42,761 nucleotides of DNA from Terriglobales bacterium (GTDB taxonomy: Bacteria > Acidobacteriota > Terriglobia > Terriglobales > Acidobacteriaceae), in contig DASPRM010000155.1 in the NCBI GenBank assembly GCA_035624455.1, forward strand, positions 1 to 42,761. Direction: 5' to 3'. Positions 1 through 42,761 of this stretch are shown here, one piece after another; within the stretch, counting starts at the first letter, position 1; every line of letters begins with the position of its first letter. The notes below the pieces were generated by a model that saw only the letters and a list, made by a program, of their open reading frames with translations, was not told the origin of the DNA and made no database searches. The translations under genes and the position numbers were made by a program.

Positions 1-1
1 C

Positions 2-3000
2 CAAGCCACCGGCAATGCAACCATTAATGATTCAAACGGCAATGTAATCACGGTCACAACCAACAGCGGCACCACGACTTTCACGGACACGCTGGGCACT
101 ACCGCGCTGACAGCTTCAGGTACGCCGCCTGGCAATGTTACCTACTGCTATCCCTCTCCGACCAATCCCAGCCAGCAGACTTGCTTTACTGTGACCTATT
201 CGCAGTACACAGTGCAGACACACTTTCTCTGCTCGGGTATAAATGAGTACTCAAGTCCTTCGCCAGTGTCGTTCATCACTGGGATCACTCTTCCCGGCGG
301 AGGGTCCTACTCCATTGGCTACGAGCAGACACCTGGATTTGGCTCGGGCTATGTAACGGGCCGAATTAACTCGATTTCCATACCTACAGGTGCCGCGATT
401 ACCTACACATACACTGGCGGGAATAACGGTGTCGAATGCGCAGACGGCAGCACTGCTGGCATAACTCGCCAAATCAATAACAATGGGTCAGTCGCAACAT
501 GGACATATACACGTTCGGGATCGACTCCCAATTGGACGACGACGGTCACCGATCCTCAGACCAACCAAACCCAAATCAATTTCAAAACTGACACGAATAA
601 TCTCAACTATTACGAAACCAGCCGCACGGTTACCGACCATACTCTTGGCCTGCTCAAAACCATCGTCACGTGCTACAACTCTTGCAACAACAATGCCCTT
701 ACCTTGCCGGTTACGGACCTCTATACATACACCGAATTCCCGAATACCAGCGGACGAACAAGTCTGGTCCACACGGCACTTGACCCGACGTACGGTCGAG
801 TGACCGAAACCGACGAGTATGATTTCGGATCGAAAGGGAGTGGCACGCAAGGTGCTCTCCTGCGCAAAACCACCATGCAGTACGCTTCCTTAGGAGCTAT
901 TGCTGATCATCCCTCCCAAGTCACCGTCTACGACGGTAATGCGCACGTCAAAGCTCAAACGACATATAGCTATGATCAGTGGGGACCCGCCACCACAACT
1001 GGAACACCACAGCACATTTCCGTGAGCGGTCCCCGCGGAATGCTCACAACTCTTCAACGATGGACTCAAGGAAGCAACTGGATTACAGATCAGTTCTATT
1101 ATTTCGACACAGGCATGCTTGACTGGCGTTGGGACCCGAATGGATCTCAAGAATACTATACGTATGGAGACTGCGGTAATTCCTTCCTGACAAATGACAG
1201 CCGCTACGGAGGCTTGCACACCTCCGCACATTGGGATTGCAATGGGGGTCTACTGCTTTGGACAAAGGATGAGAACAGTCGCCAGACCACATACACATAT
1301 GGTGATGCAAACTATTGGCGTGCAACGGAAATAGATTATCCCGACGGCGGCCAGACCACTTTTACATACTACACGGCAGCCCCAGTGCCTTGGGCTGTGG
1401 TCACAACACAAAAGATCGATAGCGGGGGTCGAACACTCTCAACCACGACTCAATACGACGGCCTCGGAAGATCGATGCTGCAGTTCAGTACTGATCCTGA
1501 CGCAAGTGGCGGCAACGATTACGTCGGCATAGGCTATGACAGCTTAGGGCGAGTCTCAGCGGTTTCTAACCCTTATGCCACGACAAGCGATCCGACTTAT
1601 GGCACGACAGTGTATTCCTACGATTCCTTGGATCGCATCACCAAAATTACTCGACCCGACAACAACACTGTACTCTACAGCTATAGTGGCGCTGCTGTCT
1701 CCACACAGGACGAGGGCAACGGCAACATTCGTGTGCAGAGAATCTCTCAAGTCGACGGACTGGGCCGAATCACATCGGTATGCGAACTGAGCTCAAACAC
1801 CTTAGTTGGAAGTAATGGCTCTCCCGGAGCGTGCGGTCAGGATATTGCGGCGACTGGATTTCTTACTTTGTATACCTACGATAGTCCCGTCAACACGATG
1901 CAGATCGCACAGCCGGGTTTAAACAATCGGTCTATCACTTATGACGGCTTGTCGCGTGTGGTTAGCGAAACAAATCCCGAGTCCGGTACAACAACGTACT
2001 TCTACGACACGGGCAGCCCGGGCGACCTTTATCAACGAGTCCGCCCGAGCCCCAATCAGAACGCGGGCTATACGCTCACGACCACGTATAGTTACGATCA
2101 ATTGCATCGCCTTACGCAAATTCAATACAGCGATAACAATCCCTCTCCTCCGTACACCACTCCAGGAACAACATTTCAGTACGATCAGACCAGCATTTGG
2201 GGCGTCACTCCTCAAAACCCGCTGGGCAGACTGACCCATACCTATCGTGGATCAGGCAACAGCTGTGCTGGCAATGTCCTGAGCTATGATGCGATGGGAC
2301 GCGTGGTGAATGAGTGGCAACAAACACCAACACAGTGCGGCGGTAACACCACGTGGCCGGTTTCCTACTCCTACGACTACCTTGGCAACTTACTCTCCTG
2401 GTCGAACGGTATGGGGCCAACCCTCAACAACACCTACAATACCGCCGGACGGCTGCTCACAGTCTCAAGCTCGCTCAGCGATAGCTCCCATCCCAATCCA
2501 CTGCTTACAGGGGCATCAGACCATCCTTCAGGGGTGAAGTACAATCCTCTCGCTCAAGTGGTGTCGGCAAAATTCGGTGATGGGATGTCGGATACTCTCA
2601 GCTATGATTCGCGTGGGCGGCTAAGTTCAGTTCTCAATGGCAATTTGGTCTACAGTCTTGGGCTAACCTACAATCCTAACAGTACCGTAAAGGTAAGCAA
2701 TGAGTCCTACAACAAGAAATGGACTTACTCCTACGACGAATTCAACCGGCTGCAGACCGCTTCCAAAACTGGACAGGGCTTTTCCTATGACTATGACCGG
2801 TATGGAAACCGCTGGCACCAGAACGTAACGGCTGGCAGCGGGTACAATATCCTATACAGCTTCGATGCCAACAACCATATCACTCCTGACAACTACGTAA
2901 CCTACGACGCTGCAGGCAACGTAATCAGCGATGGCTCTAACAACTACACTTACGATGCTGAGGGTATGGTGATATCGGCGAACAACGGCAATGGCAGGTA

Positions 3001-4207
3001 CTTCTACGATGCCTTCAATCGGCGAGTTCAAAGGATTTACGGCTCAACCTATGACTACGCCTACGATCAGCAGGGCAGAGTGATCGGAGTATCGTCCGGC
3101 GGATCGATGTACCGGGGCGAGCTTTATGCAGGCGCCTGGCACATAGGGACGTATTTCGGTACCGGCACCTACTTCAACCAGTTAGACTGGCTTGGGACCG
3201 AGCGGGTACGCGCAGATTGGACAGGAGCAGTGTATGAGTCCTGCCAGAATACGCCGTTCGGGGACGGCCAGACCTGTACGGGCGGCGAGTCGAGTCTCAT
3301 CCACTTTGCCGGAATGGAAAGCGATCCCGAAACGAACGATGGCGACAGCAGCGTCAGCCATACCTGGAATCGGCAATACTCGCCGACCGAAGGCCGCTGG
3401 CTGACCGCTGATCCGGCTGCTCAGGCAGTCGCCAATCCCGGTAATCCCCAGAGCTGGAACCAATATTCGTACGTGATGAATAATCCAACCACCTTTATCG
3501 ATCCGCTGGGACTTGATGGTTCCCAACCGAGCATATGGATTAACGCGTTCTGCCAGGCCGATCCGATATTCTGCGCAGCAACGCCAGCCGAGGCGTATCA
3601 ACTTTGCGTGTTCATCGGTCTATGCGGCGACAACTCAAGCGGCAACACGGGAAGTGGAGGAAATGGAACTGGCAGTGCGGGGCCGACGCCATCTGCAGCT
3701 AGCAACAGTAAGCCGCCGTTGAGTGGTGAGACCAATGGGATACCGAATGGATTTCGCATTCCACGCCAGAACATCTGGAACGTGCTCTTGCCGGGGAGTA
3801 TGCAATGCGACTTCGGCGTGTGCGTGCCGATTGGAAACGGCGTGCTGGGCGGGACACTATCCTCGACGTTTTCTCTTGATCCTGGGTTTCTCATGAGCTT
3901 GAGGTTGCTGTCTAACTTGATTGCCCCCTTTAAGCAGGTTACGACACAGCAGTGTAGTTGTGCCGATATGCGAAGTAGTTTGACGCATTGTGGCTACACG
4001 TGTACATGCGCTGGAGGCGAGGAATGGCCGTCAGCTGTTTGGGATAAGCTTTTTATCAGAATTGGTTGCGGAAAGTGGGCGTGCCCGATTGGTCTCGATT
4101 CCACGCTGAGCACAACCCATTGGGTACTGCCGGGTGTAGTTGATATGAGAATTAGGTCAATGCAGATCAACAGAGGTACTTGTGTTTATCCGGGGGATGT
4201 CCATTAA
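2..4207 (+). CDS. RHS/YD-repeat protein, 5'-truncated by the window edge
   Basis: The reading frame is open from base 2, so the gene starts outside the window; a GTG at 191 is only an internal codon. The visible 1,400 residues are packed with YD-type repeats (for example YDGLGR, YDSLGR, YDALGR-like and YTYD motifs), which in this family form a large hollow beta-shell. The RHS core ends with a recognisable block around 3380-3514: RQYSPTEGRWLTADP, then NQYSYVMNNP and DPLGL at 3500-3514. After DPLGL comes a variable C-terminus of 230 residues with a Gly/Ser/Pro-rich linker and a cysteine-containing end. In RHS proteins this position usually holds the effector or toxin domain; here I do not recognise the domain. 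Codon use is more AT-rich than in the downstream housekeeping genes, common for RHS genes. Function as a secreted or contact-dependent effector is inferred; a structural surface protein is also possible. Confidence 0.9.
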   Translation, partial: QATGNATINDSNGNVITVTTNSGTTTFTDTLGTTALTASGTPPGNVTYCYPSPTNPSQQTCFTVTYSQYTVQTHFLCSGINEYSSPSPVSFITGITLPGGGSYSIGYEQTPGFGSGYVTGRINSISIPTGAAITYTYTGGNNGVECADGSTAGITRQINNNGSVATWTYTRSGSTPNWTTTVTDPQTNQTQINFKTDTNNLNYYETSRTVTDHTLGLLKTIVTCYNSCNNNALTLPVTDLYTYTEFPNTSGRTSLVHTALDPTYGRVTETDEYDFGSKGSGTQGALLRKTTMQYASLGAIADHPSQVTVYDGNAHVKAQTTYSYDQWGPATTTGTPQHISVSGPRGMLTTLQRWTQGSNWITDQFYYFDTGMLDWRWDPNGSQEYYTYGDCGNSFLTNDSRYGGLHTSAHWDCNGGLLLWTKDENSRQTTYTYGDANYWRATEIDYPDGGQTTFTYYTAAPVPWAVVTTQKIDSGGRTLSTTTQYDGLGRSMLQFSTDPDASGGNDYVGIGYDSLGRVSAVSNPYATTSDPTYGTTVYSYDSLDRITKITRPDNNTVLYSYSGAAVSTQDEGNGNIRVQRISQVDGLGRITSVCELSSNTLVGSNGSPGACGQDIAATGFLTLYTYDSPVNTMQIAQPGLNNRSITYDGLSRVVSETNPESGTTTYFYDTGSPGDLYQRVRPSPNQNAGYTLTTTYSYDQLHRLTQIQYSDNNPSPPYTTPGTTFQYDQTSIWGVTPQNPLGRLTHTYRGSGNSCAGNVLSYDAMGRVVNEWQQTPTQCGGNTTWPVSYSYDYLGNLLSWSNGMGPTLNNTYNTAGRLLTVSSSLSDSSHPNPLLTGASDHPSGVKYNPLAQVVSAKFGDGMSDTLSYDSRGRLSSVLNGNLVYSLGLTYNPNSTVKVSNESYNKKWTYSYDEFNRLQTASKTGQGFSYDYDRYGNRWHQNVTAGSGYNILYSFDANNHITPDNYVTYDAAGNVISDGSNNYTYDAEGMVISANNGNGRYFYDAFNRRVQRIYGSTYDYAYDQQGRVIGVSSGGSMYRGELYAGAWHIGTYFGTGTYFNQLDWLGTERVRADWTGAVYESCQNTPFGDGQTCTGGESSLIHFAGMESDPETNDGDSSVSHTWNRQYSPTEGRWLTADPAAQAVANPGNPQSWNQYSYVMNNPTTFIDPLGLDGSQPSIWINAFCQADPIFCAATPAEAYQLCVFIGLCGDNSSGNTGSGGNGTGSAGPTPSAASNSKPPLSGETNGIPNGFRIPRQNIWNVLLPGSMQCDFGVCVPIGNGVLGGTLSSTFSLDPGFLMSLRLLSNLIAPFKQVTTQQCSCADMRSSLTHCGYTCTCAGGEEWPSAVWDKLFIRIGCGKWACPIGLDSTLSTTHWVLPGVVDMRIRSMQINRGTCVYPGDVH

Positions 4208-4398
4208 CTGTGAGAATAGCAAGTCCTCACCCTGAGCCATAATGAGCCGAGGGGTTTATGCCCTGAGCAACCGTGCGTAGAATCGTACGGATCGTACGGA
4301 GCAACGCTGGTTGTTCTCGGATCACTCCGTCCGCATGATGGCTAACATAGCGTTGCCTTTCTGCGGTTCGGCCAAAATTTGAAGAGGGGATTATTGTC

Positions 4399-4602
4399 AT
4401 GAGGACATCAGGATATGTGCTAGGGATGATCGGAGTCGCGATCGCACTGGCAGCGTACATCTTTCGTTTTCCGTTGCAGATCGGAATGAACGGACATTAC
4501 TTTGAACCGTGGTTGTTGCTGAAGATTCTCGGGATAGTTCTGTTGCTCCTTGGGATCGTACTGGTAGTCCGTGCCTCGGGCCAGCCAACGGTTTCCCAGT
4601 GA
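4399..4602 (+). CDS. Small two-helix membrane protein (67 aa)
   Basis: The ATG at 4399 follows a purine-rich stretch, gaagagggga, about 9 bases upstream, a plausible ribosome binding site. The protein has two hydrophobic segments, about residues 6-22 and 42-60, joined by a short loop that includes FRFPLQIGMNGHYFEP, and a short polar C-terminus. I recognise no family. It is the first gene after the RHS gene and in the same direction, 190 bp away. Immunity proteins for RHS toxins often occupy this place and some are small membrane proteins, so that role is possible, but nothing in the sequence proves it. It could equally be an unrelated small inner-membrane protein. Confidence 0.6.
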   Translation: MRTSGYVLGMIGVAIALAAYIFRFPLQIGMNGHYFEPWLLLKILGIVLLLLGIVLVVRASGQPTVSQ

Positions 4603-5212
4603 GAACCACCACGGGATAAAGGACCAAGGGTTGATCCGAGGCTCCGATGGGAGGAAGGATTTTCAGGACCCCGTAGAGCCCCAATCGCCTCCCGCTGTCG
4701 CTCGCGATATTTCTATCTCACCTCCCACTTCCCGTGTCCGATTCCGTAACCCTTACCGTTTCACCGTTTCCACTCTTCGCTCCCATTACCGTTCCCCACG
4801 GCCATATCCGCGCCTCGCTCAGAGCCGCATTTGACGCGGCTTCGACGCATGTCATGGCGCTCGGAGCCGCATGAATACTGGCTAAGATAGAGATACGAAA
4901 ACGGAGGTGTGTACATATACGCAGCACATACATACTCTCCCCCCATTCGTTTGACCGCGCTCGCAACTGGTCCGTAAACTGGTCGGCCTGGGCGGAGATT
5001 GCTGGCACTGCGGAACATGATCGCCAGCCACCGTTCGCTGCGCTCAGCATGGGGCGCCCACAGTTTGGCGACTCGATCATTCCAAAATCCGGAAACAACT
5101 CCCTCGCCGCTAAGCTGCTCGGGATTTCGCTAGTGGGCTCCCGGCCGCGGCGGACTCACGCCCGCAAGACAGCTCAACTTCGAGTCGGGCGCGGATCAGT
5201 AACCCGCGCCCT

Positions 5213-5230
5213 CCCTCAGGATGACAGGGT
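5213..5230 (-). repeat. Partial copy of the GTCATCCTGAGG-type dispersed repeat
   Basis: Read on the minus strand this contains tgtcatcctgaggg, related to the longer copies at 20931-20978 and 40649-40698. It lies about 55 bases beyond the hairpin at 5286-5309, the same arrangement as around 40.6 kb. Confidence 0.5.
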
Positions 5231-5285
5231 GGGAGTGTGCTAGTGGAGGCAAACCCTCAGGTACAGGCACTCTCAGAGGAGAACC

Positions 5286-5309
5286 GGCGCGGACAGGAGT
5301 GTCCGCGCC
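5286..5309 (-). terminator. Stop-proximal hairpin repeat after the M28 peptidase gene
   Basis: Perfect 9-bp stem, ggcgcggac (5286-5294) with gtccgcgcc (5301-5309), and a 6-base loop. It begins 8 bases after the peptidase stop codon (5318-5320, minus strand). No U-run follows, so it is not a textbook intrinsic terminator, but it could protect or end the 3' end of the transcript. A related hairpin follows the anti-sigma gene at 40576-40604. Confidence 0.6.
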
Positions 5310-5317
5310 ACACGAAC

Positions 5318-7048
5318 TTACTTGGTCGCTCCTGCGTTGGTGCGGTCCGGTTCCTCGGCGATCGCCTTCAGGCTGGCTTTGCGTGCTGTGTCAAACTCGT
5401 CGCCGGGTACCCAGGCAGTCAGTTCAGGAGCGGAAGCCGCCTTCCATCCCAGTTCAAAGCCGAAGCGCGTGATTTCAGCCAGGCCGGTGAAGTCCCAGTC
5501 GGCGTGGTATTCGTCGCTGGGCTGATGATAGTCGCGATCGGTGTAATCCTTCTCCAACTGGAAGCCATAGTCGATGGGATGGCCTTTGAACTTCATGCCT
5601 TCATTAATCGAGAAGGAGGGGACACCCACGCGGGCGAAGCTGAAATGATCGGAGCGATAGTAGTGGCCTGCGCCGGGATTGGAGTCGGGCTTGATTTCCA
5701 GGCCGAACTCTTTTGCCGTGGCTTTCACTACCGGATAAAAAGTGGTGCGCTCGGCGCCGCTGACATCCACGTCCTCGGGAATGCCGCGTGGCGCAACCCC
5801 ATCGAAGTTCAGACCCAGCGCAATGTCACCTGCCGGAACAGGAGGCTTGCGTCCCAGAAATTCAGAGCCGCGCAAACCCTGCTCTTCGGCGGTGACAGCA
5901 GCAAAAAGGATGGAGCGTTTTGGAGGCTGGGAAGCGCTGGCGAAGGCGTGAGCCAGTTCCAGGAGAATTCCGCAGCCGGTACCGTTATCGATGGCGCCAT
6001 TGTAGATGTTGTCTCCGGGCTGGCCGGGATGGATTCCCAGATGATCGTAATGGGCACTGTAGATCACGGCCTGCTGCTTGAACTTCGGATCGGAGCCGGG
6101 GAGCATCGCGACCACGTTGCTGGATTCAAATGGGCGAATCTTGCTGGTGATGTTGGACTCCACACGAACCGGCAGGGGGACGGGGCGGAAATCGCGCGAG
6201 CGGGCTTGCTCGATCAACGTGTCCAGGTCCTTTCCGACTGAGGACAGAAGATTCCTGGTGACATCCAGTTGCATCCAGGCCGCAAGCTTCAGCTTGGGAT
6301 CGCTGTCGGAGCGCAGATAGGAGCGCTCACCTCCCCAGGAGTTTCTTACTACGTCCCAGCCATAGCTGGCCATGTCGGTTTTGTGGATGATGATCGCGCC
6401 CACCGCGCCTTTGCGCGCAGCTTCCTCGTACTTGTAGGTCCAGCGGCCGTAGTAGGTGAGTGCCTTGCCTTTGAAGAAGTTGGGATCGTCGGAAGGAGGC
6501 TCATTGACCAGCACGAGCAGCACTTTGCCGGCTACGCTCACGTCCTTGAAGTCGTTCCAGTTGTACTCCGGCGCCTCGATGCCATAGCCAACGAACACTA
6601 GGTCGGAATCAATTTTGGAAGCGGTGTTCTGGGTTTCATCCATGGCGACGATGTCATCGCCCTGGCGGAGGGCTACGGGCTTGCCGCCGCCGGGAGTCAG
6701 GGTCACGGTGCTGGTCGGTTCAGTGGCGATGCCGACCATGGGTACTTTCTGGAAGTAGGTTCCGTTATCTCCCGCTGGTTTCAGACCGAACAGGGCAAAT
6801 TCCGTCGCGATGTAGTCGGCGGCGATGTCTCCGCCGCGCTGGCCGGTACCGCGTCCCTCGAGCAAATCGCTGGAAAGAAACTTCACGTGAGCACGGATGC
6901 GCTCCGGATTGATCAGCTTCATCGCTGCTTGCGCCGAGGCAGGGAGCGATTGCGCAGAATCGACTGGCTTTTTGACGCTGGGCCGGGATGCTCCAAGCGC
7001 GAGAATAGAAAGAAGCAGAGAAGCAGATATGAAGGCGGATCTACGCAT
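5318..7048 (-). CDS. Exported M28 family metallopeptidase with PA domain
   Basis: Protein of 576 residues with an N-terminal signal peptide (hydrophobic residues 5-20). A protease-associated (PA) insert lies about residues 130-260, followed by the M28 zinc-peptidase domain at about 300-530. The expected two-zinc site is complete: H333 in SAHYDHLG with D335, bridging D354 in AIDNGTG, general base and ligand E388-E389 in TAEEQG, D416 in NFDG, and H508 in DYHQPSDE. This makes an active periplasmic or secreted aminopeptidase or carboxypeptidase likely; the exact substrate cannot be read from the sequence. The gene stands alone and is divergent from the YihY gene. A hairpin repeat directly follows its stop codon. 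The long open frame on the opposite strand (5237-6241) is a shadow. Confidence 0.93.
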   Translation of the reverse strand: MRRSAFISASLLLSILALGASRPSVKKPVDSAQSLPASAQAAMKLINPERIRAHVKFLSSDLLEGRGTGQRGGDIAADYIATEFALFGLKPAGDNGTYFQKVPMVGIATEPTSTVTLTPGGGKPVALRQGDDIVAMDETQNTASKIDSDLVFVGYGIEAPEYNWNDFKDVSVAGKVLLVLVNEPPSDDPNFFKGKALTYYGRWTYKYEEAARKGAVGAIIIHKTDMASYGWDVVRNSWGGERSYLRSDSDPKLKLAAWMQLDVTRNLLSSVGKDLDTLIEQARSRDFRPVPLPVRVESNITSKIRPFESSNVVAMLPGSDPKFKQQAVIYSAHYDHLGIHPGQPGDNIYNGAIDNGTGCGILLELAHAFASASQPPKRSILFAAVTAEEQGLRGSEFLGRKPPVPAGDIALGLNFDGVAPRGIPEDVDVSGAERTTFYPVVKATAKEFGLEIKPDSNPGAGHYYRSDHFSFARVGVPSFSINEGMKFKGHPIDYGFQLEKDYTDRDYHQPSDEYHADWDFTGLAEITRFGFELGWKAASAPELTAWVPGDEFDTARKASLKAIAEEPDRTNAGATK

Positions 7049-7163
7049 CTAAGTTCTCCAGCTGCAGGAATGAAAGCCATTATTGTACGCTGTACCGAGG
7101 GGTCCCGCTTGCCCTGACCGAAGGTCATCGGACACGCCTGCCGGGCTCTGCTAGAGTTTCATC

Positions 7164-8114
7164 ATGGCTTCAGTAGTCGAAGGTTCGGGCACCGCCAAAC
7201 CTTCTCCACCAGGAAGAGGCGTTGCCCCAGTGCGCGGTGCAGTGAGCCCGGTTACGGGCAAGCCGGTGGTGATCCATCGCTCCTGGATGCATGCCGTGCT
7301 GTACGGCTTGCGGCGGCAAGCCTGGCCGCTGCTAACCTATCTTGCCCAAACCGATGTGCACACGTTCGCATTTTCCGTCGCCTGCAACGCCATACTTTCC
7401 TTTTTCCCGTTTGTCGTACTGATGCTGACCGTCAGCCGCAGGGTGTTTCACTCGCAGGCGATGGTGGACGTGATCATTAACCTGCTGCGAGATTACGTGC
7501 CTACCGGCCAGGATTTTGTGATCCGCAACGTAAAGGCACTGGCGAATGCGCGAAGCAACGTGCAGGTGTTTTCGCTGTTCATCCTGCTGTTCACCTCCAC
7601 TGGAGTTTTTCTGCCATTGGAAGTGGCGCTGAACCGGGTATGGGATTTTCGCAAGAACCGATCCTACCTGGGAAATCAGGTAATGGCGCTCGGGCTCGCC
7701 TTTTGTTCCGGCTGCCTGGCGCTGCTCTCCATCGCCGCCACCGCTACCAACCAGGTCTGGCTGCGCTATCTGTTTCTTGGTGACGTCAATCTGTTCTCGC
7801 GCACCGTGGGCTACGTAGTCATGAAAGTGTGCGCGGTGATCGCCAGCATTGCGATTTTCTTCCTTATCTATTGGCTGCTGCCTAACGGAAAAGTCCCGGC
7901 TCGCGCGGTTATGCCCGCGGCCGTAATTGCCGGTTTGCTGCTGGAACTGGCGAAATACGCTTACGTCCTCTCGCTGCCCCGGCTCAACTTCCAGGAGATC
8001 TATGGCCCCTTCTCGATTTCCGTGACGCTGATTTTCTGGGCTTTTCTGGCGGGGTTGATTCTGCTGACCGGAGCCCGGCTGTCAGCAGTGGGCAGGATCG
8101 CGGAAAACCAGTAG
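7164..8114 (+). CDS. YihY/BrkB family inner-membrane protein
   Basis: Protein of 316 residues, close to the usual family length of about 280-320. After a 45-residue Pro/Gly-rich cytoplasmic start come about six transmembrane segments. The family-typical FAFSVACNAILSFFPFVV segment lies about residues 68-86, a VALNRVWDF-like motif follows the third helix, and FQEIYGPFSISVTLIFW lies near the end. Members are polytopic membrane proteins of uncertain function, once mis-assigned as RNase BN. The start at ATG 7164 is the first in frame after the divergent promoter region shared with the M28 gene. The last about 20 codons are partly duplicated at 9301-9365, outside any gene. Confidence 0.88.
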   Translation: MASVVEGSGTAKPSPPGRGVAPVRGAVSPVTGKPVVIHRSWMHAVLYGLRRQAWPLLTYLAQTDVHTFAFSVACNAILSFFPFVVLMLTVSRRVFHSQAMVDVIINLLRDYVPTGQDFVIRNVKALANARSNVQVFSLFILLFTSTGVFLPLEVALNRVWDFRKNRSYLGNQVMALGLAFCSGCLALLSIAATATNQVWLRYLFLGDVNLFSRTVGYVVMKVCAVIASIAIFFLIYWLLPNGKVPARAVMPAAVIAGLLLELAKYAYVLSLPRLNFQEIYGPFSISVTLIFWAFLAGLILLTGARLSAVGRIAENQ

Positions 8115-8119
8115 CACGC
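8056..8119 (+). repeat. Direct repeat copy 1: 3' end of the yihY gene
   Basis: Left copy of a duplicated segment: 16 identical bases (8056-8071 = 9301-9316), a diverged centre of 19 versus 20 bases, then 29 identical bases (8091-8119 = 9337-9365) that include the yihY stop codon. It flanks the gene at 8219-9271. Confidence 0.85.
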
Positions 8120-8218
8120 CTTAGCAGACTCCGGATTTCGTAACAAAACTCAGATTCTCTTGCACATCGCAAATGCTTGGTGTTCCATTGTCGCACCGGG
8201 AAACAGAAGGGCACCGCC

Positions 8219-9271
8219 ATGAAGATCTGGGAGTTGTTTCTCATTGGGTTTTGCGCTCTTCCATTCATTGGCCAGGCACAAAACGACAAGTCCAGCATGG
8301 GGCCGACTTCGCCCTCCGCAGACGGTAGCCGCGATTTCCGAATTACATCCAGCGTCAGGGTTCCCCTTAGGGGCGCGCTGTTCGGCAGGGCCAAGTGCGA
8401 CGGCGAAGAAGATATTTATCTTCGTCTGATCGATGCGGAAGCTTCAGAAAAACACCAGGACTATTTAACTCTGCCAATTCGAAAACTCAGGCCAGATGGA
8501 ACGATAGCAGGTTCGTTCAGTGTTACAGGTGTTTCTCCACGCCTGGGACTCATGGACTTTTTTGTTACGCACAATGGAGGAATTTTCGGTGTGGGCCACG
8601 GCGACCCGCCCGTTTACGTCGTTTCATTTTCCGAGGGTTCATCTCCACCAAAGGTGGTGAGACTTGAAACCGATCACTTCGTCCCCTACCAGATTGCAGT
8701 TTTCAAAACGGGTGAGTTTCTGGTCAGCGGCATACATGGGCCGCACAATCGGACTCCTTACACCGCTGTTTTTGACGCGAGTGGAAAGCCCATTAAGACC
8801 ATCTACGAGCCCGAGGACGAGGACGCCAGGAAGAGGGCGGAAGCGGGCGAACCTGGCTTCAGGCCTGACTACATGGTCTTCGGCAACCTCTTCGTGGTTC
8901 GTGGTGATGTGGTTCTGGGTTCCGATGGGAACGCATACCTCTTGAGGGCGGGTTCTACAGCATTGATTTATGTGATTTCTTCTACAGGCCAAGTTCTGCG
9001 AAAGCTGAGTGTCGAGGCACCCAGCTCCGGGCTCACGGCGGAAAGGTTGCAATCCCTATCGGGAAGGTTGGCCATCGCTTTTCTTCAGAAGGGTATGAAC
9101 CAAGGCGTGATCCAAGTCGTTGACTACCAGGGACGGTCAATTGCCACCATCCCCAATGAGGACCCGCGGACGTATCCTGGACATATGGCATGCTTCGGGT
9201 CACAAGGCTTCGCCTTCCTGCAGACGGACGACGACAAAGGCCTCCACATCAATAGAACGTTACCCCAGTAA
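8219..9271 (+). CDS. Exported protein of unknown function, possibly beta-propeller-like
   Basis: The start is placed at ATG 8219, not at the upstream in-frame ATG 8177, because 8219 has an agaagg ribosome binding site and begins a clean signal peptide, MKIWELFLIGFCALPFIGQA. The mature protein of about 330 residues is rich in beta-strand patterns with recurring hydrophobic-Gly-Asp/Asn-Gly turns (VLGSDGNAYLL, FKTGEFLVSG, VFDASGKPI). These suggest a propeller-like sensor or scaffold; no catalytic motif is visible and I do not recognise the family. Its codon choice is more mixed than its neighbours. The gene sits exactly between two copies of the yihY tail, suggesting it arrived or was duplicated by recombination. 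Confidence 0.75.
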   Translation: MKIWELFLIGFCALPFIGQAQNDKSSMGPTSPSADGSRDFRITSSVRVPLRGALFGRAKCDGEEDIYLRLIDAEASEKHQDYLTLPIRKLRPDGTIAGSFSVTGVSPRLGLMDFFVTHNGGIFGVGHGDPPVYVVSFSEGSSPPKVVRLETDHFVPYQIAVFKTGEFLVSGIHGPHNRTPYTAVFDASGKPIKTIYEPEDEDARKRAEAGEPGFRPDYMVFGNLFVVRGDVVLGSDGNAYLLRAGSTALIYVISSTGQVLRKLSVEAPSSGLTAERLQSLSGRLAIAFLQKGMNQGVIQVVDYQGRSIATIPNEDPRTYPGHMACFGSQGFAFLQTDDDKGLHINRTLPQ

Positions 9272-9853
9272 GCGCTCGACCTGTGCACTGTCGGCTGAAG
9301 TGATTCTGCTGACCGGCGCCCCGTTTCTCAATCTTCGGCAGGATCGCGGAAAACCAGTAGCACGCTGGTGATCGGATTGCAGAACAGTTCAGTGCGGGAA
9401 CACTGCTGATCGAAATTCCCTCCATTTGTGCGTTCGTTCACTGAGCCTCTTCCAACGCGTCCCTAAAATCGCGACTCATCTGCGTTGCGTGGTTTTCGGA
9501 AAAATGGCTGTATTTCGATACTGGCGCAAACTGATTCCTCCTGTGCTGTGGACCGTGCCAGATGTACCCGGCCCTTGTAGTAAATCCGGGACCGCCCTGG
9601 ACAGCAAAGCAGAAGTGGGGCTGGCTGGGCGGTTCCGGTCCATGGAAATCCGGACCTGGGCGGCGGTCGAAAATGTGCAGGCGGAAACATGCTGGATGGG
9701 AAAAGGAGAGAGGTTCAATAGATCGGATTCGGCGAGTGGTTTCGATGCGGTGACGAGGTCGCTAGCGCCGGGCGACGGCCCGGCAGGCGCCAGCGGTGCG
9801 GGCTCCATAGATGCGCGCCAACTCCTGCGGAAAGCCCCAGCGGCGGCTGAAAA
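9272..9853. other. 582-bp gap holding a yihY tail remnant and no convincing gene
   Basis: The first 95 bases contain the second copy of the yihY 3' end (9301-9365). The rest contains an open frame 9426-9857 on the plus strand, but it has no ribosome binding site or recognisable domain, so I treat it as non-coding. A weak inverted repeat lies near 9636-9660 (ggtcc...ggacc). Confidence 0.5.
9301..9365 (+). repeat. Direct repeat copy 2: yihY tail remnant
   Basis: Right copy of the duplicated yihY 3' end. It has one extra base in the diverged centre, so the original reading frame is broken, and it lacks the rest of the gene. It is therefore a fragment, not a second functional gene. Confidence 0.85.
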
Positions 9854-12800
9854 ATGAAGCCATGTGGTGGGTGGGGGATTTCATCCGCGAGTGAGGGCTG
9901 CGCTCTAGGGAGCCGCTGGCGCCTGGGCGCAGGGTTTCTGTTACTGCTTCTCTTCTTCTTGTTCTTCCCCGACTTTCTTGAAGCCGGCGGGCCCGCAAAT
10001 GTAGCGGGCGTGAGCTGGTTCCAGCCGGGCGTGGCAGGGACTCCGATCCTCTGGACAGGAGAAACCGTTACTTACTACACCGATCGCGGCGATTTGAGCG
10101 CATATCTCAAGGAGGCTGATGCCGACGCGCTGGTCGCCTATGCGTTTTCCAAGTGGACAGCGATTCCAACGGTGGCTTTAACAGCGACTCGTGGCGGCCA
10201 GTTGGATGAGGACGTTAACGGCTCGAATGTGATCAACAACAGCGGTCAGATCATCGTGCCGGCCGACGTTCAGTCGAATTCGAACAAACCGTTGGCCATC
10301 ATCTATGACCGCGATGGAAGTGTCACCAATGCGCTGCTGGGCGCAGGTGCCGGCGCGCCAGAAATGTGCACGTCGAATTCGGTTTATGGCGGTGTGGATC
10401 GTTTCACCACTGACGCACATGTCGGCCATGCCCTGGTGGTGATCAACGGAAACTGCGCTGGAGGCTCATCTGCAATCGCGCCGCTGCACTACAAACTGGT
10501 GCGCGTGCTGGGGCAGATCCTGGGGCTGGGCTGGTCGCAGCTAAACGACAATGTGGGGGCAGGAAGCCCTCCACCGCGAGCCGACGACTATGCCGGCTTT
10601 CCCCTGATGCACCCCATGGGCTGGTTCTGGATTTGCGATCAGGGGTTCAGCTGCAATGCCAACGCCGATGAGCCCCACCAGGATGATCTCGCAGCGCTAT
10701 CGCGTCTCTATCCCGTAACCACGGCCAACATCGCGAGCCTCCCAGCGGGAAAAACACTGTTTCATGAGAACACCGCTCGCATTCATGGCGTGGTTCGCTT
10801 TCCGCCGTGGAACGGCGCTCCCGGCCAAGGGATGGAAGGCGTGAATGTGGTGGCGCGCAGGGTCGATCCCGCGACCGGACTGCCTTCGCGTAAATATGCG
10901 GCTTCGTCGGTCTCCGGATTTCTTTATCGCGGTAACGTGGGAAATCCGGTGACCGGATTTCTGACTGCCAACGGCGACCGACTGGACCGCTTCGGTTCGA
11001 ACGACCTCGCGCTCGAGGGATTTTACGATCTCTCCGGCCTGGAATTGCCCGATGGCGCGAGCACCGCGAATTTTCAGCTCACGGTGGAAGCGATCAATCC
11101 TCTATACACGGACAGTGTGGCGGTGGGGCCTTACACCACCGTTGGCGTCTCCCCATCGGGTTCCACGATTCCCATCAGCGTAACCGTCAACCGCGGCGGC
11201 GATGTGCAGCAAGACATCATCATGCAGGGCTCGGCAAACCAGCCTCAGGATGATCATCAACCGCATACCTTCGCGCAGCCATATCCAGCGCCCGCCAGTG
11301 GAGACTGGACCGGGATCATCTCTCCTTATGGAGACGTGCACTATTACTCGATCCTCGGACATCCCAATTACTCCTTCACGCTGCTGATCACGGCTCTCGA
11401 TGAGCAAGGAGCGCCAACGACCGCGAAATTGCTTCCCGTGCTGGGAGTGTGGCCGCCGGGCAGCGACGAGGGTTCGGCACCCGCAGCCTGGGAGAACTAC
11501 TTCAACACGACGAAGACCGGCACCTCGAAAATCGAGGCTGAATTCCTGGGTGAGGGTAACTACAAAATCGGGATTGCCGACTATCGCGGGGATGGCCGTC
11601 CGGACTTTCACTACCAGGCCCGGCTGCTATATGGCGAGAGCGTGACGCCGGCGCGGGCCAGTACTGCCGGCGGGACAGTGGTGTCGATTCACGGCATTGG
11701 ATTCGCTGCCAATACAGTCCTGAAAATCGCGGGCGTGAACGCGAAAATCGTGAGCGTGGCCGCGGACCAAATCGTCGCCGAAGCGCCCTCTGCCTCTGAT
11801 GGCGCGCAGACGATCGAGTTGCAGGATCCGGCTACGGGCGCGATCGCGGATATGAATGGTGCGCTGCTTTATGGTGCGGCAGGTGGCAAGCTCATCCTCG
11901 TATCGGGATCGAATCCCCAGGTTCCGGTGGGAACGCAGGCGCCGAATCCCATTCGGGTGCGCGTGACCGAGCAGGATGGGGTAACGCCGATTTCTGGGGC
12001 GCAAGTCCTGTTTGTGGGAGCGGCCGGGGCCTTGAGTTTCGTCGAGTGCGGCCTGGCTTCGTGCCTGATGACGACCGACGCGAATGGCGAAACCGCGGTG
12101 CACGTGATCGTCAAGGCGGTAGGAGCTTCGATCATTACGGCATCACTGACCGGGGGAAACTCGGTCTCCACGACGGTAAATGGCATCGCGTCGAGCCTGG
12201 ATATTTCCCTTCCCGCGCCGACGGCCTGGGTAGCAAAGGATGCGGGCGCCACGCTCACCCTGTCGGCGGTCGTGGTTTCCAATGGCAACCCGGCAAGCGG
12301 AAAGACAGTGGACTTTGCCGTGATGGTGGGATCGGCCTCGCTTGCCGCCGCCAGTGCGGTGACTGGAGCTGATGGAACTGCAAGCACGCAGGTCACCGTC
12401 AGTCAATTGGCCAGTGATGTGATCATCAGTGCCTGTGTTGGACCCAACGACGCTCCCTGTCGCAATTTCACAGTTCATCCCGTTGCCGTCTCGGCGCTGC
12501 AACTCCAGAAAGTGAGTGGCGACGGGCAGACCATCCTGCTGGGAGACAACTTTCTGCCAGTCGCCGTACAGGTCACCGACACATCGTCTCCCCCCAATCC
12601 AGTCGCAGGAACGGTGGTGAAGTTCCGCGTCGATGTGCAACGAATGGATGACGGGCGCGAACCTCGTACCCTCGGCGAACTGATCGTGCGGCGTCACCCC
12701 AAGATCTCAATTTTGGCCAGCACGGACGCGGTTGCAAGCGCCGATGCCAACGGCATCGCAACCTACACGGCATCTTATCCGCAGCAGCATGGAAGGGTGA

Positions 12801-12928
12801 AGGCGCTGGTGCGTGCCACAGTAGGCAGCGGAGTTCAGGACTTCACGCTGTACGCGATCTGGGCGGGTGTATCGGGGGGCAGTGCTCAAGCCGTAGTGCG
12901 CGCGGATAGAAGAGCGGATCGGGAGTAG
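9854..12928 (+). CDS. Large exported protein: zinc-less metzincin-like domain, IPT/TIG and Ig-like domains
   Basis: Protein of 1024 residues with an N-terminal export signal (hydrophobic run about residues 25-42). Residues about 60-290 resemble a matrixin/metzincin fold: an early VTYYTDRG strand, a helix ending in LVRVLGQILGLGW (residues 215-227) where HExxHxxGxxH is expected, a Met-turn-like LMHPMGW (251-257), and DEPHQDDLAALSRLYP, which matches the family's closing DDIxxLxxLY helix. The zinc-binding His and Glu positions are replaced, so proteolysis is unlikely. Later regions include a carboxypeptidase-regulatory-like part, an IPT/TIG domain (about 594-675, GGTVVSIHGIGFAANT) and at least two bacterial Ig-like (Big-1 type) domains towards the C-terminus. 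A cell-surface adhesive or scaffold role is inferred. Its 3' end overlaps the convergent next gene by 43 bp. Confidence 0.85.
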   Translation: MKPCGGWGISSASEGCALGSRWRLGAGFLLLLLFFLFFPDFLEAGGPANVAGVSWFQPGVAGTPILWTGETVTYYTDRGDLSAYLKEADADALVAYAFSKWTAIPTVALTATRGGQLDEDVNGSNVINNSGQIIVPADVQSNSNKPLAIIYDRDGSVTNALLGAGAGAPEMCTSNSVYGGVDRFTTDAHVGHALVVINGNCAGGSSAIAPLHYKLVRVLGQILGLGWSQLNDNVGAGSPPPRADDYAGFPLMHPMGWFWICDQGFSCNANADEPHQDDLAALSRLYPVTTANIASLPAGKTLFHENTARIHGVVRFPPWNGAPGQGMEGVNVVARRVDPATGLPSRKYAASSVSGFLYRGNVGNPVTGFLTANGDRLDRFGSNDLALEGFYDLSGLELPDGASTANFQLTVEAINPLYTDSVAVGPYTTVGVSPSGSTIPISVTVNRGGDVQQDIIMQGSANQPQDDHQPHTFAQPYPAPASGDWTGIISPYGDVHYYSILGHPNYSFTLLITALDEQGAPTTAKLLPVLGVWPPGSDEGSAPAAWENYFNTTKTGTSKIEAEFLGEGNYKIGIADYRGDGRPDFHYQARLLYGESVTPARASTAGGTVVSIHGIGFAANTVLKIAGVNAKIVSVAADQIVAEAPSASDGAQTIELQDPATGAIADMNGALLYGAAGGKLILVSGSNPQVPVGTQAPNPIRVRVTEQDGVTPISGAQVLFVGAAGALSFVECGLASCLMTTDANGETAVHVIVKAVGASIITASLTGGNSVSTTVNGIASSLDISLPAPTAWVAKDAGATLTLSAVVVSNGNPASGKTVDFAVMVGSASLAAASAVTGADGTASTQVTVSQLASDVIISACVGPNDAPCRNFTVHPVAVSALQLQKVSGDGQTILLGDNFLPVAVQVTDTSSPPNPVAGTVVKFRVDVQRMDDGREPRTLGELIVRRHPKISILASTDAVASADANGIATYTASYPQQHGRVKALVRATVGSGVQDFTLYAIWAGVSGGSAQAVVRADRRADRE

Positions 12929-14037
12929 CCGAACTCCCAAGGCTGGTGCTGATCGCGGTCGGAGCGTAGCCGCTGTATTAGCTTGTTGCATTCGTCTGCG
13001 ATCTCATTGAGACCGCTAGGATCGTTCAATTGGGGAAGAGATCGCCAAAAATCACGGAGCTCTGTTGCCGTTTCCAGCGCTGGCGGGTAGCGAGTCTCCT
13101 GGAGGCCCAAAATGAGCTGATACGTTTGTGAGTAGCGCTCACGCAGTGGTGCGTGAATTCTCGCATCTTCATTCCACCAACCTTGCGAGAGGGAAGGGCC
13201 TGTAGATTTCCAGAATGCCAAGTCCTGTCGAAGACGACGGTTTAATTCCTCGCCAACCGTGCGACCTCCTGCCAGGACAAGCGCTTTGACTAACTCAGAG
13301 GCTTCGTCGGCGTAAGCAGGATCGTCTAACATCTCGCGAATTGCACTTACTGCAGCAGGCCCGGATTGGCCCAGTTGCTCGAGCGCGAACTGCTGCACAG
13401 GCAATATTTGTGAATTCACATAGGGTTTCAGCCTGCCCGCGCGCTCACTGCCATCTTTAAAGGAGAGGGCTGCCTTCATGTCTTCCTGAATAGCTGCGAT
13501 TTCTTCGACTCGCTTCCGTATTGTTGCCTCGGAGCCCGGCAACTCGGAAAGAACGCTGGGCCCAGGGTTTATTGGTTGAGTGAATCTATAAAGATGGTCG
13601 CCATCAATCCATACAACTGAGGCTTTGATATCGCCTATGATGTCGGGGGATTTCCACTCCGCCCTAGCCGTTCCGTCGGCATTAGCCTGTTCACCTGCGG
13701 CGGTCTTCAGAAAAAGAATCATGCGTGAGCCTGGGGGCTGCCTCGGGATCATCTCGGAGACGCCAACACCACCGGGCCACGATTTTGGATATCGGGAAAT
13801 CGGAAGAGCATTACGTGCCGGCTGCAGTTCCGGAACAAGCAGCTGTTCTCCAACCCTCAAATCGCCTTTCCACGACTCAATGACCTCAAAAACATTATCA
13901 GCGGGTGTGGTAGTGACCAGAACAATGTGGGTCGCGTGCCAGGATGAGTAGTCGAGAATGAACTTCGGGCGAATTGCTGAAAAGCCAGGACGTGCTAAGG
14001 CACACACCAAAGCTAGAGACCAGCATGCTGCTCGCAT
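12886..14037 (-). CDS. Exported protein of unknown function with HEAT-like helices
   Basis: Protein of 383 residues with a signal peptide (MRAACWSLALVCALARPGFSA). The first half is beta-rich (HIVLVTTTPADNVFEVIESWKGDL..GEQLLVPEL) and resembles a domain that assesses or carries a small load. The second half is helical with HEAT-like spacing (QQFALEQLGQSGPAAVSAIREMLDDP, then EASELVKALVLAGG). I do not recognise a named family. The gene runs convergently into the 9854-12928 gene with a 43-bp overlap of the two 3' ends, so both stop codons lie inside the other gene. A single-gene transcript from the 14.04-14.27 kb divergent region is likely. Confidence 0.75.
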   Translation of the reverse strand: MRAACWSLALVCALARPGFSAIRPKFILDYSSWHATHIVLVTTTPADNVFEVIESWKGDLRVGEQLLVPELQPARNALPISRYPKSWPGGVGVSEMIPRQPPGSRMILFLKTAAGEQANADGTARAEWKSPDIIGDIKASVVWIDGDHLYRFTQPINPGPSVLSELPGSEATIRKRVEEIAAIQEDMKAALSFKDGSERAGRLKPYVNSQILPVQQFALEQLGQSGPAAVSAIREMLDDPAYADEASELVKALVLAGGRTVGEELNRRLRQDLAFWKSTGPSLSQGWWNEDARIHAPLRERYSQTYQLILGLQETRYPPALETATELRDFWRSLPQLNDPSGLNEIADECNKLIQRLRSDRDQHQPWEFGYSRSALLSARTTA

Positions 14038-14269
14038 GAATCGATAATGCTATCACTGCATGACTCGGGTCATTCTTTGCCTTCTGAAGGCTTGCGCATT
14101 TACACTCGTGCACCTTGGACTGCGGAGTGCACCTACACAGATGTGCCGGCGGTCTTTTTTGCATCGCGTTCCCCCGGTTTGCATCTCACAACCGTTGCAT
14201 CGGCAAACGACTAATCCGTATCGGGTCATTATCAAAAACACTGGTTGACTTCACATCCTGGAGGAAGAG

Positions 14270-14878
14270 ATGGCACTGGAAGTTCCCCCCCTGCCTTATG
14301 CCTACAACGCGCTCGAACCCTACATAGACGAACAAACCATGCACCTGCACCACGACAAGCACCACCAGGCTTACGTCGACAACGCCAACGCGGCGATCGC
14401 CAAGCATGCTGACCTCGGGAAGAAGTCGGCGGAGGACATCCTGAAGAACATCAACAGCATTCCCGAGGATGTGCGTACGGCTCTGCGTAACAATGCCGGT
14501 GGTCACCTGAACCACAGCATGTTCTGGAAGATCATGAAGCCGCAGGGCGGCGACAATCCCACCGGCAAAATCGCTGACGTGATCAAAGATCTCGGCGGCT
14601 TCGACGCTTTCAAGGAGAAGTTCAACGATGCCGGCGTAAAGCGCTTTGGCAGCGGCTGGGCGTGGCTGGTGGTGAAGGGCGGCAAGTACGACATTATCAG
14701 CACCGCGAACCAGGACAGCCCGCTGATGGATGGCGCCTATCCCATCATGGGCAATGATGTCTGGGAACACGCCTACTATCTGAAATACCAGAACCGCCGC
14801 GCAGAGTATCTGAAGGCGTGGTGGAACGTGGTGAACTGGGACGAGATCAACAAGCGACTGGAAGCAGCGCCGCGTTAG
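14270..14878 (+). CDS. sodA: Superoxide dismutase, Mn type
   Basis: Protein of 202 residues, the normal length for cytoplasmic Fe/Mn superoxide dismutase, which converts superoxide to oxygen and hydrogen peroxide. The metal ligands are H27 (in MHLHHDKHH), H82 (LNHSMFW), D163 and H167 (NDVWEHAYY). The outer-sphere glutamine is at Q148 (STANQDSPL), with glycine 77-78 in NNAGGH; this is the pattern of the Mn enzymes (Fe enzymes carry Gln near residue 77). A cambialistic enzyme remains possible. No signal peptide, so it acts in the cytoplasm. The start is well supported by a ggaggaag ribosome binding site just upstream. It is followed by a strong hairpin and then the convergent moaA gene. Confidence 0.97.
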
Positions 14879-14896
14879 CACGAGCCTACGCAACTA

Positions 14897-14929
14897 CCCC
14901 ACCCTAGCCAAAGAACGGCTAGAGTGGGG
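14897..14929. terminator. Hairpin between convergent sodA and moaA, likely bidirectional terminator
   Basis: Arms 14897-14909 and 14917-14929 pair over 13 positions with one mismatch and a 7-base loop (ccccaccctagcc / ggctagagtgggg). It begins 19 bases after the sodA stop and lies 10 bases beyond the moaA stop on the other strand. The form also resembles dispersed hairpin repeats, so it may be both a repeat and a terminator. Confidence 0.65.
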
Positions 14930-14938
14930 CACCCTCAG

Positions 14939-15931
14939 TTACCCGCCGATGTGCACCATGGTCCGTGAGGCAGGAACGAAGTCTGGCTCGCCGATGTGAT
15001 GACGCTCCTCTTTCTTCATCACCACTCTTTGCAGAAATGCTCTCAGGTCACCGTCGCTTGCTCCCCGACGAATCAACTGCACGACATCATGCTCAAAAAC
15101 TGAGAACAAACAGGTGCGAATCTTGCCGTCGGAAGTCAGGCGGATGCGGCTGCAATGGCCGCAGAAGGGATGGGTCACAGGAGCGATGATTCCAATCTCG
15201 CCGGCGCCGTCGTCGAATACATAGCGCCGGGCAGTTTCGCTTCTGCCGTGCGGAATTTCGCGGATAGGACGAAAGCTCGCGAGCGTCGCCACGATCTCGT
15301 CCAGCCCAACCACGACCTCGGGAGACCAAACCCGGTCTTCCTCCAGGGGCATGAACTCAATGAAGCGCAGGATCACGCCTTCGTCGCGCGCGAACTTGGC
15401 GAAGGGAACGATCTGGTCTTCGTTGAAGCCGCGCAGGAGCACGCAATTCACCTTCACCGGATCCAGCCCCGCGCGCTGCGCTGCGCGGACTCCCGCAAGC
15501 ACCGCATGGTAGCTGTGGGGCACGCGGGTGATGCGGGCGAACTTCTCGGGATCGACGGCGTCCATGCTGACGGTGACGCGGCCGAGGCCTGCATCTTTCA
15601 GCGGTGCAGCCATTTCTGCCAAAAGGTGCCCGTTGGTGGTGATGGCCAGGTCGAGCCGGTTTCCGTCCAGCGATCGCAGCTGGGACAGATCACGGATGAA
15701 GTCCACTACGCCTTTCCGCAGCAGCGGCTCGCCACCGGTAATACGGACCTTCTCGATCCCCAGGCTGACCAGGACATGAGCGATGCGGAAATAATCGGAG
15801 AACGGGAGCTCGGAAAATTGCGCGCCATTATTGCCGGTACGGCAATAAACACACTTGTAATTACAGCGATCGGTGATGGCGATTCGCAGATCGGTAATCT
15901 GGCGCCCGAATTTGTCGTAGAGGCGTTCCAC
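14939..15931 (-). CDS. moaA: GTP 3',8-cyclase MoaA (molybdenum cofactor synthesis)
   Basis: Protein of 330 residues. MoaA is a radical SAM enzyme that, with MoaC, turns GTP into cyclic pyranopterin monophosphate in the cytoplasm, the first step of molybdopterin synthesis. The N-terminal radical-SAM cluster motif is C23-x3-C27-x2-C30 (TDRCNYKCVYC), preceded by the family start DKFGRQITDLRI. GGEP lies near residues 66-69. The second 4Fe-4S site at the C-terminus is present (CGHC, then a third Cys in RTC about 13 residues on). The protein ends in the functional Gly-Gly pair. The start codon is GTG (15929-15931); the family start supports it. No other moa genes are nearby. A long leader with a 13-bp inverted repeat lies just upstream. 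Confidence 0.95.
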   Translation of the reverse strand: MERLYDKFGRQITDLRIAITDRCNYKCVYCRTGNNGAQFSELPFSDYFRIAHVLVSLGIEKVRITGGEPLLRKGVVDFIRDLSQLRSLDGNRLDLAITTNGHLLAEMAAPLKDAGLGRVTVSMDAVDPEKFARITRVPHSYHAVLAGVRAAQRAGLDPVKVNCVLLRGFNEDQIVPFAKFARDEGVILRFIEFMPLEEDRVWSPEVVVGLDEIVATLASFRPIREIPHGRSETARRYVFDDGAGEIGIIAPVTHPFCGHCSRIRLTSDGKIRTCLFSVFEHDVVQLIRRGASDGDLRAFLQRVVMKKEERHHIGEPDFVPASRTMVHIGG

Positions 15932-16528
15932 GGGTCTCTCGAGCTCGGAGTTCGTTTGGAAAGGAGTGCGCCAAGGCGCGCTACGGAAGCACCGGAAGGC
16001 GGTTTCCTTTCCAAACGGGAGGCGCCGGCGTTTCCACCTGCACCCTCGGCCCAGGTCGCGAGTTTATCGCTCTAATGTCCGGGCACCGCCGCCTGAGCCA
16101 TGGGTATGCCGGAAGGCCCCGGCGGTCGGAAACACAATCACCATTATAGATTCGGAGGGGGGCGGAAGGAGTCAGTTAGTTTTGGTGAAAGGCCACGACT
16201 CCCAGCCTCCGCCAAAAGACGCCGGAGGGGCGGGGCAACCGCTTTTCTTCTTTTCATTGCTTGACTGGGCCGTGTGCGTCACAACGGGCAGCTGGCTCAC
16301 CCTTCCGCCCGCTTTTGGCGAAGGCTAGGATATGGGAAATTCCTCAGAATTCTTGTATTCCATTAGCCATTGGTGCATCCTTATCCCCGTGCGTTTCTCC
16401 GATCGCACTCGCGCCCGCTACTCGATGAAGCGTGGCTTCACCTGAAGCTAGCTTTTCCCAACGCCGGTCGGCCGTCCCGTTCCCTCAATCTCTAATGCAG
16501 GCTTCCTTAGGCAATTCAGGAGAAGATT
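15932..16528. other. 597-bp divergent gap between moaA and the transglutaminase gene
   Basis: No convincing gene. It holds the inverted repeat at 15953-16017 upstream of moaA. A TATAAT hexamer on the minus strand (16143-16148 on plus) could drive moaA with a leader of about 200 bases, but a good -35 is not visible. A GC-rich region near 16200-16235 has a short hairpin (cctccg...cggagg). Confidence 0.5.
15953..16017 (-). promoter_or_regulatory. Structured leader element upstream of moaA
   Basis: A perfect 13-bp inverted repeat, cgtttggaaagga (15953-15965) and tcctttccaaacg (16005-16017), encloses 39 bases that contain a further short hairpin (gcgcc/ggcgc, 15968-15979). Its near arm ends 21 bases before the GTG start of moaA. 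It lies in the expected 5' leader, so a role in translation or attenuation of moaA is possible. It does not obviously match the Moco riboswitch as I know it. Confidence 0.5.
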
Positions 16529-17569
16529 ATGTTCCGTCGAGCACTGTGGTTGGCCAGTCTGCTTGCCTGTGCGACCCTGGCGCAGGCACAAAATTCGCGT
16601 CACTTCACATTTCGCTACGAGTTCTCCGTAAAGTCGCCCGATCCCGGCAAGCCGCTCAGGATCTGGTTCCCTATGGCCCACTCCGATGAGTGGCAGGATG
16701 TGCGGGTGGTTTCTGCAACCGGTGATCTTCCGTTGACCAAGGCTCGTGAGCAGAAGTATGGCAACTGGGTGTACTTTGCTTCCACCAACAAAGCGGACAA
16801 GCCGGAATACAGATTCTCCGTCGTATACGACGTCGTGCGGCGCGAGCGCATAGGCCTGACGGATGCGGAGCGGGCCGCTTCGGAGGAGAAGTCAAGCCCA
16901 GGATCAACTTCCGGTGCAATGCTGCGGGAAGCATCGTTGCGCGACCCCAAGCTGGCGCCCTATTTGAATGCTGACAAGCTGGTGCCTACCACCGGGCTTC
17001 CCGCAGAGATTGCGGCTAAGCAGGTCGAAGGACGTAGCGGCGACCTTCAGAAGACGCGAGCGCTATACGACTACGTCCTGGCGACCATGCGCTACGACAA
17101 GACCGGCACCGGGTGGGGCCGCGGCGACACGCTGTGGGCTTGCGATTCCAAGCGTGGCAACTGCACCGACTTCCATTCTCTGTTCATGTCCATGGCGCGC
17201 TCGCAGGGGATTCCCGCGCGCTTCGAGATGGGCTTTAGTATCCCGGTTGGAAAAACCGAAGGCGAAATCACCGGCTATCACTGCTGGTCGGACTTCTATC
17301 TCGCGGGCAAAGGCTGGATTCCGGTCGATATATCCGAAGCTTGGAAGAACAAGGACAAAGCAGAATATTTTTTTGGCGCTCACGACGATAATCGGGTGGC
17401 GTTCAGCATGGGCCGCGACCTGGTGCTGAATCCGCCGCAGGCAGGCGATCCGCGAAATTACTTTGTTTATCCCTACGTCGAGGACGATGCCAAGCAATAT
17501 GAGAACGTCTCGACCCACTTCTCGTTTGTTGAGGTAGGCCAAAGCGGAGCGAAGGCGAGCGGCAGGTGA
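16529..17569 (+). CDS. Exported transglutaminase-like (cysteine protease fold) protein
   Basis: Protein of 346 residues with a signal peptide (MFRRALWLASLLACATLAQA). The transglutaminase-like core at about residues 165-300 has the complete catalytic triad: C212 in GNCTDFHSLF, H251 in GYHCWSDFY and D267 in WIPVDISEA. The N-terminal 150 residues form a beta-rich domain common in bacterial transglutaminase-like proteins (IWFPMA, YRFSVVYDV). Such proteins are usually periplasmic peptidases or amide-processing enzymes rather than true protein crosslinkers; the substrate is unknown. The start at ATG 16529 has a good aggag ribosome binding site 6 bases upstream. The gene stands alone and converges on cysK. 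Confidence 0.9.
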   Translation: MFRRALWLASLLACATLAQAQNSRHFTFRYEFSVKSPDPGKPLRIWFPMAHSDEWQDVRVVSATGDLPLTKAREQKYGNWVYFASTNKADKPEYRFSVVYDVVRRERIGLTDAERAASEEKSSPGSTSGAMLREASLRDPKLAPYLNADKLVPTTGLPAEIAAKQVEGRSGDLQKTRALYDYVLATMRYDKTGTGWGRGDTLWACDSKRGNCTDFHSLFMSMARSQGIPARFEMGFSIPVGKTEGEITGYHCWSDFYLAGKGWIPVDISEAWKNKDKAEYFFGAHDDNRVAFSMGRDLVLNPPQAGDPRNYFVYPYVEDDAKQYENVSTHFSFVEVGQSGAKASGR

Positions 17570-17664
17570 GCCGAACGCCGTAGCTACAAGCCAAATGAGC
17601 CCGAAAGGACCTGCACGTGCAGTCGTGCCGGTCTGAACTGCGACCGGGCCCGTTTAAGAGCCAG

Positions 17665-18636
17665 TCAGACAGCCACCGCTGCCGTCTCCAATTGTTGCGC
17701 TTCGACGCGCAGGGCATCGAATAGGATGCTGGTCAGGTAGCGCTCGCCGAAATCCGGCAGCACCACCACGATGAGCTTGCCCGCGTTCTCCTCGCGGCGG
17801 GCGACCTCCACTGCGGCTACGGTGGCAGCGCCGCAAGAGATGCCCACCAGCAAGCCTTCTTCCTTTGGCAGCCGCCGCGCCATCTCCAGCGCATCCTCAC
17901 TAGAGACGGTAATGACTTCGTCAATGAAGTCTGTGCGCAGGATTTCAGGAATGAACCCGGCGCCGATTCCTTGAATCTTGTGCGGGCTGGGCTGGCCACC
18001 AGATAACACTGGGCTATCCTTCGGCTCCACGGCCACGACTTTGAAGCTGGGCTTCTTCGGACGAATGTATTCGGTCACGCCGGTTAGCGTACCTCCGGTT
18101 CCCACACCCGAGATGAGGATGTCGACTTTGCCGTCCGTATCCCGCCAGATTTCCGGGCCAGTGGTCTCGAAATGAATCTTCGGATTCGCGGGATTGGCGA
18201 ATTGCTGCGGCATAAAGCCATTTGGTGTCTGAGCCAGGATCTCCTGCGCCTTGGCGATGGCGCCCTTCATGCCTTTGGGTCCGGGTGTGAGCACGAGTTC
18301 CGCCCCAAACGCCATCAGGAGCACCCGACGCTCTTGGCTCATGCTGTCGGGCATCGTCAGGATTAGCCGATAGCCGCGCACTGCCGCCACGAAGGCCAGG
18401 CCGATTCCGGTATTGCCGCTGGTGGGCTCGATGATTACGGTCTTGCCCGGCTTGATTACACCGGCGCGTTCGGCCTCGTCGATCATGCTTACGCCGATGC
18501 GGTCTTTCACGCTGGCGCAAGGGTTGAAGCCTTCGAGCTTGGCAGCAACGGTGGCACGGCAACCGGCCGTGACCTTATTGAGATAGACCAGCGGGGTACG
18601 GCCGATCAACTCGGTGACGTCTTTGGCTATATTCAT
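17665..18636 (-). CDS. cysK: Cysteine synthase A (O-acetylserine sulfhydrylase)
   Basis: Protein of 323 residues, normal length. It uses pyridoxal phosphate to join O-acetylserine and sulfide into cysteine in the cytoplasm. The PLP-binding lysine is K44 in NPCASVKDR; the substrate loop TSGNTG is at 72-77; the phosphate cup GTGGT is at 179-183; and SCGAA near the C-terminus positions the PLP ring. The [11 protein letters not shown] segment is typical of CysK rather than cystathionine beta-synthase. The start ATG is preceded by aggag 7 bases upstream on the minus strand. It is divergent from the DinB-family gene and no other sulfur genes adjoin it. Confidence 0.95.
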
Positions 18637-18768
18637 CGAGAGCTCCTGTTTTCCAGCGCACGGCTTGCGGGTGCTTTATTGTAAGTGGTGCGCGCGACCC
18701 GTTTGGCATGATACAGATCAGCAACAAGTGCCTGCGCATTATTCTTCATTCGTTCGAGAGGTAATTAG

Positions 18769-19242
18769 ATGGACTTGCTCGCGTACATGCTTCGGCTTTT
18801 CTCCTACGATCGCTGGGCGAACCACGAAGTCTTCACCTCGCTGCGCCCGCCGGCGCAACCTACCGCCCGTTCTCTCCGCTGGATGGCGCACATTGTAGCG
18901 GTGGAGCAACTGTGGCTGTGGCGGATTCTGGATCAGGGAAAAGTCGCGGTCTGGCCGGAGATGTCTCTGGAGGAGTGCCGCAGGTATTTTGATGTCGTCG
19001 CCCGCCAATGGCAGGAATATTTGGCTGGACTCTCCGCTTCGGACCTGGAACGCAAGGTGGCCTATGTCAATTCCAAGGGCGAGGCATATAAAAGCCTGGT
19101 CGAAGACATCATGATGCACACCATCATGCACAGCGCCTATCACCGCGGGCAGATTGCGGCCGATCTCCGGGCCTCGGGAAACGAACCCGCTTATACGGAT
19201 TTCATTCAAGGCATCAGAACCGGATGCGCGGAGAAGGGATAG
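18769..19242 (+). CDS. DinB-family four-helix-bundle protein
   Basis: Protein of 157 residues, the normal size of DinB/YfiT-like metal-binding four-helix bundles. The three-histidine metal site is present: H41 in MAHIVAVEQLWL, then H121 and H125 in MHSAYHRGQIA, with H117 nearby. An N-terminal MLRLFSYDRWANHEVF helix is typical. Members include thiol-dependent transferases and many unknowns; a role in thiol metabolism or damage response is only a family-level guess. The ATG at 18769 has gagagg 7 bases upstream. It shares a 132-bp divergent promoter region with cysK. Confidence 0.88.
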   Translation: MDLLAYMLRLFSYDRWANHEVFTSLRPPAQPTARSLRWMAHIVAVEQLWLWRILDQGKVAVWPEMSLEECRRYFDVVARQWQEYLAGLSASDLERKVAYVNSKGEAYKSLVEDIMMHTIMHSAYHRGQIAADLRASGNEPAYTDFIQGIRTGCAEKG

Positions 19243-19330
19243 GCGGCCGCGGCATAAGACTCTAGGGTCAGGCCTTCATCGTAGAAGGGCGCCTATCCTT
19301 TTCGCGACAACCCCGGCCCGTTTGTGCTAA

Positions 19331-20863
<1,533 letters not shown>

Positions 20864-21224
20864 GCTGGTGACAACTCGCACGCAAAAAACAACAATTTAT
20901 CCTGTCACCACGAGGAAAACGTTTTCTCCTGTCATCAGGAGGAGGACGCAGTCCGCCTAGGGATGTGCAGTTCTGACCTTCCTTTCTAACCAGCGGGTCC
21001 GCATCGTCCCCACCTGCACCTCTGGTGTGCAAGCTATTACTTCCGTAAGTCTTTCGCTGATTACTGCAGTGGTCATTTTCCTGCTTCCCCCGCCCGGTTG
21101 TTTTGGTTAGAGTTGTTCCCAACCGGAGTCATACCTGGATTGCCAGCAGCGCTGGATGTGCAAGTCTTCCGAGCGCACAACCGCGAGTGTATGGCCTGGA
21201 GCGCGCCCATTGAACGAGCAGCCG
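20864..21224. other. 361-bp gap with repeat copies upstream of the coiled-coil gene
   Basis: No gene seen. It contains the GTCATC-type repeat (20901-20978) and a short inverted repeat (tgcac...gtgca) near 21025-21041. A promoter for the downstream pair probably lies in the 21080-21220 part, but I see no clear -35/-10 pair. Confidence 0.45.
20901..20978 (+). repeat. GTCATC-type dispersed repeat, full copy plus partial copy
   Basis: Bases 20931-20978 match 40649-40698 over about 48 positions with a handful of differences (shared words gtcatca, gaggaggacgc, aggggat-like, gcagtt). Just before it, 20903-20916 (tgtcaccacgagga) looks like a partial copy of the same unit, separated by the palindrome gaggaaaacgttttctc. 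Confidence 0.6.
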
Positions 21225-21443
21225 ATGAGTGTAGTGCAAGACGTCTACAACGTTCTTAAGCAGAAAGAGCTCCAGATGGAGCAACTGCAAAGGGAGATCG
21301 ACGCATTGAGGCTGGCGGCACTTCTGTTGGAAGACTCCAACGATGGCGCTGTGGAGATTTCGGCTGGCAGTTCTGAAGACGGCAAGTCCGCGGGGGAACG
21401 GCAACCTCCTGCAGCAAAGACCGCCCCCAAACAGTTTCCTTGA
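21225..21443 (+). CDS. Small coiled-coil protein (72 aa)
   Basis: The start is placed at ATG 21225 because the protein then begins with an amphipathic helix, MSVVQDVYNVLKQKELQMEQ, that continues with heptad spacing to about residue 38 (LQREIDALRLAALLLE). The upstream in-frame ATG 21156 would add 23 residues with no helix pattern. The C-terminal half is Ser/Gly/Pro-rich and disordered-looking. I have the impression that similar short proteins occur in other acidobacteria, but cannot verify this. It lies 59 bp upstream of the PilZ-GAF-TonB gene in the same direction, so the two probably form one transcript and the coiled coil may be a partner. Confidence 0.6.
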   Translation: MSVVQDVYNVLKQKELQMEQLQREIDALRLAALLLEDSNDGAVEISAGSSEDGKSAGERQPPAAKTAPKQFP

Positions 21444-21502
21444 ATGCCCGAAGCAACGATGTTCCCTTCCCCCAAGCTGTTTCACAGGCCCGGACCGGTG
21501 GA

Positions 21503-23545
21503 ATGATGGCTGACTTCGCCGCAGTGTCGTTACAAGAAAGCGCTCCGCTGCGCGACCGCCGCCTCACGCGGCGAAAATCCGCCATTGAGCGAAACCTGGT
21601 CGGAATCGATATGGGCGCGGCCGGATCGGGAATGATCCTGGACGCCAGCCCAGCCGGCTTGGGAATTCAGACACGCCATCAATTTCAATCTGGCGCCATC
21701 GTCGACCTGAACGTCCTCCTGCCCGAGGACGTCAGAGTAAGTGCTGCCGGCGTGGTGGCCTGGTCCGATCATGAGGGCAGGGTCGGAATCCGGCTGGCTA
21801 GGGTCAAGAATAGCAATGCTGATAGATTCAAACGCTGGCTGAACTCACTCCCCGACCTGATGGATACACCACGCGCCGCCACCGGCTCTCCCGTGGTGTA
21901 CTCGGAAGCTACACGCAACGCCGTACATCAGATCGAACAGCGCATACGAACAGAACACTTAGCCCTCGACGCCAGCCTGAAGCTTATCGTTCAGCGTCTG
22001 GCAGCTCTGCCCGGCGCAAGCGGCAGCGCCATTGCTCTGGGCTCCCCCGATGAGATGGTCTGTTGCCAGAGCACCGGACTGGCGCCGGACCTCGGGGTGC
22101 GAATCAATCCCAATGCCGGACTCACCGGAGAGTGCATCCGCACGCACAAGATCGTGCAGTGCGAAGACACCGAGAGCGATCCGCGGGTCAACCGCGCCGT
22201 CTGCCGCGTAATTAACATGCGCTCGTGCGCGATTGTTCCGGTACGCACCAAGGGACAAGTACTAGGAGTGCTGGAAGTGCTCGCGCAGCGCCCAAGGGCG
22301 TTTTCTGCAGCGGATGTCGAATTGCTGACTGCTCTGGCAGACCTGGTGGAGAAGCTTGCCTTTGGCGAATACCGTGAACTCCATGAGCGCAACAAGTCCG
22401 CGGCACAAGCTGTGCCGCAGCAAACCTACGGCAAGATGGCCGCGCTGGACGGGATTCTGGATGGAATCGATAATCCCGAGCCGGTTCCTGACGCCGCGGA
22501 ATTTGAGACCCACGAGACTCCGCCGGGCGGGAGCGAGTTCGATGGTCTGTTTTTATCAATGTTCGGCTCCAGCCATGAGCAACCGCCACTGGACTTCAAC
22601 AATGCGGCGCTGGGACTCGATCATAGTGATGAACCGATCGGCCTGATGCCTGCTCCCTCGCCTGCCACTGAGCTACTAACGATACCGGTCGAGACGGAAG
22701 CTGCCGCTACTGACCAGCCGGTCGTTCCGAGCGCTTCCTCTGCGCAAGTTTCGCCTGCCATCCGGTTGGCAGAACCCCCGGTTCTGCCCGCGACCGTGTT
22801 GCAGCAGGAGCAGGGCGAAGATGAACCATACATTTCGCGCGCATTGCTCTTGGCGTTAGCCGCAATTCTGCTGGCGTTGCTGGCAGGAATTCTTTGGGGG
22901 CTCTTTCAGGGCGGCGGCACGCCGACGTCGTCCATTATCGATACGCCCGCTCCCGCAGTTTCACACACGCCGCAAACGCCGCGTGCGATCGCGGAAACGA
23001 GCGGGCCTGTGGCTGCTGTGCATTCGAATCCGCCAAAGAGTGGAGCGGCGGATCTGGGTCGCAAAAACAGCGCCCCCGCCGAGACGATCGAAGCCGCGCC
23101 AGAAGCAGTCCCCACGATCAGCCAGGTCGTTCAACTTCCAGAGGTGTCTCCAGGCGCGAGCACACCGAGATTTTCCGCCGAGGCGGGACCGGCGCAGACT
23201 TCCGCCATGACCTCCATCAGCCTGGATCCCGGCGGAATCAAGCCCGTGCTCACTGGCGGACAACTCGTCAAGCGTGTAAATCCCAAATATCCCGCCGAAG
23301 CCAGCGGCATGAGCTGGCAGGGCGAAGTGGTTCTATCGGCGAGGATTACCAAGTCCGGGAAAGTGGAGGGAATTGCCCGCTTGAATGGCAATCCCATCCT
23401 GGCAGAAGCTGCTATTCAGGCGCTTAAGCAGTGGCGGTACGAGCCTTACCGCTTGGATGGGCAACCGATCGAGGTCGGCACCACGATAACCGTCGCCTTC
23501 ACCGCGCCGACTTCGGTTTCCCCTACACAGAAGGCAGGCCATTGA
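21503..23545 (+). CDS. PilZ-GAF-transmembrane-TonB_C fusion protein
   Basis: Protein of 680 residues from ATG 21503 (a TTG at 21440, overlapping the preceding stop, is the longer alternative but lacks a binding site). Domains in order: a PilZ domain (about 16-101) with both c-di-GMP motifs, RxxxR at 19-24 and DxSxxG at 47-52; a GAF domain (about 140-288, with GLTGECIRTHKIVQCED and a VLGVLEV strand); an acidic Pro-rich linker; one transmembrane helix (about 447-468, LLLALAAILLALLAGILWGLF); a second disordered linker; and a TonB C-terminal-like domain (about the last 85 residues, VKRVNPKYPAEASG to YEPYRLDGQPIEVG). The N-terminal half should be cytoplasmic and sense c-di-GMP or a small ligand, the C-terminal half periplasmic. 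Possible role: gating a periplasmic or outer-membrane process by second messenger; inferred. Confidence 0.85.
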   Translation: MMADFAAVSLQESAPLRDRRLTRRKSAIERNLVGIDMGAAGSGMILDASPAGLGIQTRHQFQSGAIVDLNVLLPEDVRVSAAGVVAWSDHEGRVGIRLARVKNSNADRFKRWLNSLPDLMDTPRAATGSPVVYSEATRNAVHQIEQRIRTEHLALDASLKLIVQRLAALPGASGSAIALGSPDEMVCCQSTGLAPDLGVRINPNAGLTGECIRTHKIVQCEDTESDPRVNRAVCRVINMRSCAIVPVRTKGQVLGVLEVLAQRPRAFSAADVELLTALADLVEKLAFGEYRELHERNKSAAQAVPQQTYGKMAALDGILDGIDNPEPVPDAAEFETHETPPGGSEFDGLFLSMFGSSHEQPPLDFNNAALGLDHSDEPIGLMPAPSPATELLTIPVETEAAATDQPVVPSASSAQVSPAIRLAEPPVLPATVLQQEQGEDEPYISRALLLALAAILLALLAGILWGLFQGGGTPTSSIIDTPAPAVSHTPQTPRAIAETSGPVAAVHSNPPKSGAADLGRKNSAPAETIEAAPEAVPTISQVVQLPEVSPGASTPRFSAEAGPAQTSAMTSISLDPGGIKPVLTGGQLVKRVNPKYPAEASGMSWQGEVVLSARITKSGKVEGIARLNGNPILAEAAIQALKQWRYEPYRLDGQPIEVGTTITVAFTAPTSVSPTQKAGH

Positions 23546-23777
23546 CCGCAATCGCCTTCGAGAGCGACAATTCACATTACGGTCGAGGTGGAAGGATGGC
23601 GCAAAACTGCGTCTTTCTGCGCGACCGAGCATCGAAGTAACTGAAGTGACGAAACGCTAGCGGCTTCAACAACCCCGTGGGTTGACACCGCATGGTGGGC
23701 GAATCCACTGGAGCCAATAGATGCTTTCAACATCCCCGTTCAGCTGAAATTCAGGCTGAACTGAAAGCGGTGGAAAA

Positions 23778-24893
23778 GTGGGTACGACTTTAATCGAACC
23801 AGCAGCATGTTCCCTGGATAACTACCTGGTCTTGCCGGACCGCTCTATGGATGAGCGGATAGCGGCCGCTAAGGATGCCCTGGGCCGCGAGGCCGTGATT
23901 CTGGGACATCACTACCAGCGGGACGAGGTGATCCGCTTCGCCGACTTTACCGGCGACTCCTACAAGCTCTCCCAGGAAGCCGCGCGCGCCGAAGGTAAGT
24001 ACATCGTTTTTTGCGGCGTGCATTTCATGGCGGAGAGTGCCGATGTGCTCAGCCGCCCGGGACAGGTAACGATCCTGCCCGATCTCAACGCGGGCTGTTC
24101 CATGGCAGACATGGCGGACATTACGCAAGTGGAGGACTGCTGGGAACAGCTTGTACAGATGGGATTGACCTCTGACTCCGGCGACGGCATCACCCCGATC
24201 ACCTACATGAATTCCACTGCCGCAATCAAAGCTTTCTGCGGCGAACGCGGCGGTCTGGTCTGCACTTCCAGCAATGCTCCCGGAGCTTTCAAGTGGGCCT
24301 TCGCCAAGAATAAGAAACTCTTTTTCCTCCCCGATCAGCACCTGGGGCGCAACACCGGATACCGCATGGGCATTCCACTCGATGAGATGGTGGTTTGGGA
24401 CCCCTACATGATCATGGGGGGAGTCACTCCTGAGCGCCTGCGCAACGCTAAAGTGATCCTGTGGAAGGGACACTGTTCAGTCCATCAGCGTTTCCTGCCG
24501 GAGCACGTGGACAAGGTTCGGGCGCGATATGAAGGAATCCGCGTCATCGTTCATCCGGAGTGCCGGCTGGAAGTCTGCCAGAAGGCCGACGATATCGGCT
24601 CGACCGAACGCCTTATCAAGCTGGTCAAAGAAGCCCCGGCTGGGGCAAAGTTCGCCATTGGGACGGAGATTCACCTGGTCAACCGGCTGGCGAAGCAGAA
24701 TCCGGCCAAACTGGTGGTCACCCTGGATGACTCCGGCTGCCTGTGCACGACGATGTTTCGCATCTCACCGCAACACCTGTGCTGGGCACTGGAAAATCTG
24801 CTAGAAGGAAACGTGGTCAACCGAATTCGAGTGAAAGAAAACGTGAAGCATTGGGCGCGAGTGGCGCTCGATCGCATGTTGGAGATATCCTAG
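23778..24893 (+). CDS. nadA: Quinolinate synthase NadA
   Basis: Protein of 371 residues. NadA condenses iminoaspartate with dihydroxyacetone phosphate to quinolinate in NAD synthesis, using a 4Fe-4S cluster. The three cluster cysteines are C107 (LNAGCSMAD), C262 (HPECR) and C321 (DDSGCLC). Substrate-binding motifs GHHYQRDEV (43-51), GDSYKLS (59-65) and YMNSTAAIKA (143-152) are present. The start is GTG 23778 with ggtgga a few bases upstream. Neither nadB nor nadC is adjacent. The DUF2203 gene begins 4 bases after the stop codon, so both are cotranscribed. A small inverted repeat (gttcagc...gctgaac, 23738-23761) sits 17 bases before the start. Confidence 0.96.
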   Translation: MGTTLIEPAACSLDNYLVLPDRSMDERIAAAKDALGREAVILGHHYQRDEVIRFADFTGDSYKLSQEAARAEGKYIVFCGVHFMAESADVLSRPGQVTILPDLNAGCSMADMADITQVEDCWEQLVQMGLTSDSGDGITPITYMNSTAAIKAFCGERGGLVCTSSNAPGAFKWAFAKNKKLFFLPDQHLGRNTGYRMGIPLDEMVVWDPYMIMGGVTPERLRNAKVILWKGHCSVHQRFLPEHVDKVRARYEGIRVIVHPECRLEVCQKADDIGSTERLIKLVKEAPAGAKFAIGTEIHLVNRLAKQNPAKLVVTLDDSGCLCTTMFRISPQHLCWALENLLEGNVVNRIRVKENVKHWARVALDRMLEIS

Positions 24894-24897
24894 AAAA

Positions 24898-25383
24898 ATG
24901 GAACCTGGAGATTCCCTGAAAGCTAGAAATAAGAAGGATGCGCCCAACCGCACTTTTACCCTCACCCAGGCACAACAGATGATCCCGGTGCTGTCGGGAT
25001 TGCTGCGCGGCGCACTGCGCAACAAGGCCCGGGTCCAGAAGATCAATGAGGAGTTCAAGGACCTCAGCACCCGCATCATGGTGAACGGCGGCATCCAGAT
25101 GGACATCGGGCAATACTCGCGGCTGAAAGCAGAGCGCGAGAAATTGTTGCAGCAGGTGAAGGATGCTCTGGCGGAGATCACTGCCACCGGCGTGCAGGTC
25201 AAGGATCTCGATATCGGCCTGCTGGATTTTCCCTGCGAGGTCAACAACGAGATCATCCTTCTGTGCTGGAAACTCGGCGAGCGGCAGATCTCCCACTGGC
25301 ATGGTCTGGAGGAAGGCTACGCCGGCCGCAAGCGCATCGACGACCGCATGCTCAAGGCAGATGCGCGCCGGGCGAAGCACTAA
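24898..25383 (+). CDS. DUF2203 family protein
   Basis: Protein of 161 residues. The family signature is clear: an N-terminal FTLTQAQQMIPVLSGLL helix, a long central coiled-coil helix pair (about 40-95), then GVQVKDLDIGLLDFPCEV and LCWKLGERQISHWHG near the C-terminus, ending in a short G-R-K/P motif (YAGRKRIDD). Function is unknown for the family. It starts 4 bp after the nadA stop, with ggag in the nadA end as ribosome binding site, so it is translationally coupled to nadA and probably expressed with it. Confidence 0.9.
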   Translation: MEPGDSLKARNKKDAPNRTFTLTQAQQMIPVLSGLLRGALRNKARVQKINEEFKDLSTRIMVNGGIQMDIGQYSRLKAEREKLLQQVKDALAEITATGVQVKDLDIGLLDFPCEVNNEIILLCWKLGERQISHWHGLEEGYAGRKRIDDRMLKADARRAKH

Positions 25384-25520
25384 CGCTGTTGGGTGTTTCA
25401 CCTGACACGGATATCACTAGCATGGTCTGAATCGAGAGACCTGCATCACAACCCAAGACAATTCTTCTTGCTATATTGATCCCTGCGCTTGTGAACTGGT
25501 GGCAGACCCCCGCATTTTCC

Positions 25521-25547
25521 CGCCCTGAGCGTAGCCGAGGCTCAGCC
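25521..25547. repeat. Short palindromic dispersed repeat
   Basis: cgccctgagcgtagccgagg followed by ctcag: arms ctgagc (25525-25530) and gctcag (25540-25545) around a 9-base loop. It lies between the DUF2203 gene and the lipoprotein gene and helps rule out the upstream start at 25476 for the latter. Confidence 0.5.
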
Positions 25548-25577
25548 AGGCATTTCGTTGCAAAATCCTCGTTTCCG

Positions 25578-26633
25578 ATGTGCGTTCAATTGCGCACCTC
25601 CCTTCGCGCCATCGGCATCGCATTCTGCATCTCTGCTTTTTTGTTGCTGTCCGGATGCAAGCGTGCCATCGGGCCCAAGCCGGAGGCTGCCTACGTCAAC
25701 GCACCCCAGGTCAACCTTCGCGATCGTTTAGCGACGATCTACGAAAAGAAAGGCATCGTGCGCGATGGCGACAAGGTGTACGTGCTGGAGAAACGCAAAC
25801 GGTTCTGGCGGGTTCGCACCGAGCGCGGCGAGGAAGGCTGGCTGGAGGAGAAATACCTGGTCGATGAGCCTACCTATGATCAGTTCAAGAAGCTCTCTGC
25901 CGAGAACCTCGACAGCCCGGCGCAAGCCCGCGGAGTGGCGCGATCGACGTTGAACCTGCATATCGCTCCGGGGCGGGAGACCGAGCACCTTTACCAGCTT
26001 AAAGAAGGAGAGCAGCTCGATGTTCTGAAGCGCGCGACTGCAGAAAAGCCGCTTCCGCCCGGGGTGCGTCCGGCGAGCACAGGAAACGCAGCGCCCACCC
26101 CGGCGCTGGAAGACTGGTCGCTGGTGCGCGACACTCAGAAGCGTACCGGCTGGGTGCTCGCGCGGATGATCGATCTCGACGTGCCACTGGAGATCGCGCA
26201 ATATGCCGAGGGCCAGCGCATTGTATCGTTTTTCGTCTTGAATGAAGTGCAGGACGGCGATAAGAAGGTTGCGCAATATCTGCTGCTGATGACCGATAAC
26301 CGCGACGGCCTTCCTTACGATTACAACCAAGTACGGATCTTTACCTGGAACCTGCGGCGCCATCGCTATGAAACCGCTTATCGCGAACACAACATTGTCG
26401 GGTTTTTTCCGGTGACGACTGGTACCGAGGATTTTGGAAAGGATGGAGTCCTGCCGGTGTTCACGTTGCAGGTCCGCGACGAGCAGGGAAATACAGTTGC
26501 CCGCAAATATCGCATGTTGGGACCGATTGTGCGGCGAGTGCTGTCTCCCGAGGAACAACAGCTGCAAGCTGAGAAGAAGACTACGCGTCTGGCCTCAGCG
26601 CACCCGGCTGCGCGCCATAAGCGCAAGCACTAG
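25578..26633 (+). CDS. Lipoprotein with bacterial SH3 domains
   Basis: Protein of 351 residues from ATG 25578. The upstream in-frame ATG 25476 is rejected because the extra 34 residues translate a palindromic repeat. The N-terminus is a lipoprotein signal, with lipobox LSGC and cysteine C27. Two SH3b-like domains follow: about residues 43-97 (VNLRDRLATIYEKKGIV.. to FWRVRTERGEEGWLEEKYL) and about 120-205 (STLNLHIAPGRET to GWVLARMIDL). The C-terminal 140 residues are beta-rich and unrecognised (FFVLNEVQDGDKKVAQYLLL, YDYNQVRIFTWNLRRHRYETAY). SH3b domains usually bind cell-wall peptides, so an envelope-anchored sensor or wall-associated function is inferred. Confidence 0.85.
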   Translation: MCVQLRTSLRAIGIAFCISAFLLLSGCKRAIGPKPEAAYVNAPQVNLRDRLATIYEKKGIVRDGDKVYVLEKRKRFWRVRTERGEEGWLEEKYLVDEPTYDQFKKLSAENLDSPAQARGVARSTLNLHIAPGRETEHLYQLKEGEQLDVLKRATAEKPLPPGVRPASTGNAAPTPALEDWSLVRDTQKRTGWVLARMIDLDVPLEIAQYAEGQRIVSFFVLNEVQDGDKKVAQYLLLMTDNRDGLPYDYNQVRIFTWNLRRHRYETAYREHNIVGFFPVTTGTEDFGKDGVLPVFTLQVRDEQGNTVARKYRMLGPIVRRVLSPEEQQLQAEKKTTRLASAHPAARHKRKH

Positions 26634-26697
26634 AGACAAGACTTAAGCGCGCCCCATCCGAGCTGTCTTTTGGCAAGGGTGCGGTAGTTTTCGAAGA

Positions 26698-27072
26698 TCA
26701 CGTCCGCCGGATCACCGGCGCCGCCGGCAATCGGCCTCCTTCCGCCAGTGCCAGTTCCCACCGCCTCACCGCAGTCAACATTCCGCCCAGTTCAATTCCT
26801 CCATACTGCTCCGGGTAGTGTTCCAAGTTTCTTCGCCCACGCGAAAGCAGCGAGCGTGCTCCCACCACATTTCCGGTGGAATAATGGTGCAGCGCCACTG
26901 CCACCTGAATCAGCCCCTGCAGAAACTTCTTTTCCACGCCGCGGCTCGCCCGCCAGACGTCCTCCAGGACTTCGTGCGCGTCGAAGTAATGCCCGGAATT
27001 GAACAGGGCGAGACCCTGCCAGTACTTCTGATCATCGGTCCAGTTTCGTTTTTCCTCTTGCCGCCGAATCAC
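26698..27072 (-). CDS. DUF309 family protein
   Basis: Protein of 124 residues. The family core is clear: ALFNSGHYFDAHEVLEDVWR (about 22-41), then FLQGLIQVAVALHHYSTGN and a GARSLL helix. Function is unknown; the conserved His/Glu/Trp residues suggest a metal-binding helical bundle. The start is GTG at 27070-27072, because an in-frame stop lies just upstream and no internal Met is near. It is the second gene of a minus-strand pair, 35 bp after the PuuD-like gene, and converges with the lipoprotein gene. Confidence 0.88.
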   Translation of the reverse strand: MIRRQEEKRNWTDDQKYWQGLALFNSGHYFDAHEVLEDVWRASRGVEKKFLQGLIQVAVALHHYSTGNVVGARSLLSRGRRNLEHYPEQYGGIELGGMLTAVRRWELALAEGGRLPAAPVIRRT

Positions 27073-27107
27073 TTCTTACTTCACCCGATCCGACTTCGTA
27101 CTTGTCG

Positions 27108-27881
27108 TCATTTTCCGAACAGCGGATAGTGGCTGGCCGCGCCCATGAAGAACAGCATGGGGAACGACAGGATGAAATTGATACGCGATGCCAGAAAACT
27201 CACACGCGCCAGCATGGCAGACTCTGGCGGAATGGGAGTGCCGTCCTTCGCGTTTTGCGCCGTCCAACGGATGATTTTCTTCTGCACCCGCCAGACAATG
27301 CCCCAGACATTGAGCATCATGAACCAGCCGATTCCGCCGCCAATCCCAATCGACAGCATGCGGCTGCTCTCCCAGCCGTGAAAGTTCATTGCCAGAAACA
27401 CATAGGCGGCGACGATTACGGCCAGGGCCACCACGGTCCCCAGCACTGGCCCGGTTTTCAGACCTTCAGCCGGGCTCATAACGATTGCCATTTCGACCAT
27501 GAAGGCCAGGGTCCAGATCACAAAGAAGCTCCCGACCGCCCTTCCTCCGCTGGTGCCGGCATTCCGCGCATCCGCCCCCACAATCATGCTCCAGTAGATA
27601 AAGCCGGCCAAAACCGTGATCACCGAGGCCCAGCGGAACCACCACATCGCCCGGGGCATGAGGGTGGGAACCACTTTGAGCCGGGTGGCCGGGCCGATCT
27701 CCTTCATAAACGGCATGTTAACCAGGTTAAAGAAGTAGAGCAGACCAATCCACGTGATCCCGGCCATAAAGTGGATCCAGCGTAAGATGATCTGAATATT
27801 GACGGTCGCGCCTGCTGGCAGGCTGATCTGCGGTTGGTCGAAGAGGACGAATACGAGTACCCATAAAGCCACAACCTGCAT
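27108..27881 (-). CDS. PuuD-like urate hydroxylase membrane domain, without cytochrome domain
   Basis: The start is moved to ATG 27881 (257 residues) because it has a strong ggaggaa ribosome binding site; the longer form from 27938 has none. The protein has about eight transmembrane helices. The motifs LRWIHFMAGITWIGLLYFFNL and PRAMWWFRWASVITVLAG, and the C-terminal RVSFLASRINFILSFPMLF, fit the PuuD (Urate_ox_N) family. Classical PuuD carries a C-terminal cytochrome c domain that is needed for urate oxidation; here the protein ends after the membrane part and no CxxCH is present. Either it pairs with a separate cytochrome or it is a different membrane oxidoreductase of the family. It heads a pair with the DUF309 gene. 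Confidence 0.7.
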   Translation of the reverse strand: MQVVALWVLVFVLFDQPQISLPAGATVNIQIILRWIHFMAGITWIGLLYFFNLVNMPFMKEIGPATRLKVVPTLMPRAMWWFRWASVITVLAGFIYWSMIVGADARNAGTSGGRAVGSFFVIWTLAFMVEMAIVMSPAEGLKTGPVLGTVVALAVIVAAYVFLAMNFHGWESSRMLSIGIGGGIGWFMMLNVWGIVWRVQKKIIRWTAQNAKDGTPIPPESAMLARVSFLASRINFILSFPMLFFMGAASHYPLFGK

Positions 27882-28137
27882 GCCTTCCTCCAAATTAGCC
27901 GGGTATAAAGCTACCAGTACGTCCCAGCCAGGGCCCAATGTGGGAGCAGCGGATTGTAGCAGTCAGGAAAAATTCGGCGCGAGGTTGAAATCTTGCGGCC
28001 AGTGGTTCTATCGTTAAACCACTCGTGAAGGGCCCATGGGGTCCGGAAACGGGCGCCGGGATCAGCAGACCGCATCGTGGCGGGTAGACCGATCCTGGGT
28101 GCGGTGATCCGCTGTTCTGAACCAAGGAGATCGGCAG

Positions 28138-28473
28138 ATGGACAACAAGCCGGCGCAGAACATCCAAGATTCCTTTCTAAATACCGCCCGCAAAGAAAAG
28201 ACGAACATCACGATTTATCTGATGAGCGGCGTAAAGTTGACTGGGCGTATCCGCTCCTTTGACAAATATTCCGTGGTGTTGGAAACCAACAATCAGGAGC
28301 AGCTCATCTTTAAACACGCGATTTCGACGGTAGTCATGCCCAAGGCATTCCATTCCGGCGAATCGCGAATGCCGATTGAGGCCAAGCCGGTGGCAAGCGA
28401 GAAGCCTGGCGAATCGCGCACGGCGGGCACGTCGGCCAATCACACTGTCAGTCCTTCCGGTACCGAGGGGTAG
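28138..28473 (+). CDS. hfq: RNA chaperone Hfq
   Basis: Protein of 111 residues. The Sm fold is clear: [20 protein letters not shown], Sm1 [21 protein letters not shown] (about 29-49) and Sm2 [12 protein letters not shown] (about 55-66), with the KH pair K59-H60 of the RNA-binding rim and F58 where enterobacteria have Tyr. The 40-residue tail is Ser/Pro/Glu-rich and disordered. As a hexamer Hfq helps small RNAs pair with mRNAs. A clear aaggag ribosome binding site lies 8 bases before ATG 28138. hflX follows 9 bp later, the arrangement found in many Proteobacteria. Confidence 0.96.
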
Positions 28474-28482
28474 GCCCGCGGG

Positions 28483-29940
28483 TTGCGTAGTAAGCATCTA
28501 CATCGCAGGAGCAACACTCTGAGCGCTGCCCGGGTGTCCCGGGACACGCTGCGAGCGGCGCCAGAACGCGTGTTCCTTGTGGGGGTGGACTACCGCACCC
28601 GAGCCTCGGGCGAACGCCAACCTCCGCACCCGCAAAAGAAAAAGACTGGCGGCAACGCGCCACCGTCGATCAGCCTGCCTGCCGAGGCACGCGCAGCCCG
28701 GGAGGCGGTCCAACCTCGCTCCAGCAATGGCGACCGGGCGAGAGGGTTCACGGCAGAAGATTCGCTGGCCGAGTTGCAGGAACTGACACTCTCTGCCGGT
28801 GCCGAGGTTGTCGGTCAATTTCTGCAGCGCCGCGAGAAGCCAGATCCTGCCACCCTGATCGGGCGCGGCAAACTGGAGGAAGTGGCCGCCGCCGCCGCTT
28901 CCGCGCACGCCGACCTGATCATCTTCGATCACGAACTCTCGCCCTCGCAGCAACGCAATATCGAGCATGCAGCGCACCGCCGCATACTCGACCGCACACA
29001 ACTGATCCTGGACATCTTTGCCCGCCACGCGCGCACCCGCGAGGGCCAGATGCAGGTGGAATTGGCTCAGCTGCAATATCTGCTGCCCCGGCTTACAGGA
29101 CGCGGCATCGAAATGTCGCAACTCGGTGGCGGCATCGGTACCCGCGGTCCGGGTGAAACCCAGTTGGAAACTGACCGTCGCCGAATCAACCGGCGTATCC
29201 AGCACATCAAGGGACAATTAGAGAACGTGCGGCGCATTCGCGGTCAGCAGCGGCAGCGCCGGGAATCGGTGCCGGTGGCGACGGTGGCTCTGGTCGGCTA
29301 CACCAACGCCGGAAAATCCACCCTGTTCAATGCGCTGACGCGCGCTAACGTCCTGGCGTCATCCCGCATGTTCGCTACCCTCGATCCAACTCTGCGTTCC
29401 GTAACCTTGCCTTCCCGTCGCAAGATCTTGCTGTCAGATACGGTAGGTTTCATCCGAAATTTGCCGCACACGCTGGTGTCCGCGTTTCGCGCCACCCTGG
29501 AAGAGGTGCAGCGAGCGGCGCTGATTCTTCACGTTTCCGATGCCACCAGTCCCAATCGCGAAGTGCAGGATGCCCAAGTAGAGGCAGTGTTGCGGGAATT
29601 GAGCGTTTACGAGAAGCCCCGCCTGATGGTGTTAAACAAAATCGATTTGCTCGGCGCCGCCCAGCGGCAGTCGCTGCTCGACACTGAGCGCGAAGTTCAT
29701 GTTTCTGCCAAACAGGGGATCGGACTCAGCACTCTGCTGGATCGCATCGACGAGATGCTTCGGGAGGACGCGGTGAGCCGGGTGCGGCTGCGGGTGCCTC
29801 AGCAGGAAGGCAAAGTGCTTTCCTTGCTCGAGGCCCGAGCGCGAATTTTCTCCCGCAGCTATCACGATGGGCTGGTGGAAATGGAGGCGCAGGCCCCGGA
29901 GTCGCTGCTCAGGAAACTGCGGCCGTTTGTAATGGAGTAA
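28483..29940 (+). CDS. hflX: Ribosome-associated GTPase HflX
   Basis: Protein of up to 485 residues, longer than the usual about 430, starting from TTG 28483; the true start is uncertain but must precede residue 29, where the family begins ([11 protein letters not shown]). A Pro/Arg-rich insert of about 50 residues (40-88) separates this first strand from the nucleotide-binding N-domain ([19 protein letters not shown]). HflX signature [19 protein letters not shown] (215-233) is present. G-domain motifs: Walker [10 protein letters not shown] (272-280), DTVGFI (319-324), NKID (385-388). HflX splits or rescues stalled ribosomes under stress. It follows hfq by 9 bp and is probably cotranscribed. 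Confidence 0.94.
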
Positions 29941-30084
29941 ACACGCCGGATCCAGAGTGATCGCGGGATCCTGGATTTGCCTCGAAGAACTGCTCCAAAA
30001 ATTCAACGAGCCGGCGGCCAAGAAGCGGGTTTTCCTTGACCACCGGCCCATACGATCCTGAATCGGATCGGAGGTGATACTTTT

Positions 30085-30112
30085 ATATTATCGCTGTTAT
30101 TTGATAAGTCAA
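30085..30112 (-). promoter_or_regulatory. Candidate minus-strand promoter upstream of the atp cluster
   Basis: Read on the minus strand: TTGACT (30107-30112), 16-base spacer, TAATAT (30085-30090), followed by AT-rich DNA. An overlapping TATAAA (30082-30087) gives a 19-base spacing. It points towards the 3' end of hflX, with no clear gene to serve. Confidence 0.4.
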
Positions 30113-30279
30113 GACCACGTCCCATCTTCTTGCACCCTGGTCCCAAAGTAGGCCGGTCGGGCATTGGCCCCAAGCCAGTAACCCTGGCCTGGAGCCCAGC
30201 AATGAGTAAGCGATGAACGTGCTCCATCGCCCTCCCGCAAAATTAAGCAAAGTCAATCAGAATCAAGGGGAAATGCGAA

Positions 30280-30309
30280 TTGACACCCTTCAAAATGGGG
30301 TGCTAAAGT
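30280..30309 (+). promoter_or_regulatory. Promoter of the ATP synthase cluster
   Basis: TTGACA (30280-30285), 18-base spacer, and an extended -10, TGCTAAAGT (TAAAGT at 30304-30309). The start of transcription should be near 30316, about 40 bases before the first gene. The spacer contains an inverted repeat (caccc 30284-30288, gggtg 30298-30302). Confidence 0.65.
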
Positions 30310-30356
30310 CAGGGGTTTCATAGCCCACATTCCCGGCTCCCTTAGTTACCAGCCGC

Positions 30357-30830
30357 ATGGAACAAACGCTCCGGCAATTAGGTGAACTCGTGCTGCGCTC
30401 GGTGCCCACCATCGTGCTTCTGCTCACGGTGTACTTCGCCTATTCCTGGATAGTTGAACGCCCTTTGCGAGGGGTGCTGGCGGAGCGGCGCGCGCGGACG
30501 GAAGGCGCGACCGAGAAGGCTCGCGCCGATATCGCCGCCGCGGAGGCCAAGACCACCGAATATGAGCAGCGTCTGCGGGAGGCTCGGGGGGCCGTCTTCA
30601 ATGCGCAAGAGGCGCGCCGGCACAAAGCTCAGGAGGCACGGGCCGCGGCCCTCAATCAGGCCCGCGCGGAAGCGAACTCCCGTATAGCTCGGGCCAGGAC
30701 GGAGCTCGAGCAGGATGCGGAACAAGCCAAAAAGAGCCTGCAGGCGGAAAGCCAGCGGCTCGCTGGCGAGATTATCCGCACCGTTCTCAAGCAGGTGCCC
30801 GTGACGCAATCCGCGGGAGGTGCAGAGTGA
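30357..30830 (+). CDS. atpF: ATP synthase F0 subunit b-type protein (b')
   Basis: Protein of 157 residues: an N-terminal membrane helix (about 14-33, SVPTIVLLLTVYFAYSWIV), the ERPLRGVLAERRARTEGA junction, then a long Ala/Glu/Arg-rich coiled coil to the end, as in the peripheral stalk b subunits. It is the first of two b-like genes; naming it b' (and the next b) is a convention, since the two cannot be told apart with certainty. The ribosome binding site is weak. Its TGA overlaps the GTG of the next gene (GTGA at 30827-30830). Confidence 0.85.
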   Translation: MEQTLRQLGELVLRSVPTIVLLLTVYFAYSWIVERPLRGVLAERRARTEGATEKARADIAAAEAKTTEYEQRLREARGAVFNAQEARRHKAQEARAAALNQARAEANSRIARARTELEQDAEQAKKSLQAESQRLAGEIIRTVLKQVPVTQSAGGAE

Positions 30831-31630
30831 AGGCGAGCATCGTGCTACGCGGTTGCGCTCTGTTCCTTGTGCTCGCGGTTGTAATGGCCGGCCTCGGGCA
30901 TGCCAGGCAGAGTCCAGACGCGGCTACTCGCAAAGCAGATCAGGGCAAGAAAGCCCAATCGCAATCATCGGCCCAATCATCGCCGGCCGGAGGCCATTCC
31001 AATCAGCAGGAGGGCGGGCTGGAGAGTGGTTCCCACACTATCCAGGGAGAGCTGAGCGAGGCATCGCGGGAAGCTGCCGGGGAAGAGGAAGGTAACGCCC
31101 AATTCAAGCACTCGGCTACCGTCCGGCTCGTCGGCAAACTTCTCGGACTCAGCCCAGAGGGAGCCTATTGGGTCGCTGTTCTGAGCAATTTTGCTGTCAT
31201 CATCGCAGTCGTCGTTTACTTCTGGCGAAAAAAGCTGGCGGCCGCGTTCCGGGCCCGCAACGAAGCCATACGCAAAGGGATCGAAGAGGCTCGACGCGCC
31301 AGCGAAGATGCGAATCGGCGGTTAAGTGAGGTTGAAAGCCGCTTGGCAAGCCTCGGCGGCGAGATTGACCAGATGAAGGCTGCTGCCGAAAAGGACGCAG
31401 CCGCCGAAGAAGAGCGTCTGCGTGAGGCGGCACAAGAAGACAAGCGCAAAATTGTAACGGCCGCGGAGCAGGAAATTGAAGCTGCATCCAAGGCAGCTCG
31501 CCGGCAGCTCAAGGCCTATGCCGCAGAATTGGCAGTAGCCCTGGCGGAGAAAAAGATCCAGGTGGATCCTGCCACCGACCGGACTCTGGTCAGCAACTTT
31601 GTGCGCGAACTGGGAGGCAATAACCGCTGA
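30827..31630 (+). CDS. atpF: ATP synthase F0 subunit b with N-terminal signal-like extension
   Basis: Protein of 267 residues, 100 longer than a normal b subunit. The C-terminal part is standard: a membrane helix at 114-133 (YWVAVLSNFAVIIAVVVYFW), the KKLAAAFRARNEAIRKGIEEA junction, and a long coiled coil. In front stand a cleavable-looking signal peptide (residues 1-26), and a Gln/Ser/Gly-rich linker (27-95). This predicts an N-terminus exported across the membrane, so the mature b would have an extended periplasmic tail. It starts at GTG 30827, overlapping the preceding stop, and its own TGA overlaps the ATG of the delta gene (TGATG), so translation is coupled. Confidence 0.88.
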   Translation: MKASIVLRGCALFLVLAVVMAGLGHARQSPDAATRKADQGKKAQSQSSAQSSPAGGHSNQQEGGLESGSHTIQGELSEASREAAGEEEGNAQFKHSATVRLVGKLLGLSPEGAYWVAVLSNFAVIIAVVVYFWRKKLAAAFRARNEAIRKGIEEARRASEDANRRLSEVESRLASLGGEIDQMKAAAEKDAAAEEERLREAAQEDKRKIVTAAEQEIEAASKAARRQLKAYAAELAVALAEKKIQVDPATDRTLVSNFVRELGGNNR

Positions 31631-32169
31631 TGTCTGCCATTACCAGCCGCTACGCCCGGGCCTTCGCCGACGTCGTCTTTGAAAAGCATCTCGACGTCGA
31701 GAAGATGCGCCGTGAGCTGCATTCCATGATGGACGTGGCCCAGGGCAGCGCCGAGTTGCGGCGCATCTGGGAGAATCCCGCGATCCCGAGCGACCAGAAG
31801 CAAAGACTGCTGGGGGCTTTGGCGGCTCGATTGGAGATTTCCCGGCCGGTGCGGAATTTCATTGCTGTACTGATCGACCATCGGCGCATCGGGCAGCTGC
31901 GGGAGATTACGTCCGAGTTCGAGCACGAGATTAACCAGCGCCTGGGATTTGCCGAAGCGCAGATCGTAAGCGCCCGCCAAATCAGCGACAGCGAAAAGGG
32001 AGAAGTGGAAGCGCAGATCGAGCGCCTCACCGGGAAGAAGGTGCGCGCGCAATATGTTACCGACCCAAGCCTGCTCGGAGGCGCCATCGTCAAAGTGGGA
32101 AGCACCATTTACGACGGCTCGGTTCGCGGCCAATTGCAGAAGATCAAGGAAGAGCTGGCGTCGGCGTAG
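31630..32169 (+). CDS. atpH: ATP synthase F1 subunit delta
   Basis: Protein of 179 residues, normal length. The N-terminal six-helix bundle begins SAITSRYARAFADVVFEK, and the C-terminal signature is complete: DPSLLGGAIVKVGSTIYDGSV. Delta links the peripheral stalk to the top of the alpha3-beta3 head. It is coupled to the b gene by TGATG. A 104-bp gap without visible signals separates it from atpA. Confidence 0.95.
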   Translation: MSAITSRYARAFADVVFEKHLDVEKMRRELHSMMDVAQGSAELRRIWENPAIPSDQKQRLLGALAARLEISRPVRNFIAVLIDHRRIGQLREITSEFEHEINQRLGFAEAQIVSARQISDSEKGEVEAQIERLTGKKVRAQYVTDPSLLGGAIVKVGSTIYDGSVRGQLQKIKEELASA

Positions 32170-32246
32170 TTGAAAGCGGAAGCTTTGCTGGGAATTTACG
32201 GCTTCGCTTTTGGGCGTAACCTAGCTCAACCAGATCGGAATCCTGA

Positions 32247-33833
<1,587 letters not shown>

Positions 33834-33851
33834 CAAGCACGAAACTCAGTT

Positions 33852-34889
33852 ATGGCAACCATTCTCGATATCCGGCGGCGTATTCGCAGCGTAATCAGCA
33901 CGCGCCAGATCACCCGCGCCATGAAGATGATCTCCGCTGCACGCCTGCGCAAGGCACAGGACCGGGCGCTCTCGGCGCGCCCCTATGCCCAGATGCTGAC
34001 CAACGTGCTGCTCTCGCTGGTGGAGCGGGCGGAAATCTACGATCCGGATACCGGAGAGCCACGCCACCTGCTTCTCGCGCAGCGTCCGGAGAAAAACATT
34101 CAGCTGGTTATTGTTACCGGAGACAAGGGTCTGGCGGGCGCATTCAACGCCAATATATTGCGCGCGGCCACACAATTCATCCAAGAAAGAGCCCGCAAGA
34201 ATATCGATCTGGAGACCATTGGTCGCAAGGGACGGGATTTCTTCCGCCGCCGCTATCCTTCGGCCAAAGCTGACGCCCAGGAGCGCGCTGCGCCCACGCA
34301 GATCGTGACCGAACTGGTCGGGACGCTTAACAAATTTGAATTTGCGCAGGCGGCTGAACTGGCGCAGGACCTCATCCGCCGCTACTCCAACTGCGAGATC
34401 GATTCCGTTTACCTGATTTATAACGAATTCAAATCGGTGATCGCGCAGCGCCTGCTTATCGAGAAGGTGCTTCCCATCCGGCGGGTAGGCTTGCAGGAAA
34501 TTGAAGCGGCGGAGGAAGTGAGCGAGGAGGAACGCGAGCGCCGCTTGGAAGCTGCCAGATCTGCAGGTGTGCGGGCTGGTCCCGCCGATACTGCGGAGAT
34601 CGACCGGGAGGCGGCGGAATTTGTACAGACCAAAGTGGATTACATCTACGAGCAGCCGCCGCAGGAGCTGTTTAATGCATTGTTGCCAAGGTATGTCGCC
34701 ATTCAGATGTTTCGGGCGATGCTGGAGTCGTCGGCAGCCGAGCATGCTGCGCGTATGACAGCCATGGACGCGGCCACCAACAATGCCAGTAAGATGATCG
34801 ATGCGCTGACACTGCAGATGAACCGCGTGCGCCAGGCGAAAATTACCAAAGAGATCATCGAGATCGTCAGCGGCGCGGCCGCCCTGTAG
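33852..34889 (+). CDS. atpG: ATP synthase F1 subunit gamma, with a 50-residue insert
   Basis: Protein of 345 residues, about 55 longer than the usual 285-290. The conserved ends are intact: N-terminal ILDIRRRIRSVISTRQITRA.MKMISAARLRKAQ and C-terminal MTAMDAATNNASKMIDALTL with the final KITKEIIEIVSGAAAL helix, which form the rotating shaft; GDKGLAGAFN lies at 90-99. The extra sequence is a charged insert at about 213-260 (rich in Glu, Arg, Ala) in the globular region that faces the epsilon/c-ring side. It could be a lineage-specific regulatory loop; this is inference. The beta gene follows only after a 264-bp gap that holds a large palindromic element. Confidence 0.96.
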   Translation: MATILDIRRRIRSVISTRQITRAMKMISAARLRKAQDRALSARPYAQMLTNVLLSLVERAEIYDPDTGEPRHLLLAQRPEKNIQLVIVTGDKGLAGAFNANILRAATQFIQERARKNIDLETIGRKGRDFFRRRYPSAKADAQERAAPTQIVTELVGTLNKFEFAQAAELAQDLIRRYSNCEIDSVYLIYNEFKSVIAQRLLIEKVLPIRRVGLQEIEAAEEVSEEERERRLEAARSAGVRAGPADTAEIDREAAEFVQTKVDYIYEQPPQELFNALLPRYVAIQMFRAMLESSAAEHAARMTAMDAATNNASKMIDALTLQMNRVRQAKITKEIIEIVSGAAAL

Positions 34890-34908
34890 CGGCGACTGCA
34901 CTAAAACG

Positions 34909-35027
34909 GGTGGAGCAGGCCTTTAGGCCTGCATAGAAAAACCGCAGAAGTTTCTAGCTTTTACCGCAGCGGCTATAGCCGGCATTCTTGGCCGCTGTAA
35001 AGGCAGGGGCTGAAGCCCTGCTCCACC
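34909..35027. repeat. Branched palindromic element inside the atp cluster
   Basis: An 11-bp perfect outer stem (ggtggagcagg 34909-34919 with cctgctccacc 35017-35027) encloses three further hairpins: aggcc ttt aggcct-type (34917-34930), cagcggc/gccgctg (34967-34973 and 34991-34997, with ggctatagcc inside), and aggggct gaagccct (35004-35018). The fold would be a four-way-junction-like cross. It fills most of the gap between atpG and atpD and looks like a dispersed, non-coding repeat. Confidence 0.7.
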
Positions 35028-35079
35028 AAAACGATGTCTGCTAACTTATCGGCAGGCGTTAGGGCGGCACAGCATAACC

Positions 35080-35095
35080 CGGCACGTAAGTGCCG
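35080..35095 (+). other. Small GNRA-loop hairpin upstream of atpD
   Basis: cggcac (35080-35085) pairs with gtgccg (35090-35095) around a GTAA loop, a GNRA tetraloop in RNA. It lies 58 bases before the atpD start in its presumed leader. Confidence 0.45.
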
Positions 35096-35144
35096 TGTCA
35101 CACGACGAATCAATCACGAGTCTCCCCAGGGGCGACACATTTAA

Positions 35145-36601
<1,457 letters not shown>

Positions 36602-36602
<1 letters not shown>

Positions 36603-37009
36603 TGGCTGACACTTTCCAACTCGAAATCGTCACGCCCGATCGCATGGTAGTGCGCGACGTCGCCGAAGAGGCACAGATCCCTGGGAAGAATGGCTATTTG
36701 GGAATTCTGCCGGGACACGCGCCGCTGATCACAGAATTGGCTGTAGGGCAGATCTCCTACAAGTCCAGCGGCCAGACCCATTACCTTGCGGTCGCGTGGG
36801 GCTTTGCCGAGGTTCTGCCCAATAAAGTCACGATTCTCGCCGAAACTGCGGAGCGAGCCCGGGAGATCGATGTCAAGCGCGCGGAGGAAGCCAAACAGCG
36901 CGCTGAACAGCATCTCTGCAGCGCCGATCCGGAGACCGACTACGAGCGCGCCATGAATGCCCTCCGCCGCGCCGAGGCGCGCCTGGATGCAGCGCAAAAG
37001 AGCTCCTGA
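36602..37009 (+). CDS. atpC: ATP synthase F1 subunit epsilon
   Basis: Protein of 135 residues, normal length. The N-terminal beta-sandwich has FQLEIVTPDRMVV and the signature GKNGYLGILPGHAPLITELAVG; the C-terminal helical hairpin (RAREIDVKRAEEAKQRAEQHL and NALRRAEARLDAAQ) is present. Epsilon joins gamma to the c-ring and can inhibit the enzyme. It is coupled to atpD by a one-base overlap and ends the cluster; convergent cytochrome and cupredoxin genes follow. Confidence 0.96.
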
Positions 37010-37161
37010 GCTCATTGAACAAAGATTTTCCTGACTGTCTCAACCCTTGTTTTCTCATCACCAGCCGCCGCAGGCGCGCGAGCGATCAGCATTCTCCTCC
37101 CACAGCAACTGAGAACTCTTCCGATCCGCTCAAGCAAAACGCAAGGTCGTGCAATCCCATG

Positions 37162-37701
37162 TCACCGCTGACCCGTCTCTCTCCCTGGCGCCTCCACATC
37201 TTCCGTGTACACTCGCGGCTCTCCCAGGCTGCCCTTGGGCGGCAGATGGCGGATGTACGCCACCAGCGACCAGATCTCGTCGTCGTTCAGAATGCCATTT
37301 GAGGCCGGCATCCCCGAGGGCGAAATCCCATTCTTGATGATCCAATGCAGCTGGCCGTCAGTGTACTTCTGCACGCTGGGCGAGTTCAGCGGCGGCACCG
37401 GAGGCGACATATTCTCAGCAAACGGAACACCCGTGTTCTGTCCATCGAGCCCATGGCATGCCAGGCAATAGTGGGAGAAGTTCTTGCGTCCCGTCTCGAT
37501 CGTCTCCGCCGATGCCGGCAGCGGATTGTGATCCGATTTCCCGCCGACAGTTACGCGCCGCTTGAGCTGGGTCATGAGCGAGGTCTCCAGCGAGCCCAGT
37601 GGGGCGGCCTTGCAACCGGCCGCTGACATCAGGAGAGTGAATGCCAGCGGCAGACCCAGCAGTTGCATGGCCGCCCCGCGTTGGTAAAGATTGCGAGCCA
37701 C
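37162..37701 (-). CDS. Lipoprotein c-type cytochrome, one heme
   Basis: Protein of 179 residues from GTG 37699-37701, with ggag 6 bases upstream, inside the end of the cupredoxin gene. The N-terminus is a lipoprotein signal with lipobox SAAGC and C30, so it is anchored in the envelope facing the periplasm. A single heme site, C79-x2-C82-H83 (SHYCLACHG), is followed by the axial Met M131 (SPSGMP), a class I cytochrome c fold (NDDEIWSLVAYIRHLP near the end). It is the last gene of a three-gene operon, 3 bases after the cupredoxin stop, so it probably passes electrons to or from that CuA protein. Confidence 0.92.
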   Translation of the reverse strand: MARNLYQRGAAMQLLGLPLAFTLLMSAAGCKAAPLGSLETSLMTQLKRRVTVGGKSDHNPLPASAETIETGRKNFSHYCLACHGLDGQNTGVPFAENMSPPVPPLNSPSVQKYTDGQLHWIIKNGISPSGMPASNGILNDDEIWSLVAYIRHLPPKGSLGEPRVYTEDVEAPGRETGQR

Positions 37702-37704
37702 CGG

Positions 37705-38100
37705 CTACTCCACCACGATCGTCATGTTCATGTTGCCGTGACCCGACCCGCAGAAGTGGTCGCAAATGGTGGTGAATGAGCCCGCGACCTGCGGCGTCAA
37801 TGTGATCTCCGTCGTCTGTCCCGCCGGGATGAGCTCGTCAATCTTCAGCGGCTTGGAAAAGAAGCCGTGGGTCACGTCTTCACTCCTGAGCCGCAACTTG
37901 ACCGTTTCGCCCTTCTTCAAGGTGATCTGGTTAGGAGTGAAAGAAAAGCGCTTGGCAGTGATGTCGATTACGCGCGGCGAATCCTCCGCCCGCACTGCCG
38001 GCACCACGGTCAGCATCAATACCGCGCCGGCGAGAAGCAGATGAACTGCAACAATCACCAGCATCGTTCTTTTTTGGTTTCGAACTTTAATCGTGTACAT
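37705..38100 (-). CDS. Single-domain CuA cupredoxin (cytochrome oxidase subunit II-like)
   Basis: Protein of 131 residues with one N-terminal membrane helix (about 13-36) that anchors it with the soluble domain in the periplasm. The domain is the cupredoxin fold of cytochrome oxidase subunit II and holds a complete binuclear CuA site: H78 (EDVTHGF), C113, C117, H121 and M124 in the C-x3-C-x3-H-x2-M pattern (CDHFCGSGHGNM). Unlike true subunit II it has one helix, not two, and no oxidase subunit I lies nearby. It is the middle gene of the operon, 14 bp after the metallophosphoesterase stop and 3 bp before the cytochrome c start. A role as an electron relay or copper/redox sensor is inferred. 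Confidence 0.9.
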   Translation of the reverse strand: MYTIKVRNQKRTMLVIVAVHLLLAGAVLMLTVVPAVRAEDSPRVIDITAKRFSFTPNQITLKKGETVKLRLRSEDVTHGFFSKPLKIDELIPAGQTTEITLTPQVAGSFTTICDHFCGSGHGNMNMTIVVE

Positions 38101-38114
38101 AATTTCGTTCCTTC

Positions 38115-39104
38115 CTACAGAGAGGGATTTTTCAGAATTTGTGAGACCCCATTAAGCCCGGAGTATTCGCGGATAGTGAGCTCCACGTCTTTCACCACCA
38201 GCTCCGCGCTTGGGGGACGAGCCTCCACCTGGCGAATGCCCAGATTCTTGAAGGGATGGTCCTTGTCGAACGGGATGGGTTTCTTCTGCGCCACTTTCTC
38301 CGGATCGGGAAACGCAAAGATCAGAGATCGGGCTGCGTAGTGCGTGGCGTGGGCTTCGTGATGCTCGTGATCGCGATGGATGTGACCATAGAGCACGGTA
38401 ACGTTTTCATAAGGCGCGAGCACGTTCATGACGTCATCGCCATCGCTGGTGAACCACTCCCACTCGGGTTTCAGATCGAATAGAGGACGATGGGTAAAAA
38501 CCACGATTGGGGCGGTCTTCGGGAAGCGAGCCAGGTCCTGCTTCAACCACGCCAGTTGCTCGGGCCCGACCTCAGGCTTGGCGCGCGAAACGTTGTCCAG
38601 AGCGATGAAGTGCATGCCGCGGTGATCAAACGAGTAGTGGGTTTCGCCAAAGACGCTGCGAAACAATTGGGCGCCATCTAAGCCGGCATCGTGCTCCCCC
38701 GGAACGCATTTGAGTTTTCCGGTCTTGACTGTGGAGGCAATCTGCTGGAATTTTTGCATGCGTTTGGCGTGCTCGCCGGGATCTTCTGAGTCATGGGTAA
38801 GATCGCCCGTAAACAACACCAGGTCTGGAGGTGTGGGCAGGCTGTTTACCAGGGCTACGGCTTCCTCAAAGGCTTTGGTGCCCAGCGGGTCAGGTGGCCC
38901 GCTGAAGCCTACGTGAGCATCGCTGAGCTGAACGAAGGAGAATGGCGTCACCCGCTCGCCATTCTTTCGCCCCAGCTCGTCAAAGACTTCGGCTGCTTCA
39001 CTGTTGGTCCCGAACAGGGGCAGACATCTATAGAGCGTGCCGATGCCAATCGACATCCCCGTGAGCTTCAGAAACGACCTGCGATCTACTTCTTTCATAC
39101 TCAT
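38115..39104 (-). CDS. Tat-exported metallophosphoesterase
   Basis: Protein of 329 residues. A twin-arginine signal (DRRSFLKLTG) is followed by a hydrophobic segment, so it should be exported folded. Calcineurin-like phosphoesterase motifs are in order: D62-x-H64 (LSDAHVG), D101 (FTGDLTH), a G-E-H-D block at 136-139, H205 (VFTHRP), and H241-x-H243 (LYGHIHRDHEHH). The usual GNHD Asn is replaced by Glu137, an unusual change in a residue that normally contacts metal and phosphate. The first gene of the operon with CuA cupredoxin and cytochrome c, and divergent from the ECF sigma gene. The substrate is not apparent. Confidence 0.92.
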   Translation of the reverse strand: MSMKEVDRRSFLKLTGMSIGIGTLYRCLPLFGTNSEAAEVFDELGRKNGERVTPFSFVQLSDAHVGFSGPPDPLGTKAFEEAVALVNSLPTPPDLVLFTGDLTHDSEDPGEHAKRMQKFQQIASTVKTGKLKCVPGEHDAGLDGAQLFRSVFGETHYSFDHRGMHFIALDNVSRAKPEVGPEQLAWLKQDLARFPKTAPIVVFTHRPLFDLKPEWEWFTSDGDDVMNVLAPYENVTVLYGHIHRDHEHHEAHATHYAARSLIFAFPDPEKVAQKKPIPFDKDHPFKNLGIRQVEARPPSAELVVKDVELTIREYSGLNGVSQILKNPSL

Positions 39105-39198
39105 CTGGTCTCTCCTATCGCGTCGCGCTGCACGGTTGAGAACCAGCCGCAGGCAGCTTTATTCCCCGCCTCAGCTCAAAAAACTTCTACAAATTTTG

Positions 39199-39226
39199 GG
39201 AACAAAAATGCCGATGTCCGGTTTAG
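39199..39226 (+). promoter_or_regulatory. Candidate ECF-type promoter before the sigma factor gene
   Basis: GGAAC at 39199-39203, a common -35 of ECF promoters, stands 16-17 bases before a GGTTTA/GTTTAG stretch (39220-39226), just upstream of the TTG start. It could provide autoregulation, but the -10 part is weak. Confidence 0.35.
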
Positions 39227-39238
39227 TCTTGGTGAGTC

Positions 39239-39805
39239 TTGTCGGCAGCGGACCGCAACACCGGATTGTTCGAGGAGCTGGCTATGCCACTCTTCGACTC
39301 GCTCTACAATTTTGCGCAGTGGCTGACACAGGACCGCGCCGAAGCGGAAGAGTTGGTCCAGGAGACGTTTGCCAAGGCGCTTAAGGGCTTCTCTTCTTTC
39401 CAGATGGGAACCAACTTTCGCGCTTGGATATTCCGCATCCTGCGCAACACGTTTCTAACTTCCCGCACCGGATTGAAAGCGAAGATGACGGTGCCGCTGG
39501 AGGATGAAGAGGGAGGGCCGGAGCTGGCCATCAGCCGCGAAACCCCGGAGTCGCTGCTGCTGGGCGCAATCGACCATGAGCGTTTGCAGGAGGCGATCGC
39601 GCTGCTGCCCGTGGCCTTCCGCGAGGTGCTGCTGCTGAGCGATGTGGAGGAGATGTCGTATCGTGAGATTGCCGACACACTTGCTATCCCCATTGGCACC
39701 GTAATGTCGCGGCTTTCGCGGGCACGAACCGCGGTCAGAAATGCACTAAGTGGCAGCGGTCCAAAAGCTGTTCCCGAGACCAAGCCGCGGACAGGAACGG
39801 GGTAG
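39239..39805 (+). CDS. ECF RNA polymerase sigma factor
   Basis: Protein of 188 residues from TTG 39239; an in-frame stop lies 6 bases upstream. The next ATG (39284), which has a gaggagct site, would cut into the region-2 helix LFEELAMPLFDSLYN, so the longer form is preferred, though not certain. Region 2 has DRAEAEELVQETFAKALKGF and NFRAWIFRILRNTFL; region 4 has LPVAFREVLLLSDVEEMSYREIADTLAIPIGTVMSRLSRAR, a helix-turn-helix. It directs transcription of stress genes. The anti-sigma gene starts 7 bases after its stop codon. Confidence 0.93.
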   Translation: MSAADRNTGLFEELAMPLFDSLYNFAQWLTQDRAEAEELVQETFAKALKGFSSFQMGTNFRAWIFRILRNTFLTSRTGLKAKMTVPLEDEEGGPELAISRETPESLLLGAIDHERLQEAIALLPVAFREVLLLSDVEEMSYREIADTLAIPIGTVMSRLSRARTAVRNALSGSGPKAVPETKPRTGTG

Positions 39806-39812
39806 GAACCCT

Positions 39813-40571
39813 ATGCAGACGGAATGTGAGACCTGGCAATCCAAGATCGATCCGTATATCGATGCGGAGCTTTCCGAGAAGGAAGAGGCGGCGCTCAGCG
39901 AACACCTGAAGAGTTGCCCTGCGTGTTCGGGAGAAGCCCTGGGCCGGATGCGCCTGAAGCAGGCCAACCAGATCGTCGGCCGGCGCTACCGGCCGGAGCC
40001 GGACCTGCGGGCCCGCATCCAGCGTGAAGTTTTGGGAACCAAAAAGCGCCCACTTCTCGCCAGGCTTCTGCCAGCCTTTGCCGCAGCGGCCGCTTTCCTC
40101 GTGATCGCATATCTGGGCACGGTCTTTTCACTGCGCAGGATCGAGCGTCAGCAGGTTCTTGCGCAGGTCGCCGACATTCACGTGACCGACCTGGCCAGCG
40201 CCTCTCCGGTGGATGTGGTTTCCAGCGATCGGCACACCGTGAAGCCGTGGTTCCAGGGCCGGTTGCCGTTCACCTTTGATCTGCCAGAGCTGGGCGGATC
40301 GGAGTTCACGCTGGTGGGAGGACGCGTAGCTTATCTTGGCGGCGAACCGGGAGCCGAGTTGCTTTACAAGATTCGCAGTCACTATCTGACGGTGCTGATC
40401 CTTCGCGATAGTCCGAGCGTGCGGCTTGAGGGCGAGCGGGAAGCGAGCCAGTCGAATTTTCATGTTCGCAGCTGGGAGCAGAATGGGCTGCGCTACTTTC
40501 TGATCACGGATGCGGCTTCAGGCGACGGCGCGAAGCTCAGCGAGATGTTTAAGAGTGCGGAGCGCGGCTAG
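39813..40571 (+). CDS. Zinc-finger anti-sigma factor, membrane-anchored
   Basis: Protein of 252 residues from ATG 39813, 7 bases after the sigma gene stop; the longer frame from 39750 would overlap the sigma gene and is rejected. The N-terminal zinc-finger anti-sigma (zf-HC2) domain has C5, H31, C35 and C38 (EHLKSCPAC), typical of ZAS proteins that hold a sigma factor. One membrane helix lies at about 85-107 (LLPAFAAAAAFLVIAYLGTVF). The C-terminal part is periplasmic, about 145 residues of unrecognised beta-rich sequence that could be the sensor. Zinc cysteines can respond to oxidation, so a redox-controlled sigma pair is plausible. A hairpin repeat follows its stop. Confidence 0.92.
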   Translation: MQTECETWQSKIDPYIDAELSEKEEAALSEHLKSCPACSGEALGRMRLKQANQIVGRRYRPEPDLRARIQREVLGTKKRPLLARLLPAFAAAAAFLVIAYLGTVFSLRRIERQQVLAQVADIHVTDLASASPVDVVSSDRHTVKPWFQGRLPFTFDLPELGGSEFTLVGGRVAYLGGEPGAELLYKIRSHYLTVLILRDSPSVRLEGEREASQSNFHVRSWEQNGLRYFLITDAASGDGAKLSEMFKSAERG

Positions 40572-40573
40572 AC

Positions 40574-40604
40574 ACGTGGCGTGGACACTCTTGTCCGCCG
40601 CGCC
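40574..40604 (+). terminator. Stop-proximal hairpin repeat after the anti-sigma gene
   Basis: Reads cgtggcgtggacac, tct, then tgtccgccgcgcc: a stem of ggac/gtcc with flanking pairs and a short bulge. It begins a few bases after the anti-sigma stop (40569-40571) and is the counterpart of the 5286-5309 hairpin after the M28 gene. Confidence 0.55.
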
Positions 40605-40648
40605 TGCTTCCTGGACCGTCCGATTCGCCTCGAGCAACTTTCGTGATT

Positions 40649-40698
40649 GTCATCACGAGGAGGACGCCAGTGCGACGAGGGATCTGCAGTTCCTGCCC
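40649..40698 (+). repeat. GTCATC-type dispersed repeat
   Basis: Matches 20931-20978 over about 48 positions (gtcatca, gaggaggacgc, gagggat, gcagtt) and partly 5213-5230. It lies 45 bases after the hairpin repeat, in the same order as the pair at 5.2 kb. Confidence 0.6.
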
Positions 40699-40718
40699 TT
40701 TCATTATCCGTAGGCCTG

Positions 40719-41948
40719 TTACGCCTTCCGAAACGCCAGCACCGCATTCAACCCGCCAAACGCAAACGAATTTGACAGCGCGTACTCGACTTCCGCGCGT
40801 CGCGCACAGTTGGGTATCACGTCCAGATCGCACTCGGGATCGGGCTCGTTGTAATTGGCGGTAGGTGGCAACACATTGTGGCCCAGGGCAAGTAGCGTGG
40901 CCACAGCTTCCAGTGCTCCGGCAGCTCCCAGACCATGCCCGTGCATTGACTTGGTGGAGCTCACCGCCACTTTGTTGGCGTGCGCGCCGAGCGCAAGGCG
41001 AATCGCCTGCGTTTCGGTGGGATCATTTACCGGCGTCCCAGTGCCGTGCGCGTTAACGTATCCCACGGCTTCGGGGACGATACCGGCGTCGCGCATGGCG
41101 TTGCGCATGGCCAGCGCCGCTCCTTCCGCGGAGGGCTTCGTGATGTGCTCGGCGTCGGAGCTCATTCCGAACCCCACCAGCTCCCCATAGATCGTCGCTC
41201 CCCGCGCTCGTGCCGCCTCCATGGGCTCCAGCACCAGCATGCCGGCGCCTTCCCCAAGCACCATGCCCTTGCGATCGCGGGAAAACGGCCGGCAAGTTTC
41301 GGGCGAGACCACCCGCATGGCTTCCCAGGCCTTCAGGATGCCGAAGCTGAATGGCGCTTCGCTTCCTCCGGTGATCGCCACATCGACCATTCCCTGCCGC
41401 ACCATCCACAAGGCCTGGCCGATCGCATGGTTCGCGGAAGAACACGCCGTTGAAATCGTATATGCCGGTCCCCGGATCCCGAATTCCATCGCAATACAGC
41501 TCGCGCCTGCATTAGCCATGGTCTTGGGAATCGTCAGGGGATGTACACGGTTCCCACCTTTTTTGTATACATCCACGAACCCGATGTCTTCCGTGGATTG
41601 ACCACCCACACAGGACCCGGTGATCACCGCCACCCGCTCGCTCAATCCTGGGCTGAGTTTTTGCCTTCCCTCGGACAGCCCCGTCCGGCACACGGCTTCG
41701 CGAGCAGCGACTAGCGCAAATTGTGCGAAGCGGTCCCAGAAGTCAGCCTGATTCGACTGGAAGTGGTCGTCCTGCTTGTAGTCGCGCACCTCCGCGCCGT
41801 TCTGGAACTTCAAGCTGGAGACGTCGGCCAGAGAAATCGGTCCTATGCCGGGGCGGCCGGCTTCAAGCGACGCCCAGTTCTCCTCCAGGTTGAGGCCCAG
41901 AGCGGAGATGATCCCCATGCCGGTCACGGCTACACGGCGATCGGCCAT
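40719..41948 (-). CDS. fabF: Beta-ketoacyl-ACP synthase II (FabF-type)
   Basis: Protein of 409 residues, normal length. The Cys-His-His triad is complete: C169 (ISTACSSANH), H301 (NAHGTGTPVND) and H338 in the STKSMHGHGLGAAG block with K333. It condenses acyl-ACP with malonyl-ACP in fatty acid elongation. The long gap with GGNRVHPLTIPKTMANAGAS is typical of KAS II rather than KAS I. It overlaps no other gene but follows the ACP stop by 3 bases on the minus strand, so the two form one transcript. As no other fatty acid genes are near, this may be a specialised KAS-ACP pair. Confidence 0.94.
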   Translation of the reverse strand: MADRRVAVTGMGIISALGLNLEENWASLEAGRPGIGPISLADVSSLKFQNGAEVRDYKQDDHFQSNQADFWDRFAQFALVAAREAVCRTGLSEGRQKLSPGLSERVAVITGSCVGGQSTEDIGFVDVYKKGGNRVHPLTIPKTMANAGASCIAMEFGIRGPAYTISTACSSANHAIGQALWMVRQGMVDVAITGGSEAPFSFGILKAWEAMRVVSPETCRPFSRDRKGMVLGEGAGMLVLEPMEAARARGATIYGELVGFGMSSDAEHITKPSAEGAALAMRNAMRDAGIVPEAVGYVNAHGTGTPVNDPTETQAIRLALGAHANKVAVSSTKSMHGHGLGAAGALEAVATLLALGHNVLPPTANYNEPDPECDLDVIPNCARRAEVEYALSNSFAFGGLNAVLAFRKA

Positions 41949-41951
41949 GGA

Positions 41952-42254
41952 TTACTGCGAGCCCGCCTTTTGCGCTATCAGCTGCTTTACCCCGGCAACC
42001 ATCTCCTGCACGCTGCGAATGGCACGCGCCCGCTCGTCGGAGATGGAGATGTCAAATGCGCTTTCCAGTTCGAACAGGATATTCACGCTGTCCAGTGAAT
42101 CCAGCCCCAGTTGCTCGAAGGAGCTGTCCAGGTGCACCTGCTCCGGGGGAATGCGCTTTTGCGTGGCGATAATGCGGAGAATCTTCTCCGTGACGGCATC
42201 GGTAGCTTCGTCGGCGGAGACGGTCAGCGGTTGGGATTGCGGCTCGGTTGCCAT
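41952..42254 (-). CDS. acpP: Acyl carrier protein
   Basis: The start is moved to ATG 42254 (100 residues) because it has a gagg ribosome binding site and the longer form from 42302 adds unlikely residues. The phosphopantetheine site is the Ser in LGLDSLDSVNIL, and the four-helix fold (AVTEKILRIIATQKRIPPEQVHLDSSFEQ) is normal. An N-terminal extension of about 18 residues precedes the fold. It is 20 residues longer than the standard ACP. It is followed by the KAS II gene after 3 bases and should serve as its carrier. Confidence 0.9.
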   Translation of the reverse strand: MATEPQSQPLTVSADEATDAVTEKILRIIATQKRIPPEQVHLDSSFEQLGLDSLDSVNILFELESAFDISISDERARAIRSVQEMVAGVKQLIAQKAGSQ

Positions 42255-42347
42255 GAGAGCCTCTATTCTAGCCCACGAACGGCTGCCGCGAAGCAAAACC
42301 AAAGCCTGAATTGCCAGACTTCACTGCACCCAAAATAGTGCATCAAT

Positions 42348-42363
42348 GGCAAATTCGTTTGCC
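42348..42363. other. UUCG-loop hairpin in the ACP/PP2C divergent region
   Basis: ggcaaa (42348-42353) and tttgcc (42358-42363) enclose ttcg: a perfect 6-bp stem with a UUCG (or CGAA in the other direction) loop. It is not followed by a U-run and lies between two divergent genes, so it is a possible operator or leader hairpin, not an obvious terminator. Confidence 0.45.
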
Positions 42364-42472
42364 TCCGTCCTGTATCCTTAATCTTTGTTCCTATCCTTGC
42401 CTGAAGGAAGTGCCACTCCCGGTAATGCTCTTGGGGCTAAAGTAAGGTAGGATTTCTGGTCTGGAAAAACAC

Positions 42473-42761
42473 ATGGGGTACAGTGTCGCCGTCGCCGGTA
42501 AGAGCGATGTAGGCTGCGTGCGCTCGAACAATGAAGACAACTTCGGGTTCGACTCGCGCTATGGCATCTACGTCGTTTGTGACGGAATGGGCGGACAGGC
42601 GGCCGGCGAGGTCGCCAGCAAGCTGAGTGTGGATGCCGTCCTGGAATATTTCCGCCAGGCCGGTTCGGGACACCACTACAAGCAGGTCGGCGACCGTTAC
42701 GACGGCCTCTCGGTTCGCGCCAACGCTCTCGCCAGCGCCATCCAGATGGCCAACCAGGCCG
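42473..42761 (+). CDS. PP2C-type serine/threonine phosphatase, 3'-truncated by the window edge
   Basis: Only the first 96 residues are inside the window. The start of the PP2C fold is clear: GKSDVGCVRSNNEDNFGFD, with the metal-binding D in SNNED, then YVVCDGMGGQAAGE, the first metal-binding Asp motif. PP2C phosphatases remove phosphate from Ser/Thr and often partner a Hanks-type kinase, which may lie beyond the window. ATG 42473 has only a weak ribosome binding site, but the frame begins exactly where the family does. Confidence 0.93.
   Translation, partial: MGYSVAVAGKSDVGCVRSNNEDNFGFDSRYGIYVVCDGMGGQAAGEVASKLSVDAVLEYFRQAGSGHHYKQVGDRYDGLSVRANALASAIQMANQA

Follow-up and report, generated by a model that had tools for sequence, protein, structure and literature searches.

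A compact five-gene set joining a metallophosphoesterase-fold protein, a CuA cupredoxin and a cytochrome c to an ECF26-like sigma pair in a Terriglobales bacterium

What would a protein with the fold of a hydrolase do in the cell envelope beside two electron carriers? The question is raised by a compact set of five genes at positions 37162-40571 in a soil bacterium of the Terriglobales, where genes for a sigma and an anti-sigma factor are divergent from genes for a metallophosphoesterase (MPE), a CuA protein and a cytochrome c (Table 1). The window, that is the whole stretch of DNA that was analyzed, comprises 42,761 nucleotides. Similar sets occur across many bacterial groups, which hints that the hydrolase-like enzyme in them may carry out electron-transfer chemistry.

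A literature search returned no work that pairs a metallophosphoesterase or calcineurin-like phosphoesterase with a cupredoxin; the set may nonetheless be described in the ECF classification literature. The search also gave nothing on GEHD in metallophosphoesterases or on a diiron oxygenase with the metallophosphoesterase fold. The accessible parts of PMC3420878, PMC3174227, PMC8315932 and PMC12826043 contain nothing on the five-gene set, and a term search of PMC3817407 for the set gave no match.

Gene content and conservation of the set

All five genes claimed in the first-pass annotation were found at the coordinates it gave, their families were confirmed by Pfam, and the spacings between them had been given correctly as 14 and 3 bp. 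The set was also rightly described as lacking an oxidase. No oxidase is present among the five genes, and the identity of the CuA protein as an oxidase subunit was rejected because the CoxB model scored 53.8, far below its cut-off of 147.7.

The CuA site is complete, as had been claimed, with the ligands H...C-x3-C-x3-H-x2-M all present and aligned to solved CuA domains. The best PDB and NCBIfam matches of the protein are cytochrome c oxidase subunit II and CuA domains, which have the same complete site, whereas here it is carried by a free exported protein of 131 residues. The single helix previously assigned to this protein is better read as a cleavable signal peptide, since in relatives an AxA-like site can be seen by eye before the domain. 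Elsewhere in the genome, on other contigs, two more open frames (280 and 419 residues) match the CuA protein.

Table 1. Features of the five-gene set, with positions in the window
Feature	Position	Strand	Evidence
Monoheme cytochrome c, lipobox-like N terminus, GTG start	37162..37701	-	Pfam Cytochrome_CBB3 9.9e-14; CxxCH
CuA cupredoxin, predicted exported, not fused to oxidase	37705..38100	-	Cupredoxin_1 2.6e-14; also COX2
MPE-fold protein, predicted Tat-exported, GEHD in motif III	38115..39104	-	Metallophos 5.2e-13; RRSFLK twin arginine
GEHD site, Glu replacing the usual MPE Asn	38688..38699	-	Translation
Candidate ECF26-like promoter of the MPE-CuA-cytochrome operon	39138..39167	-	20.8 bits, leave-out profile
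Weaker candidate promoter of the sigma/anti-sigma genes	39197..39226	+	11.9 bits; 9.8 with leave-out profile
ECF sigma factor, ECF26-like	39239..39805	+	Sigma70_r2 and r4; possible ATG start 39284
Anti-sigma factor with zf-HC2 at the N terminus, a single membrane helix and an outer C-terminal domain	39813..40571	+	zf-HC2 2e-9; helix by eye

Conservation was followed in 15 distinct close loci whose MPE is at least 61% identical to that of the window. The CuA gene adjoins the MPE gene in all 15, the sigma gene is near it in 14 and the anti-sigma gene likewise in 14, and a cytochrome c orthologue is present in nine, two of them partial. The five-gene set is a conserved unit. Rare co-occurrence of the genes in relatives, which the first-pass annotation named as a refuting outcome, was not observed, and their treatment as one system is upheld by this co-occurrence together with an ECF-type promoter upstream of the MPE operon and a weaker one before the sigma gene. 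The carriers are not exclusive to MPE loci, since in the stretches read from three relatives they stand without MPE or sigma, CuA with the same cytochrome in two cases and CuA alone in the third; this counts against the explanation that we prefer below.

The GEHD protein family and its redox carriers

The MPE matched PF00149 with 50.3 bits (cut-off 21.5) and has a fold of the GpdQ/Rv0805/purple acid phosphatase type. The nearest solved fold is GpdQ (Z 24.6 over 238 residues, rmsd 2.7). Members of the GpdQ/Rv0805/3',5'-cAMP phosphodiesterase group have the same metal ligands bar one, but the MPE differs from them in its motif III, which has Glu instead of Asn, in Tat export and in the adjoining redox carriers. 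The NCBIfam phosphodiesterase model gave only 36.8 bits, far below its cut-off of 225.

Metal motifs I, II, IV and V (D-x-H, GD, H, GHxH) are kept in 59 of 59 relatives. The Asn of motif III (GNHD/E), which is usual in PF00149, is replaced by Glu in the window MPE (GEHD), and this Glu is invariant in 59/59 and 80/80 relatives; Asn occupies the position in 19 of 19 readable proteins from outside the family. The motif-III His serves ester hydrolysis in known enzymes, and it is replaced by Asn or Thr in four of 80 relatives that retain the Glu. On these alignments the MPE is a member of a large family, spread over many phyla and marked by the invariant motif-III Glu. Two observations speak against a redox function: every hydrolase metal ligand except the motif-III Asn is kept in all 59 relatives, and among solved structures the closest folds are those of phosphodiesterases and acid phosphatases.

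Redox carriers were counted by a rule that accepted a CuA protein, a type-1 cupredoxin or a cytochrome c encoded on the same strand beside or within the MPE. They were found at 125 of 139 MPE loci (108 of 122 after removing duplicates), as against 2 of 150 control genes. Cytochrome c is by this rule the sole carrier in 41 of the 139 loci. Two counts go against the preferred explanation, namely the 14 of 122 loci in which a carrier is absent by the rule and the 25 of 122 in which a sigma gene is absent from the stretch read. In Bacteroidota loci a carrier, encoded by a two-heme gene, lies near the MPE with no sigma gene nearby.

The two partners are also joined in single proteins. A natural MPE-CuA fusion was found in one protein from a Nitrospiraceae MAG, and fusions of MPE to type-1 cupredoxin occur as well. 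On the MPE tree the ten fused rows need four gains or losses, and carrier type changes six times, with well-supported branches forcing at least three changes for the type-1 label. Because of this adjacency, the changes of partner and the natural fusions, MPE and carrier probably work as partners. Two predicted models were of middling confidence (pLDDT 74.7 and 78.7); one of them, the fusion model, reached a pTM of 0.66, and no contact geometry is taken from it.

The sigma switch and its promoters

The window sigma factor is 40-43% identical to a pSymA-encoded sigma factor of Sinorhizobium meliloti that lies beside an S8 protease and was taken as RpoE6 from this context. The anti-sigma factor fits the ECF26 architecture, with zf-HC2 at residues 5-38, one hydrophobic stretch at about residues 85-106 (by eye) and a periplasmic C-terminal domain. 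Redox sensing by its cysteines was considered and is unsupported: they form the H-x3-C-x2-C zinc motif, which according to the accessible part of PMC7406223 is present in about 48% of membrane-bound anti-sigma factors and may be structural, so that the cysteines are no evidence for such sensing.

A candidate promoter of the form GGGAATAAA-N14-GTT precedes the MPE gene, and its counterpart on the sigma side is weaker in the window. The underlying profile was learned from MPE loci and, except in the leave-out test, was counted in its own training regions. Counted in this way, matches were found upstream of trimmed MPE starts in 91 of 122 regions compared with 9 of 610 shuffles. With starts as called, they precede 70 of 124 MPE, 47 of 89 sigma, 1 of 87 anti-sigma and 40 of 867 other genes. 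Of 97 loci with a sigma or anti-sigma gene nearby, 82 have the motif, as do 9 of the 25 loci that have no such gene nearby (Fisher 4e-6); the 15 sigma-pair loci in which it is missing and the nine loci without the pair in which it is present are points against the preferred explanation. When the profile was trained without the close group, the MPE-side site was still the best place in the window. The sigma-side site ranked second there, and its leave-out score is no better than that of chance places; in 10 of 13 close regions the sigma-side promoter is strong. A TTGTA-N16-GGCA signal from the motif count was discarded as coding sequence of the divergent sigma gene (by eye).

The exact core pattern of the MPE-side promoter occurs once in the 4.39 Mb genome. 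A pattern search of six genomes gave 12 matches, eight in the MPE/sigma intergenic region and four elsewhere, with three for a reversed control pattern. Open frames lie downstream of all four matches elsewhere, and only the frame in L222 looks by eye like a real small secreted protein. Because matches elsewhere are few and only this frame is plausible, the regulon looks local.

According to the accessible parts of PMC6180224 and PMC6527743, ECF26 promoters have the consensus GGAATA at -35 and GT/CGTC at -10. In the window such a promoter was found on the MPE side and is weak on the sigma side. Among the published S. meliloti promoters in the accessible part of PMC6180224, the profile exceeded 8 bits in 9 of 11 assigned to ECF26 sigma factors and in 0 of 8 others; the two missed, which count against the preferred explanation, are those of rpoE6 and SMa0139. 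Since a profile from MPE loci picks out most of these ECF26 promoters of S. meliloti and none of the others, the switch looks ECF26-like.

By analogy, the locus resembles the rpoE4-sorT-cytochrome-pseudoazurin arrangement of S. meliloti, with the MPE in the place of the sulfite dehydrogenase. In that sulfite-responsive rpoE4-ecfR4/sorT-sorU-azu2 locus, as described in the accessible parts of PMC6180224, PMC6527743 and PMC3511301, an ECF26 sigma factor is likewise paired with a membrane anti-sigma factor, the neighboring operon encodes an exported enzyme, a cytochrome c and a cupredoxin, and the enzyme operon and the sigma gene are each preceded by a promoter with GGAAT at -35. The enzyme there is a molybdenum sulfite dehydrogenase whereas here it has the MPE fold, the cupredoxin is a pseudoazurin instead of a CuA protein, and the MPE sets are spread over many phyla. 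No molybdenum sulfite dehydrogenase (Oxidored_molyb) is encoded among the five genes; the genome has two matches elsewhere, on other contigs. The ECF26 likeness, the altered MPE motif and the wide MPE family do not feature in the first-pass annotation.

A proposed mechanism and its alternatives

The explanation that we prefer, with a probability of roughly 45%, is that the ECF26-like switch controls a periplasmic redox module in which a redox-competent two-metal MPE oxidizes a harmful reduced compound and passes the electrons to CuA and then to cytochrome c. In keeping with ECF biology, the membrane-held anti-sigma factor would hold the sigma factor inactive until its release by an envelope signal. 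The freed sigma factor would transcribe the MPE-CuA-cytochrome c operon from the GGGAATAAA-N14-GTT promoter, for which the sequence evidence is strong. It would probably also transcribe the operon that encodes it, from a similar promoter in the opposite orientation, for which the evidence is weak in the window. The MPE would fold with its metals in the cytoplasm, be exported by Tat and then work directly with the CuA protein and with a cytochrome c tethered to the membrane. In its two-metal site the invariant Glu would replace a neutral Asn ligand. We infer that the MPE itself is an oxidoreductase, which would take the part played by the sulfite dehydrogenase SorT at the rpoE4 locus of S. meliloti.

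A wider and more tentative proposal, against which we would put the odds, is that the GEHD proteins make up a new class of redox enzymes, in which the MPE fold has been turned into a periplasmic two-metal oxidoreductase with interchangeable CuA, type-1 copper or heme carriers, found in many phyla and acting as main effector of an unrecognized ECF26-type branch. Such a class may be likened to the origin of flavodiiron proteins from the metallo-beta-lactamase fold. Hydrolase folds have been turned into diiron redox enzymes in the flavodiiron proteins and in PhnZ/MIOX, and in the former a His-to-Glu change in a metal motif marks the redox branch. Their folds (metallo-beta-lactamase and HD domain) differ from that of the MPE, and the likeness is a precedent with no claim of kinship.

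SoxB, which takes part in thiosulfate oxidation, is an exported thiosulfohydrolase of the MPE superfamily that works with c-type cytochromes, as the MPE may do. It sets a precedent for the view that the MPE is a true hydrolase within an oxidation pathway, cleaving a sulfonate or phosphate ester while CuA and cytochrome c serve an oxidation step of that pathway. This view, which we consider unlikely, accords with the retention of all hydrolase ligands bar the Asn and with the sulfite response of two S. meliloti ECF26 sigma factors (accessible parts of PMC3511301 and PMC6527743), but a direct fusion to an electron carrier would be odd for a hydrolase. Kinship with SoxB was rejected, as at E 0.01 the MPE matched neither a SoxB model in NCBIfam nor, in Pfam, a 5'-nucleotidase C-terminal domain. 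A search for SoxY gave no match in eight genomes and none in control genomes either. Purple acid phosphatases, which share the MPE fold, depend on a metal pair that is mixed-valent or contains Fe(III). It is quite improbable, even with the fold match and the difference in carrier type between clades, that the MPE is a phosphoesterase whose carriers form a redox gate, keeping an iron-containing site in, or switching it between, active and inactive states; a dedicated CuA protein plus cytochrome c would be a heavy outlay for this, and the occasional loss of the motif-III His while the Glu stays also argues against it.

Fusion of the MPE to CuA or type-1 cupredoxin, and carriers that stay near the MPE even without a sigma gene, as in Bacteroidota, make it improbable that an envelope-stress regulon merely co-regulates the genes and that there is no interaction between their products, although ECF26 regulons can include other envelope proteins, such as the serine protease with rpoE6 (accessible part of PMC6180224), and CuA and cytochrome also stand alone in relatives. 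The system had been proposed to be redox- or copper-responsive. The swapped and fused carriers favor the redox part; a copper response was rejected as the main reading because many related sets use heme only and have no copper protein. That the set handles copper or copper stress, with the CuA protein buffering or sensing the metal, is very improbable. The CuA protein appears to be under ECF control and copper-dependent ECF factors such as CorE exist, but in the accessible part of PMC3107203 the CorE type has a C-terminal Cys-rich domain, and the window sigma factor has no Cys and hence no such domain. Loci with cytochrome c as sole carrier, and the lack of both a copper transporter and an oxidase among the five genes, point the same way.

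A large family labeled only 'metallophosphoesterase' occurs next to electron carriers much more often than chance would give, and a single metal ligand sets it apart from hydrolases. If the MPE is a redox enzyme, a hydrolase fold would once more have been turned to electron transfer, and many genomes would be mislabeled. Even if it is a hydrolase, the set would provide a sigma regulon that can be tested and is confined essentially to one locus, with an assayable promoter, and the natural fusions would show which carrier belongs to which enzyme. ECF26-like responses would be extended from proteobacterial sulfite oxidation to an envelope chemistry, as yet unnamed, of Acidobacteriota and further phyla.

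The five-gene unit and its conservation

The five genes that the first-pass annotation had placed at 37162-40571 are real, and both their coordinates and their families were confirmed. They encode a Tat-exported metallophosphoesterase-fold protein (MPE), a free exported CuA cupredoxin (CuA), a cytochrome c, a sigma factor and an anti-sigma factor. The spacings of 14 and 3 bp claimed for the minus-strand operon also follow from the coordinates. The set is flanked by ATP synthase genes on one side and by fabF and an acyl carrier protein gene on the other (names assigned by eye), on a single entire contig of a 4.39 Mb genome. At 40719-42761 the fabF-like gene with its acyl carrier protein is followed by a PP2C-like phosphatase gene truncated by the contig end (by eye).

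Features of the five-gene locus; the training set of the leave-out profile excludes the window and its close relatives
Feature	Position	Strand	Remark
Cytochrome c	37162-37701	minus	
CuA	37705-38100	minus	
MPE	38115-39104	minus	
MPE promoter motif	39138-39167	minus	20.8 bits, leave-out profile; next best place in the window 9.8
Candidate sigma-side motif	39197-39226	plus	11.9 bits full profile; 9.8 leave-out profile
Sigma	39239-39805	plus	alternative ATG start 39284
Anti-sigma	39813-40571	plus	

Co-occurrence of the genes in other genomes, which had been suggested as a check, was found in the close set, i.e. the 15 distinct loci whose MPE has an identity of 61% or more (window excluded; L132 was left out because it lies on the same contig as L073). 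Each locus was searched with all five window proteins. CuA was found in all 15, sigma and anti-sigma in 14 each, and cytochrome c in nine, two of them partial. The sequence of L134 stops 2 bases past the CuA match, and in L137 the sigma and anti-sigma genes lie downstream of MPE on the same strand rather than divergent. The five-gene set forms a unit, the neighbours of which differ between groups of relatives. A Cupriavidus campinensis megaplasmid carries the module with MPE (51%), CuA, sigma and anti-sigma; a cytochrome c was not found at this locus with the five window proteins as queries. The loci came from genomes of the window's class and from titled records, including Acidobacteria groups 1, 7 and 22, a Candidatus Binataceae MAG and a Deltaproteobacteria MAG.

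The MPE family and its altered metal site

An MPE match (E 1e-20) was present in 116 of 399 genomes of the class sample; 61 of these loci were read, window included, and MPE was called in 59. In a named collection at least 576 stretches encode an MPE relative, of which the best 80 were taken for study. The titles of these best 80 of at least 576 name Acidobacteriota, Verrucomicrobiota, Pseudomonadota, Planctomycetota, Gemmatimonadota, Bacteroidota, Actinomycetota, Nitrospirota, Binatota, Rokuibacteriota and Armatimonadota, a spread that rests on titles as deposited, many of the records being MAGs. The studied set thus held 139 loci (59 of the class, window included, and 80 named, the best of at least 576), and 122 were left once near-duplicates and short upstream regions had been removed. 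A Blastocatellia contig (L142, 1683-6659) has two adjacent MPE modules grouped around a sigma and an anti-sigma gene set; a cupredoxin gene lies upstream in one module, and CuA lies downstream in the other. On a Methylocystis bryophila plasmid (L260, 3899-4975) a related MPE adjoins a two-component system and a siderophore receptor.

The ligand residues of metallophosphoesterases are all kept in MPE but one. Motif III carries Glu (G-E-H-D) in 59 of 59 MPEs of the class and in all 80 named relatives (best 80 of at least 576; 76 GEHD, 3 GEND, 1 GETD), which had been retrieved with search patterns in motifs I and V, outside motif III. In the GEND and GETD proteins (L138, L139, L183, L144) the catalytic His is gone and the Glu is kept. 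Among 33 PF00149 loci of the window genome and eight relatives motif III was readable in 21, and 19 of these have GNHD or GNHE; the two with GEHD are the window protein and one family member. The closest solved fold is GpdQ (Z 24.6, rmsd 2.7, 238 residues), and Rv0805 and purple acid phosphatases are also among the nearest. In all three the motif III Asn is a ligand to one of the two metals. Between motifs IV and V lies a W-x-W stretch, the two Trp residues of which do not vary across 44 sequences.

Redox carriers beside or fused to MPE

Carriers were counted as CuA, type-1 cupredoxin or CxxCH proteins encoded on the same strand up to about 1.6 kb downstream or 1.5 kb upstream of MPE, or fused to it. 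By this rule a carrier was present in 125 of 139 loci (108 of 122 without duplicates), compared with 2 of 150 control genes of the same loci more than 3 kb away. Cytochrome c was the sole carrier in 41 loci and type-1 cupredoxin in 31; the others had type-1 with DUF2231 (19), CuA with cytochrome (11), fusion-containing forms (10), CuA alone (7), DUF2231 with cytochrome (5) or type-1 with cytochrome (1). No carrier was found by the rule in 14 loci, five of which are Bacteroidota (L184, L195, L198, L201, L208) with a two-haem gene two places downstream of MPE, outside the rule. Carrier presence is constant across the family and carrier kind is variable. On a tree of the 122 MPE domains the carrier label requires 6 changes vs a shuffled mean of 44, so carrier kind is strongly clustered; well-supported branches of this quick tree, in which 39 of 119 branches are weak, force at least three changes for type-1, two for cytochrome c and two for CuA. 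The ten fused rows require 4 gains or losses. In L141, a Nitrospiraceae MAG, a single 387-residue frame joins a twin-arginine signal to the GEHD domain and to a CuA domain in which no ligand is missing, and MPE-type-1 fusions occur in L088, L101 and others.

In the Bacteroidota version (L184, L195, L198, L201, L203, L206, L208) MPE is followed by a gene of some 180 residues, which in L184 looks YceI-like by eye, and then by a two-haem protein, without an ECF sigma or the MPE-type promoter motif. A sensor kinase gene and a response regulator gene come next in L184. Carriers also occur apart from MPE. The same pair of CuA and cytochrome c stands without MPE or sigma in the stretches read of L034 (8599-9470), where a further small CxxCH gene lies directly upstream, and of L035 (9438-10270); these carriers may serve another enzyme. 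In the L036 stretch CuA stands alone, without MPE. L037 and L038 contain, at about 8.2-10.7 kb, another free CuA protein (33%). It is divergent from a different ECF sigma, the anti-sigma of which is short and of the zinc-finger type, and an adjoining gene weakly matches a GAF domain.

The sigma switch and a proposed mechanism

A motif, cGGGAATAAA-N13/14-GGTct, scored above 8 bits upstream of MPE in 91 of the 122 regions on which its profile was trained, at a median of 41 bases from the MPE start; the same score was reached in 9 of 610 shuffled regions. With gene-caller starts it preceded 70 of 124 MPE and 47 of 89 sigma genes, and 1 of 87 anti-sigma genes and 40 of 867 other genes of the same loci. 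Where sigma or anti-sigma lay within 4 kb, the motif was present in 82 of 97 loci, and where neither did, in 9 of 25; among loci with full flanks the corresponding counts were 50 of 59 and 4 of 15. The motif accompanies the sigma pair. It was not found in eight Bacteroidota loci (L176, L184, L195, L198, L201, L203, L206, L208). In the window genome the exact core pattern occurs once, at the MPE promoter. The sigma-side site taken alone is weak in the window because its leave-out score ties with unrelated places. In the close regions the sigma side reaches at least 18 bits in 10 of 13, the exceptions being the window, L137, in which sigma is elsewhere, and L140, in which no sigma was found.

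The consensus published for ECF26, in the parts of the sources consulted, is GGAATA at -35 with GT at -10 (PMC6180224) or, in a second version, GGAAT/CGTC (PMC6527743). We scored 19 S. meliloti promoter rows from the accessible part of PMC6180224 with the profile learned from MPE loci alone. Nine of the 11 ECF26-assigned promoters scored 9.3 to 21.6 bits; those of rpoE6 itself and SMa0139 failed, and all eight other promoters among the 19 stayed at or below 0.7 bits. In a stretch of pSymA the top two places are the SMa0142 and ecfR6 promoters published in PMC6180224. The sigma encoded in this stretch, which adjoins a divergent S8 protease, shares 40-43% identity with the window sigma; an S8 protease neighbour is the context that the same excerpt describes for RpoE6, an ECF26 member (PMC6180224). 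The window switch thus appears ECF26-like. According to the passages available from PMC3511301 and PMC6527743, S. meliloti RpoE4 answers to sulfite, controls its own operon and drives sorT, a cytochrome c gene and the pseudoazurin gene azu2. The window locus shares this plan, but MPE stands where the sorT product does.

The gene set, the export signals, the CuA ligands, the altered motif, the MPE promoter, the co-occurrence and the fusions are established at the level of sequence. In the mechanism we propose, an envelope signal would free the sigma factor, and the switch would autoregulate. MPE would dock with CuA, electrons would pass between the module proteins and, as the most tentative step, the MPE metals would carry out redox chemistry. 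We favour this last reading because CuA is known as an electron port of terminal enzymes, because the same MPE family is accompanied by different carriers and because the ligand change in motif III is invariant. Against it count the remaining hydrolase residues, which are intact, and the occurrence of CuA and cytochrome c (L034, L035) or CuA alone (L036) without MPE in the stretches read.

The control circuit, an ECF26-type ECF sigma with a redox operon, is of an already known kind. Literature searches, the reach of which did not include the main ECF classification work, met no description of a GEHD MPE coupled to redox carriers. There is a real chance that the enzyme itself is something new.
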